Shown in pieces: positions 1-64,000 of a DNA stretch of 64,000 nucleotides. The first letter of the stretch is position 1. Every line of letters begins with the position of its first letter. The stretch spans positions 44,042,215-44,106,214 of the forward strand of contig NC_060059.1 in the NCBI RefSeq assembly GCF_020283565.1. The letters are read 5' to 3'. Source of the stretch: Trifolium pratense. Its lineage: Eukaryota; Streptophyta; Magnoliopsida; Fabales; Fabaceae. The position numbers were made by a program, and so were the translations under genes. Below the pieces are notes generated by a model that saw only the letters and a list, made by a program, of their open reading frames with translations, was not told where the DNA came from and did no database searches.

Positions 1-170
1 ATAGAGTAAAAAAAAAGAAGGTTCCCTCTAGTATATAGGTGGGGCTGGCTCAAAAAGCATATTAATTTCTGGAAAAAAAGTTTTCGATTTTATTTTCAAA
101 AACAAGTTCCCGGTTTTTTGGGGGAAAGTTTTATCGATTTCAAATAAAAACAATTCAGACATCCTCAGAC

Positions 171-500
171 ATACTACTCGCAGAGTTATTTGCCATCTAC
201 CAGGGCCTCACTTTGGCGAAAAATATGGCTATTGATGAGTTAGTCTGCTACTCCGATTCTCTCCACAGCATCAACCTCCTTAAAGGTCCCAATATCAAAT
301 ATCATGTTTATGTTGTGTTGATTCAAGACATCAAAGAGTTGATATCTCAAAGGAACATTACTCTTTTCCACACTCTCAGAGAGGGAAATAATTGTGCGGA
401 TTTCTTAGCTAAGCTTGGAGCCTCTTCAGATTCTGATCTCACGATTCATGCATCTCCCCCAGAAGATTTCTTTGATATATTTTTCGGAGCGACGCGACTG
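171..500 (+). pseudogene. LINE RNase H domain fragment (3' end of a non-LTR retrotransposon)
   Basis: An open frame reads like the RVT_3-type RNase H domain at the C-terminus of plant LINE ORF2: LLAELFAIYQGLTLA, then VCYSDSLHSINLL with the conserved aspartate, then FHTLREGNNCADFLAKLGA. No reverse transcriptase lies upstream, so only the last ~110 residues remain. After the domain the frame runs into T-rich sequence that looks like a LINE 3' region, with an A-rich stretch near 570-590 that may be the old poly(A) tail. I saw no host start codon or promoter. It is a dead 5'-truncated LINE copy. Confidence 0.75.
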
Positions 501-589
501 GAACTTTCTACCTTAGAGAATAGTTTTCTTTTCTTTTTTCTGTTTGTTTTTTGTTTTGTTTTGATTAGCCTTGTAACAAAAAAAAATAT

Positions 590-1244
590 AAAAACAATTC
601 CAGAGTTTTTTTGGAAAAAAGTTCCGATATTTTATTCTGAAAAAATTTTCGGATATTTTCCGGGAAAAATTTTTTTGATCTTTTTTTCTGTGAAAAGTTC
701 CGATATTTTATTCGGGAAATATTTTTTGGAAAAAAAAGTTCTCAATTTTTTCAGGAAAAATTAATTTAAATTTGGACCCCGAAGAATTTGGACATAAAAT
801 TTGGTTGCAATAATCCACCAATATCGCTGATACAAAATAGAGTGAAAAAAGAAAATTATATAATACTAACAGTACACCATAATATCATGCTTCTCATTCA
901 ATCCACTTCATGAAATCCATAAAAAATATCTAGAATCCGCCTAGATATGAAACCGTTTGAACACTAACAAAAACAATTTGAAATCAACGTTGATAGGAAT
1001 ATATGTAAATCTAGCTGTCTTTGATTGGTGTAATAATATTTTAATGTGTTTTCAAAGCAAAGCACATAAGGTGTTTGTTCTTGAATAAGGTGTTTATTCT
1101 TGAATTGTAAGGGTTGAGTATTCCTTATAATTCATTTTTGCTTATAAAAAAATATTGCTAGGAAACGACACTGACTTGTTGGAGGCAAATCCGAAACTTC
1201 AATAACCACAGATCTCAACATATCACATATCTGAACAACTATTA
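590..1244. other. AT-rich stretch with GGAAAA/TTTTCC-type imperfect repeats
   Basis: From about 600 to 760 the sequence repeats variants of an A-run, TTCCGATATTTTATTC and a T-run, with G/C only in TTCC/GGAA blocks. Similar sequence lies on the other side of the LINE piece at 60-140. From 780 to 1244 I see no gene, RNA or element end. Confidence 0.4.
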
Positions 1245-1253
1245 GAGAATTAA
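1245..1253. repeat. 9-bp target-site duplication, left copy (GAGAATTAA)
   Basis: GAGAATTAA lies directly before the left terminal inverted repeat and recurs at 2448-2456 directly after the right one. A 9-bp duplication is typical of Mutator-like transposons. Confidence 0.9.
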
Positions 1254-2447
1254 GGGTAAATGATCATTTACCCCCCTGCAAAATAAGCAAATTTTCGTTT
1301 ACCCCCCTATGTAGATTTTTTTTCTGTTTACCCCCCTGCAAAAAATAGATTCACTCATTTTGCCCCCTGTGTGTACAGCAGGACATGTGATTGTGCAAAT
1401 TTGCTGACGTGGCTTGTACACGTGGAAAAAACATTTATATTTATTTTTAACTTCCACGTCAGATAATATTTTTTTCAAAAAAAAAATTTAAAATTTTTTT
1501 CCTACAAAATTAATAAAACGAATTTTTTTTCCAAAATAAAAAGAAAATCCTACAAATAAAATTTTTTTCCCTACAAAATTTTTAAAAATTCCTACAAATA
1601 GTTTTTTTCGTACAAAATTATTATTTTTTTCCTAAAATAAAAAAACGAATTTTCATATTTTTCTCCCAAATAAAGTTTATTTTTAAGATATTAAAAAAAT
1701 ATTTTCAAATCTTTTTTATTTAAAAAAAACAGAATCTTCGCCGGTTTGCTTCCACCGTCGTGATCATATTCGTCGTCATCTTCTTCAATCACCGGAATCG
1801 TCTTCTACTTCGTTATTGTCTTCTGCTTCCTTCTATTTTTCTAGTTCTAGGACAAATGATTTTGGTATAAGAGGAAAATACGAATAAACTTCTTTTTCTA
1901 TTTTTTTTAATTCAAAGAGATTAACAAAAAAATAATGTTTTGTTTTTAAAAAATAAAGATCATGTTTTTTTAATTCAAAAAGATTTGAAAATAAATCTTT
2001 AAAATTTTTATTTTGAAAATAAACTTTATTTTGGGAGCAAAATAAGAAAATTCATTTTTTTTTTTGTTGGAAATTTTTTTAAATTCTTTGTAGGAAAAAA
2101 AATTACTTTTTTTGCAGGAAATGTTTTAAAAAATTTTGTAGGAAAAAAAATTTATTTGTAGGATTTTTTTGGGAAAAAAAAAAAGAAAATCCGTTTTTTT
2201 ATTTTGTAGAATTTTTTTTTTAAAAAAATATATTATCTGACGTGGAATTTAAAAAATAAATATTAATTATTTTTTCCACGTGTACAAGCCATGTAAGCAG
2301 ATTTGCACATTCACATGTCCTGCTGTACACACGGGGGGCAAAATGAGTGAATCTATTTTTTGCAGGGGGGTAAACAGAAAAAAAATCTGCGTAGGGGGGT
2401 AAACGAAAATTTGCTTATTTTGCAGGGGGGTAAATGATCATTTACCC
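1254..2447. mobile_element. Mutator-like non-autonomous element with long terminal inverted repeats
   Basis: The element starts GGGTAAATGATCATTTACCC and ends with its inverse, flanked by perfect 9-bp duplications. The arms match over at least 180 bp (CCCCCCTGCAAAATAAGC, CTCATTTTGCCCCC, CACGTGGAAAAAA and their complements at 2262-2440) and probably much further through A/T-runs, so the element can fold into a long hairpin. The only compositionally different part is the middle (about 1736-1860), which is GC-richer. No transposase frame is present. Length and TSD fit a non-autonomous MULE. Confidence 0.88.
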
Positions 2448-2456
2448 GAGAATTAA

Positions 2457-2771
2457 TATATGAATGAGAAAGTCAATCGGAAACATAACAACCAAATAGA
2501 GCAGTCTGTGGCGGTGAAGCAAACCATCCAATGGCGTCACAAACTCTCAACGACGAAACAACAACTTGAGGAGATTGACCACCCAACGACGTCACAAACC
2601 CGCAGCGCGGCACCTGAATTCTAGCTAGCTATTCAAACACATAGAACAAATGAACGACAACGGTTAATAAAAACCTATAGGGCTAGAAGATGGTGCGACA
2701 ACGGAGACCAAGCCTCCAATGGTGCACACCACTCTTGATGGCTAGATAGTAAGGAAAAAAATTGATATGAA
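2457..2771. other. Intergenic, no feature recognised
   Basis: Mixed-composition sequence between the Mutator-like element and a CACTA end. It has no long frame and no element terminus that I can recognise. Confidence 0.4.
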
Positions 2772-3076
2772 CACTACAAAAAAAGGTGTGTATTTGCAAC
2801 GGAACAGCAGTGACGGTCTATACACAACCGTCACCGCTATTCTAACTTTGGAGGTTTGCGGCCGTTTCATTGGAACCGTCGTGGCTTATATCATAACCCG
2901 CGCGAGATATTCACTCCATTCCCTCTTTTGTTTTCATTTCATTTTACAAAATCCTTAAATTCAAACTTCCGATTCCCTTTTATTTTCATTTCACTCACAA
3001 AATCCTTCAGATTCAAACTTCGTTCATTGAGATTCAAACCTCACTTTCGAAAGGGAAGGAGGAGACGACACTTCTA
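2772..3076 (+). mobile_element. CACTA-type transposon terminal fragment
   Basis: It begins CACTACAAAAAAAGG, the signature of plant CACTA (En/Spm) ends. Subterminal GC-rich motifs of the ACGGT..ACCGTC kind follow (GACGGTCTATACACAACCGTC and GGAACCGTCGTGG). The matching right end is not seen, so this is a fragment. Small open frames inside it are not convincing genes. Confidence 0.6.
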
Positions 3077-3772
3077 AAAAGACAAAAACAATAAAATATT
3101 TAGAACCAACATTGTATTGTATTGATTCAAGTGGTTAAGATTTTGGGTCATTTAAACAAATGATTAGAAATTCAATCTTTAACTATATGAATAATTTCGG
3201 TTTGAAGAAAAAATCGTCTTTTATATATATCTCAATGTTTTATTTTTTTTAATAAAAATTAGTAGTTATTTTACCAATAACATGGTAAAATAGACAATAA
3301 AAAATTTAAAACTTGATGAAATATCGTATATCTCAACTTATTTTTCCTTTGCATGCATGACAAAATCCGTCTCAACTGGCAGCAATATTAATGTCATTGC
3401 CAAACATGAGGTTGCTGGCTTTCCTGAAATTAAAACCAAGGTCACAATCACAGTCCCAGATTGATTGATAATAATAAATATTTAAAATGAATGTTAATGG
3501 GACACTTCATGCTAACGCGTGGAAGATTGTTTTGTCACCCCATTAGTTTCATTCACTGTTCACCAAACATATCCCATCCAACAATAAAAATAAAAAGACA
3601 AAAAACACAATAATGAAAAGAAAGAAAATGGACATGAAATGAAACGTAGCATCTCTCAGTCCATGCACTGCTTCTGCTTGTTGTCTTGTAGTTGTCAAAT
3701 TAATACTCAACCGTGTCACGCTCCAAGGCACTTATTTTGTCAACGTATTTTTGGCATGTGTATTTTATAATA
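3077..3772. other. Intergenic, no feature recognised
   Basis: AT-rich sequence. A 60-residue minus-strand frame at 3549-3731 has no recognisable domain, and I do not call it. Confidence 0.4.
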
Positions 3773-3918
3773 ATCCCTCTAATCTTATTATAACAAGATA
3801 TTTACTTTTTAAATTTATAGAATGTTTGATATATCTGATCGATAATATGGATCAGATACATCCAACATTCTATGAATCTAAAAAGTAAATATTTTCTTAT
3901 AATAAGGACCGGAGAGAG
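3773..3918. mobile_element. Stowaway-like MITE
   Basis: A palindromic ~146-bp unit with ends ATCCCTCTAATCTTATTATAA and its inverse ATAAGGACCGGAGAGAGT, flanked by TA on both sides. Inside, AGATATTTACTTTTTAAATT pairs with the AATCTAAAAAGTAAATATTT arm. End sequence and TA target fit Stowaway/Tc1-mariner MITEs. Confidence 0.75.
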
Positions 3919-4068
3919 TATGTTCCTATTTTTCTTAGTCGACAATACTAGTATAATACTATTGCGTACGCACGGGTTGCAATGTTGCCGGATTTTTTTT
4001 TACATATAATATAGTACGATATTTTCATAAGTAGAAACAAGTATATAGACAAAAAAATTTGTATAATT

Positions 4069-4300
4069 TTTTTTTTTTATTCAACAGGGCCTAAGGCCAA
4101 AGGAAGAAAATTACACTGAAATTAAGCGGGCGAAAGAGACACCCCTATAATCATCGCCAACAATATGAATCACCTCAGAAGGGGGTGCTAAAAAATCACG
4201 GTACTACCATAGCCTTCACAACCTATATTGACAAGCATATCCGCACATCGATTGACCTCTCAAAATACATGGTTAATTTTCACCTCCTGAAAGTCTTAAT
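4069..4300 (-). pseudogene. LINE RNase H C-terminus, 3' region and poly(A) tail
   Basis: On the minus strand a frame reads VKINHVFREVNRCADMLVNI, the conserved tail of the RNase H domain in plant LINEs, at about 4215-4290. It is followed by stops, a 3' region and an A-run (a T-run at 4069-4079 on the plus strand) that looks like the LINE poly(A) tail. The rest of the element is absent, so this is a 5'-truncated insertion. Confidence 0.65.
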
Positions 4301-5117
4301 CTTCTTCATGAGGTTACCTCCCATAATGCTTCCATTTTTGCTGTCTTGTAAATTCCTCACTATCACTTGATGATGGTAAATGGGTGATTACATTTATACT
4401 TGGGTCGACAACCAATGATAAGTATTTAGTATTTGTTTTTAAAAGGTTTTTGCTGACTTGCGGTTGCTGCCTTATGTGTTAGCTTAACTAATTGGAAGAT
4501 TGCTTCATGGACATTCTTAAGCTTTATGCGGTCTCTATCTTTTGCATATTTGATATTTTGTCCTACATGAATTTTTTTCTAATTAAAATGTACACAATGT
4601 AAATTGTACTGTCACAAACAACATAATTTATGTATAGTTCAATTTGTGAAAAAATTATCGATCATATATATAGATAGATAGATTTGCTAACTTAAATTCA
4701 CCTAAAATCATGAAGGTCTAAGTTAGTAAGGTGCACCATTTCACTTTGAAAAAAAACAACATTGACATTAGTTATTTTACACTAGAAAATTGAGGATTAG
4801 TTACGTAAATTTTATTAAATGTTGGTGCACTCATTTGTTAATTTACATCCACTTAATTATAAATATATGAAATCTAAATAAACACCATAGGAAATAAAAA
4901 AAAATGACAACTTAAGAAAACATGTTACTCAACTTTGAAAAGGTGCACCTTGCTAACTTAGATCTTCATGTTAAAACATCAAATCAGTTTTACTAAACTA
5001 CTTTTGGCTTGAAAATATATTAAAAATAGTAAAAAATGGTGTTTTGGTCTAAAGTGAAAAGGTGCATCTTGCTAACTTAAACCTTCATATTTTTAGGTGG
5101 GTCTAAGTTAGCAGACC

Positions 5118-5119
<2 letters not shown>
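4301..5119. other. Intergenic AT-rich DNA with a repeated short motif
   Basis: No gene is seen. The phrase 'gtctaagttag...aaggtgcaccat/cttgctaact' recurs around 4705, 4940 and 5055-5110 in both orientations. This suggests remnants of an inverted-repeat element, but I could not define its ends. Confidence 0.35.

Positions 5120-5163
<44 letters not shown>
5120..5163. repeat. (TA)n microsatellite
   Basis: A near-perfect TA dinucleotide run. It continues on the far side of the next element (5657-5670). Confidence 0.95.
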
Positions 5164-5166
<3 letters not shown>

Positions 5167-5656
5167 GGACATCTCCGGGTTTTAGGAGGCTCTGTGCAAA
5201 ATATAACAGTGGCCCTTTAATATAATTTTTTTTAAGAAAAAACCGTCGATTTAAATTGCGTATATATAAAAAAAATCATTTTTATTCTTATAAACATATA
5301 GATTATCAATATTCAACCAATTGCATTAAATCAAATGAGATAAGAAATACAAAATAATTATCTTTGTATATAACGTCAAAAAGGAACCTCCTAATCTAAG
5401 GTTAAATTTTATGCAAAGATTAAAATAGACTAAAACTATATTTACGACTATAGATAACTAATCTATTGATACTCATATGATATTATATGAACATTAACAA
5501 TATATAACTATTAGTTTAAAGCCTAAAAATTAATCTATTTTAATATACATCTGATATTTTATAGGTATAAATAATATATAAGTAATATTATAGGACCTCA
5601 AAATTTTGAGGCCTGATGCCGTTGCACACCTCGCACATGTGTGCAAGCCGCCACTG
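5164..5656. mobile_element. hAT-like non-coding element inserted in a TA microsatellite
   Basis: The left end starts CAGGGACATCTCC and the right end reads GCAAGCCGCCACTG, the inverse of the common hAT terminus CAGTGGCGG. It is flanked by ATATATAT on both sides, which fits an 8-bp duplication but is uninformative inside a TA repeat. No transposase frame. Confidence 0.5.
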
Positions 5657-5670
5657 ATATATATATATAT

Positions 5671-6189
5671 TTTGTTGTTACATTGTTTTGCTAAAAATCT
5701 TGCTAAACAACATATTTGTTATCTATATAAGTTATTTAGCAAACACGAACTCAAGAACAGAGATTAAAGAACTTACGAGGATGATGAAGAGGAACGCGGC
5801 AGGAAAACGGAGGCGTGAAGAACATATATAACATATAATAAGTTCGGTGAGTTTGTCTCTCTATACTTCATTTTACGATGAATGTGAATCAAATCAATGT
5901 TATGTTTAAGTGGGCTTAATGTATTGGATTGACTTTTAAACCAGATTAAACTGGTGGTGAAAGAAAAAAAATTAAAATGTATTGAATTGACCCAAATAAG
6001 AAAAAATTAATATTTAAAATATAATGACAGTTGGCACTTGGCAAACTTATTTTATTACACATATTTATTTTAAATTTTTTTTATTATAATTTATTTAGGC
6101 TTGAGCTACCTGCGGCCCATTCGAGATAGCTAGCTCATTTGAACAGCTCTAGTTCGGTGGATGGGATTTCTCTCAATTTAGTAGATTAT
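5671..6189. other. Intergenic, no feature recognised
   Basis: AT-rich sequence with no sustained open frame. Confidence 0.35.
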
Positions 6190-6480
6190 TTAAGTTGAGT
6201 CTTGACAAGGATAATGGGACTATGGTGGAAATGGTTGGAGGTGGCACAAGCAGTTGTTCGTCTGGGAGGACGAGTTGCGGAGTGAATGTTGTTATGTTTT
6301 GGCTAATGTTTTATTGCAGGCTGACGTACATCCCGGATGAATGGGAATGTGTGCCAAATCCTGAGGAAGGATTTCCAGTTCATGGTGGTTATCTTGTCCT
6401 AACTAGTACAACCGAGACTCAAAGGGGCATTCATTGTAACCTCATTTGGAACAAATTTGTTCCGGCAAAAGTTTCTACAT
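6190..6480 (+). pseudogene. LINE zf-RVT region fragment (frameshifted)
   Basis: Two frames together resemble the zf-RVT linker of plant LINE ORF2. First comes LFVWEDELRSECCYVLANVLL (one frame, about 6254-6320). Then, after a frame change near 6335, come PDEWECVPNPEEGFPVHGGY and IWNKFVPAKVS. The pattern (W-E-E-L, then W-x-P-x-P-x-x-G-x-x-V, then L-I-W-x-K-x-V-P-x-K-V-S) is family knowledge. No RT or RNase H adjoins it. Confidence 0.65.
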
Positions 6481-6599
6481 TGCGTAACGTATTCTGTGTG
6501 AAAAATTATCTACGAAATATAACTTATTTGTTCGTAAGTGTCTTCGTAATAAGCCGAACACATGAGAAGCTCCACTCTTGATAATAATACTATTTAGAA

Positions 6600-7060
6600 T
6601 GACTTCACTTTCAATTTAAATCAAACAACCTCCACAACTGCTATATCGTACATAATGTATTTTAATTTCTTAAAGTGTCGTCCTCATGGGCTACCTTGAG
6701 TACCTTCTTTTGGGGCTTCAAATAATTTATATGGTAATATATCTCAAAAAAAAAAAATATAAAAAATCAATTCAAAAAAATAAAATAAAAAAGTTATGAT
6801 TTTTTTAAAACAATTTGAAAGGTGGGTAGATAAGAATATAAAGTGAACAAAACTAATATAATTATAATATGAAAACTTAATTGACAAGATTGCTTCAAAA
6901 ATTGTTAGACGTGCGGGAGATTTTTTTTAGCTAAAAAAGTTTTTTGTTGTTTTTTTTTATTTTTATAATAAAAAGTATTTTGTTGTTATTGATTAGAATA
7001 TAAATATTGTGTAGGTTAGTTACAAGGTTGACTACATTTTATGTTATTAATTCTTACTTT
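6600..7060. other. Intergenic, AT-rich
   Basis: A- and T-runs with no gene or element end that I recognise. Confidence 0.35.
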
Positions 7061-7065
7061 AATAA

Positions 7066-7656
7066 TGGTTAGAAGTCTCACATTGATTATAGATACGACA
7101 TAGATAGTCTTTATAAGTGTAGTGCAAACTTCAACTCTTAAGCTAACTTTTTTGTGGTTGAGTATAAGCCTCACAAATTCTAATATGGTATCAGAGCTCA
7201 TCCTAGATTCATTTGTTGTTTGTTGTGGAGACCTCCCATATTTGGGCCACCCGTTGTTATTGATTTCACGTTTTAGTTTGTTCAGTTCTTGACGTGAGGG
7301 GGTGTGTTAGAAGTCCCACATTGGCTAGAGATATGACATAGATAGCATTTATAAGTGTAGTGCAAACCTCAATTCTTAAGCTAACTTTTGTGGTTGAGTA
7401 TAGGCCTCACAAATTCTAATATGGTATCAGAGTCCATCCTAGATTCATTTGTTGTTTGTTGTGGAGACCTCCCATATTTGGGTCACCCGTTGTTGTTGAT
7501 TTTACGTTTTAGCTTGTCCAGTTCTGGACGTGAGGGGGTGTGTTTGAAGTCCCACATTGGCTAGAGATATGACATAGATAGTCTTTATAAGTGTAGTGCA
7601 AACCTCAACTCTTAAACTAACTTTTGTGGTTGAATATAAGTCTCACAAATTTTAAT
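7066..7656 (+). mobile_element. Tandem TRIM retrotransposon: three LTRs, two internal regions
   Basis: Three copies of a ~115-120 bp LTR (about 7066-7185, 7305-7421, 7541-7656) are separated by two ~119-bp internal regions. Each internal region begins TGGTATCAGAG (7186, 7422), complementary to initiator tRNA-Met as in copia-type primer binding sites, and ends GTGAGGGGGTG, a polypurine tract, just before the next LTR (TGTTAGAAGTCCCACATTGG). There is no coding capacity. LTR and internal lengths match terminal-repeat retrotransposons in miniature. The LTR-int-LTR-int-LTR arrangement implies recombination between copies. The flanking AATAA repeats may be the target duplication. Confidence 0.85.
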
Positions 7657-7714
7657 AATAATAAAATATAATTTAAATAAGAAATTTTCATTTTAAGTTT
7701 TCACATTTTTTTTG

Positions 7715-7840
7715 TCAAATAGCCTGATGGCTAAAAGTTCCGTAAATAAGTGAAGTGTCTGTAGTTCGAACCCAAACTACTACACATATAATGTGATGTC
7801 TCTATCAACTAAGTTAAACTCACAGGGACCGATCGTCCTA
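7715..7840 (+). mobile_element. tRNA-derived SINE-like repeat
   Basis: It contains a box A-like TAGCCTGATGGC (from about 7721) and, about 40 bp further on, a box B-like TAGTTCGAACCC, the internal RNA polymerase III promoter arrangement of tRNA-derived SINEs. The rest does not fold as a functional tRNA that I can see. The 3' end is uncertain. Confidence 0.45.
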
Positions 7841-9138
7841 CGAATGAATCCTATCATTAAAGCATCCTATCATTAAAGCTAAATCTTTGTTTTTTAATCT
7901 TCATATAAATAAATACTTGTCTTTCTTTCCTTCGTTCTGTTGGTTGCAATTGGACCTTAGAAATAGTCGAAAATTAGTGCCGCTATATTTTGGCATTCTA
8001 GTAGAATTGGACCATGCTACGCTGCCTTTTTCTTCTTTTATTTTGGGTAAAATCCTACGCTAAATAATTAATATATTTATGGTCCACAACCTGTAGTATT
8101 TTAGATCAATTATTATATGCATGGTTCTCTTTGTTCCGTTTGAACTAACAAGAAATCACATGTTTGCTTAAATTCTACAAGTTTTTTGTATACACTATTT
8201 TACTATTAGTCAACACTCAATAATATATAGTATACATTTTAAAAAACAAATACGAACAAGTTATTATTATTTTATTAATAGTAAGATTATATGATTTTGA
8301 AGTTACATAACCAATTCCTTAGATAAGAGAACTTTTTTTTTTTAACCATTAGATAAGAGAACTTTTAAACTCAACTAAATCTCTAATTTCTTAGGTGAAA
8401 TTAATAATAAACTTCAAGAGTAGAAATTCTCACAAGTGATTATATAAGTCAAGAAAGACCAACGCAATTCATTTTCTGCAGAGTTTCTCTTTCCCTCTTA
8501 CTCTCACAAGCCTCGATATCTTTAATTTCACCATTCAACCCGCTCAATCCAAACTCTAAACTTCTTACATTTGTAATCACCATTCATCCTAACTCCTTAA
8601 AGCTAGTAGGAATCAAAGTGATAAAAACAAGACATGTTCGGTAACAAGCTTCTCTAATTGATCAAAATATACACATAATTTTCTAGCCTCCACTAGCAAA
8701 AAATTCTAGAACTGCCACTGCATTTAATCCTTCAAGCATCTCAACGAATTCATTGCATGTTTGTTTCTTCCATTTCAATTCACCTATATTAACTAGGAGA
8801 AAAAAATTTGTTGCAGCTGAAGAGATTCCAAGGGCAGAGTTTTGAAAGCTTAAGGAGGTTGAAGGATTGTGAAAAAGTTTTTTTTAAACAACTGGGAAAA
8901 AGCTTCAAAACATATAGTTTATGAAAGTTCACATTGGGAACTTTAGTTAGTCACGAAACACAAGAAAAAGGGATTTTGAATTGTGTTTCCCATTTTAAAA
9001 AGCTTTTGCTAATATAGTTTTAAACACAATTAAACGATGATCTTTATCAAATCATTCACGTTAAATGATTTAACTAATGATTAACATACAAAAGAGTATA
9101 AGTTAAATCATAAAAAATATAAACTAAACTAAAATAAA
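7841..9138. other. Intergenic; possible promoter-like patch near 8435-8520
   Basis: No open frame of interest. At 8434-8447 there is GATTATATAAGTCA followed by a CT-rich stretch (about 8483-8512), resembling a plant TATA box and 5' leader, but no coding sequence follows. A T-run flanked by a duplicated 'cattagataagagaac'-type phrase occurs at 8318-8365. Confidence 0.3.
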
Positions 9139-9560
9139 CATTACAAGAAAAAATAGATTTATTGGCGGCAAAAAGCCTCCAGTAAGTCCCAAAAACCGTC
9201 AATTTAAAGCAACATCTTGGCGGTCTTGGGCCATCAATAAAAACCTTGTCTATAACACTTATTGGTGGCTAAGGACCCTAAATAAATAATTGACAGACAC
9301 TTATTGACGGCTTAAGACCCTCGGAAAAAAATTCTGGCATGTTAATAATTTACTCTCTCCGTGACACTATATAAGCAAAAACACATTTTTAGGTTCATTG
9401 CTTTATTAATGTATTTGGTATATAATATAGACTACATACAATAATAAAACAATGAATCTAAAAAGGGTTTTTTTTTTTGCTTATATAGTATCACAGAGGG
9501 AGTATTGGCGATTTGGTGACCCTGGGCCCTCAATAACGTTATTGGTGGATTCAAGCCATC
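9139..9560 (+). mobile_element. CACTA-like terminal region with subterminal repeats
   Basis: It begins CATTACAAGAAA, one change from the CACTACAAGAAA terminus. Scattered short motifs follow (TTGGCGG, ATTGGTGG, GACCCT, GGGCC) in both orientations, as in CACTA subterminal arrays. A Stowaway-like MITE is inserted at 9353-9502. No right terminus found. Confidence 0.45.
9353..9502. mobile_element. Stowaway-like MITE nested in the CACTA-like repeat
   Basis: The ends CTCTCTCCGTGACACTATATAAGC and the inverse GCTTATATAGTATCACAGAGGGAG are flanked by TA. It is about 150 bp long and palindromic. The array motifs of the host repeat resume on the right side. Confidence 0.75.
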
Positions 9561-10399
9561 GAAATGTGGTCAACGAAATTTTTTAAATAAAAATTTAATA
9601 ATTTAATAGTTTAAAAATTAGAATTTTTTTGTCAAAAAAAAAAATTAGAAATTTTGATTTTTAGATAATTGCAGTCACAAAGTCGGTGTATCCGTTGACA
9701 AAGTAAAACAAGAGAGTTCACTATAATCACAACTGATTACAATTGTTCAAACACATAGTTTAGAACTTTTTTGCCTAGACTCTCCAGCATATGATTTCCT
9801 TGCTCAAGTATCACGTACAAGAGACTTCAACTAATCTTAATACAATGCAAATTTAAGATAGCTTATAAAGATTGAACACTTGATATTCATAGGAGTTCAC
9901 AAAATACAATGTAGTACAAGACTCTCTAACACTTAATTCTAAGATACAAAGTTTGTAAGAATTTGTAAGTATTTACACAGCTTTTGAATTTGATAGAATA
10001 TGAGCGCTTTTAGAGGCTAGTGAGTCTTGTTGATAATCTTCAATTGATGCCTCTATATATAGACATATAGAAATAGATTCGTTGAAGAACACCCTTGAGA
10101 AGCTTTTTGGAACTTACTCTTTGCTTTATGCATAGTAACACCAATTGTTCTTTCATACTAAAAGTAATTTTATAACAAAACCAAGAGAGAGATTTAACAA
10201 AACCAATTTTGTTCTTACAAAGGCAGAGCTGGTAGAAGGGCGCTGGTAAATATTTCAAGAGGAAGATGAGGCAACAATCGGGGAAAACGACAAACACTTC
10301 AGCCTGAAAGTGATGATGATTAAAAATTTTATCTTTTGTTTAGTTTTATCCTAATGAGAATCTTATGATCGGAGGTGGTTATATGCCTTCAATGTGCAA
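9561..10399. other. Intergenic; possible decayed LTR on the minus strand
   Basis: No gene. On the minus strand CTATATATAGAGGCATC (about 10048-10064) looks like an LTR TATA box with following leader, and the style resembles copia LTRs. I cannot find matching ends or a second copy, so this is only a hint. Confidence 0.25.
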
Positions 10400-11034
10400 C
10401 ATTTATAAAAGTCAAGTGAAATCTTCATTTCATATTTTCTTTGAATGTAGCTTTCTTGAAAAACTTCGTCTTGGTTGGCTGGTTATTTAAATTTAGTCCT
10501 TCAATTTTCTTCCATTGAGGATATGGAAGCTTTGTGACTTAAACTGGTATCCTGCAAGACTACCATAACTTCTACCATCACATTAACTTAATCACTACTT
10601 TATGGTTTGTCAGAAATCAAGCTAGAATTAACAATAAGTTGATGCCTTGGGCTTCTGATATTGTAATGACCATAGCTAACACTTCACTTATAGGTAACAA
10701 CACTTGTAAATCATCTTCTAACTCTATAAGAGATTTCAACCTTTTGAAGTTATTCAAAATTAATATTCACCAGCCCAAAGCTACATATCTTAAAGAAGTT
10801 TGTTGGCAACCTCCTCTTGTTGATTGGTTAAAATGCAACATTGATGGATCCTCAAATCGAAACCCTGATGATGCTTCTTGTGGAGGTATTTTTAGGAATC
10901 ACTCTACAAAGTTTGTTTTTGGTTTTGCTGGACCTCTAGGTATTACTAATTATTACTTTATTGAACTTTCTGGAGCAATGAAGGCTTTTGAAACAGCTTC
11001 TCAAAATAATTGGCACAATATTTAGATTAAAACT
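10400..11034 (+). pseudogene. LINE zf-RVT/RNase H region, left part (split by the Sirevirus insertion)
   Basis: Frames encode a decayed zf-RVT end (FHIFFECSFLEKL) and then a clear RNase H region: LWFVRNQARINNKLMPW, WLKCNIDGSSNRNPDDASCGG with the conserved aspartate, and YYFIELSGAMKAFETA. A TAG at 11023-11025 replaces a codon that is usually tryptophan in this family. The frame continues beyond it to the insertion point at 11034 and resumes at 21146 on the other side of the retrotransposon. The element was probably dead before the insertion. Confidence 0.75.
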
Positions 11035-12045
11035 TGAAATTCTGGCACACTAGTGTTAAGATGTTGTACTCAACGCTTCACCACTATAATACACTTTTAA
11101 TGCGTGAATCAATGATCCAACATCCAACCGCGCATACACAAGGAATAATAAACTTAACAAACTGAAAGTAAATTAACATAGTAATTTGTTAACCCAGTTC
11201 AGCATAAGCCTACTCTGGGGGATCCCAATCCAGGAGTGAATCCACTATGATAGTATTAGTTTGAAGCCCTCAATAAACCTCCCGTTTATGACTTCTCACC
11301 TAATCACCACCCGTGCTATATCCTACCTAAGACTCACCTAGGTATGAGAACCTCCGCTCACCTCCTCTTGACCACAGCCACTGTGATCGTACAATTCTAG
11401 ATTTAATATGTGAAGACACACTTCATAAAACACTCATACCATTTCCGTGCTTAAAAGCTTTGGAATGATATACACACACTATCTCCTTGCTTAGAAGCTC
11501 CAGAGATATTACAATGCACAAACACACAGTTCCTAGTCTAGTGGGAAATCAACACAAGACTTAGAACACAATAGACACAATACTAAAACCTAAACTCACG
11601 CTTTGTAAGACTCAAATCTGGTTTCAGTGAGTTGAACAATGGAGTCAACCTTCTTTAAATAACCTTCACGAGCTCAGGCTAGGTCTTCAATTAGGCTTCA
11701 ATAGTACAACATGATTAATGGTTCCTTCAAGGAATAATCTTCAATTAAAATGTTTTGTTTCCTTAACTTGAAGATCTGATTAGCAAGCAACACTTGATCA
11801 CGAGATCCATTAATAATTATGCGTGACAACGCTCCTTATCACAAACGAACATTTATTGTGAATTCCATATTTAGAACTTAGGCGCGAGATCTCACCATAC
11901 ACAGGCCCGGCCTACTGGATGTGGCATCCAATGTTGAAGCATTGTACCGAACATCTTGCTTATACTGGATAGTGGAAGCATGTAGTTCCACATCAGGAAA
12001 GATCACATGTTTTAGCAAAATGAGGCCAACCATACAACGCCAACA
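11035..12045 (-). repeat. 3' LTR of the minus-strand Sirevirus
   Basis: Same length as the copy at 20130-21140, with five visible substitutions (in the stretches around 11179, 11224, 11709, 11815 and 11928). It is bounded by the AAACT duplication on the left and by the polypurine tract AAAGGGGGAGAT (minus strand) on the right. Confidence 0.95.
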
Positions 12046-12741
12046 ATCTCCCCCTTTGGCAATTTTTGGCTAAAACATCCTAGGATGATTTCAACCGCTC
12101 TAAAGGGATACACAAGCTACCTTTTCTTCAACTCAACGTAGGCACACAGTCATGAAGTAAAGTAGAACAATTTAACATGCTTGTTTTAATAACCCCTCAT
12201 ATAAAAATAGCATATTTAATATGTATCAATTTAGAACTTCAGAGGCATGCAACAGCGGAAGGATAAGCACAAGTAGCCTCACAGGAATTTGCCAATAGAG
12301 AGTATAAGATTCTCATAAAAGAAACACTGGGGAAAAATAAATTCCCTCAAAGTTGAGAAAAATAAATTCTCAGGAACAGATGATGCTTCAACATGCAGTA
12401 GCACATTGTGTGCTAAGCAAAAATAAATATTGCTCCCCCTCAAAGGTAGAATCGAGTACCAAGTTCATCTTACTCCCCCTTAATTCATGCATAGAATTAT
12501 TCAGATGATCCAGCATCTGGTGGCACATCAAGGCCTCAGCAACCTATTATGGCATACAATAACTACTCCCCCTTTTTAGCCACAAAATAGACAAAATGGG
12601 AACTGCATAAAATAGTATCCAAGAGCAGTGCAGATAGTAGCAGAACAGAAAGTGCAGACAAAATATTACAAACCATGCACACTAGGTGCTAAATTCAGGG
12701 CTCAGCCCACAGACATGCAAAACAAAAATCCAAAATCAGAA
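12046..12741 (-). other. 3' non-coding region with multiple polypurine tracts
   Basis: On the minus strand AGGGGGAG-type tracts occur just inside the 3' LTR (12048-12059) and again near 12432-12440, 12472-12480 and 12566-12575. Repeated polypurine tracts upstream of the 3' LTR are a known Sirevirus hallmark. The tract touching the LTR is the likely plus-strand primer. No coding sequence. Confidence 0.7.
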
Positions 12742-14952
12742 TTACACAGAAGCACTTTGGGAGGAATCACTTTCTTCTCCTTCAGCATCTGAGTCAGCTT
12801 CTTCTCCACCACTAGAACCATCATCATCTGCATCAGCTGCTTGAGCTGCAGCCTCTTCAACCCTGAGAGCATGTATCATCCTTTCAAACTGCAACTTCTT
12901 TTCATCTAGCTCTTTACAGTTTGCTTCCAGCATAGCAATCATCTCCTTCCTTGTCATAGGAGTGTCAGCAGCAGCATTTGATGGTCCAACAATATCTGGA
13001 GCATGCTGTTTACTGTACAGCTTCTGATGAATGGCCAGAGGAGTTGCCCTTTTCTTAGCAGACTCATCCTCATGCCTTATATTCGGATGTTGGGACAAGA
13101 TGATGTCACAGATCAAAGTTGGAAAAGCAATGGGTTGCTTGGTGACAGAGGTCTTAGCATGCTGCACAACTTGATTGAAAATATATAGACCAGCATTAAA
13201 TTTTGTACCAGTACCAATCATATAAATGAGCTTACCCAGATTTGTTGCAATGTCAGATGCATGTGTTGTAGGAACCCAGTTGACAGATGCAATACGATTC
13301 AAGATGGCATATTTTTGGGTTAGCTTGACAGCAGGTACCTTCTCCTTCTTGGGCCAGGTTTTCACCTTTTCAGCTGTGATAGTTTTGCAGACCACATTGT
13401 CAGATACATCTATGTCAGGGTGAGGATCATCAGCATTACCCAGCACCTTGTTGATCACACTTGGAGAAAATGTCACACATTTTCCTCGAACATATACCTT
13501 CTGAAATTCTTTGTCCAAGGGATTGTCACAACCTATAGGGATGTTGACAACAAACTCCCTAACCAGCTTCTCATAGCAGGAACCTAAGCCCCACACAGTT
13601 TTGATCAATCCAGCATCATTGATCAAACTCACAATCTCTTCACATTCCAGAATATCTTTGCCTAGTTCCCTTTCCAGAGCCAATCTTCTTTTGCAAATGA
13701 TTCCCCATCGTTGAGCATAAGATGGAAGATGAAATGAAACATTGTCACAAGGAAAGTCTTCAATGTCAGGAGCAACAGATGGAGGCATGGCCTTCTTAGC
13801 AGACATAGCCTTCTTAGCAGGAGGCTTGATGCTTGAGTCATCCTTTTCAGCTTCAAAATTAGAGTCACTTGATGGTGCATTCTTCCTCTTCAGCACACCC
13901 TTTTTCTTTTCAGAAGGAGGTATAGGCTTGCTCCATCCTTTCTTAGGACCATACTTGACAGGCTTCAGAGTATTGTCCTTTGTTTTCTTGGTGACAACAG
14001 GGGTAGTGGTAACAGCAGGTGCAGGTGTAGTGGTCCTGCTTCTCAGTCTTCTCCCAATACCTTTTTGAGTGGGTGGAGGTTGCAGATCTTCTTCAGAGGG
14101 GACTTCATCAACATCCACTATGTACTGTTCTTCATTCGTGGTTTTCTCAGAGTCCTCACCAGCTTCATTCTTTGGCTCAGAATCAGCCACATCTTCAGGG
14201 GTACTTTCTTTGTTTACTTCCTCTTCAGTGGAAGCTTCAGTATTAGATCCACTGCCAAACGACCCAGTGGCAGTGTTAGCATGTGGGCTAGATCCTCCTT
14301 TGGATGCTTCAACATCCTTCTCAGCATCAGTTGGTATAGAGGATGGCTCAACACCGGTTGGAGCATCGGTTACAACAGCCTTTTCTTGAGATTTTTCAGT
14401 AACACCAGTTACGACATTCGTGGGAACTGCCATATTCTCAGGACCACTAGGATTATTGGTCACACAAACATTCTCAGCAACATTTTGGGTTTTTCCTAGG
14501 GTTTCAACAGAACTAGGGTTTTCCTTTGCAGAAGGGGTTTCTTGATTCACCTTTTCAGACACAGACTTAACACTTTCTTCATTAACCTTATTAGACGATT
14601 CAACATTCGCATTTTTGCCGGAGGCAACATCATGCGATTCCACATTCGCCGTTTCAGAAGAATTCTTACTTAAGTAGAGATCAGACATGCTCAAACCCCT
14701 TTTTACAGGAGATTGGGGTTTCTTCTTCTTAGACTTAATAGAATCAGACTTAATAGAGATCGAGGGAGACGATTCACTTACTTTCTTAGAAGATTTTGCA
14801 GATTTCTTCTTCTTAGAAGTAGTTGCAGGAATACTTGATATGGGCATCGCATCGACCACAACAGTTGTTCCTTCCTTCTTAGATTTTGATCTTGTTTTCA
14901 CAGTATCAGCAATTTTGTTTTTGATCTGAGCGGAACCGGAAGATTGAGACAT
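12742..14952 (-). CDS. Sirevirus ORF3, env-like / putative plant transposon protein
   Basis: From the first ATG at 14952 the frame gives about 736 residues (MSQSSGSAQIKNKIADTV...). The N-terminal ~400 residues are low-complexity, Ser/Lys/Glu-rich. A conserved globular region follows (LPSYAQRWGIICKRRLALER, KVYVRGKCVTFSPSVINKVLG, PTTHASDIATNLGKLIYMIG), matching the 'putative plant transposon protein' domain family found in ORF3 of SIRE-like elements. The C-terminus has a short coiled-coil-like stretch (MTRKEMIAMLEANCKELDEKK) and an acidic tail. I see no signal peptide or obvious membrane anchor, so 'envelope' is a label, not a shown function. The frame is open up to the pol stop codon at 15199-15201 without interruption, so a pol-ORF3 readthrough product is possible. 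Confidence 0.85.
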   Translation of the reverse strand: MSQSSGSAQIKNKIADTVKTRSKSKKEGTTVVVDAMPISSIPATTSKKKKSAKSSKKVSESSPSISIKSDSIKSKKKKPQSPVKRGLSMSDLYLSKNSSETANVESHDVASGKNANVESSNKVNEESVKSVSEKVNQETPSAKENPSSVETLGKTQNVAENVCVTNNPSGPENMAVPTNVVTGVTEKSQEKAVVTDAPTGVEPSSIPTDAEKDVEASKGGSSPHANTATGSFGSGSNTEASTEEEVNKESTPEDVADSEPKNEAGEDSEKTTNEEQYIVDVDEVPSEEDLQPPPTQKGIGRRLRSRTTTPAPAVTTTPVVTKKTKDNTLKPVKYGPKKGWSKPIPPSEKKKGVLKRKNAPSSDSNFEAEKDDSSIKPPAKKAMSAKKAMPPSVAPDIEDFPCDNVSFHLPSYAQRWGIICKRRLALERELGKDILECEEIVSLINDAGLIKTVWGLGSCYEKLVREFVVNIPIGCDNPLDKEFQKVYVRGKCVTFSPSVINKVLGNADDPHPDIDVSDNVVCKTITAEKVKTWPKKEKVPAVKLTQKYAILNRIASVNWVPTTHASDIATNLGKLIYMIGTGTKFNAGLYIFNQVVQHAKTSVTKQPIAFPTLICDIILSQHPNIRHEDESAKKRATPLAIHQKLYSKQHAPDIVGPSNAAADTPMTRKEMIAMLEANCKELDEKKLQFERMIHALRVEEAAAQAADADDDGSSGGEEADSDAEGEESDSSQSASV

Positions 14953-15192
14953 TTTCACAAAGAACTTGTTGAAGTTTTTGAGATTTTTGATGATTTGAGA
15001 TGATGGTTTGTGTTTGCAGATCGCAGCAAAGAGTTCAGAGGAAGTTGAAGGATTTTGAAAAGAATAATGATGATATGAGAGTTGATAGCGTGTAATTGAG
15101 AAGTTATGGAAAGTTATTTTTGTCTTTCCTAGATTTACGTGCGCCAATAGTTGAAATTTGGAGAAAAAAACGGTTGCGCGCACATAATGCCT

Positions 15193-15201
15193 TAACTGCT
15201 A
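15193..15201 (-). promoter_or_regulatory. Leaky-stop context between pol and ORF3 (UAG-CAG-UUA)
   Basis: Pol ends CLHEEL then TAG; the next codons are CAG TTA. UAG-CAR-YYA is the tobamovirus-type readthrough context, and stop suppression in such a context is reported for soybean SIRE1 ORF3. The downstream frame stays open to the end of ORF3 at 12742. Function here is inference. Confidence 0.75.
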
Positions 15202-18200
15202 TAATTCCTCATGTAGGCAAATCCCCAATTTGCCCCTAAGCCTTTCAAACTGATTTGCATATAAAGCTTTGGTAAAAATATCAGCTACCTGTTCTTCAGT
15301 TGCAACATGCTCCAATTTCACAATATTTTCTTCCACTAAATCCCTGATGAAGTGATGACGAATGTCAATATGCTTTGTTCTACTATGCTGAATAGGATTT
15401 TTTGAAATATTTATGGCACTTAAATTGTCGCAGTACAATGTTAGAGCATCCTGTTCAACATTGTATTCCTTAAGCATCTGCTTCATCCACAATAATTGAG
15501 AACAATTACTCCCAGCTGCAATGTACTCAGCCTCTGCAGTGGATAGAGAAACACAGTTTTGTTTCTTGCTAAACCATGAGATAAGATTCTCTCCTAGATA
15601 AAAACATCCACCAGAGGTGCTTTTTCTGTCATCAGCACATCCAGCCCAATCTGCATCACAATATCCCATCAACCTAGCATTGTTGGTGTGGGAATACATT
15701 ATTCCATAATCAGAAGTTGCATTGACATACTTCAAAATTCTTTTTACTTGTGTAAGATGGCTCATCTTTGGCTCAGCTTGGTACCTTGCACATACACCAA
15801 CAGCAAAGGTGATGTCAGGTATGCTTGCTGTGAGGTATAGTAGGCTCCCTATCATGCTTCTGTACAGGCTTTGGTCTACATCTACACCTTTCTCATCCTT
15901 GGTTAATTTTAGATGTGTGGCAGCAGGTGTTCTTTTGTGTGCAGCATTTTCTATGCCAAATTTCTTTATGATATTTTTAGCATACTTGCTTTGAGACACA
16001 AATATTGTGTCTTCCATCTGTTTCACCTGTAATCCAAGAAAATAGGTCAATTCTCCTACCAAGCTCATCTCAAATTCAGACTGCATCTGTCTCACAAAGT
16101 GTTGGACCATCGGTTCCGCCATCCCTCCAAAGACTATGTCATCAACATATATCTGTGCTATCAACAAGTTTCCATTCATTTCTTTGACAAATAAGGTCTT
16201 GTCATTTCCACCTTTCTTGTAACCTTGGTTGATCAGGAATTCAGTTAGCCTTTCATACCAAGCCCTTGGTGCTTGTTTCAAGCCATACAAAGCCTTTTTC
16301 AGTTTGTAGACATGATCCGGATGATTTGGATCTATGAAACCTTTGGGCTGTTCAACAAACACTTCTTCATGAAGATACCCATTTAGAAAGGCGCTCTTGA
16401 CATCCATTTGGTAGAGTTTGAGCTTGAGGATGCAAGCTACACCAAGAAGCAGCCTTATGGACTCTAGTCTTGCCACGGGAGCAAAGGTCTCATCAAAGTC
16501 AATTCCCTCCACCTGAGTGTAGCCTTGAGCTACCAGTCTTGCCTTATTCCTTGTTACTGTACCCTTCTCATCAGACTTATTCTTGTATATCCATTTAGTG
16601 CCTATGACATTTACTCCATGTGGTCTTGGAACAAGATCCCACACTTCATTTCTCTTGAACTGATTCAATTCTTCTTGCATTGCTCCAATCCAGAACTCAT
16701 CAATAAGAGCCTCTTTTATGTTTTTAGGTTCAAATTTTGATACAAAACAAGTGTTTGAGATAGCATCAATCTTTCTTCTGGTAGCAATACCTTGGTCTGG
16801 ATCACCTATGATTAGATCTTTGGGGTGATTTTTCTGTGTTCTAATAGATGGTGCTTTAGCTAGGGCAGGTACAGAGTCTTGATCGGATTCCTCACCTTTT
16901 AATTCAGACTTTTCACTTTGTGTTATCCCATCAGAATTGTCAGGGGATGGTTCAACATCTATTTCCACATCCTGTGATTGAGTGGATGGTGCATCATCAA
17001 TCACAACATTGATCGTTTCCATAATGACTTTGGTTTTTGAGTTATAGACCCTGTAGGCTCTGCTATTCAAGGAATATCCCAGAAATATACCTTCTTCACT
17101 TTTAGGATCAAGTTTTCGTCTTGGTTCTCTGTCAGCAAGAATGTAGCATTTACTCCCAAAAATGTGAAAGTGTTTCACTGTTGGCTTTCTTCCCTTCCAT
17201 AATTCATACAAGGTTGCAGATGTTCCCTTTTTGAGTGTTACACGGTTGTGTATGTAGCAGGCTGTACTCATAGCCTCTGCCCAGAACTGATATGGAAGAC
17301 CCTTGGCATGAAGCATTACCCTAGCAGACTCTTGAATGGTTCTATTCTTTCTCTCTACTACACCATTTTGTTGTGGTGTTATGGGAGCAGAGAATTCATG
17401 TTGGATACCTTCTGCTGCACAGAAATCATAGAATTTGCTATTCTCAAATTCCTTTCCATGATCATTTCTGACCCTTATGATGACAGACCCCTTTTCTCTT
17501 TGAAGTTGTACACATAAGTTTCTAAATGTTTCAAAACTATCTGATTTTTCTCTAAGGAAGTCTATCCATGTAAATCTAGAGAAATCATCCACCATAACAA
17601 AAGCATACCTTTTTCCTCCAAGACTTTCAGTCTGCATAGGTCCCATCAAATCCATATGTAACAATTCAAGTGTTCTGGTAGTAGATTGATGTTGAAGCCT
17701 TGGGTGCGCCACCTTGGTTTGTTTGCCTATCTGACATTCTCCACATATTGTTCCTTCGTCTATCTTTAGCTTGGGTAATCCTCTGATTGCTTCTTCAGCT
17801 ATGGCCTTTTTCATTCCTCTCAGGTGTAGATGACCCAACTTGTGATGCCAGAGTTTGACTTCCTCATTTTTGCTTATGAGGCAAGTAGACATATAATTTC
17901 CTTCTTCAGACACCCACAAGTAACAGTTGTCTTTGGACCTTACTCCCTTCATTATCAGTCTTCCTTCTTCATCTGTAACAAGACATTCTGATTGTGTGAA
18001 GTTCACCTTCATGCCTTGGTCACATAATTGACTGATGCTAATCAAATTGGCTGTAAGTCCTTTTACTAACAGAACATTGTCTAAGTTTGGTAACCCATTA
18101 TCAATTAGGTTCCCAATTCCTTTTATTTCTCCCTTAGCTCCATCTCCAAATGTTACAAAGCTTGTGGCATAGGACCTTAGGTTGGCTAGATACCCTTCCA

Positions 18201-19035
18201 CTCCAGTCATGTGTCTAGAGCATCCACTGTCAAAATACCAATCTTGTCTAGATGATGCCCGCAGTGATGTATGAGCTATCAGGCTTACACCATCTTCCTT
18301 CTTCTTCCACTCTTTCTTGACATTCACGTTCTCAGATTTGGGTTCAAGTGGCCGTGAATTCTGTGGATAGCCATACAGTTTGTAGCAATAAGGTCTAATG
18401 TGCCCTTTCCTACCACAATAATGACACCTCCAATTCCTTCTTTTAGTCCTAGGCCTTGACCTGTTGTATCGATGGTGAGGTGGGTGTTGAAGCATCGAGT
18501 TAGTCTGGACATGCTGCTTGGGTTTTAACCATGTGTCAGTTCCCTGATGTGTGGGAGGATGAGGAGGTAGTAACCCACCACTAACAGGAAAAGTTTTATC
18601 AATGGGAGTAGTGATTGTAGCTTTGTTGTAACCCATTTCTTGATCCACTATCTCGTAATCAAAGCCAATAGGTTTCTTACCAGCACTTTGTTTTAGCAGC
18701 ATGGCTTGAAACTTTTCTTCTCCTGATGCAAAAACTCTAACTTGTTTTCTAGCATGCTCCAAGTCTTCATTCAGCTTTTCAATCTCTTTGTTGAGAGTCT
18801 TAATTATATCCAGACATTCATTCTTCTCGGCCTGTAGTTGACAATTCGCCTTCTTTTGTTTTTCCAAGGCTTTGCAGAATTCATTGCTCCTGATGAATAA
18901 GTCCTTATAGGTAGCCAGAAGTTCTTCATATGATGTTTCATCGCATGATTCAGCATCAGATTCATAGACACCTGTCAATGCATTGACAAGTTTAGCAGAT
19001 TCACCTTCATCTTCTTCTGAATCATCCTCATCTGA
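15199..19035 (-). CDS. Sirevirus pol (protease, integrase, RT, RNase H)
   Basis: Counting from the Met at 18978 there are 1259 residues. In order: a Glu/Lys-rich coiled coil (about 15-90); a zinc knuckle CHYCGRKGHIRPYC (185-198); protease DSG within WYFDSGCSRHMTG (about 247-259); integrase HHCC (about 378-415) and catalytic D443, D506 and E542 with D-35-E spacing; a GKRYAFVMVDDFSRFTW core; reverse transcriptase from about 780 with YVDD at 944-947; RNase H with YCDADWAG and STAEAEY near 1110-1160. All catalytic motifs look intact. The frame is continuous with gag except for one TAG at 19036-19038, so the natural product is probably a gag-pol polyprotein. Confidence 0.93.
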   Translation of the reverse strand, partial: SDEDDSEEDEGESAKLVNALTGVYESDAESCDETSYEELLATYKDLFIRSNEFCKALEKQKKANCQLQAEKNECLDIIKTLNKEIEKLNEDLEHARKQVRVFASGEEKFQAMLLKQSAGKKPIGFDYEIVDQEMGYNKATITTPIDKTFPVSGGLLPPHPPTHQGTDTWLKPKQHVQTNSMLQHPPHHRYNRSRPRTKRRNWRCHYCGRKGHIRPYCYKLYGYPQNSRPLEPKSENVNVKKEWKKKEDGVSLIAHTSLRASSRQDWYFDSGCSRHMTGVEGYLANLRSYATSFVTFGDGAKGEIKGIGNLIDNGLPNLDNVLLVKGLTANLISISQLCDQGMKVNFTQSECLVTDEEGRLIMKGVRSKDNCYLWVSEEGNYMSTCLISKNEEVKLWHHKLGHLHLRGMKKAIAEEAIRGLPKLKIDEGTICGECQIGKQTKVAHPRLQHQSTTRTLELLHMDLMGPMQTESLGGKRYAFVMVDDFSRFTWIDFLREKSDSFETFRNLCVQLQREKGSVIIRVRNDHGKEFENSKFYDFCAAEGIQHEFSAPITPQQNGVVERKNRTIQESARVMLHAKGLPYQFWAEAMSTACYIHNRVTLKKGTSATLYELWKGRKPTVKHFHIFGSKCYILADREPRRKLDPKSEEGIFLGYSLNSRAYRVYNSKTKVIMETINVVIDDAPSTQSQDVEIDVEPSPDNSDGITQSEKSELKGEESDQDSVPALAKAPSIRTQKNHPKDLIIGDPDQGIATRRKIDAISNTCFVSKFEPKNIKEALIDEFWIGAMQEELNQFKRNEVWDLVPRPHGVNVIGTKWIYKNKSDEKGTVTRNKARLVAQGYTQVEGIDFDETFAPVARLESIRLLLGVACILKLKLYQMDVKSAFLNGYLHEEVFVEQPKGFIDPNHPDHVYKLKKALYGLKQAPRAWYERLTEFLINQGYKKGGNDKTLFVKEMNGNLLIAQIYVDDIVFGGMAEPMVQHFVRQMQSEFEMSLVGELTYFLGLQVKQMEDTIFVSQSKYAKNIIKKFGIENAAHKRTPAATHLKLTKDEKGVDVDQSLYRSMIGSLLYLTASIPDITFAVGVCARYQAEPKMSHLTQVKRILKYVNATSDYGIMYSHTNNARLMGYCDADWAGCADDRKSTSGGCFYLGENLISWFSKKQNCVSLSTAEAEYIAAGSNCSQLLWMKQMLKEYNVEQDALTLYCDNLSAINISKNPIQHSRTKHIDIRHHFIRDLVEENIVKLEHVATEEQVADIFTKALYANQFERLRGKLGICLHEEL

Positions 19036-20061
19036 CTAAGTAACAGCAAGACTCTTCTTCTTCTTTAGAAAAGTAGGGCATTCAGATTTGATATGACCAA
19101 ATCCTTCGCACTCATGACACTGAACTCCTCTAGATGAAGTACTTTTGTCATCACTTCTGGTCCTCCTTTGACTAGATACAGGTTTGTTGAAGTCAGATTT
19201 GGTGCTTGAACCATTGAACTTATTGTTGAAGTCAGATTTGGTACTTGGACCATTGAATTTATTTCTTTTATCCATCCTCTTCATGATACGGTTGAACTGT
19301 CTTCCAAGTAACACCATGGCTTCAGATAAACTTTCATCACTCTCCATATCTATCTCATCATCTTCTGCAGTATTAGAAGTAAAAGCCAAACTTTTGTTTT
19401 TCTTCTCTTTTCTTTGGTTTATGCTCATCTCATAGGTTTGGAGTGAGCCTATTAGTTCATCCACTTGAATGTTGGCCAGATCCTGAGATTCTTCTATTGC
19501 TGTTACTTTCATGTCAAACCTCTTAGGTAGAGATCTGAGGATTTTGCTCACCAGCTTTTCATCTGATATGGGTTCTCCCAAGGCATCAAATGAATTTGCA
19601 AATTCTAAAATATTCATGTGAAAGTCATGAATAGTCTCTTCTTCCTTCATACTCAGATTTTCAAAGTTTGTGCGAAGCATCTGAAGTTTGGACAGCTTTA
19701 CCTTGTTGGTTCCTTCATGTGCTTTCCTGAGTATTTCCCATGCCTGTTTGGCCACAGTGCATCGTTTAACAAGTCTGAACATGTTGATGTCCACCCCATT
19801 GAATATGGCATTCAAGGCTTTTGAATTTCCCAGAGCTAAGTCATCCTCGTCTTTAGAATAGTCTTTATTAGGCTTGATTTCACCTGTTACCTTTCCATCC
19901 TTATCAATGACCATTGGGGGTTCCCATCCATTTTCTACAGCTTTCCATGTTCTGCTATCAATGGATTTAAGAAACACCATCATCTTAGCTTTCCAGTAGT
20001 CATAGTTCTCAGGCCCAGTTAGCAGTGGTGGTTTAGAAACCGTTCCTCCTTCCTTGTCCAT
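19036..20061 (-). CDS. Sirevirus gag, ending at an in-frame TAG
   Basis: 341 residues from ATG at 20061, 68 bp after the 5' LTR. The N-terminus (PPLLTGPENYDYWKAKM) and the middle (KLQMLRTNFENLSMKEEETI, KLVSKILRSLPKRFDMKVTA) match the UBN2/copia gag capsid region. A repeated KFNGPSTKSDFN motif precedes a zinc knuckle CHECEGFGHIKSEC (about 314-327). The frame stops at TAG (19036-19038) right after SLAVT and continues at once in the same frame with SDEDDSEEDEGES, which in related elements follows a tryptophan-containing motif. So TAG may be a TGG-to-TAG mutation or a deliberate leaky stop. The +1 context is TCA, not CAR-YYA. Confidence 0.9.
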   Translation of the reverse strand: MDKEGGTVSKPPLLTGPENYDYWKAKMMVFLKSIDSRTWKAVENGWEPPMVIDKDGKVTGEIKPNKDYSKDEDDLALGNSKALNAIFNGVDINMFRLVKRCTVAKQAWEILRKAHEGTNKVKLSKLQMLRTNFENLSMKEEETIHDFHMNILEFANSFDALGEPISDEKLVSKILRSLPKRFDMKVTAIEESQDLANIQVDELIGSLQTYEMSINQRKEKKNKSLAFTSNTAEDDEIDMESDESLSEAMVLLGRQFNRIMKRMDKRNKFNGPSTKSDFNNKFNGSSTKSDFNKPVSSQRRTRSDDKSTSSRGVQCHECEGFGHIKSECPTFLKKKKSLAVT

Positions 20062-20113
20062 CTCACCAGAAATTTTCGTCCCTGAAGCTCACCCTGAGTT
20101 TCGAGCAGGGTGC

Positions 20114-20129
20114 CTGCTCTGATGCCAAT
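20114..20129 (-). other. Primer binding site of the minus-strand Sirevirus
   Basis: Minus-strand ATTGGCATCAGAGCAG directly follows the 5' LTR and matches the copia-type initiator tRNA-Met primer site (TGGYATCAGAGC). Confidence 0.9.
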
Positions 20130-21140
20130 TGAAATTCTGGCACACTAGTGTTAAGATGTTGTACTCAACGCTTCACCACTATAATACACTTTTAATGCGT
20201 GAATCAATGATCCAACATCCAACCGCGCATACACAAGGAATAATAAACTTAACAAACTGAAAGTAAATTAACACAGTAATTTGTTAACCCAGTTCAGCAT
20301 AAGCCTACTCTGGGGGATACCAATCCAGGAGTGAATCCACTATGATAGTATTAGTTTGAAGCCCTCAATAAACCTCCCGTTTATGACTTCTCACCTAATC
20401 ACCACCCGTGCTATATCCTACCTAAGACTCACCTAGGTATGAGAACCTCCGCTCACCTCCTCTTGACCACAGCCACTGTGATCGTACAATTCTAGATTTA
20501 ATATGTGAAGACACACTTCATAAAACACTCATACCATTTCCGTGCTTAAAAGCTTTGGAATGATATACACACACTATCTCCTTGCTTAGAAGCTCCAGAG
20601 ATATTACAATGCACAAACACACAGTTCCTAGTCTAGTGGGAAATCAACACAAGACTTAGAACACAATAGACACAATACTAAAACCTAAACTCACGCTTTG
20701 TAAGACTCAAATCTGGTTTCAGTGAGTTGAACAATGGAGTCAACCTTCTTTAAATAACCTTCACGAGCTCAGGCTAGGTCTTCAATTAGGCTTCAATAGT
20801 ACAGCATGATTAATGGTTCCTTCAAGGAATAATCTTCAATTAAAATGTTTTGTTTCCTTAACTTGAAGATCTGATTAGCAAGCAACACTTGATCACGAGA
20901 TCCATTAACAATTATGCGTGACAACGCTCCTTATCACAAACGAACATTTATTGTGAATTCCATATTTAGAACTTAGGCGCGAGATCTCACCATACACAGG
21001 CCCGGCCTACTGGATGTGGTATCCAATGTTGAAGCATTGTACCGAACATCTTGCTTATACTGGATAGTGGAAGCATGTAGTTCCACATCAGGAAAGATCA
21101 CATGTTTTAGCAAAATGAGGCCAACCATACAACGCCAACA
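20130..21140 (-). repeat. 5' LTR of the minus-strand Sirevirus
   Basis: 1011 bp, pairing with 11035-12045. A TATA-like TATTTAAA on the minus strand at 20749-20756 is the best core-promoter candidate, with transcription starting perhaps 30 bp downstream. Followed by AAACT at 21141-21145. Confidence 0.95.
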
Positions 21141-21145
21141 AAACT

Positions 21146-21266
21146 GACTCCACCTTAGTTGTATCCGCATTTCAAAATCCTGATAAACCAATTTCTTGTT
21201 CTATAGAAAAATGTTCTTCATATGGCAAAATCCATAAATTATATTGTCACTCATATATTTAGAGAA
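21146..21266 (+). pseudogene. LINE RNase H domain, right part
   Basis: Joining the frame across the retrotransposon gives the next RNase H motif (IKTDSTLVVSAF, with D) followed by decay. This shows that 11034 and 21146 were adjacent before the Sirevirus inserted. The fragment ends at the AGGTA duplication of the next element. Confidence 0.75.
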
Positions 21267-21271
21267 AGGTA

Positions 21272-22963
21272 TGTTGAGACAAAATCCTATTTTGATGTTT
21301 TAAAGTTAACAACCCTTAATTAAATTTTAATTTGATTATGATCATTTTGTGATCTAACAAGTGCTCTTGAGTGATTTAATTTAAGAACAGATGCAATGGA
21401 TTAAATTAACCTTGTTTCACTCATAAGAAAAGAATCAAACACATTTTAGACAAATCTGCCTCAGAGAATGATCTCAGATTGGTCTCCAGACTCACGTGTT
21501 CAAAAGCATAAGCACTTATTCAAGTCAACTTGGTACAAGACAAGAATGAACTTTTAAGTTGGACTTATTAAAGGATCATAACAGTGCAAATAAGTCATTT
21601 AAGGCAAGGAATTGATTTTGGTTATTGAACTTACTCAAATAAGCTTCTTTAAGGAATAATAATTTCACATCTTGCAACAAGGCTCTATGTTCTCCAAGAA
21701 CATCATTAAAGAAGATAATCTAGACCAATGAGAACTCAACAACAAGTACTAACAGCTTGCAAGGAAACTTCACATCTGATCCAAGTACAAGTTTATGATA
21801 TGGGTGGCTACACTCTCCCATAAAAGAGTACTCATTTCACTATTCATGTGTCCTTTGAAGGACAAGTGAACAGTTGCTACTCTATGCCTTTGATGAAGTG
21901 TTTACAGTTATATTACAACTTGCAACAGCTCTATTTTCGTTGGACCTTATCCACACCATTTCAGAGAATGGTCTCCAACATCCTGGAGAATGATCTTCCA
22001 GGTTTTTGCACTTAGGTGGCAATCTTATCCAAAGGCATTCAAATCTTATTTCCACACATGGGAAATACATTTACAACGGATATACACTCAGAGACAACTC
22101 ATTGACAGTTGGTTAAAGAATATTTCTGACCAACAAGTACAATTTGACAGTCAGTGGCCATTAGAAGAATGATCTCCTGGAGCATCTAAAGGACAAAATC
22201 ACATGGACTGTTTTGTTTCTCTCACAACGGCTATTTCTCCACTCACAACGTATATGTGTGATGTCCAAGCAACAATGGAGCATCTCCATCTATAAATAGC
22301 ACGTTGATTTGGTTGGAAGAGCAACAACTTGAAGCACACAAAACAATCTAATACATTCCATCTCAAGCAATCAAGCTCTTCTTTTCACTCTTACTCTAAA
22401 GCTCTCTAGAAATCTAGGATCATATTTTGTAGAGTACTTTGAGTGTATCAATTTGTAAGCTTCACAACCGGTTAGGTGTATAAGCTTAGATACAAAAGAA
22501 ATCATTGAAAAATCCTTAGGATTCTCTTAAGTCAATTGGGTATAATTGATTGAGGTTACCTTGTAAAGGTAGATCAGCTGGATATAGCTGGATACTTTGT
22601 GATCTTGGTTTTAGGTCACAATGGGTCTTTGATCTGGGCTTAGATCAAAGGGAAGTTTATGTAATCTTGGTCTAGATTATAGTGGATAATCTCACGCAAG
22701 TGGGGACTGGAGTAGCCCATACTATTAAGGGGTGAACCAGGATAAATTCTTTGTGTGATTCTCTCTTCCCTTACTCTTTTATTTGTGCAAACACTAACTC
22801 ACACGAATTACTTTATTGCACGTATATTCGAGGAGAACGTTCTCCAGTTAGTCTAACCATTTACTATCATAGTGTGTTATTATGCTTAAATTGTTTTGCA
22901 GTTGAATTTTTAAAAGGTCACAATTCAAACCCCCCCTTTCTTGTGACAAACATTGTTACTTCA
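21272..22963 (+). repeat. 5' LTR of the plus-strand Sirevirus
   Basis: Starts TGTTGAGACAAAATCC and ends TTGTTACTTCA. It contains TATA-like CTATAAATAG at 22290-22299, a plausible core promoter. The partner is 33215-34904. Confidence 0.95.
22290..22299 (+). promoter_or_regulatory. TATA box of the plus-strand Sirevirus 5' LTR
   Basis: CTATAAATAG about 1.0 kb into the LTR. The same sequence is conserved in the 3' LTR near 34231-34240. Confidence 0.6.
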
Positions 22964-22980
22964 ATTGGCATCAGAGCACT
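22964..22980 (+). other. Primer binding site of the plus-strand Sirevirus
   Basis: ATTGGCATCAGAGCACT directly follows the 5' LTR end and fits a tRNA-Met primer. Confidence 0.9.
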
Positions 22981-23037
22981 GCCTCTAAAAGCTAAGCATC
23001 TAACAAGTGCTTGAGGAAAAGATTCAGGAAGGAAGTA

Positions 23038-24540
23038 ATGTCTAAACCTGCAAAATTCATCTCAGAAGGAGGATCATCAACTAGACCACCTCTTTTTGAA
23101 GGAAATGACTACTACTACTGGAAAGACAAGATGAAATTGTTTCTCAGATCACAGGACATCAACATGTGGACTGTAGTGGAAGTTGGAGACTATACTCCAC
23201 TAGTCAAAGATTCATTCACACCAAAACCACAACTTGAGTGGACAACTCAAGAATCTGACAGGGTACTTCATAACACTAAAGCTAGATTATTTATTAAAAG
23301 TGCTTTGTGAAGGAAAGAATATGACAGGATCATGGAATGCAAGACGGCCAAAGACATGTGGACAACTTTGCAAACACATCATGAAGGAACCAGCCACATA
23401 AAAGAAACAAGAATTGACATAGGAGTAAGAAAGTTTGAACTGTTTGAAATGAATAGCAGTGAAACTATAGATCAAATGTATGGAAGGTTTACAGTTATCA
23501 TAAATGAGCTAAACTCTCTTGGTAAGAAATATACCACACACGAGAGAATAAGAAAGCTACTAAGGTGTCTACCAGAAGAATGGAGACATATAGTAACTGC
23601 AATAACTGTAGCAAAAGATCTTAATTAAGACAATGGATCTGGAAGATTTCATTGGATCTTTAAAAGCTCATGAAGCAATACATCAAGAAAAGAAACCAGC
23701 AAAGAATAAGATGATTGCTCTAGAATCACAAGTAGAAGAGAACTCAAAAAGGGAAATGACTTGTGATGGAGAGAATTCTCTTCAACAAGATGATGAGGAA
23801 GAAATGGCCTTTCTCTCAAGAAGAATTCAAAAGCTAATGATGAGAAGAAATCAAATCAAAAATTCATTTCCACCAAGAAGAAATGAAACTGACTCAAGCC
23901 AAGTAAAGTGTTACGGGTGCAATCAAACTGGACATTACAAAAAAGAATGTCCAAAGCTGAAGCAAAGAAGACCTCCCTACAATAAATCCATGATGGCTAC
24001 ATGGGACGATCTAGAAGAACTACCAGAAGAAGAAGAAGCTAATGTTTGCCTAATGACCAGAACTGACTTAGATGAGGTAAATCTTGAACCTTGCTCATCA
24101 TGCATGAATACTGAACAACTATTTGATAATCTCTTATATGGCTCACAAATTACTGCTCTAAAATATGATCAACTTAAAAATGAACTCACTAAAGCTATCA
24201 TAGAAAAAGATGAGTATAAAACTGAACTCACTAAAATTATTAAAGAAAAAGATGAGTTTGAAATTAAAAATAAAACTTTAGAAGAAACTTTAAAAAGAGT
24301 TCAAAATGATCTAGATGAAGTATCTAAGTCAGAAGAAAATCTTAAGAATAAAATACAAAAAGAAAACTTAGAACTAATACAAAATGTTTCAGTATTAGAA
24401 AAAGCTGTCACAACTTTTGAAAAACTTCCAAATGTTAAAAAGAAATTTTTTGAAATAGATCAAAAACAAACAATGAATGATAAAGTTTTCTTAACTAAAA
24501 AGGACCAAAAAAGAAGACTATTATGTTCCTTCTGTCATTA
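23038..24540 (+). pseudogene. Sirevirus gag, disrupted
   Basis: Begins MSKPAKFISEGGSSTRPPLF (ATG 23038) and shows the capsid motifs DYYYWKDKMKLFLRSQ and KLLRCLPEEWRHIVTAI. A zinc knuckle CYGCNQTGHYKKEC lies near 23911-23952, followed by a long Lys/Glu coiled coil (KNELTKAIIEKDEYKTELTK). Breaks: TGA at 23308-23310, a frame change near 23620, and TAA at 24539-24541 within a second zinc knuckle (CSFCH..YGHIRYFC). It cannot make a full product. Confidence 0.85.
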
Positions 24541-27428
24541 ATATGGACATATAAGATATTTTTGCTTTAAGAAAATATCTAAAAATTCTGTAAGAGATCA
24601 TTCTCCAGATAGTTTACGAAACTGGTTTCAAAAGAATACATACATAAAACCATCTCATAAGAGAATGTCTTTTAAAAACACTAACCATCAAGGACCCAAA
24701 TCTCTATGGTTACCAAAATTCTTACTAAACTCAAATGCAGGAATATTTGCTAGCAGTCAAGAAAAAGCCATGGTACTTGGACAGTGGTTGCTCGAGGCAC
24801 ATGACTAGAGACAGACACAGCTTCCTTTCCCTTGAGGAAAAGGAAGGAGGAACCGTTACCTTTGGTAATAATGAAAAAGCTAGTATCAAAGGTAAAGGTA
24901 TAATAGGTAAAATTAATTCTGCTAAATTAGAAAATGTTCATTATGTAGAGGGTCTAGAACATAACTTAATAAGTATTAGTCAACTGTGTGATAATGGTCT
25001 TGAAGTTATTTTTAAAACTCATACATGTGAAATTAAACAAATATCTTCTGGAAAGACTCTTTTTAATGGATCAAGAAAAAAGAATGTATATGTCATATAT
25101 CTAGATGAACTGCCTGTTGAGTCATGTTTTGTATCTCTTGAAAAAGATAAATGGATTTGGCACAAAAGGGCAGGACATGTAAATATGAGGACAATTGCAA
25201 AACTTTCTCAACTTGATCTAGTAAGAGGATTACCAAAGATAAGTTTTGACAAAGATAAATTATGTGAAAGTTGTACAAAGGGAAAACAAACCAAAAGCAG
25301 TTTTAAACCTAAAGATTTTATTTCAACTAAAAGACCTCTTGAATTACTTCCCATAGATTTGTTTGGACCTGTCAAAACTACTAGTCTAGGTGGTAAAAAC
25401 TATGGTTTTGTTATTGTTGATGACTACTCTAGATACACATGAGTTTTGTTTCTAAAAAGTAAAGATTAATCTTTTAATATCTTTTGTAAAAAGGTTCAAA
25501 ATGAAAAAGGTTCAAATATCATTTCCATAAGAAGTGATCATGGTGGAGAATTTGAAAACTCCTATTTTGAATCATTCTTCAATGAAAATGGTATTTCTCA
25601 CAACTTTTCTTGTCCAAGAACTCCTCAACAAAATGGAGTTGTTGAAAGAAAAAATAGAACCTTTCAAGAAATGGCAAGAACTATGATAGATGAATTCAAT
25701 GTTGAAAAATACTTTTGGGCTAAAGCTATCAACACTGCTTGCTATATCTTGAATAGAATGTTTATAAGAAAAGTTTTAAACAAAACACCTTATGAACTTT
25801 GGAAAGATAAAAAACCAAATATTTCTTATTTTCACATTTTTGGGTGTTATTGTTACATCTTAAATATTAAAGATAATCTAGGAAAATTTGACTCTAAGTC
25901 TGATAAAGGAATTTTCTTAGGATACTCTCTAACCTCTAAAGCATATAGAGTTTATAATCTAACATCAAAATCTTTAGAAGAAAGCATGCATGTAAAATTT
26001 GATGAATTTGATGATATATCGTGTGAAAAAGAAATAGATGATGAAGATGAGCAAAACTCATCAAAAGAACGGGTTATAGAACAGGAATCACCACCACAAG
26101 AACCTCCTAGAACTTGGAAGGTTGTAAGCAATCACCCTTAAGAACAAATAATAGGTGATACTGCAGAAGGTGTAAGAACTAGAAGATCATTTCAAGTTGA
26201 TGAGAACAATCTAGCTATGATCTCTCAAATTGAGCCAAAATCCATAGAAGAAGCAATCACTGATGAATCATGGATCATTGCTATGAAAGAAGAACTTTCA
26301 CAATTTGAGAAGAATGAAGTTTGGAAGCTAGTACCAGATCCTTTAGACCATTCTATCATTGGAACTAGATGGGTCTTCAGAAACAAAATGGATGAAAATG
26401 GTAAGGTAATTCGCAACAAAGCAAGACTTGTTGCTCAAGGTTATAATCAACAAGAAGGTATAGATTATGATGAAACATTTGCACTAGTAGCAAGGTTAGA
26501 AGCAATAAGAATCTTACTTGCATATGCATCTCATAAATGTTTTAAACTTTTTCAAATGGACGTAAAAAGTGCTTTTCTAAATGGATTTTTAAATGAAGAG
26601 GTTTATGTCCATCAACCTCCTGGATTTAAAGATGAACAGAAACCTAATCATGTTTTTAAACTTACTGTAACACCCAAACCCATTATTTAATAAAATTCTA
26701 CCATGATAAATCTTTTTCAAAATACGCGGCGGAAAATCAAAGTTTGTTATTATAAAATCTTGGTTCAGGTATTACATACTTCATAAAAATAATACTAATT
26801 TAATTAATTAGTAAAAATACTTGTTTATACAAATCTTAAATCAAATAATGTATTTATTAACTATACAAAACAACCTAGATAAGGAGACTCTATATACATA
26901 TAAAACCTCTTTTTCCCGTGTCACAATCAGAGCGGAGCTTCACCGACGACTCGACATCGATAAACACATAACCTGTGAAATCTGGTCCCAAACCAGTCAA
27001 ATACACAAAACGGAGAGTTAGATAACATAAACATCAACATACTATTATCATGCATATTCTAACTCACAAATATACATTAATATCTTCTTTCAATAATAGA
27101 TTACAAGATAATTGTAATCAAAACATCATTTACAAACAACAAAGCATCACAAGCATACATTCTCAATCTTAGTTCAATTATAAGATTATTAGGCATCAAC
27201 ACATAGAAGTATCATTTAGAGTTAATAAAACATCTAACACTTCAATCAATTATAGATTACAATATAATTGTAATCAACACATCATCTAGCAAGTATAGAC
27301 AATTCATCACATGTTCCAGATATGTGTCACACACCAATTATCACGTAATTAACACATAATCCTAATACAATCTAATGCCACAACTCATGCTATGTCACCC
27401 TAGACATATCTAATGCATGTGGTACCAT

Positions 27429-27770
27429 CTTCTTTATTAGAGTATCTCACCTCTAATATCCTTCTTTATCGGATAAATATAATCCGATATCCTTCTTTAT
27501 TGGAATATCCAATATCCCTATTATAATTCATGAATGCATGTATGTTTTCATGAATACTCTCACACAATCATTTTTAATTAGCATTAAGCTCTTCCTTTAC
27601 TAATGTGGAACACTATCCAACATTACTTCTTTATTAAGATAACATTATACCTTAATATCCTTCTTTATTATAATAACATAATTCTAATATTCTTCTTTAT
27701 TAGGATTACAATATAATTCCTAATATTCTTCTTTATTAAGTTGATTTACACCTTAATATTCTTCTTTGAT
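27429..27770. repeat. Array of hairpins with a constant CTTCTTT-type linker (LTR A)
   Basis: Seven to eight units of linker plus stem-loop. Clean stems pair 27435-27442 with 27451-27458, 27467-27474 with 27482-27489, 27498-27504 with 27508-27514, 27632-27638 with 27651-27657, 27698-27705 with 27718-27725, and 27734-27740 with 27752-27758. Two imperfect ones pair 27601-27609 with 27616-27625 and 27666-27674 with 27681-27689. Stems all start TAT and end ATA, but their cores differ (TAGAG, CGGAT, TGGA, TAAG, TAGGA). Confidence 0.85.
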
Positions 27771-28029
27771 ATTTAAACAAACATCATCAACAACAATTAT
27801 ATTTCACACATACCATCGATAATTCATCAACACATACAATGCATTTACTCACATTTTAACACAATACTAATAATATAAGTCAATTTTATTAAGCATGCAT
27901 TATCTCACAAAACAAACTCCGGAATCGAAATCTACACGAAAAACCGAGTAAAATAGGTTCCGGGTGCATAAACCGTCAAAATGTCAAAAGTCAACAAAAA
28001 GTCAATGGTCAACGCAGAAAATTGAACGA

Positions 28030-28130
28030 GCTGCGCCATGTGCAGAAAAGCTGCGCCCAGGCGCAGGAACCAGCAGATTTTCTCGAAAATATTGCGCCAG
28101 GCGCAGAAAAGCTGCGCCCAGGCGCAGGGG
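28030..28130. repeat. GC-rich palindromic cassette in LTR A
   Basis: Repeats of CTGCGCCCAGGCGCAG (28051-28066, 28112-28127) and TGCGCCAGGCGCA (28093-28105), each a near-perfect palindrome, sit in otherwise AT-rich LTR sequence. LTR B has a different palindromic cassette at the matching place. Confidence 0.85.
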
Positions 28131-30444
28131 ATCAGTCCAGATCTGTCAAAACGCGATTTTGAGCGTAAAAGCACTTATTTTGACTCAAAATCACTTATTT
28201 CAACTCCATAAAACATACCACAAATAGAATATGTTTATACATGCTCAAAAGCACTTAAAAACAACTTATTAACATCAATAATCACTTATTTCATGGTTTT
28301 TGACACATTTAGATCTAAACTCATAAACTATCAAGTTCTTACAAAAACATCTACAAATTCCCATCCAAAACCCCATTAATTTGTTCATACAACTTGTTAA
28401 TGGTTTATTAAACATGTTATGATCAATGGATTTCATTTTCATTAAGAAAAATCCCACAACCCAAAACGAAAATGAGTGAAAGAGTTTGGGAATGGAGGAA
28501 TCGACATCCTCCCCTCTTTATGACCACTCAAGAATATGTAATCTAACTCTCGTACCTTAGATCCGACGAAATCTCGAGCTTCCTCTTTGAATCTCAAGCT
28601 TTTCCTTGCCCTAGCTCTCCTCCTCTTTGCTCTTCCTTCTCTCTATCTTTCCCAAAACTCATGAAAAATGAGCTCTCTCTCTCTCTAGCAAGCTTATATA
28701 GCGCCCCCTCTTCTTGTGCCAAGGCCCATTGGGCCAAAACCCAATAACTTGGCCCAACTAAAGCTCACGGACACTAACTCTCACAAACGCCATTAACTCG
28801 CTCATTAACTAATACTCTCGATAAATAACTATTCGCCACTGAATTAATTAAAAGTCATCGCAACAATTAATTAAACACTTAAATAGCGAATAATAAAAAT
28901 CGGGTCGTTACACTTACCAAAGCTCTATATGGACTTAAACAAGCACCAAGAGCATGGTATGATAGACTAAGCTCTTTTTTAATTGAAAATGGTTTTTCTA
29001 GAAGAAAAATTGATACAACACTTTTTAGAAAAACAAATGAAAATGATTTATTAATTGTACAAGTATATGTTGATGATATTATATTTGGTGCTACTAATGA
29101 AAAAATGTGCGAGGATTTTTCAAACCTTATGCAAAGTGAATTTGAGATGAGCATGATGGGAGAACTCAGATTCTTTCTTGGCTTGCAAATCAAGCAACAA
29201 GATGATGGAATCTTTATTAGTCAAGAAAAATACATCAAAGATCTTCTCAAAAAGTACAACATAAATGAAGCAAAGATCATGACTACTCCAATGCATCCAT
29301 CAACAAATTTAGACAATGATGAAAATGGTAAAACTGTGTCTGAGAAAGAATATAGAGGAATGATTGGATCACTTCTATACTTAACTGCAAGTAGACCAGA
29401 CATTGTATTCTCAGTTGGTCTTTGTGCAAGATTTCAAACATCTCCAAAAGAATCTCATCTTACAGCAGTCAAAAGGATTTTTAGATATTTGGTGGGAACA
29501 CCAGATGTTGGTCTATGGTACAAAAAGTGATCTCATTTTGACCTAAAAGCCTATTATGATGCTGATTATGCTGGTGACAAACTTGAAAGAAAAAGCACAA
29601 GTGGTGCTTGTCAATTTCTTGGTGAAGCTCTTGTAAGTTGGTGCTGTAGAAAGCAAAACACCATAGCACTTTCAACAACTGAAGCAGAATATGTATCAGC
29701 TGCAAATTGTTGTCACAAGTGATATGGATCAAAAACCAACTTGAAGATTTTTCTCTAAGGCACACATACATTAAAATTCTTTGTGATAATACTAGTGCCA
29801 TTAATTTATCAAAGAATCCCATTCAGCATTCTAGATCTAAACATATTGAAATTAAACATCATTTCATTCGTGATCATGTTTGCAAAAAGGATGTTGAATT
29901 AATATTTATTGACACTGAATCTCAATTAGCTGATATTTTTACAAAACCTCTAGTTGAAGATCGCTTTAATTTTATTAAAGAAAATTTAAAAATTATAAAA
30001 AATCCCAGCTAAGCATTGTTGGACAAAATCTCACACTTGAAGAATGTCAGGAGAACATTCTTTCCCTTAACAAAAAAAGGAAGAACATTTCTTAAAAAGG
30101 ATGATATAAATTTTATCCGAATTTCCTATTTTTTTAAAAAACAATTTTAAAACTTTTAAACCTTTTACTCTTCCTAGGTCATCTGTCTCTCTCTCTCTCG
30201 CCTTAACTCCTTCTCTCTCTCTTTTAGTTTTCCTAAGTACAAATTGCAACTATTCATAATTGTACTAAACCTATACCTAATCTATCAAACCATCATTTCC
30301 TATTCTCCATACACTCTATCATCATTATTTTATTTAACCAACACAAACTCAACACATTCTCATAATCACTTTCGAAAATCCTATTTTCCCACTGTTCATC
30401 AACTTGTCATTATCCTTTCATCTCCAAACCATTACAAAAAAAAA

Positions 30445-32708
30445 ATGGCCAGAATTAAGAAACCTGGAAACAAGAACAAGAGAGACTGTTCTTCGTCATC
30501 CTCTCAATCACCAAAACGCTCACCCTCTCCTCCACCTGCTCCTTCTCCTAAACAAAAATCTGATACCAACTCTTCTTCAAACACATCTTTTAAATCTCTC
30601 TCGGACCATGAGAATGAGATGGAAGTTCAATCTTGTCCCTTACCTCAAAATGTTGCTGAAAACTCTAGTATGATAGAACCATCTCCAAACAAAATTACTG
30701 TATCCACTGAAATTTTGATTGGATCTATCCCTATTTCTTATGAAACCACCAAAAATATTCAACCAGTTCAATGCTCCCAAACAGTTATTGAAACTCAAAC
30801 CCTTCTTCAAAAGGAAACTGCTACTCCCTAACCCAAAGTCAAAACTGTCAAAACTGCTTCAACTCCTTCCAAAACTAAAAAATCAAAATCACTTGATTTT
30901 TCGAAAGTTAGAAAGTCAAGTAGATTAGCCTCAGGATCTAAACCAGCAATAGACAAAACTGTGTATTCCATTTCTGATGATGACTCAGAAAAAACAAAAT
31001 CAGATTCTCCAAAAGCCAAATCCATTCCTGAAATCAAAACTTATTCGAAAAGATCTTCATCATCCAAATCTCACACCAAACCCTCAAAGTCAGAATCCTC
31101 TGAAGAAGATATCATGATACGAAAGCTAAAAAGGTCTGCTCCCCTCATTCATGAGGGTTGCGAACAAAGTTTTGAAATCTTTGCCAAGAAAAAACCAATT
31201 CTTCCAGGCAGAGTATACAACTTTGACGACCTTGCAACACAGACCATGATCTTACCCAGTTCACCAATCCTCTTGGTTGGACTTCTTTGTTTAACATTAG
31301 AGAAACACATTACCCAAACCTTATCTCAGCATTTTACTTCAATGTTGTTATCCCCTCTGACAGAAACTCCATAGTCTCTGAACTTAAGAAAGTTAAGATC
31401 AAGATAACTGAAGAATTGCTTGGAAAGCTGTTGGACATACCAACCACGGGTCACAAACTATATGGAGAAATTTGGTTCTCCATGGCAGGAGTAAGTAAGA
31501 ATACTCTTATGTCTGAGATTTTTGAACCTGGAACCAACCTCACAAAAAATCCACCCTCATCCAAGCTCAAACATGTTTTCAAGATGTTGCACAACATGTG
31601 CTTGCATTCCATCTTCCCAAGAAAAGGAAGCAAGGATAAGGTCACAGAAAATGACATGATGATGATGATGTATCACATGTTCAATAAGATCCCACTTAAT
31701 CTACCATATGTCATGATTCAACACATGATATACACCATTGAGAATGAATCTAGGAAAGTCACTCTCCCTTATGGTATGTTTTTGACTAGAGTGTTCAACA
31801 AACTCAAAGTCAGTTTTGAATGAGAAGAAGGAAAGAATTCGTCTACCACATTCTCTCTAAAGAATGTTGGAAGGATGCAATTTATTGGAGATATTGAGGA
31901 TCATACCACTTGTGATCAAGGCCAGAAAAGAAAAAGAGAGGAATTTGAAAAGGATAACAATCTGGACCTCTTGGCTGAAGTTATGACCACACAGGAAGAC
32001 CATCCAAAGACCGTTCTCCCAGTCTCAGCTCCTAGTGAAAAAGCCAAAGAAGTTGTAAGTGAGAAAACCACCTCTGCTCAATTTAACCCTTTCGTTTCCT
32101 TAGAGTTTGATAATTTAAGAAATGATTTTGGAAATCCTGAAAATCAACACACCACTGTCTTGAATGATGGTTTTTCCACCATTAACAATCCTGTTAACAC
32201 ATCCATTTTCTCACCATTAATGACCTCACCACAAACTTTTTTTGATACAACAGATTTTTTGAAAAACTTCCTATCAACTCCTTCTGATTATTCAAAAATA
32301 CATCAACCCATTTACACTGATGCTGGTCCATCCACATCATTTCCTCAGAATTTTGCTTCCATGAGTTCATTTTGCACTAGCTATCCAACCAATGACTCTG
32401 CTGCGTACCAAAACTCTGCAAACATTCCTCCTTTTGACACAAGACCCACCAAAAATTCAAAAGTTGAGCAAGATGTTTCAAAGACCAGAAAGGATATGGT
32501 CAAAATGTTTGAAGCCGTCAAGATTAACAACACTTTGTTGAGCTATGTTGTCCAGAAGCACCAACTCTTTAGAACCTGGCTCATAGAAGAATTTTGCCCT
32601 GTTATGCGTGTTACTCCACCTCCAACCAATCCTCCTCCACAAGTTCCAAACCTTCCAAAACTTGACAAGGATTCAAGCTCTGATGACTCTCCACCAGCTG
32701 ATTCTTAG
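30445..32708 (+). pseudogene. Sirevirus ORF3 (env-like / plant transposon protein), disrupted
   Basis: ATG at 30445 (MARIKKPGNKNKRDC), 432 bp after the pol stop. A Ser/Lys/Pro-rich N-terminus is followed by the conserved region (ISAFYFNVVIPSDRNSIVSE, KITEELLGKLLDIPTTG, LHSIFPRKGSKDKVTENDMM) and a Pro/Ser-rich C-terminus (VTPPPTNPPPQVPNLPKLDK). It is the counterpart of ORF3 in the neighbouring Sirevirus but diverged. Breaks: TAA near 30829, a frame change near 31245, TGA at 31821-31823. Unlike the other copy it is separated from pol and has no leaky-stop context. Confidence 0.75.
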
Positions 32709-33214
32709 TAGCTCCTTATGATGCCTCCCACCTCCTTTTTTGCTGTTGACAAAAGGGGGAGAATGAATTCTGTAGAAATTAGGGGGAGATTGTGATGTTT
32801 TTAAAATTCGTTTGATTATGTGTGTTTTAAAATATTTCTGCTTTATGTATGTTTTAGAATTTGTAGATATAGTTGGAAGTTGTGTTGGTTTCAACTTCTA
32901 ATTGTATGTTGTTTGAATTCTAAAAACTTAGATTATGTTTTGAATCACTTTTTGAATCATTAATCATGTTTTGGTAATTGTCACATGCTCTTGAATGAAG
33001 TTCTGATTAATGGGTATTATGTTTGATTCAAATTTATGTCTTTACATATTTTTACTCAATTTGCATTTGCATATTTTATAAATTGATAAAGAATGTTAAA
33101 ATTGAGGGGGAGCTTTATATGATTAAATCACAAGTATTATTACTAAATATGGTTTAATCAGAATCACAATCAAAAATTAATTAGAGGTTTTGTCATCATC
33201 AAAAAGGGGGAGAT
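32709..33214 (+). other. 3' non-coding region with four polypurine tracts
   Basis: AAAAGGGGGAGA (about 32750-32762), AGGGGGAGAT (32781-32790), GAGGGGGAGC (33104-33113) and AAAAAGGGGGAGAT (33201-33214). The last abuts the LTR. This is the multiple-PPT layout known from Sireviruses. Confidence 0.8.
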
Positions 33215-34904
33215 TGTTGAGACAAAATCCTATTTTGATGTTTTAAAGATAACAACCCTTAATTAAATTTTAATTTGATTCTGATCATTTTGTGATCTAA
33301 CAAGTGCTCTTGAGTGATTTAATTTAAGAACAGATGCAATGAATTAAATTAACCTTGTTTCACTCATAAGAAAAGAATCAAACACGTTTTAGACAAATCT
33401 GCCTCAGAGAATGATCTCAGATTGGTCTCCAGACTCACGTGTTCAAAAGCATAAGCACTTATTCAAGTCAACTTGGTACAAGACAAGAATGAACTTTTAT
33501 GCTGGACTTATTAAAGGATCATAACAGTGCAAATAAGTCATTTAAGGCAAGAAATTGATTTAGGTTATTGAACTTACTCAAATAAGCTTCTTTAAGGAAT
33601 AATAATTTCACATCTTGCAACAAGGCTCTATGTTCTCCAAGAACATCATTAAAGAAGATAATCTAGACCAATGAGAACTCAACAACAAGTACTAACAGCT
33701 TGCAAGGAAACTTCACATCTGATCCAAGTACAAGTTTATGACATGGGTGGCTACACTCTCCCATAAAAAAGTACTCATTTCACTATTCATGTGTCCTTTG
33801 AAGGACAAGTGAACAGTTGCTACTCTATGCCTTTGATGAAGTGTTTACAGTTGTATTACAACTTGCAACAGCTCTATTTTCGTTGGACCTTATCCACACC
33901 ATTTCAGAGAATGGTCTCCAACATCCTGGAGAATGATCTCTCAGGTTTTTGCACTTAGGTGGCAATCTTATCCAAAGGCATTAAATCTTATTTCCACACA
34001 TGGGAAATACATTTACAACGGATATACACTCAGAGACAACTCATTGACAGTTGGTTAAAGAATATTTTTGACCAACAAGTACAATGTGACAGTCAGAGAC
34101 CATTAGAAGAATGATCTCCTGAAGCATCTAAAGGACAAAATCACATGGACTGTTTTGTTTCTCTCACAACGGCTATTTCTCCACTCACAACGTATATGTG
34201 TGATGTCCAAGCAACAAAGGAGCATCTCCATCTATAAATAGCACGTTGATTTGGTTGGAAGAGCAAGAACTTGAAGCACACAAAACAATCTAATACATTC
34301 CATCTCAAGCAATCAAGCTCTTCTTTTCACTCTTACTCTAAATCTCTCTAGAAATCTAGGATCATATTTTGTAGAGTACTTTGAGTGTATCAATTTGTAA
34401 GCTTCACAACCGGTTAGGTGTATAAGCTTAGATCCAAAAGAAATCATTGAAAAATCCTTTGGATTCTCTTAAGTCAATTGAGTATAATTGATTAAGGTTA
34501 CCTTGTAAAGGTAGATCAGCTGGATATAGCTGGATACTTTGTGATCTTGGTTTTAGGTCACAAAGGGTCTTTGATCTGGGCTTAGATCAAAAGGAAGTTT
34601 CTGTAATCTTGGTCTAGATTATAGTGGATAATCTCACGCAAGTGGGTACTGGAGTAGCCCATACTATTAAGGGGTGAACCAGGATAAATTCTTTGTGTGA
34701 TTCTATCTTCCCTTACTCTTTTATTTGTGCAAACACTAACTCACACGAATTACTTTATTGCACGTATATTCGAGGAGAACGTTCTCCAGTTAGTCTAACC
34801 ATTTACTATCATAGTGTGTTATTGTGCTTAAATTGTTTTGCAGTTGAATTTTTAAAAGATCACAATTCAAACACCCCTTTCTTGTGACAAAAATTGTTAC
34901 TTCA
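33215..34904 (+). repeat. 3' LTR of the plus-strand Sirevirus
   Basis: 1690 bp, partner of 21272-22963, followed by AGGTA at 34905-34909. Confidence 0.95.
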
Positions 34905-35164
34905 AGGTAGTCAAACCTTAAAGCATGTGTTACATAAATGTCTCTATATGATCTTTTTAAATAGGCTAAATAGACGTTAAAAACCTATTTCACATTTAAA
35001 TTTTTATAATTTCTTCAACAATAAGAAAAAGCTAATAAAATGATTAGCACAATAATTACAATTTAATAAAATAACAAATATGATTAAATAATAATATATT
35101 TTTTCTTTGGCAAAAAAATAAAAATAAATAATAATATTATATAAATAATAATAATTAAATATAA

Positions 35165-35340
35165 ACAGGCCGACCTATCAGGTTTTGTAGGCTTTTTTAG
35201 AAGCATGAGTCTGGCCTATTTATGTAAACAAACTTTTTCCAAAGCCTAAACCTGACATTTTTAATAAACAGGCTAGGCCAGGATTACAAAGGTTAGGCCG
35301 AAGGCGCTTGTAGGCCGTCTGGCCTATTCCCATCCCTAGG
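35165..35340 (-). repeat. GGCCTA-rich repeat fragment, possibly a hAT terminus
   Basis: A GC-richer island with repeated AGGCCTA/TAGGCC motifs. On the minus strand it starts CTAGGGATGGGAATAGGCC, which resembles the TAGGGATGGCAA-type ends of some plant hAT families. The other end was not found. Confidence 0.4.
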
Positions 35341-36520
35341 TGGCAACCAAAGGTGGTGCACAGAGATAAAGAGGTAGCAACTATAATACGGAAGATGTTC
35401 CATTTACCTGAATAACTGATTGACTTCAATGGTAAGACTTAAATTAGTTAATGATATTCTCTTAAAACGAATTTGTTTAAAAGATCAATATCGGTTGCGA
35501 AATGATCTGAATATATGTTTATAAAATAGAAACAATCCTCATCTTATAAGCCAATTTTGTAAAGATGAGTTATCTCTCATACTCAATTATAAGATAATTG
35601 TTTGAAAAATCCAAATTCAATTTTGATAAAAGTAATTCTTAATTAAATTTTATTTATCTCCATGTCAAACTCTTCATTGTTAAAACCTCATGCATTGTAC
35701 AGGCTTTGCACCAGTATAGATCCACACAATTCTTTTTTTTTTTTAGTCCATTAGATTCACACAATTCTACCATCCTTTCACATTTAGTTTTTCAACTTTC
35801 ATATATAATAATGTACAAAAAAAAAAAAAAAAAACTTTCATATATAATAATAAAACATCAAATACCCCAAACATTTTATAAAAGATTTTTAATCTTCTTC
35901 ACCATCCACTTAAGGGAAGAACAAACTTACAATAATCATCCGGTTAAAAATATTTGTCTTTTGAGATATATTCTTTTCAAACAAACTAAATAAGAAAAGA
36001 TTACAAAAAAAACACATTTCTTAATGTAAAAAATAAAATCTGTACTGTATAATTTAATAAGAAAAAACAAGAAAAACAATTTAATAATTGAATTTAAAAA
36101 AACAGAGTCCCACACACACAATATAATAATTAATAACAATAATGTTTATGTTACTAAAGTCCACCACTACTACAACTACAACTACATACACACTTTCATA
36201 TTTTTGTTGTTAAAGTAAACAAAAGTCCTTTTAATTAATTAATTTATTTATTTATTTTTGTGTTAGTTTTCGTGTGTTGTGTGGTGTCATTTTGCGTGTA
36301 TCCTTTTGGACTCTTGCCATTTCATTGCATCATCCATAAACAAACTGTCTCTCTTATCTCTCACTACATCCATGTCGGCCATCATCTCTTTCCTTTGAAT
36401 TCAATCCACCCACAGATTCCAGTAAAATTCTCCTCTTTTTTCTTCTAAATTAGGATCTCACTGCACAGAATACAGATTTTTGGATCTTGAACTGTTTTTT
36501 TCTCTTCTTTTTCACCCCAT
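35341..36520. other. Intergenic DNA and putative upstream region of the ARF gene
   Basis: AT-rich with homopolymer runs. Two short duplications flank homopolymers (35794-35812 with 35834-35852, and around 35725 and 35757). Auxin-response-element-like TGTCTC occurs at 36346-36351 and again at 36585-36590. No coding sequence. Confidence 0.4.
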
Positions 36521-36523
36521 TAT

Positions 36524-36533
36524 TCTATATAAA
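36524..36533 (+). promoter_or_regulatory. Candidate TATA box of the ARF gene
   Basis: CTATATAAAA about 580 bp before the start codon. A 5' leader with an intron (GT near 36953, AG just before 37076 after a T-rich tract) would fit ARF10/16 genes, but neither is proven from sequence alone. Confidence 0.4.
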
Positions 36534-37108
36534 AATAAAATAAAAAGTTCATGTTTTTAAATGATTCAGTTGCAATTTTCTTACTGTCTCATCAACCCTT
36601 TTTTCAAATTCTCTGTTTGAACCTTCCTCTGTAAAACACAGAACAGAAAAAGAAGGAAAAAAAAAAATTGGTGGGTATGAACAATTTCCATGAAATTTCA
36701 AATTTTGATAAACATGGCAGCAACCCTTTCATGGAGTCAATGTTTTGGAGACAAAGCAGTTAATTGTTGTCAAAATTGAAGAAAAAATATTTTTTTTTTG
36801 AAACCTGACTGAATTATGAGTCTGTCAGCAAAATTGAAGACTCGAGAGAAGCAGTGAGCAAACTGAGATTTTTTTTTACTGAATTTTGTGGACACGTGGC
36901 AAGCAATTTTCTTCTTGTTCCAGCGGTTACTGTGATCATATATGACTTTTCAGGTAGAAATAAGCTCATAAATTGCAACTTCACTAATCTTTTAATTCAT
37001 GGAAGATAAAAATTAATGTTTTTTTTTTTTTTTGTCATCGTCAATTTTATTACTTAATTTGGTAAACTAATACAGTTGCAGAAATTTTGCAGTGAAAGTT
37101 TTTTGAAG

Positions 37109-38233
37109 ATGAATACATTTATGGATTCAAGGGAAAATAATAATAATAAGTCATCAGAAGAAGTTGAAAGGTGTTTAGATCCTCAGCTATGGCATGCTTG
37201 TGCAGGTGGAATGGTTCAGATGCCAACAGTGAACAGTAAAGTTTATTACTTTCCTCAAGGTCATGCTGAACATGCATGTGGACCTGTTAACTTCATCAAT
37301 TGTCCAAAAGTTTCACCTTTGATTCCATGCAAAGTTGTTTCTATCAAGTACATGGCTGATCCTGAAACTGATGAGGTTTATGCAAAGCTTAAGCTTTTTC
37401 CTTTGAGTGGAAATGGAAATGGAAATGATGTTCAAGATTATTATTGCAATGATGTTGTTGAAAATCAAGATAAGCCTGTTTCATTTGCAAAGACATTGAC
37501 TCAATCTGATGCTAATAATGGTGGAGGTTTTTCTGTTCCTAGGTATTGTGCCGAGACGATTTTCCCTCGTTTGGATTACGCGGCTGATCCTCCTCTTCAG
37601 AACATTTTGGCTAAAGATGTTCACGGCGAGACGTGGAAGTTTAGGCATATTTATAGAGGGACGCCGAGGCGACATCTTTTGACTACTGGTTGGAGTACTT
37701 TTGTTAATCACAAGAAGCTTATTGCCGGGGATTCAATTGTGTTTTTGAGGGCAGAAAACGGTGATCTTTGTGTTGGGATTCGTCGAGCGAAAAAGGGTAT
37801 CGGTGGTGGACATGAGGATCCTTCAGGGTGGAATCCTGTTGGAGAAAATTTTCCTCTTCCTTGGTTTACACAGAATGAGAATCAAATGATGAGAAACATT
37901 AACGACAATAACAGAAACGGTTTGAACTCAAGCCCAAATGTAACGGGGAGGGCAAAAGTTAGGCCAGATGCGGTCCTGGAAGCGGTAACTCTAGCTGCGA
38001 ATAAGCAACCATTTGAGGTTGTTTACTACCCTCGCGCAAGTACACCCGAGTTTTGTGTGAAGGCGCCTTTAGTAGAGGCGGCAATGCAGATGCGATGGTG
38101 TTCTGGAATAAGATTCAAGATGGCCTTTGAAACCGAGGACTCGTCTCGAATTAGTTGGTTTATGGGAATTGTATCTGGAGTTCAGTTTGTTGATCCCCTT
38201 CTTTGGCCCAACTCACCTTGGAGGCTTCTCCAG
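37109..38233 (+). CDS. ARF exon 1 (B3 domain and start of auxin-response domain)
   Basis: 375 whole codons ending ...SPWRLLQ before donor CAG|GTAACA. The next exon starts in phase 0. Confidence 0.92.
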
Positions 38234-41200
38234 GTAACATTATTATCAAACTTTATGTAAATTAACATCATAACAAAAAATTTCATACTACTAAAATATG
38301 GTGATTTCATTCTTTCTAATGTTTGATTTATTTTAGACCGAAATAGCTTATATCACCAATAATGTGCTTAGTTATTAAGCAAATTTGTATCTTTTACACA
38401 AGGCACAGTTTCTTATTGCTAATTGAATTTATTTTTGGACAATTTCATTACTATTTAATGAACTCTGATGTTTTTTTTTTGCATCCACTAATTTATTTTG
38501 AATATGATACCATTTAATAAGACTAATTGCAATTTGATTTCTCATACTAATTTTCTCAAGTTATAATTATAGGTTAAATGGGATGAACCAGATTTACTGC
38601 AAAATGTGAGAAGGGTAAGTCCATGGTTAGTTGAATTGGTTGCAAACATTCCTTCCATAAACCTTTCCCCTTTCTCGCAACCAAGGAAGAAATTGAGATT
38701 GTCGCCGCACCAAGATTTCCCCTTTGACAGCCAAATTCCGGTGCCGACGTTTCCAAATAACCTTCTAGGTCCGAGTAACGTATTTCGTTGTCTACCCGAA
38801 AATACTCCTGCTGGCATGCAGGGAGCCAGGCATGCTCATTATGGTCTTCCAATATCGGATCACCACCTCAGTAAAGTTCAGTCAGGTCTATTTTCGGCCG
38901 GTTTCGTGCCTTTTGATCATGCTACTAAACTACCTACTGTCTCTAATAACCTAATGATGCAAAAATCTAGCATGAGTGAGAATGTGTCTTGCTTATTATC
39001 TATGGCAAGTTCTACTCAGTCTTCGCAGAAATTCGATGACAAAAAACCTCAGCTTGTTCTTTTCGGCCAAAAAATTCTCACTGAGCAACAGATCTCTGGT
39101 GTGTTAGATAATAATATTATTAGGGCTTTAAGTATTGGGCTTTATATGTTAGTAGTTTAGTAGTCCATTAGGAATTATTATAAATTGTATTGTAATCCTT
39201 ATTTTGTTAAGTAATGCTATTATAATATTATTGAAACCCTAGCCGTCACTTTGTGTTTCTCTCTGAACTTTAACATGGTATCTAGAGCAAGGTTCGATCC
39301 GCCTTGAACCACCTGTTGGTTTCCGCTGTCGAGTTCTCAAAAATTTGGGAACGAAATTGTGAATTGAGTTTGTGGAATTTTGAGTTAAGGTTAGTTATCT
39401 AAATTAGTTTGATTTGATTTTGTGGATTTCTTCTTTGATGGTTAGTTTATTGAAAAAGAAAAAAAAACTTCTGAATTGCGGACATAGTGAGATTGATTTT
39501 GTGATTTTGTATCTACCGCTGCCACTCGTACGGGGTCTGTCTTTTGAATTGTTAGTGAGCAAGGTGGGATCTGATTTCTTGGTTTTGCTTGCTACTTTGC
39601 AATTGAATTGTGAAGAAAATTAAAAAAAATTGTATTTGTGGTTTTGTTCGGTTGAAGAGTTTTACTCTAAAAGAATTGAAGCAGCTTGTTGGGAGTCTTT
39701 TATAGTGTTTCTGCGGGTCTATTGGTTTGAAGTATTGTGCCGATGTTGTGCTATGTTATTTTTGGTTTATAGCTGCTCGTCTGTTAATTTTCGGGTTACA
39801 GATGCATGTTGGTGGTGTGGCCTTGGAACATTTGCTTCAGTTTGGGGCATTTGATTGATGCTGATTAAGTTGTATCTTGTTGGTGGCAACATGTTGATTG
39901 CATGTCAAGCTGTTTGAGAAATTTTTTGTGTGATTTGGTTTCGTTCGGTTGTGGGGGCAGTTTCATGTTTATTTGGTGAGTGAAAGCTCGCAATCTGTCT
40001 GTCTGGTGAGGGAATACTCACATTGAATCCGGTGAGGGAATACTCACAATTTGAAATTTGAATCCGGTGAGGGAATACTCACATTGAATCCGGTGAGGGA
40101 ATACTCACATTGAATCCGGTGAGGGAATACTCACATTGAATCCGGTGAGGGAATACTCACATTGAATCCGGTGAGGGAATACTCACATTGAATCCGGTGA
40201 GGGAATACTCACAATTTGAAATTTGAATCCGGTGAGGGAATACTCACATTGAATCCGGTGAGGGAATACTCACAATTTGAAATTTGAATCCGGTGAGGGA
40301 ATACTCACATTGAATCCGGTGAGGGAATACTCACATTGAATCCGGTGAGGAATACTCACATTGAATCCGGTGAGGGAATACTCACATTGAATCCGGTGAG
40401 GGAATACTCACAATTCGAAGTCTGAAATCTGAAGAAGTTGAATTTGAAGCTATTAGTTAATTTAGTTTATTTTCGGGTTGATTTGTAACAAGCTCAAAGC
40501 TTAGTAAGCTTTAGCTTGAGGGAGGGGTAGTATTAGAAATAAAATATTTAGTTAGAGTAGTTTGATTTTCGTTTTTTGTTTGACAAACTCTCGATGATTA
40601 TCTGATAATGCATCGTGAGTTTGAGGGGAAGTGTTAGATAATAATATTATTAGGGCTTTAAGTATTGGGCTTTATATGTTAGTAGTTTAGTAGTCCATTA
40701 GGAATTATTATAAATTGTATTGTAATCCTTATTTTGTTAAGTAATGCTATTATAATATTATTGAAACCCTAGCCGTCTTTCTCTTTTCCTATTTGTTTCT
40801 CTCTGAACTTTAACATGGTGTTCGTTCATCAGATGGAAATGCCGATAAAATGAGTAACTTCTCCGATGGTTCGCGAACTCCTCTTCATCAACAAGGCTTA
40901 CAGAAACACCCCTCTTGTGACAGTTTCCCAAGGTATAAGGATAACAACCAAGAAACTGAGACGAGTTTGGAGAGTACTACTGATCACTGCAAAGTTTTTC
41001 TCGAATCGGAAGATGTTGGTCGGACAATTGACCTCTCTTTACTTGAGTCTTATGATGAACTGTACAGAAAGCTGGCAGAGATGTTTGGCATAGATAAATA
41101 TGAGAAGGTAAGTCGCGTGCTCTACCGGGATATATCAGGAGCAGTCAAAAACATTGGAGATGAACCATTCAGGTAAGAATCACAATCAAACCCTCTTGAA

Positions 41201-41567
41201 TTGCAAAATAAAATATATTTCATCATATCTTTAGGCCCTCTTTGGATAAACGTTAAATAAGAGCTTATAGTATAAATACTTATCATATAAATGCTCGTTT
41301 CTATTAATAATAAGTAAAATAAAGTCAAACTATTTTCATAAGATATCATGAAGAACTTGTAGAAATAAGCTGAAAACAACTTATAGACATGTCATAAGCT
41401 CTCACATATAGTCTCAAAATATTTATACTGGTAAATAAGCTCAAGTAAGTTAATCCAAACAGACTCGTAGAGCTTGAGATGTTTCCTTATTACATCTTTG
41501 ATGTTGTTGCAGTAAATTTACAAGAACAGCAAGGAGGTTGACTATTCTAATGGATTCAAGAAAATAA
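37109..41567 (+). CDS. Auxin response factor, ARF10/16 clade; exon 2 split by an LTR element
   Basis: A nuclear transcription factor of the class that represses auxin-responsive genes. Coding exons are 37109-38233, 38573-39101 plus 40821-41172 (one exon interrupted by 39102-40815 and its TSD), and 41513-41567. Without the insert they give 686 codons, close to the family length (about 670-700). In order: LDPQLWHACAGG near residue 23; B3 DNA-binding domain about 124-229 (VSFAKTLTQSD, GWSTFVNHKKLIAGDS); the auxin-response domain from about 290 (VLEAVTLAANKQPFEVVYYP); the miR160 site near residues 455-462; PB1 domain from about 595 (CKVFLESEDVGRTIDLSLLE). The start is ATG 37109, with a second ATG 12 bp on. 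Introns have GT..AG ends. As it stands, exon 2 runs into the insertion and stops at 39158-39160, giving about 570 residues without PB1. Confidence 0.9.
38573..39101 (+). CDS. ARF exon 2, 5' part (middle region, miR160 site)
   Basis: Acceptor ATTATAG|GTTAAATGG at 38573. It reads VKWDEPDLLQNVRRVSPWLV and then a Ser/Pro-rich middle region. The retroelement begins at 39102. Removing the element and one TSD copy (1719 bp, divisible by 3) restores the frame with the downstream part. Confidence 0.9.
38812..38832 (+). promoter_or_regulatory. miR160 target site
   Basis: The 21 bases from TGGCATGCAGG to GAGCCAGGCA complement miR160 along the full length, with at most one G:U pair (the G of GCATGC). 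ARF10, ARF16 and ARF17 are the conserved miR160 targets. The site lies in exon 2 upstream of the insertion, so a truncated transcript would keep it. Confidence 0.93.
39102..40815 (+). mobile_element. Non-coding LTR retrotransposon (1.7 kb) inserted in ARF exon 2
   Basis: LTRs at 39102-39275 (174 bp) and 40632-40815 (184 bp) start TGTTAGATAATAATATT and end CTCTGAACTTTAACA. They are nearly identical except for a short insertion near 40785-40797. The target duplication TGGTG is at 39097-39101 and 40816-40820. A primer-site-like TGGTATCTAGAGC follows the left LTR and TTTGAGGGGAAG precedes the right one. The 1356-bp interior codes for nothing recognisable and carries a minisatellite (40003-40411). 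It is a TRIM/LARD-like non-autonomous element. Confidence 0.93.
40003..40411 (+). repeat. Minisatellite of GTGAG-GGAATA-CTCAC hairpin units
   Basis: Fifteen copies of GGTGAGGGAATACTCAC are spaced by TTGAATCC (about 26-bp period) or by the longer AATTTGAAATTTGAATCC (about 37-bp period). Each unit has 5-bp complementary arms GTGAG/CTCAC. A degenerate unit (GTGAGTGAAAGCTCGC) precedes at about 39975. Confidence 0.93.
40821..41172 (+). CDS. ARF exon 2, 3' part (PB1 domain)
   Basis: Same frame as the 5' part. It encodes a Ser-rich linker and then the PB1 (Aux/IAA III-IV) domain with KVFLESEDVGRTIDLSLL and YDELYRKLAEMFGI. Donor TTCAG|GTAAGA at 41172, leaving phase 2. Confidence 0.9.
41513..41567 (+). 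CDS. ARF exon 3 (C-terminus)
   Basis: Acceptor TTGTTGCAG|T. It completes EPFS and reads KFTRTARRLTILMDSRK then TAA at 41565-41567, matching the conserved C-terminal end of ARF10/16 proteins. Confidence 0.88.
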
Positions 41568-42217
41568 ATTATTCTTTCAATTTGTACAGCTGGTTCATGA
41601 AATCCTTCATTGAGCAATCGAAGGATGCAAAGTGATCTAATTTTTTAATGTTTGGATTTTGAAATTTTCAATGTAGTGATCAAAATTTATTTTAATTACC
41701 TTGCTTAATTTATCTTTTCAATTAAATTTTTGTGGGTAGAAGAGATTAATACGATTTATTTATTTAAAAAAAAAAAAAAGTATTCAACTTGAATACATAA
41801 TTGAACCATTCACCTTTATAGAGATTGTAATTTTGTCTCATTTATCTTCTTGTTGCTACCTTATACATAGTAATTTACCAGCTATTACTTTAATCATTCT
41901 TGAATCATATGAAAATCTAAGGCCTAAAATGTATGTAACATCATTACCTATAAAATAAGGTCATGTCAACAAAATAATGAATGTTCTATTTTGGTTGGTA
42001 AGAAATTGGTGCATGATTGTATATTTCTTATATATATCATGAGAATAACAACAAGCAAGAAATTAGAAAAATGTGAACAAGTTTCCATTCAAGAGACACA
42101 TCATGTTAATTTTTTGGAAGGATGCACCCATAATCTTCCCAATTGATATTTTCGCGTGAGAGGGGAGGAAAAAAACAATTAATACTAATTAAAAAAAGGG
42201 TTTGAAAGTTTAATCAC
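41568..42217. other. ARF 3' region and intergenic DNA
   Basis: Likely 3' UTR for the first few hundred bases. No further gene or element end recognised. Confidence 0.4.
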
Positions 42218-43039
42218 AACTAAAAGGGATCCGGATTGACTGTTGTAGCAGGTGCACGCAGTAGTCAATCTAGATCATTGATTTATGATCAAGTTGTTAA
42301 GTTTTTTTTTTTGAAGAATTTGTTGTTTATAACACCCCGAACTAACTATCCTTAAAAACGTGATCTTAAAAACTTTTTAAAGATAAGTAGCCGGAGCGCT
42401 ACGGAAAAACATTTTCAAAAACGATCGTGCACATGACACGAAACGTCGCAGCGGAAAACATAACATAAAGGATTTTCAAAGCAATGAACAAAATAGTTCA
42501 AAAGATAATTCATTAACATAAAACATAAGTTAAGATGTTCGCATCGATATACGACGGAATACAAACGATCCCCGACTCGATGTTACAAACTACCAGAGCA
42601 CTAATATACATCTCAACCAAACTAAACTTAACAAAACTATACAAAGGTAGCCTACACTAGCTCCTCACCAAAAGTGCTCCACACCAAAACGATCTGCAGC
42701 TAAAACTCGATCGAAACCTCGACCTGAATACCTGAACCCCCAAAGGTCCAGCACATAACAATTAGGTAGAGAGTTAGTAAACATAATCACATACATACGA
42801 ATATAGAAACGCACCTATATTCAACCTATCACGTATACTAACTCACACACATGCCTCAATAAGTAATATACCAGATAACACATACTCACAAATACACAAC
42901 CGGATAGTTTCACGTCGTTTCGGACAACACAAAGAACTCACATAACACATAACACATAATTGCACATTTACTCAAATACGACTAATGCCAAACATTCAAT
43001 TCATGCCAACCTAGACACGACTAATGCATGTGGTACCAT

Positions 43040-43300
43040 CTTCTTTATCAAGGAACTTACCATTGATATTCTTCTTTATTGGACAAGTCCAATATCCTTC
43101 TTTATCAGACAAGTCTGATATCCCTAAGTAATGCATGAATTTATGAATGTCATGCATTTACCAAACATATGATAATCACTTAGCACGAAGCTACTGCTCA
43201 CTACATGGATAACATAATCCATTAAACTTCTTTATCAGACAAACTGATATTCTTCTTTATCGGACAACCCGATATACAAAAATACATATACTTCTTTGAC
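43040..43300. repeat. Array of hairpins with a constant CTTCTTT-type linker (LTR B)
   Basis: Stems pair 43077-43084 with 43087-43094, 43103-43110 with 43113-43120, 43233-43238 with 43244-43249 and 43258-43263 with 43269-43274. A bulged one lies at 43046-43053/43060-43068 and a short one around 43205-43221. Cores (TGGAC, CAGAC, CAG, CGG) differ from those in LTR A, while the linkers are the same. Confidence 0.85.
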
Positions 43301-43419
43301 ATTTTATATAAATGCCATTACACAACACAATTATTAAACATATAATAATTCCAAACCAAAACGAAACCAAATACATGGATACACACACTTTACAAACATT
43401 AACAAAAATTGCTGTCACA

Positions 43420-43545
43420 GAGCTGTTCGCTAAGCGAAGCCGTAGCGAACCCGTAGCGAACAACATCAGAGGGTTACAGGTACATGGCGAACAGGTAGCG
43501 AACTTGTAGCGAACTTATTCGCTAAGCGAACAGGTAGCGAACCAC
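43420..43545. repeat. Palindromic TTCGCTAAGCGAA / TAGCGAAC cassette in LTR B
   Basis: Two copies of TTCGCTAAGCGAA (43426-43438, 43518-43530) and about six TAGCGAAC or GGCGAAC units lie in AT-rich surroundings. Position in the LTR corresponds to the CTGCGCCCAGGCGCAG cassette of LTR A. Confidence 0.85.
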
Positions 43546-44453
43546 ACCAGAAAATATTTGTTCTTGAGTTTTCTAAGGCGGTTTAACATCCAAATCCATC
43601 CAAAATACATTATAACATGTTATAAATGCATAACAAGTGATCAATCATGTATATACCATACATATATACATGTATTAACATTCAAAAACACCAAAACACA
43701 TCACACATACAAAATCATGTCAATTTCTTGCAAAATAAGCAAAGTTGCATAAACATGCAAAACCATCATCAAACATATACATATTCCCTCCTAGATGTTC
43801 ATTAAGCATACTAAGATGAAAGGACATGTTTATGATAAAGAAAACTTCACCCAAACCCCAAAGAAATTGGATGAGAGAGTTCAGGAATGGAGGCTAGACA
43901 CCTCCCCTCTCTTGGATCACCCAAGCTTATGCTTAACCACTCTCACCTTAGATTGAACGATGATTCTTGGCCTCTAAATCTCTTCTCCTTGCTCGTGTTC
44001 TTCTAGCCAAAACCCTAGCTTAGCTTGTTCTTGCTCCTAAGCTTACAACTTCTAACTTCTCATGAAAAATGAATTGTGAGACTATTCATGGTTTTGACTT
44101 GCTACTTATACCACTCTCTATTGGTCATGAACCAAGCCCAATAGCCTAAGCCCATTAAGCTCTCACACGCCCCAAGCCCATTAACACGACAAAGGTTTCG
44201 CTCACAAACTTATGTTCGCGATAAATAATTATAGGTCGCGTAAATAAATATTTAACACTAACCCAAAATATATGCAAATATATAAAATATCGATTTACTA
44301 AAAATCGGGTCGTTACATTGTTCAGATTTATGCAACATAAATTTAATAATTTATTATAATATTTGATCTTAGCCCTTTAAAATTTGATCGGACGGCCAAA
44401 ACCAGTTACTGCGTGCATGCGGTAGCTGCATTAAATCCAACTCCCAACTAAAA

Positions 44454-45669
44454 GTATTTAGATGAAATAGTTTGTGTCTCTTTTCAGCTTAATAAGATGT
44501 TTTGAGTTTCGAATATTCAATCCTAAGAATGTATAAATTTCATGAGAAAGAGCTTTATCGTTTTTTTAGTATATATCATACTTAAATTCAATAAATTAAT
44601 CTCTATAATTACGTGCGGATATATACTATTCACAAGAACAAAAAAGTCTAATAAAAGGGGAGAAACATGTGTGAAGTTGACATCATGCATAGTCAAGTAT
44701 CATATGTTTCACACGGCAACATACATACATATTTAAACACATCACGAGCCATGACTTGAAGCTAATAATAATGTGCCACATGGAAGACATTGGCATGAAA
44801 CAACAACAAAAACAACACAACGAGGAACAAGTCATGAAACATGGTTCGTCAAGCATGGAATTCTCCATACCTAAAATTCAAAACAGGAAAATTCAACCAA
44901 ACATAAGTCTCATGCTGATGGCGCAAAGTATGGGGAAGTTTAATTTAATATAGTTATACTAGTTAATGTGTGTGACAAAATTATAGTATTAGGGGTTATC
45001 GGGATTGCAAAACTAGAGTAGTTGTCAAACACAAAGTCAAATAATGTTAGATTCGGAGCGTGACACCCATAAAATATTACTACTATTAACATTAAACAAA
45101 CTACTTTATAGTAAGAAGAAAGGAAGAGCTGGAAAGCAGAGGACACATTCTTAATTGACTACAACAACAACAACACGATTGATTATAATAATTAGTAGAT
45201 GGTTAAATTAAATTTAACCAGCAAAATGTGATACAAGTAATAGATTTTTGGAATCATTTAATAGTTGAGAGAGGTCAACTTTTAAACATATTTTAGATTT
45301 CAGGTAATTACATCATGAAATTAGTCTGCAATTACACAAGAAGGATACACTAATTTACAAAAAATAAAATGATATTTATAGTTGTTTTTTTATAGAAAAA
45401 ACTGAAATTTATAGTTAACAAATAAATATTCGAATATAACAAGCTGTCATATATAATCACGATTAATCATAGTTTTGAACAATCACAATTTGTATGTCTA
45501 TAAGTTTGAACATATATAATAATTTGTAGTATTTTTTTGTTTGTAGATGAAGTGACAACCAACACTTTTATTTAGTGTTTAGTTAATAAATTGTGACACA
45601 TTAATTATTACATTTATAATTTATATGTGTTTCGAACAAATATTGTAATTGTATTATAATAGTAATATA
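44454..45669. other. Intergenic, no feature recognised
   Basis: AT-rich. Short frames at 44542-44953 show no domain or codon pattern that I trust. Confidence 0.4.
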
Positions 45670-45810
45670 TTTTTCTGCTCTTTTTTATAAGAAACGATTG
45701 ACTTTTTAAGTTTATTAATGTATCTGCTCTATATTATAGATCAAATATATTAATTATTTAATTAATTGAAAAAGTTAACAATTTCTTGTAAAAAGTATCG
45801 GAGGAAGTAG
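45670..45810. mobile_element. Degenerate Stowaway-like MITE
   Basis: The left arm TTTTTTATAAGAAACGATTGA pairs imperfectly with the right arm CAATTTCTTGTAAAAAGTATCG and its GGAGGAAGTAG end. About 140 bp. Confidence 0.5.
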
Positions 45811-45880
45811 TAAATAAACTTACTTGACTAAAAAAAAATATTTCATCTAATCTTTAATATAAAAGAAAGTTTATTTATTG

Positions 45881-46027
45881 CTCCCTCAAGTCCTTAATAC
45901 AAGAGAGGCTTTACTTTTTAGATTTATTGAGAATCTAATGTATCTAGTCCATATTATAGGCTAGATACATTAGATTCTCAATGAATTTAAAAAATAAAAT
46001 TTTTCTTATATTAAGGATCGGAAAAAA
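45881..46027. mobile_element. Stowaway-like MITE
   Basis: Begins CTCCCTCAAGTCCTTAATAC. The arms (GAGAATCTAATGTATCTAG and CTAGATACATTAGATTCTC) are perfectly complementary around a central ATATTATAGG. The right end is degenerate. Confidence 0.7.
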
Positions 46028-46048
46028 TATTGAATAACTAATATATAT

Positions 46049-46825
46049 GGTGGCGTCTAAGGTGAGGGCTCTATCAAGTCCCTCACCGGTGAGGCATTTA
46101 AAAAATACCGTTAGATTTAATGAATGGTTTAGATTTATTAGAAATAAAATTGAGAACACTTGTCTCTTCTCACACACGATCTTTGTCTCACATCTCCCAC
46201 TATCAGTTCTGCAATTTCTCACCCCCCCCCCCCACTCCCACCCCGTCATTTCCATCTTCTCTTCTCTGCTACTGCTAATTTCCCACTCTCTACCTTTTCC
46301 ATCTTCTTCATTATTTATCTCTACACATTAAATTCCTTTTTTTGTGTCACCACAAATTAAAAAGGGTTTGATGGGTCTTCCTAATTTATAGCAAAATTTG
46401 TAATGGGGCCTTTTGATCAAAGAGGACAACGATAACAACAATGTTGTCATAGTAAGAACAATCGAAATTGAGGTCTTTAGCCTTGTGTTGCTGTTATGAC
46501 TAGAACTTTATGGTAGTGACACATGTGTTTGTTCTTGAAGTTTCATTGACAAAAGTTGGACGAGTAATGAAAATGGGAGTTTCTAGCCGTGTAATAGGAA
46601 AGGAGAAAGGTTACGGTGTAATAAAAATGGAGGAAATTTTGTCAAAAGAGAAAGAATAAAAAAAAAGTGTAAAAATGGAAGAAACGAGGACAAAATTGTG
46701 TGTGAAAATATGTACATGTTCTTATTATTATTTCAAGAAATCTGAACCATCCATTAAATCCAACGGTATTTTTTAAATGCCTCACCGGTGAGGGACTTGA
46801 TAGAGCCCTCACCTTAGACGCCACC
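46049..46825. mobile_element. Mutator-like non-autonomous element, 777 bp
   Basis: Terminal inverted repeats start GGTGGCGTCTAAGGTGAGGG and match for at least 80 bp (with CTCACCGGTGAGG inside). A 9-bp AATATATAT lies at 46040-46048 and 46826-46834. The interior holds a C-run (46222-46233) and CT-rich DNA but no transposase. Confidence 0.85.
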
Positions 46826-46834
46826 AATATATAT

Positions 46835-47273
46835 ATATATATAATATAAATTAAATACATTAATTATTGAATGTATTTAAATAGTAAATTTTCTTTTACA
46901 TTAAGATATTTTTTTTGACGGTCATGCATGGATGTTAAATAAACTAGCCACACGTGAGAACGTGGGGTCATGCATGGATGTTAAAGTAAAGGCAAATGGA
47001 AAATAAAAGAAACAGACAAAAATAAAATAAAAGGAGAGAAAAATGACAATAGTAATCTCACGTGTGGGTGACGCCATCAACGGTGAGTTTACGCAAGTGT
47101 TACGGCGTGTTGGCGACCGGGCTGTTTTCTTGTTGCCACCGTTAATTTCATCGGTAGTTTGAACTTTGAATACTATTATTTTGTGCAAACTTGCAATGAC
47201 AGTACTATGTTCCTCTTTAATACTACTAACTTAAATGTTAAAGCACGGATAGAGAGATATCCGATATATATTA
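46835..47273. other. Intergenic with a short direct repeat
   Basis: GGTCATGCATGGATGTTAAA occurs at about 46920-46939 and 46967-46986, separated by an ACGTGAGAACGTGG-type spacer. No gene. Confidence 0.5.
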
Positions 47274-47516
47274 CTCCCTTCGTCTCAATTTGATTGACAC
47301 AGTTGACTGTTGTGCACTATTCCCACATGCATATTGTTTTAACCTTATTTTTCTACTAATAAACAAAAATAAATATTAGCATATAAGATGTTTAATTCGT
47401 CTCAATGAGTATTGTCAAAGTATCAAATATTTACAATTAAAAATATTAATCGTCAAAGTTATGCATCGGCATGCGTGAAACAGTCAACTGTGTCAATCAA
47501 ATTAAGACGGAGGGAG
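47274..47516. mobile_element. Stowaway-like MITE
   Basis: CTCCCTTCGTCTCAATTTGA at left and the inverse AAATTAAGACGGAGGGAG at right, flanked by TA. The inner arms TTGACACAGTTGACTGTT / AACAGTCAACTGTGTCAA continue the pairing (one position differs). Confidence 0.88.
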
Positions 47517-47740
47517 TACATATTTTGACTAAATGCATTATCTATATGTTTTGTTTTGACCGTATTTTTCTAAGAGTATAAAAATTCGTAATCAAATTAT
47601 GTATGGACATACGTGTCATCGTCAATGAATTCTTATATTTTGGAATGGAGGGGAGTATACTAGTAAATGAGAGAGCCTTTGAGAAGTATTAATGGTGGTG
47701 ACTGTAAAATTAATTATATGATATATATGTGAGTGGATCT

Positions 47741-47980
47741 TCTAGCACTAATATATTTGCATGGAAATGAAGTTTGGCCAACTTGATAGAGAGTTGACTT
47801 ATATTTATTAAAAATATCAATTCAAATTTTGCTACTAACTATTGATGAATAATCTAGCACTAAATATATTTGCATGGGAATGAAGTTTGGCCAAATTGAT
47901 AAAGAGTTGACTTATATCTTTTAAAAATGTCAGATTCAATTTTTGCTATTAACTTGAATGTTATTGATGAATAATCTATT
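47741..47980. repeat. Tandem duplication with a 112-bp period
   Basis: TCTAGCACTAA..ATATTTGCATGG..ATGAAGTTTGGCCAA..GAGTTGACTTATAT occurs twice, at 47741 and 47853, with scattered substitutions. Confidence 0.85.
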
Positions 47981-48104
47981 GTCTTGACCCTAAACTCCAA
48001 AACTCAATTTATCTCCATTTTAGTTCATAAAATCCGCTTGATTCTTTTATATATGACTATCAACTTTGGTTCATGCATTATGCTTTCAGGCGATCAAAGC
48101 CTCT

Positions 48105-48410
48105 CTTTTTTTTACATTGTTATGAGATATATGAAAGGAATAGGAATGAATTGATATTTCAAAATACCAAAAAGGATACCCAAAAAAATAGCATTGTTTC
48201 TATCATTCTTCCATAGTTAACGCTTTTGGTCATCAATATGTGAATCATCATGTACTTAGACAAGTGAGATATTGGCATCCCCTCCTGATGATTATATTAA
48301 GGTTAATTAATATGGATGACTCTTTAGGTAACCCAAGGAATGCATGTTATAGAGATCTTATGAGAGATGAGAATGGATTTTGGTTAGGAACCACGCGTTA
48401 ACGTTCATAA
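48105..48410 (+). pseudogene. LINE RNase H fragment, heavily decayed
   Basis: Pieces read EIYERNRNELIFQN, then in another frame YWHPP.., then MDDSLGNPRNACYRDLMRDENGFW, matching the RNase H start of plant LINEs (D-G-S..GNPG.AG.GG..RD..G.W). Stops and frame changes interrupt it. Confidence 0.55.
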
Positions 48411-48842
48411 CAGGATATGCTTCCAGTGTGATTGATTAAATTAGATTGTATCGAGGTGTGACTTGGGCTTCAAGTATCAAGGGGAAAGATACCTGCAAAA
48501 ATATTAGCACTCCAACGCTGAAGTCACTATTTGTTTAAGCTTAAAGAAAGTGCTAAATTGGGTAAGAATGTTCTACCTTAAGGATGAATATGCATGTCTG
48601 CATACATAGTGGAATACGTGCATAATTGTTTTGTCTTTGATCCTCCATGTGAATGGAATGCGTCACAAATATCTTGAGAATGAGTCCCTTGTCCTATGCT
48701 TGGTAACATTTGGATAAATGGGTTGGCTGGTCCAAAACAGGTTATATGATTTTTCGTATTATTTGCCAGTAGAACTCTCAGATATTTAGATAGTCCTTCA
48801 TTTGGTTTAGGATCTTGGTTAGGTTGTAATTATGGAATCCGA

Positions 48843-49382
48843 TGTTAGAATTAATTTACTAATTCATCGTATAAAACATGCTCAACAATAAAGATTAAAT
48901 CCATAATCTTACTTTAGTGCGGAAGCCAAATAAACATATGAACATGTATATAAAACAGGATCTACGACATGTTGATTTATCAAGGATTATATGAACTGAC
49001 CTGAAACAGAATCGGATGACGAACACCCGTTGGCTTGTGGTTCTTCCTCAACCAGGACTCCTTATGCCTTTAGGACTCTTCAGATGGGGAGAAGAGTCAA
49101 TATGCAGTGTGTCCGGTATATTGGGGACCATAGCCTATATATAGTGTGATGACCAATTAGGGTTCCCATTATTCCGAAATGGGCCATCCTGACATCCACT
49201 CATATTGAGCCCATATCCAATTAATTAATGACTTAATTAATTCTAAATAGAAATCTAATTAGCCTTTTAACTTTATTTGATCACTTAATCAATTAAGGCT
49301 CCTAATTGATAAATAGCTAATATAATTATATAAAGATATTTGCCCACATAATATTATTGGAATATTGTAAAATATTCCAACA
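48843..49382 (-). repeat. 3' LTR of the decayed copia-derived element
   Basis: 540 bp, pairs with 54616-55155. Begins TGTTAGAATTAATTTAC and ends ATATTCCAACA on the plus strand. Confidence 0.95.
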
Positions 49383-49879
49383 ATCTCCCACTTGGGCTAC
49401 ATATCGTTATAATTATATCATTGTTCCTTAGGCGCGCATCCGAATGCTATTTATCTTTAGATTTCAACTTTACAATCTGGTCCATCTCATACACCAATAA
49501 TGGGACCACCGCGGCTGTCGTCACTGACGTATAACGTGACGGAACCCCGACGACCACCACATCAATGTACTTGACGACATAGATCTGATATGGATGAGTG
49601 GCATGGAAATTTCATGCAATGTGATCTCTAAATCATGCCTATTTCCAACTGGTCCAACTGAAAACTTTAGTGAGATCAAACTGAAGTTTGCAAATTCAAT
49701 ATTTGCACAAAAGATACAGAACCGGTTATAATAATAATAACCTCAAACTTTATTTCTGCAGAAAACCTTAACAAAATCTGTATCAGTATCAAAACCAAAG
49801 TTAGAACATAACAAATTAGAGACTCCCACTAATCCAAGACATCCTTATTGACAAAAATAATATGAAAGACCTTAGGTGT

Positions 49880-50480
49880 CACGTCTTTGATTAGTGAGTT
49901 AGCTAGCATAAACTTTATCTCTATATGTTCTATCATTCAACAACAACTAATAAGTCGACAAACTTTATAAAATAGTTGTTGAAACATTATCCGACTGGCT
50001 TATGTCACAATATAACTTGAGTTGTCTTTCAAAAACTTTTACTTTATGCAACCAAGTGACATAAATACTTACAGTCAGTTCTTGAGTTAAAATGTCCATT
50101 ATATATAGACATCCAAAAGGATCAGAGTCAAACATCCTGATGATCTCCAAATTGTTAGATCTCCGATATGTGAGCACAAATTATTGTTCTCTATAAGAAT
50201 CTTTATGGTTGCCTCATTTTAACAATTCAAATTTTGAATTGCTCAAGTACCTGCCAAATGATCTTATCGTATACACTATTTCCGGATGCGTATAAGTCAG
50301 ATCATACATAAGTTTCTCAATGCTAAAGCATATGGGAAAATACTTTATTTTCTAAATTTCCAAATTTTCTTTTGGACAATGATTGAGACTAGACAGTCTC
50401 CCTTTATGATTAAGGCAATTCCTTAGTTTATTGACTTTCATGTCGAATTTACTTTCAACTTTATTGATACGACTCTTTTG
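49880..50480 (-). pseudogene. Remnant of copia RT/RNase H
   Basis: Minus-strand frames give FSIEKLMYDLTYTHPEIVYT and SFGRYLSNSKFELLK, then LTYRRSNNLEIIRMFDSDPFGC and QLKLYCD. These are recognisable as the copia motifs 'GSLMYA..TRPDI', 'YRRSD.LEVIGYSDSDFAGC' and 'LYCDN'. Internal deletions, stops and frame changes are obvious. It cannot be functional. Confidence 0.75.
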
Positions 50481-53400
50481 TTATACCCAAATGATACATT
50501 GAGAATAATTTCTAAGTATCGAAATGCCTAATACAAAAGAGATGTGCCCAAGATTTTTTGTCACTAAACTTTTGTTAGTGATTTCTTGATTTTACACAAC
50601 AATCATATATTATTGTTGACTAAATAAAATAAATTCGACACATTAAATTTAAAATATAAACATACTCCCACTGAACCTGTATAATCCACAACTCTCCATA
50701 ATATACATCTCAAAACTAAATGAGACAATCACTTTATGAGACTTTTGTGGTATCAATAAGAGACAATTTTCTTAACAAATAAATGGATTTCTTTTGTTTG
50801 CACATTATCTACTTTGTGTCTATTGACATAAAGTTTCATCTGATTGCACTTTATTGTGTTTCTTTATGTTGCCATCAAGGAACACTATCTTGATATCCAT
50901 CTTATTTAGTTCCAAAAACTATAATAAGTAACAAGTGTCGTGACTGTCCTAATAGAGTTTTCAAAACAAAACGAACATGAATTCTTGAAGGTATTGAGTT
51001 TGATCTTCATGAATTAATCTCTTAACTTAATTGAGAGAAAGAACACTAATGTCCTTATGAGGATCCAAATTTACTATATAAATAGTAGCTATATGAATTG
51101 ATTTAGAACCAATTCTTCCTCACTCAATTTTGTTCTTTTACCATATCTCTCCCCCAAACTCAATATCTTCAAGAGACTTTGCAATTTCTGTCTCATAATA
51201 TCCATTAACATGGGGCCAAAAGTTTATATTTCTCAAAATTTCCAACAATTCTAGATTGTCACAAGTCATAACTGAATTGACTATAATAGTATTTTTATTT
51301 AAAAGACAAATTGAATCTCTAATTTAAAATAATAATAAAGAATTTATAATATTAAAACAAAACTTAATTCACATGATGATTCACCAAATTGCCTTTTGAA
51401 TACAAAGTAACAACAATCTAACAAATAGTTGAAAATCATGTTTCTTCACCGACTTATTTCCCCACTAGATTGATGTGTCTTTCAACATCATTGAAAATTT
51501 GTCAGTTTAGATCATAATTTCTTATTGTTCTTTATTTGCCTTTATCCTCTGAGGTATTTACATAATGAGCACTGTATTATTTTCTCTTGATTCAATATTT
51601 TCTTCATGGCACACTTTATGAAATGTTCTATTAAAGAATCATTTCTAACTTTAATAGTTATAAGACTAATTGTGCAAATAAAATACTAAATGCTAAATTT
51701 TCGACCAAGTTACTTGATTGTCGAAACCACAACGCTTTAGCAAGATTAATTTACATAATGTGCTCATAATATTTTTTTTCTGCTTAATAATCTGAATGAA
51801 ATAGTATCTCTCCAATAAGAGATTACTTTTCGCCTTATTGCTTTAGAAGCACTTTAATTTAAGCAAAAAAAAAAACATGACAAAAATTATGTCATCTCAA
51901 ATAACACCTCAAATATTTCTGCAACTCAAAACTTTATGACCATATGACTTATGTGATTTGGAGTATACTCACTTTGTAAACTTGAGTCTCACTTTAAAGT
52001 TACCGAATAGTGAGAGAATTTGAGTTTCTCCATCTTAACATAAGTTTAGATCCAAGAACACAATGTTCTTCCTTTATTTCTAAGCGCTAGAATTTTAAGA
52101 AGTTCTTAAAATTCTAACATGATTTTGCAGATACATAAACTATATTAGTTTATAGAGAACCAAATAATTACTCACCAAAATACCTAATGCACCATTGATG
52201 TCAAGCCCTTAAAAAATAACATCAATTGCTAGTAGTATTTCATGACAATGATCAAACACTGACGATCAATATTAAAAAAAATAATAAATTCTTATAATCG
52301 TCACATGTTTACCATTATATGTGTGAATGCAATTCACTAAATACTTGTATGGATCTACACTAACACGACTTTATTAGGCACGTCAATTAATTAATATAGA
52401 GACGTGCACTTCTTTATTTGTAAATTATAAGACAAACAAGATACCAAACGCACCATCAATCCTCAATCTTTGATTGTAAGAATTAACTGCAAACGGTACT
52501 CTCAACGTAATGATCAAATGCTGGTAATAAGTCCTGTCAGATAATGTGCGTCTTTGACACCAACCATCACCCACATGGATAAACTTAATAATTACTACAC
52601 ATTTACCATCACAAGTATGTATATTATTCGGCCAAACTGCACGTCTTCCTTTTGGCCGACTGTAACAGCTCGCATGAATAATCTCATACTAAATCTTTCA
52701 TAATTTCAATTGAATATAGTCTACGCACCGGAGGTTGCTTTAGGCAACTTTTTTTTTTTTTTTTGTTTCAACCAACTCAATCAAAATTACTAGACAATTT
52801 AATAAATTGAATATATATGTATGTAATTATTCGGCCGAACTGTGTCTACCTTTTGGTAGACCAAACTAGTTTGCATGAATAATTTTATACATCCTTATGT
52901 GATTCTAACTGAATCAAATCTACGCAACAGAGGTTACTTTTGCAACTTGTTGTTTCAACCAAGACAGTCAAAATCACCTGACAATTTATTAAATCAAATG
53001 AGAAAAGTCTTAAATTTACAAGGCACTACCCACAAAATGTAGGCATTTTCCTTATGATGTCACCTGATAATCACAAGATTAAAAGACATCCCTTAGTGTG
53101 AGAACAAACTCACAAGCAATCTAAATTAGCATGAAATATATCCAAAGAGCATGATAAAAGAAAATTATTGTAGAAACTTATAACAATAAACTCAAACATC
53201 ATAATCATGCTATAAATCAAATATTTAATTTAAAATTAAATTAAATCTTTATACATACCAAAGAATATTCATGCCACAATTGATTCACATGTACTCAATG
53301 ATTCTTTAAATAAATAAATAGAATTCTATAACTGTATTTTCCAAAATAGAAGGAAACCAAAAACTTTATATATCTGTAATTAAACAAATAATTATAGAAT

Positions 53401-54599
53401 CAATATTTCCCAAAAAAAATATTAAAGAATCAAAACTTTAATTTCCGTACACACCAAATTTGATTAAAATATTTTGAGAATCCTTATTACTTTCTATAAT
53501 ACCCAAATATATATTTACCAAATCTTCATATGCCTTATTTCTCAAAATTTCATATCAACCGAGTCTCTAAAACCTTTGTACCAAACCATAATTTCAATAT
53601 TCAACACAGCTGAAATTTAATTTTAACCGTAAAGTTTTTTTATCATAATTTAATTAAATGAGAGAGACTTGGCTGATTAACTGAAAACATAACTGTATAT
53701 GAGAACAAAACCAAATATAGAAGATGTGGTTGACTTATATCTCAAAACAATCTTTTAGGTACAAAAATAATTTGTGAATCAATTATATAATTCCAAATCT
53801 AAGTACAATGCCCTATTTTAGGCGACAAACTGAATCATCTGAGAGATTTGATTTCAAAACTGAATCACCAAAAACAAATCTAAATCCTTATCCTTATTTT
53901 TAGAAAATAATCAAACTTTATAAATAAGGAAAACCAAATCATAGCCTTTACAAAAGTGATTTTATCCTGATATTATAACTCCCAAATATCAATCATGATT
54001 CAAAAGTAATTTTATTTTTATTTATTATAACTCCCAAATTAAATAAAAATAAAATTGCCAAACAATCGTGTATGGTACAAACAAATTCTAACTTTATTTC
54101 TTCAATAGCCAATTGAAGCACAAACGAAGAAAACAATATGCCAACCATCGCTAACGCAGCGATTCTTATGTTTAGCAAGCATGAAAAGAAAACTTAAGTT
54201 ACAATATATATGCACACCGTAACAAACAAACGCCAAATCCAAAATTTAAATAAGCCTGCAATTGTTCTAGTAGTTTATAAAAACAAGCTTTAGGAAGTTT
54301 AACCAATTGATAGACATCAATTAAACTTTATGTTACTTCCTGCAAATCAATTTTAAATGTCCGTAGCAAATAAATATATGTGCATAACCCATATATGTCA
54401 GCGGTCAACGAAACGGAAAAGCTAACATTGAAAGAAAAATATTTTATCCAATATCACGATCACTTCATGAACCAGAATAAAATTCCAAATCTTTATCGAA
54501 CGACATATTTTCAATCGATCACCGAATGCACACAAAATATATTGCGATAAACTACTAGCAAAAATAATTTTTAATTTTAATAAATCAAACATTGAAGAC
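50481..54599. other. Non-coding interior of the copia-derived element
   Basis: AT-rich, with no frame of note. Imperfect direct repeats occur at 52180-53010. The remainder may be decayed gag-pol, but I could not recognise domains. Confidence 0.5.
52180..53010. repeat. Imperfect direct repeats inside the copia-derived element
   Basis: Two kinds. ATTATTCGGCC..CCTTTTGG..CATGAATAAT..CTACGCA..GAGGTT..TTTCAACCAA occurs at about 52622 and 52834. ATACC..ACGCACCAT..TTTACCAT occurs at about 52180 and 52440. The copies are diverged. Confidence 0.6.
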
Positions 54600-54600
54600 C

Positions 54601-54615
54601 TGCTCTGATACCACT
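54601..54615 (-). other. Primer binding site of the copia-derived element
   Basis: Minus-strand AGTGGTATCAGAGCA lies directly inside the 5' LTR. Confidence 0.88.
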
Positions 54616-55155
54616 TGTTAGAATTAATTTACTAATTCATCGTATAAAACATGCTCAACAATAAAGATTAAATCCATAATCTTACTTTAGTGCGGAAGCC
54701 AAATAAACATATGAGCATGTATATAAAACAGGATCTACGACATGTTGATTTATCAAGGATTATATGAACTGACCTGAAACAGAATCGGATGACGAACACC
54801 CGTTGGCTTGTGGTTCTTCCTCAACCAGGACTCCTTATGCCTTTAGGACTCTTCAGATGGGGAGAAGAGTCAATATGCAGTGTGTCCGGTATATTGGGGA
54901 CCATAGCCTATATATAGTGTGATGACCAATTAGGGTTCCCATTATTCCGAAATGGGCCATCCTGACATCCACTCATATTGAGCCCATATCCAATTAATTA
55001 ATGACTTAATTAATTCTAAATAGAAATCTAATTAGCCTTTTAACTTTATTTGATCACTTAATCAATTAAGGCTCCTAATTGATAAATAGCTAATATAATT
55101 ATATAAAGATATTTGCCCACATAATATTATTGGAATATTGTAAAATATTCCAACA
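54616..55155 (-). repeat. 5' LTR of the decayed copia-derived element
   Basis: 540 bp. Minus-strand CTATATATAG at 54908-54917 is a good TATA candidate. The only difference seen from the other LTR is G for A near 54714. Confidence 0.95.
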
Positions 55156-55160
55156 TCCGA

Positions 55161-55936
55161 CTCCAAGATTTTTTTCGACTTGATAATTAAATAACTTTTA
55201 CTAAAAGTTATTTTAAATAGCTTTTTTTTTAGAGATTTTTTTGAAATTTTATAATTCATAAAAATTTATAACAAAATGATGAAATGAACAACATTTTTAA
55301 GAGATCATTAAACAATTTTTCATTTTAAGCTTCTATAAAAAAATTATTTGTTAAATTTTTTTAACGAAAATATAATACACTATAAAAATTATTTTTGCCA
55401 AAACAAACGAGCACATAATATATTGATTTTATATTGTTGCATGCTACGACATCTAATTTACGTACAGGTAAAGAATTGAGGAATTAATTCTAGGATTATA
55501 CTCTTAAAGATTTTTTTTTTTTGAAGCGATACTCTAAAAGAATTGAGAGTAGTTTATTTAACAACCAATGTAAGTGAAGTAAAAAATAGTTTGTGGTTAT
55601 TACTTTAAAATTATTTTTGTGACAAATGTTTATTGATTTTTTTTTTTTTATAAATAAATTAATCGCAATTCTTCAAAGATAGTCTAATATCTTACGACCA
55701 TAAGATTGTAGACAAACTGTTCTATTTGGACCTTGGCTAGAGAGTAGTAGGACCTAAACTATTTTTAAATGAGTGTTGAAATATTTTTGCAAATGAATCG
55801 CCAAAGCATGCAAGTTTGAAGCTTCCATCAGTTCCATGTTCAAGCATTTATATGTTACTTGAGACAGAATCCGAAACATGAGGATCCCCATAATTGATCG
55901 GATCTTGAGTTGGATTATGTGTGACTTAAAATCGTA
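55161..55936. other. Intergenic, AT-rich
   Basis: No gene or element recognised. Confidence 0.4.
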
Positions 55937-56256
55937 CTCCCTCCGGTCCTTTTTATAAGGAACAATTTGGAAAAAATATTTGGTCCTTTTTATAAGAAAC
56001 AATCATTAAATTTATTGTTACAATTCCATTTATACCCTTATTAAATTGTATCAAATTAACCAATTCCAAAGTTATGCATTAATTAGAGTGACATATTCCC
56101 TATATTACAATAGATAAAATAGACAAGGATAAATTAATATACCAAGGTTAGTTTTGGAATATAACGTAAAATTTTAGAATTTTTAATAAGAAAGAGAAGG
56201 TTCCTTGGTCGGTGTGTTTTTTCCAAATTGTTCCTTATAAAAAGGACCGGAGGGAG
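55937..56256. mobile_element. Stowaway-like MITE, 320 bp
   Basis: CTCCCTCCGGTCCTTTTTATA at left and its perfect inverse TATAAAAAGGACCGGAGGGAG at right, with TA on both sides. The left terminal motif is partly repeated at 55979 (TTTGGTCCTTTTTATAAG). Confidence 0.9.
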
Positions 56257-56766
56257 TATTAACAAATAACAACTATATCTCCTCGCTGGCTTAATTATAT
56301 ATAATAACTACAACTATATTTACATATAAACACCAAATCTATATTATCATCTCGTTTCATAAATAAAGTGATAATCCTTTTTATTTAGCGTGGTCTTGTT
56401 CTTCTAATGGGTTAGGATCCTCTCTAGACATGAGGGGTTGTTGATTGAACCTCGTTGTAAAGGAAAGGTGATACTTGCACACTCCAACAATAAGTAGGAA
56501 TTGAATGTAAGAGGTGTTTATTGTTTAGGATAACCTAGACCTTCTCTCTTGGACACCTGTCCTGGGAACGTGGGTTAGCTTATGGTTGAGACGGTATGAT
56601 CTGGCGCGATCCACATATCCCTGCTACTGCTGATTGCAGGCTTTTTAGGGTGTGTCCATTGTATGTCTTAGAATTGACGTCATCTCGCACTTGATAGTAT
56701 ACAGTCCAACGAATCGTGGAGAGACTTCGATATTATCTTAGAATTGAGTATTGAGTCTAACTCAAC
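56257..56766. other. Intergenic, no feature recognised
   Basis: Somewhat GC-richer sequence (56400-56740) without a frame or family match that I can name. Confidence 0.35.
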
Positions 56767-57279
56767 CAGTAGCGGAACCAGAAAAAATATTGTGGGTGGA
56801 CCGAAAAATAGTCAATCTATTTTCAAATTGAATTTTTTTGTCCCTCTATTTTCATATGTTACAATTTTGGTACCAAAAGTCTATATTTTTACTCTAAAAA
56901 TTGTGATTTTTTGCCATAACGGTAATTTATTGTCTCAAACATTAAATTTAAAGATGAAATATCAAATTTAAGACCAAAATTCACATTTTTTTTGCATTAA
57001 AATTTGCTATTTTTACGGAAAAAAAGAAAATAAAAATGAGATAAGACTAAAGTTTGGACAAATGTGAAAATATGGGACTTAAAATATTAAATATTAATTA
57101 ACCATTTTTTTATGTCATTTGATATTTATATATGCTAGTTCAATTGCTAATTTTATCTAATATTATAAATTCAATTAATTATGAACTAATATTTACACTA
57201 ATACTTGAACTAATATGTATACCGAGTTATTATAATCATCGATAATAAAATCCAAATTAATATTTACATTAATATTTTT

Positions 57280-57349
<70 letters not shown>

Positions 57350-57464
57350 GTGACTTAAAATCATTAATAATACTTTTAAATTAATACTCTACATATAAAA
57401 AATTATTTTTTTGGGATGGGGGTGGGCCGTGACCCACCTCAACCCACCCCTAGGTCCGCTGATG
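56767..57464. mobile_element. hAT-like non-coding element, 698 bp
   Basis: Ends CAGTAGCGGAACC and (inverse) CATCAGCGGACCT, with an 8-bp duplication AACTCAAC at 56759-56766 and 57465-57472. The inner sequences GGGTGG..ACC and GGGTGGGCC..CCCACC are typical of the plant CAGTGGCGGA family. It contains a TA microsatellite at about 57284-57346. No transposase. Confidence 0.85.
57284..57346. repeat. (TA)n microsatellite
   Basis: Uninterrupted TA dinucleotides inside the hAT-like element. Confidence 0.9.
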
Positions 57465-57472
57465 AACTCAAC

Positions 57473-57966
57473 CCTACAAAACTGGATTGTAAAGTGATGA
57501 TTGTCTTTTCCTTATAAACACATATTCAAACCATTTTGTGACTGATGTGGACTTCTTAACAATATGATTGCGGGCTTTTTGAAATTATTCATCAGTAAAA
57601 TTGGTTACCCAAAAGAAATTAATCGGGAGCAAATCAATACACCAATGAATAGTCAATGACAGAGCAAAGAATGAAGGGGAGAGGTGACAAGAACTGTTTC
57701 CGAAGCACCATTGCTTTCAGTTTCGATTACTTTGTTTTCAGGACCCAGTTTCCACCAAATATGGCATGGTTTTCTATCAAGAAAATTAAACAAGAAGACA
57801 CTTAAATAAATGAGACATCATGGGGTGTCTTTGCTTGGTACGATATAGTCAAGGATACGTCAATTTCTAAACGCAACATTAAAAAATTGTTTTATTAACA
57901 TTAATATACTAAACAAACAAATTAACAACCTAAGTTATTTTCGAAAATGACATTAAAAAATGGATA
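57473..57966. other. Intergenic, no feature recognised
   Basis: No frame or terminus recognised. Confidence 0.35.
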
Positions 57967-58110
57967 CACTACAAGAAAATACGGGATTAGCTACGAGGGA
58001 GTTTGTAGCTAATTCGTAGCTAATCTCTAGTAAAACAGAGTTAGCTACCGATTTGTTGTGAATTAGCTGTCATATAGGGCGTAGCATGAGTTAGCTAAAC
58101 GTTTAAGAAC
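57967..58110 (+). mobile_element. CACTA-type terminus with TTAGCTA subterminal repeats
   Basis: CACTACAAGAAAATACGGG is followed by repeated TTAGCTA/TAGCTAA motifs (at least seven, both orientations) within 140 bp, the usual CACTA subterminal layout. A possible far end (TTTCTTGTAGG near 59254) is one base off, and I do not rely on it. Confidence 0.65.
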
Positions 58111-59373
58111 TTGTTTTTGAAATTTCAGATTCTAAATTTCAAACATGAGAGTTTCGAATTATAGAATCTTAACCAATGTCTTATAAAAGCAAAATTACAT
58201 CAAAAAGCAAAACTACAATTAAATATGTTTATTACGACAGGAAATAAAATTATATCAAACATTAGAAAACATTACATCAAACATTAGACAAAAATTACAT
58301 TAAAAATTACATCAGTTGGGACCATCTCAGATTTTGCTATTAACACTTCCTTTAGGAAAAATGATGTGGCTACCTAGATTTGTACATTTAACGAGTAGAT
58401 GAGAATAGATGAAACTATTTTGTCACACTATCAAATGTAACAGAATAACCACTCGGCACAGGGAAACTACGTTATTGATGTAGTTCTAAAGGGGACTTTG
58501 GATCTTTTGTTTAACCAATCATTACATTTTCGATCATCTTGGCTCAACAATACCTCGCTGACTAACAATATAAGATTATCACATCTCATCATCAAAGGAT
58601 AACTATGAGAATCTTATATTGATCAACGAAGGCTATGCAATCGTTTACCCACAAACTTTTAAAACCGGCATGTGAGAGAAGAGAGGAAATAGTTGAGAGA
58701 AGACATGAGAGGAGAAAGAATGATGAAAAGTAAGAATTCATGGCAATATTTTTAGAAGAGAGCAAAACAATTGAACAACAACCAATCTAAGAATTCTCCC
58801 TATTCGAATTTTAAAATTGGAGCAACTAAAAGCACGTTTAGCTCTAGAATTCAAACGGTGTACTTATAAAAAAGGTTGTGCTAACTAGTGTTTCGGATAT
58901 ACTAGTTAATTAAGAAGTCAAAAAAAATATATTTTACATTAAAGCATTATTTATACTTTTAAAAATGTAGAATACACAAGTTCCAATACATATTTACCAT
59001 ATTTAATTCCTTAACTGGTGCCCCTAGCTCAGGGCACTAGCTAGCAATTTCTTTTTCTCTTTTTTTCACCATCAGGACCCGTCCCATTGGACCACCTAAT
59101 CTGGCTCGGAGGTTAGTTTTGACATCAAGTAGTTCTAGCCCCCTCCTGATCGCAGTTGTGAGAATCGAATCATCGTTCTCCCTATCAACTTCATCACCAA
59201 TCACCCTTATATGAAAAATTCTCTAAAAGAACACTTAATTGTTTCATTTATTTCTTGTAGGCTTATCTAAACAGCAAGTGGGGTACACACTATTCACTAA
59301 CAATGCTTTTCCTCCATTTCAATGCAGTAAAGATCATGTTAGGTATTGGGCTAGCTCAAAATAAACATAACGC
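58111..59373. other. Probably interior or flank of the CACTA element; no gene seen
   Basis: ATTACATCAAA-type short repeats at 58190-58310 and otherwise unassigned AT-rich DNA. Confidence 0.3.
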
Positions 59374-59382
59374 AACATCTGA

Positions 59383-59563
59383 GAAATTTTCTCATCCCAC
59401 CCACACACTTTCTCCCCTACCCCCTAGCAATTCGGAAAACGTTTTCCGAATTTTTTATAGTGTAAATTTTACACTAGAAAAACAGTTCGGAACGTATTTT
59501 TCGAATTTTTTTGCGCGCTAGGGGAGTAGGCGAGAAAGTGAGTGGGTGAGATGAGAAAATTTC
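59383..59563. mobile_element. Palindromic 181-bp Mutator-type MITE
   Basis: The left arm GAAATTTTCTCATCCCACCCA and the right arm TGGGTGAGATGAGAAAATTTC are inverse, and the 9-bp AACATCTGA is duplicated at 59374-59382 and 59564-59572. Inside sit a perfect 24-bp palindrome centred on AAACGTTT (59429-59452) and a GTGTAAATTTTACAC palindrome. Confidence 0.88.
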
Positions 59564-59572
59564 AACATCTGA

Positions 59573-62435
<2,863 letters not shown>

Positions 62436-62489
<54 letters not shown>
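62436..62489. repeat. (TA)n microsatellite
   Basis: Uninterrupted TA dinucleotides. Confidence 0.92.
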
Positions 62490-62491
<2 letters not shown>

Positions 62492-63308
62492 TAGTATTTT
62501 AAGCTAAGAAGCCAACTACACCAAAGCTTCAAGCAAATAAGGTTAAGCAACCTTTGATAAAATAAACCAATAAAAAAAACTGATTATACACATATATGAA
62601 GTGATACCTGAGTGAGAAGCGAGAAGTATGGGATCACCTTGAAAACCAAAATGCTAAAAGTAGTCAAATTTTGTATTTCATTCATGTCTAAAAGTAGTAA
62701 AATTTTGTATTTCATTCATAAATCCATATTAAATAAGCAAGTCAGAGAACCAAATCAAAAAGGAAAAAACAGTGCAGCCAAAAAACAACAGAAGACGCAA
62801 ATCAGGAAAGACGCATCACACAGCAGCTCCAGCTCCAGCTCACATCACACACCCGCGGCCACGCTGATTAATCCTTCCTCCTTGCAGCGTTCCCTGCCGA
62901 AAGGGGGTGGAATACAGGTTAAAAGGAAATAAAACAGAGAATGAAGCCTCTCACTGGTGCCTCCACAAGCACCACCGTGCACAAACACCAACGTGAGCCC
63001 TGAGCAGCCCCTGCGACACAAGCTGTTGTGTGCGCAAAACTCTTCTATTTGGCAGGAAACGAACCACTGTTTAAGTGGAAAATGCAGAGAAGGATCTTAT
63101 GTTTCAAGGTGTTGATCTTCATGGGTTCAAATTCAAATCGGGCGAGGGTTGTCTTCTCTAGATCACCTTCATATGAGTAGTAGACAATCATGCGCACACG
63201 AGGAAGCAGATGAACTATGGACATGAGCAGTGGACAGAGGAAGGCGTGGGGTGAGTGGAAAAAAGGAAGAGAGGAAAGGCAAAGAAGATGCATTACAAAA
63301 AGAATGAA

Positions 63309-63311
<3 letters not shown>
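62490..63311. other. Unassigned; possible leader of a minus-strand gene
   Basis: GC-richer patches at 62810-63060 and a 35-bp tandem duplication at about 62652-62720 (CTAAAAGTAGT.AAATTTTGTATTTC). On the minus strand the long CT run at 63378-63312 precedes pyrimidine-rich DNA, as in plant 5' leaders, but no convincing coding exon follows. Confidence 0.25.

Positions 63312-63378
<67 letters not shown>
63312..63378. repeat. (GA)n microsatellite
   Basis: Uninterrupted GA (CT on the minus strand). Confidence 0.95.
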
Positions 63379-63380
<2 letters not shown>

Positions 63381-64000
63381 CCGCTACAAAATGAGAAGGG
63401 TCTCTGAATTTGAATTAAAGAGAACAATAAGTGAGCAAGTGGTGTGCTGAAGAAGCCATTTGTTCAGAGGTTGACATGTATAGAAAATTCATCCAACCTG
63501 CTCCTACAATTTGGAACTTCACATGGTTCTCGACTTTGAAAGAATGCATGTCCTTTCCTTTAATCGACCACAAATAATATCGAAATACTAAACATGTTGC
63601 ATGCTCCAGGTTTCATTATATGGCATCATAACAGTGTCTTAAAAAACTGAATATATATTACCAGAGATAAGCTGCATTAACAAGATAGAAGCCTACAATA
63701 CAATCCCTGGAGGACAATTGTTCTTTTAAAGAAGGTAAACAATGTAAACTAATAGACATCCCTGGAATTAAAAAAACGGATGGTAAATCTAACTCATGTA
63801 TTTCCCTGGATGCCAATGTCATTAAGGTGAAAATTTGAGACCACAAACCATCCAGTCAAAATTCTTCCATGGTTGAAAACTGGTATAACACAAATATCTT
63901 TCAAACATCTGAGCTTAAAAATGGAACACTTGAGAACAGAGTGACAAGTAATCCAATCCGAATCCGCGCCAATTATTTCATGATTAGTTCATGTGTTGTG
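63379..64000. other. Unassigned DNA at the window edge
   Basis: Composition like intron or untranslated sequence. No frame supported. Confidence 0.3.

Follow-up and report, generated by a model that had tools for sequence, protein, structure and literature searches.

A hairpin array with retained pairing and purine-rich linkers in LTR elements of red clover, a candidate packaging or dimerization RNA

Two solo LTRs carry related hairpin arrays

The window, which is the whole 64,000-nucleotide stretch of red clover DNA analysed here, contains two solo LTRs that share an array of hairpins. LTR A is inserted into a Copia reading frame, and its ends (TGTAACACCC...GGGTCGTTACA) and CTTAC target duplication support the solo LTR status that the initial annotation had given it. 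The minus orientation, previously proposed from a TATA-like box, agrees with a TATA box on the minus strand and with relatives that have a primer-binding-like site and a polypurine tract: several of these run past the minus-sense end into TGGTATCAGAGC, which resembles a primer-binding site (PBS), and a polypurine tract precedes one. Because the array lies ~0.9 to 1.3 kb downstream of the TATA box, it would be located in R/U5 RNA, where it had been placed before, if the LTR is transcribed. Its distance from the LTR end and the PBS is ~700 nucleotides. By its sequence, LTR A appears to be akin to the Ty3-type family B described below. The features of LTR A are as follows, in LTR sense.

26666..28912, minus strand: solo LTR A, 2247 bp, defined by its termini and the target-site duplication CTTAC
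28695..28700, minus strand: putative TATA box of LTR A (TATATA), LTR-sense position 213
27768..27785, minus strand: hairpin h0, GATGTTT/AAATATC with one G.U pair, then the first linker
27734..27758, minus strand: hairpin h1, stem TATTAAG/CTTAATA
27698..27725, minus strand: hairpin h2, stem TATTAGGA/TCCTAATA
27666..27689, minus strand: hairpin h3, TATTAGAAT/ATTATAATA, one G.A mismatch in the window copy
27632..27657, minus strand: hairpin h4, stem TATTAAGGTA/TATCTTAATA, one G.U pair in sense
27602..27624, minus strand: hairpin h5, AATGT..ACATT with inner GGA..TCC, not of the TAT..ATA form
27526..27555, minus strand: hairpin h7, stem ATTCATGAA/TTCATGAAT, not of the TAT..ATA form
27498..27514, minus strand: hairpin h8, stem TATTGGA/TCCAATA
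27467..27489, minus strand: hairpin h9, stem TATCGGAT/ATCCGATA
27435..27458, minus strand: hairpin h10, stem TATTAGAG/CTCTAATA, loop gtgagata
27410..27428, minus strand: anchor 3' of the array, sense ATGGTACCACATGCATTAG, containing the self-complementary TGGTACCA and ATGCAT

Read in LTR sense, the array alternates hairpins with the linker AAAGAAG(A/G)A, which joins seven TAT...ATA stems, and terminates in ATAAAGAAG-ATGGTACCACATGCATTAG. With the anchor and the last hairpin counted, the region 27410-27785 contains ten hairpins. The initial annotation had thus positioned its "at least six" stem-loops and their linkers correctly, although they number about ten, and its description of every stem as TAT...ATA fits seven hairpins but not the other three (27526-27555, 27602-27624 and 27768-27785). 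The position of the G.A mismatch in h3 is paired in 27 of 32 aligned relatives. An 18-nt core of the anchor, TGGTACCACATGCATTAG, is exact in 51 of 63 A, A', B and C loci, some of which overlap.

LTR B represents a related family and has the same array layout with different stem sequences. Its features are listed from the anchor upward.

42328..44317, minus strand: solo LTR B, 1990 bp, target-site duplication TTGTT
43021..43039, minus strand: LTR B anchor, with the same sequence as the LTR A anchor
43046..43068, minus strand: hairpin homologous to h10, TATCAA(t)GG..CC/TTGATA
43077..43094, minus strand: hairpin homologous to h9, TATTGGAC/GTCCAATA
43103..43120, minus strand: hairpin homologous to h8, TATCAGAC/GTCTGATA
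43130..43158, minus strand: hairpin homologous to h7, AATGCATGA/TCATGCATT
43205..43222, minus strand: hairpin at the place of h5, ATGGAT/ATCCAT
43233..43249, minus strand: hairpin TATCAG/CTGATA
43258..43274, minus strand: hairpin TATCGGG/TCCGATA
43298..43316, minus strand: hairpin homologous to h0, GGCATTT/AAATGTC

The two LTRs can hardly be aligned overall (median identity 45% per 100 columns), and the block of array and anchor is their most conserved stretch, reaching 76% in the best 100-column window and 73% over 222 columns by BLASTN. The second-best conserved block lies just past the TATA region (28403-28562 and 43797-43953), and holds a hairpin-like GGGGAGG..CCTCC and a shared donor-like AAGGT(A/G).

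Other repeats were observed in the window. The Copia frame that LTR A interrupts is flanked by repeat pairs that are 98% alike at a spacing of 11.94 kb (21272-34282), repeats at 11034 and 20129 are 99% alike, and 300-nt copies at 48843 and 54616 are identical; these pairs suggest further young LTR elements. At 39976-40488 a 26-bp unit is repeated in tandem, with some steps of 35 bp. Two large inverted repeats, at 1254-2447 and 46048-46826 (195-nt arms 93% alike and 103-nt arms 91% alike), are presumably MITE-like or foldback elements.

Hairpin density, predicted folding and pattern scans

Nowhere else in the 64 kb are perfect hairpins as densely clustered as in the LTR A array, which has 7 in 350 nucleotides when stems of at least 7 bp and loops of 3 to 14 nucleotides are scanned with simple sequence filtered out. 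Its sense strand is predicted to fold at -72.8 kcal/mol, as compared with -52.1 kcal/mol for dinucleotide-shuffled sequences (z -4.7), and none of 100 shuffles folded as well. The antisense strand is more extreme than the sense strand relative to its own shuffles (z -6.6). For the LTR B array in sense, z is -3.3 and 1 of 200 shuffles was as good; in the minimum-energy fold of the whole B array the hairpins are paired over long range and not locally.

A two-linker pattern has 8 matches in the window, and no match in any of 100 shuffles. Elsewhere it matches 13 stretches in viral contigs and at least 119 in genome contigs. Among 136 bacterial and viral matches examined, the two best pair at 7 and 6 end positions in a row and the rest at no more than 5, whereas LTRs A and B have 12 TAT..ATA units with 5 to 10 contiguous pairs each. 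Since such chance matches pair little, the linkers do not themselves create the pairing. Array-like pairing outside red clover was absent among the matches listed, beyond the one with 7 paired positions, and the exact anchor had no match in viral contigs. Rfam models gave no match in the window at gathering score or in LTR A at E <= 1, and a peptide encoded by the antisense frame had no homologue in our searches.

Pairing is retained while stem sequences change

In the TAT..ATA units of the two LTRs, 12 in all, stem positions 4 to 7 pair with their own opposite arm in 45 of 48 cases, and the best of 200,000 permutations of the 3' arms reached 43 of 48. We also compared families in a five-row MAFFT alignment that represents family B by one row, family C by one (locus L212) and A-like arrays by three, and counted the 23 pairs of h8 to h10. 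Hairpins h0 to h7 were left out because h7 of family C is poorly aligned by MAFFT or because the unit is present in some families only, and L213, which represents family D, was left out of the covariation counts. Seven of the 23 pairs have changed on both sides, a number that none of 500 shuffles attained (mean 2.1) and of which slid partners gave at most 1. Pairing is retained in 97.3% of 113 cells, as opposed to 36 to 52% with slid partners. Double-change pairs, double-change cells and the covariation score are all above the controls; further pair types are not in excess (9, with a shuffle mean of 9.6). Together with the 45 of 48 own-arm pairs, the seven double changes support the view, held from the outset, that pairing is kept while sequence is not.

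Within family A we aligned 32 of 36 distinct arrays, leaving out four partial ones. Here 97.4% of 2523 cells are paired, compared with 37 to 52% for slid partners, and covariation is weak: there are only 3 double-change pairs, a number reached by 426 of 500 shuffles, and the number of pair types was reached by 477 of 500. Fifteen double-change cells and the covariation score nevertheless exceed all shuffles (means 7.0 and 0.025). The covariation test that the initial annotation had proposed, run here with shuffled and slid controls, is therefore positive between families and weak within family A, and a family of recent copies such as A cannot say much more about covariation.

A list of homologous stems whose arms were chosen and trimmed by hand to their paired part, and which thus has zero broken pairs by construction, contains 12 double changes and 6 one-sided changes with G.U pairs. 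All six non-Watson-Crick pairs in this list are G.U in sense and none is A.C. G.U pairs persist among A copies, being present in 32 of 32 for helix 6 and in 25 of 27 for helix 1. One pair of helix 10 is, however, unpaired in 14 of 32 A copies, where it is A.C in 13 (TATCAGAT/ATCCGATA) and A.A in 1, in sense. This variant is at a CpG, and deamination after insertion is its likely cause, although its one-sided excess and recurrence suggest that it may also be copied by replication. The helix 10 A.C variant weakens the use of G.U-only wobble as proof of a sense RNA. Units inside one array resemble one another in self-matches, and duplication or conversion of units may therefore explain some of the double changes.

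A second cluster of palindromes, which are GC-rich, is situated upstream of the array in LTR sense (window 28030-28130; L212:62-138; L213:37-131). The palindromes are GGCGCAG/CTGCGCC in family A, TTTCCGCC/GGCGGAAA in C and TCGCTGAG/CTCAGCGA in D; in family B there is none at the threshold used, and TTCGCT/AGCGAA is visible. This cluster may be a second case in which structure is kept and sequence changed.

Copies in the red clover genome

In the red clover genome (413,558,439 bp), the best 40 of 1525 candidates for the LTR A array are 88 to 100% identical to the query, and the best 40 of 1058 candidates for the LTR B array are all 99 to 100% identical. Exact two-linker units occur 1109 times genome-wide (526 + 583), and a reversed control yields 0. 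Among the matches listed, all of which are on contig C1, there are 17 distinct units, of which 13 are paired at 8 of 8 end positions and 4 at 6 to 7.

On C1, C-type units (TATCGAAC..GTTTGATA) are found in same-strand pairs that are 5.2 to 5.8 kb apart (for example 10546488/10552190 and 19143326/19148821), so family C, too, would seem to consist of elements of this length. Three equally spaced arrays are present at C5:18883908-18895962 (5861 bp) and again at C2:67238341-67249729 (5694 bp), and look like tandem LTR-internal-LTR-internal-LTR arrangements of A-like elements. An LTR-derived tandem repeat with a 909-bp period (C7:17850124-17852275; L159-L162) includes the whole hairpin array. In the family D locus (L213, C5:17887700-17888900), the anchor has diverged to TTGGTATCACATGCATTTAG and the AAAGAAG linkers are lost, and the hairpins are kept; its predicted fold is more stable than those of its shuffles (z -2.9, with 0 of 200 as good). 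This form of the array is possibly ancestral or degenerate.

Elements that carry the array

Family B arrays recur at a spacing of 3.1 to 3.2 kb (among the best 40 of 1058 candidates), and delimit elements with a primer-binding-like site, the tract AAGGGGGGTAGAGT and a single Gag frame. In L211 this frame of 315 amino acids lies between the PBS-like site and the start of the LTR, matches PF03732 (Retrotrans_gag, E 2.5e-16) and PF19259 (Ty3_capsid, E 2.3e-07), and has three CCHC knuckles. All nine B loci on the PBS side match it at 97 to 100%, and eight of them are open over the 244 to 251 amino acids compared, the frame in L182 being broken. In these elements an LTR of 2 kb exceeds the internal part of ~1.1 kb in length. 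On the basis of these matches, family B elements appear to be of the TR-GAG type and to belong to the Ty3 superfamily; for family A, membership of this superfamily is suggested solely by the shared LTR blocks. A presumed autonomous B element at L204-L207 was rejected: L175 and L176 are two solo LTRs with the same flanks, and the domain matches in L204-L207 are consequently uninformative on family B.

Arrays that are 88 to 90% like that of LTR A occur at a spacing of 5.5 to 5.9 kb (among the best 40 of 1525 candidates), and all three internal stretches beside such arrays lack a sense frame longer than 84 amino acids. Likewise, the 9 kb beside a 95% A copy (L147; L171) contain no frame above 121 amino acids on either strand. 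Another copy, 98% identical to A (L136), has a sense gag-protease frame (L169) 5 kb further on, so family A may have coding members. This frame may belong to the A copy or to a nested element, and was not used for classification. No autonomous partner for the array-bearing elements was found among the loci examined. The array is thus retained in elements without pol (the gag-only B elements) or without visible genes (the three A-like stretches). Because it is kept beside stretches without genes, the array most likely has its role in the RNA or DNA itself and not in the translation of the element's own genes, and most likely acts in cis.

Possible functions of the array

We consider that the array is probably a selected, cis-acting RNA structure. 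In the predicted folds, its linkers are unpaired with probabilities of 0.73 to 0.86, as compared with 0.43 to 0.48 for other purines. When the hairpin segments of LTR A are shuffled and the linkers are held fixed, linker openness drops from 0.85 to 0.75, and none of 60 controls is as high; the same control in LTR B gives a drop from 0.752 to 0.67 that is not significant (control maximum 0.799). This drop makes the stems look like clips that expose the purine linkers. By prediction, then, the array presents exposed purines beside a palindrome, namely the open linkers and TGGTACCA in the anchor.

These features suggest a possible mechanism. The short, AU-rich stems would be interchangeable clips in which it is mainly pairing that counts, and if so, their sequences could drift through double changes. 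The stems would hold the repeated, purine-rich AAAGAAG(A/G)A linkers single-stranded beside an anchor with the self-complementary UGGUACCA. The repeated purine linkers might be binding sites for Gag, which in the gag-only B elements has three zinc knuckles, and two RNAs might pair with the help of the palindrome or the self-complementary hairpins. Elements without pol, some of them without any visible gene, could in this way be carried by the proteins of others.

Two known systems resemble parts of this proposal. In MPMV, packaging is described as relying redundantly on two purine-rich stretches that lie next to a palindromic stem loop, and substituting the single-stranded purines alone is reported in the same account to have no significant effect (PMC7674771). 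BARE2 is a plant element without its own Gag, and the available account of its conserved dimerization and packaging signals finds them to fit packaging in trans (PMC3735527). The MPMV plan of open purines and a palindrome, together with trans packaging of BARE2, leads us to favor packaging or dimerization, which the initial annotation had listed among several roles and which by analogy appears to be the best of them. We estimate a probability of roughly 0.45 that the array is a cis-acting structured R/U5 RNA of Ty3-type LTR elements that most likely functions in packaging or dimerization. The structure of the array is well supported; its role we infer, as we do transcription through the array, Gag binding, packaging and dimerization.

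Other functions at the RNA level could account for some of the same features. The array might direct 3'-end formation as a row of polyadenylation near-upstream elements that are held open by stems and mark the end of R. Each stem end with its linker reads (A/G)AUAAAG, and the hexamer abuts the closing pair, which would couple structure and signal; moreover, some retroviruses (HTLV/BLV) have a structured R region. Although AATAAA is present at six of the seven TAT..ATA stem/linker junctions of LTR A, with GATAAA at one, LTR B has AATAAA at only one of five junctions and GATAAA at four, and polyadenylation explains neither the conservation of AAAGAAG(A/G)A beyond the hexamer nor the 3' anchor. 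We therefore regard this function as unlikely. An involvement in splicing, nuclear export or translation control, with the GAAGAA-like purine linkers acting as exonic enhancers or leader motifs, seems improbable as well. LTRs A and B contain 71 and 66 sense ATGs, so B Gag needs a way round them, and the loop of h10 is donor-like (GGTGAG in A and GGTAAG in B), and among GT sites scored by a simple donor matrix its GT is the best in B and the third best in A; in the D-type locus L213, too, a hairpin loop ahead of the anchor contains GGTAAG. However, this GT is lost (GGAAAG) in three B copies counted (L183 and others), for which reason we downgraded the idea that the last loop holds a splice donor; in family C the sequence is GGTGAA. 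Translation control, also among the roles suggested initially, is disfavored by the retention of the array beside the three A-like internal stretches, none of which has a long sense frame; these stretches contrast with the gag-protease frame near L136. A 12-codon frame after the array (MVPHALDMSRVT / MVPHALVVSRLA) is kept in A and B, but it was dropped as a candidate since it runs on in family C. The earlier suggestion of a small-RNA precursor draws on the presence of hairpins in the fold, yet Dicer-like enzymes use far longer stems, with precursors of miRNAs and other small RNAs having stems of ~20 bp or more. Since the TAT..ATA stems have only 5 to 10 contiguous pairs, and given the lack of an Rfam match, such a precursor is very improbable.

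The array could also have no selected RNA function, if its palindromes are made or mended at the DNA level (by arm-to-arm repair, template switching or unit duplication) or serve as a cruciform or DNA-binding platform. Palindromes are by-products of template switching, the units within an array are alike, the array has been caught in the 909-bp-period tandem repeat, and the fold of the antisense strand is no less striking than that of the sense strand (z -6.6). Arm-to-arm correction, which had been offered as an explanation at the outset, is nonetheless disfavored because G.U pairs persist in the stems, for example in all 32 A copies at helix 6, as well as in 25 of 27 at helix 1. That the six non-Watson-Crick pairs of the hand-trimmed stems are all G.U also argues against an origin at the DNA level, although the A.C variant of helix 10 points the other way. 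In addition, a mutational process leaves unexplained why the linkers and anchor are conserved in LTRs that have otherwise diverged. An array without a selected RNA function is thus an unlikely explanation.

Relation to known systems

If the array does function in packaging or dimerization, its modular build would let parasite elements be carried in trans. The array also points to selection on RNA shape in LTR regions that are usually regarded as drifting freely. A covarying modular array whose unit is present 1109 times in one genome is a concrete candidate for structure probing and in vitro binding experiments. Our literature search found no account of such a hairpin array in an LTR, which is weak evidence of absence. 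We rate the array as a cis-acting retroelement RNA, which is a known kind, in a new modular build. More tentatively, it might represent a new architectural class of packaging or dimerization RNA, in which modular, sequence-free stems would serve solely to present a repeated purine ligand next to a palindrome. LTR elements of a single plant genome would share this RNA, the gag-only and gene-less ones and perhaps also some that code.

The A-like elements, with their array spacing of 5.5 to 5.9 kb and the lack of a long sense frame in three stretches, resemble large non-coding LTR elements (LARDs), in which we know of no hairpin array. BARE1 and BARE2 of barley are Copia-type elements. As may hold for some of the clover elements, they include a parasite without its own Gag and signals for trans packaging; no drifting-hairpin array is described for BARE2 in the available part of its account (PMC3735527). 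TR-GAG elements, whose transposition is reported in Arabidopsis (PMC8704663), have two LTRs and a single Gag frame, as does family B. Family B differs from them, as far as PMC8704663 describes them, by its hairpin array and by an LTR that is longer than the internal part. The packaging signals reported for MPMV and MMTV share with the clover array, as predicted, single-stranded purines next to hairpins and a palindrome in an RNA leader. We claim no homology between these signals and the clover array, which differs from them in having 6 to 8 purine linkers that alternate with drifting stems within a long plant R/U5.
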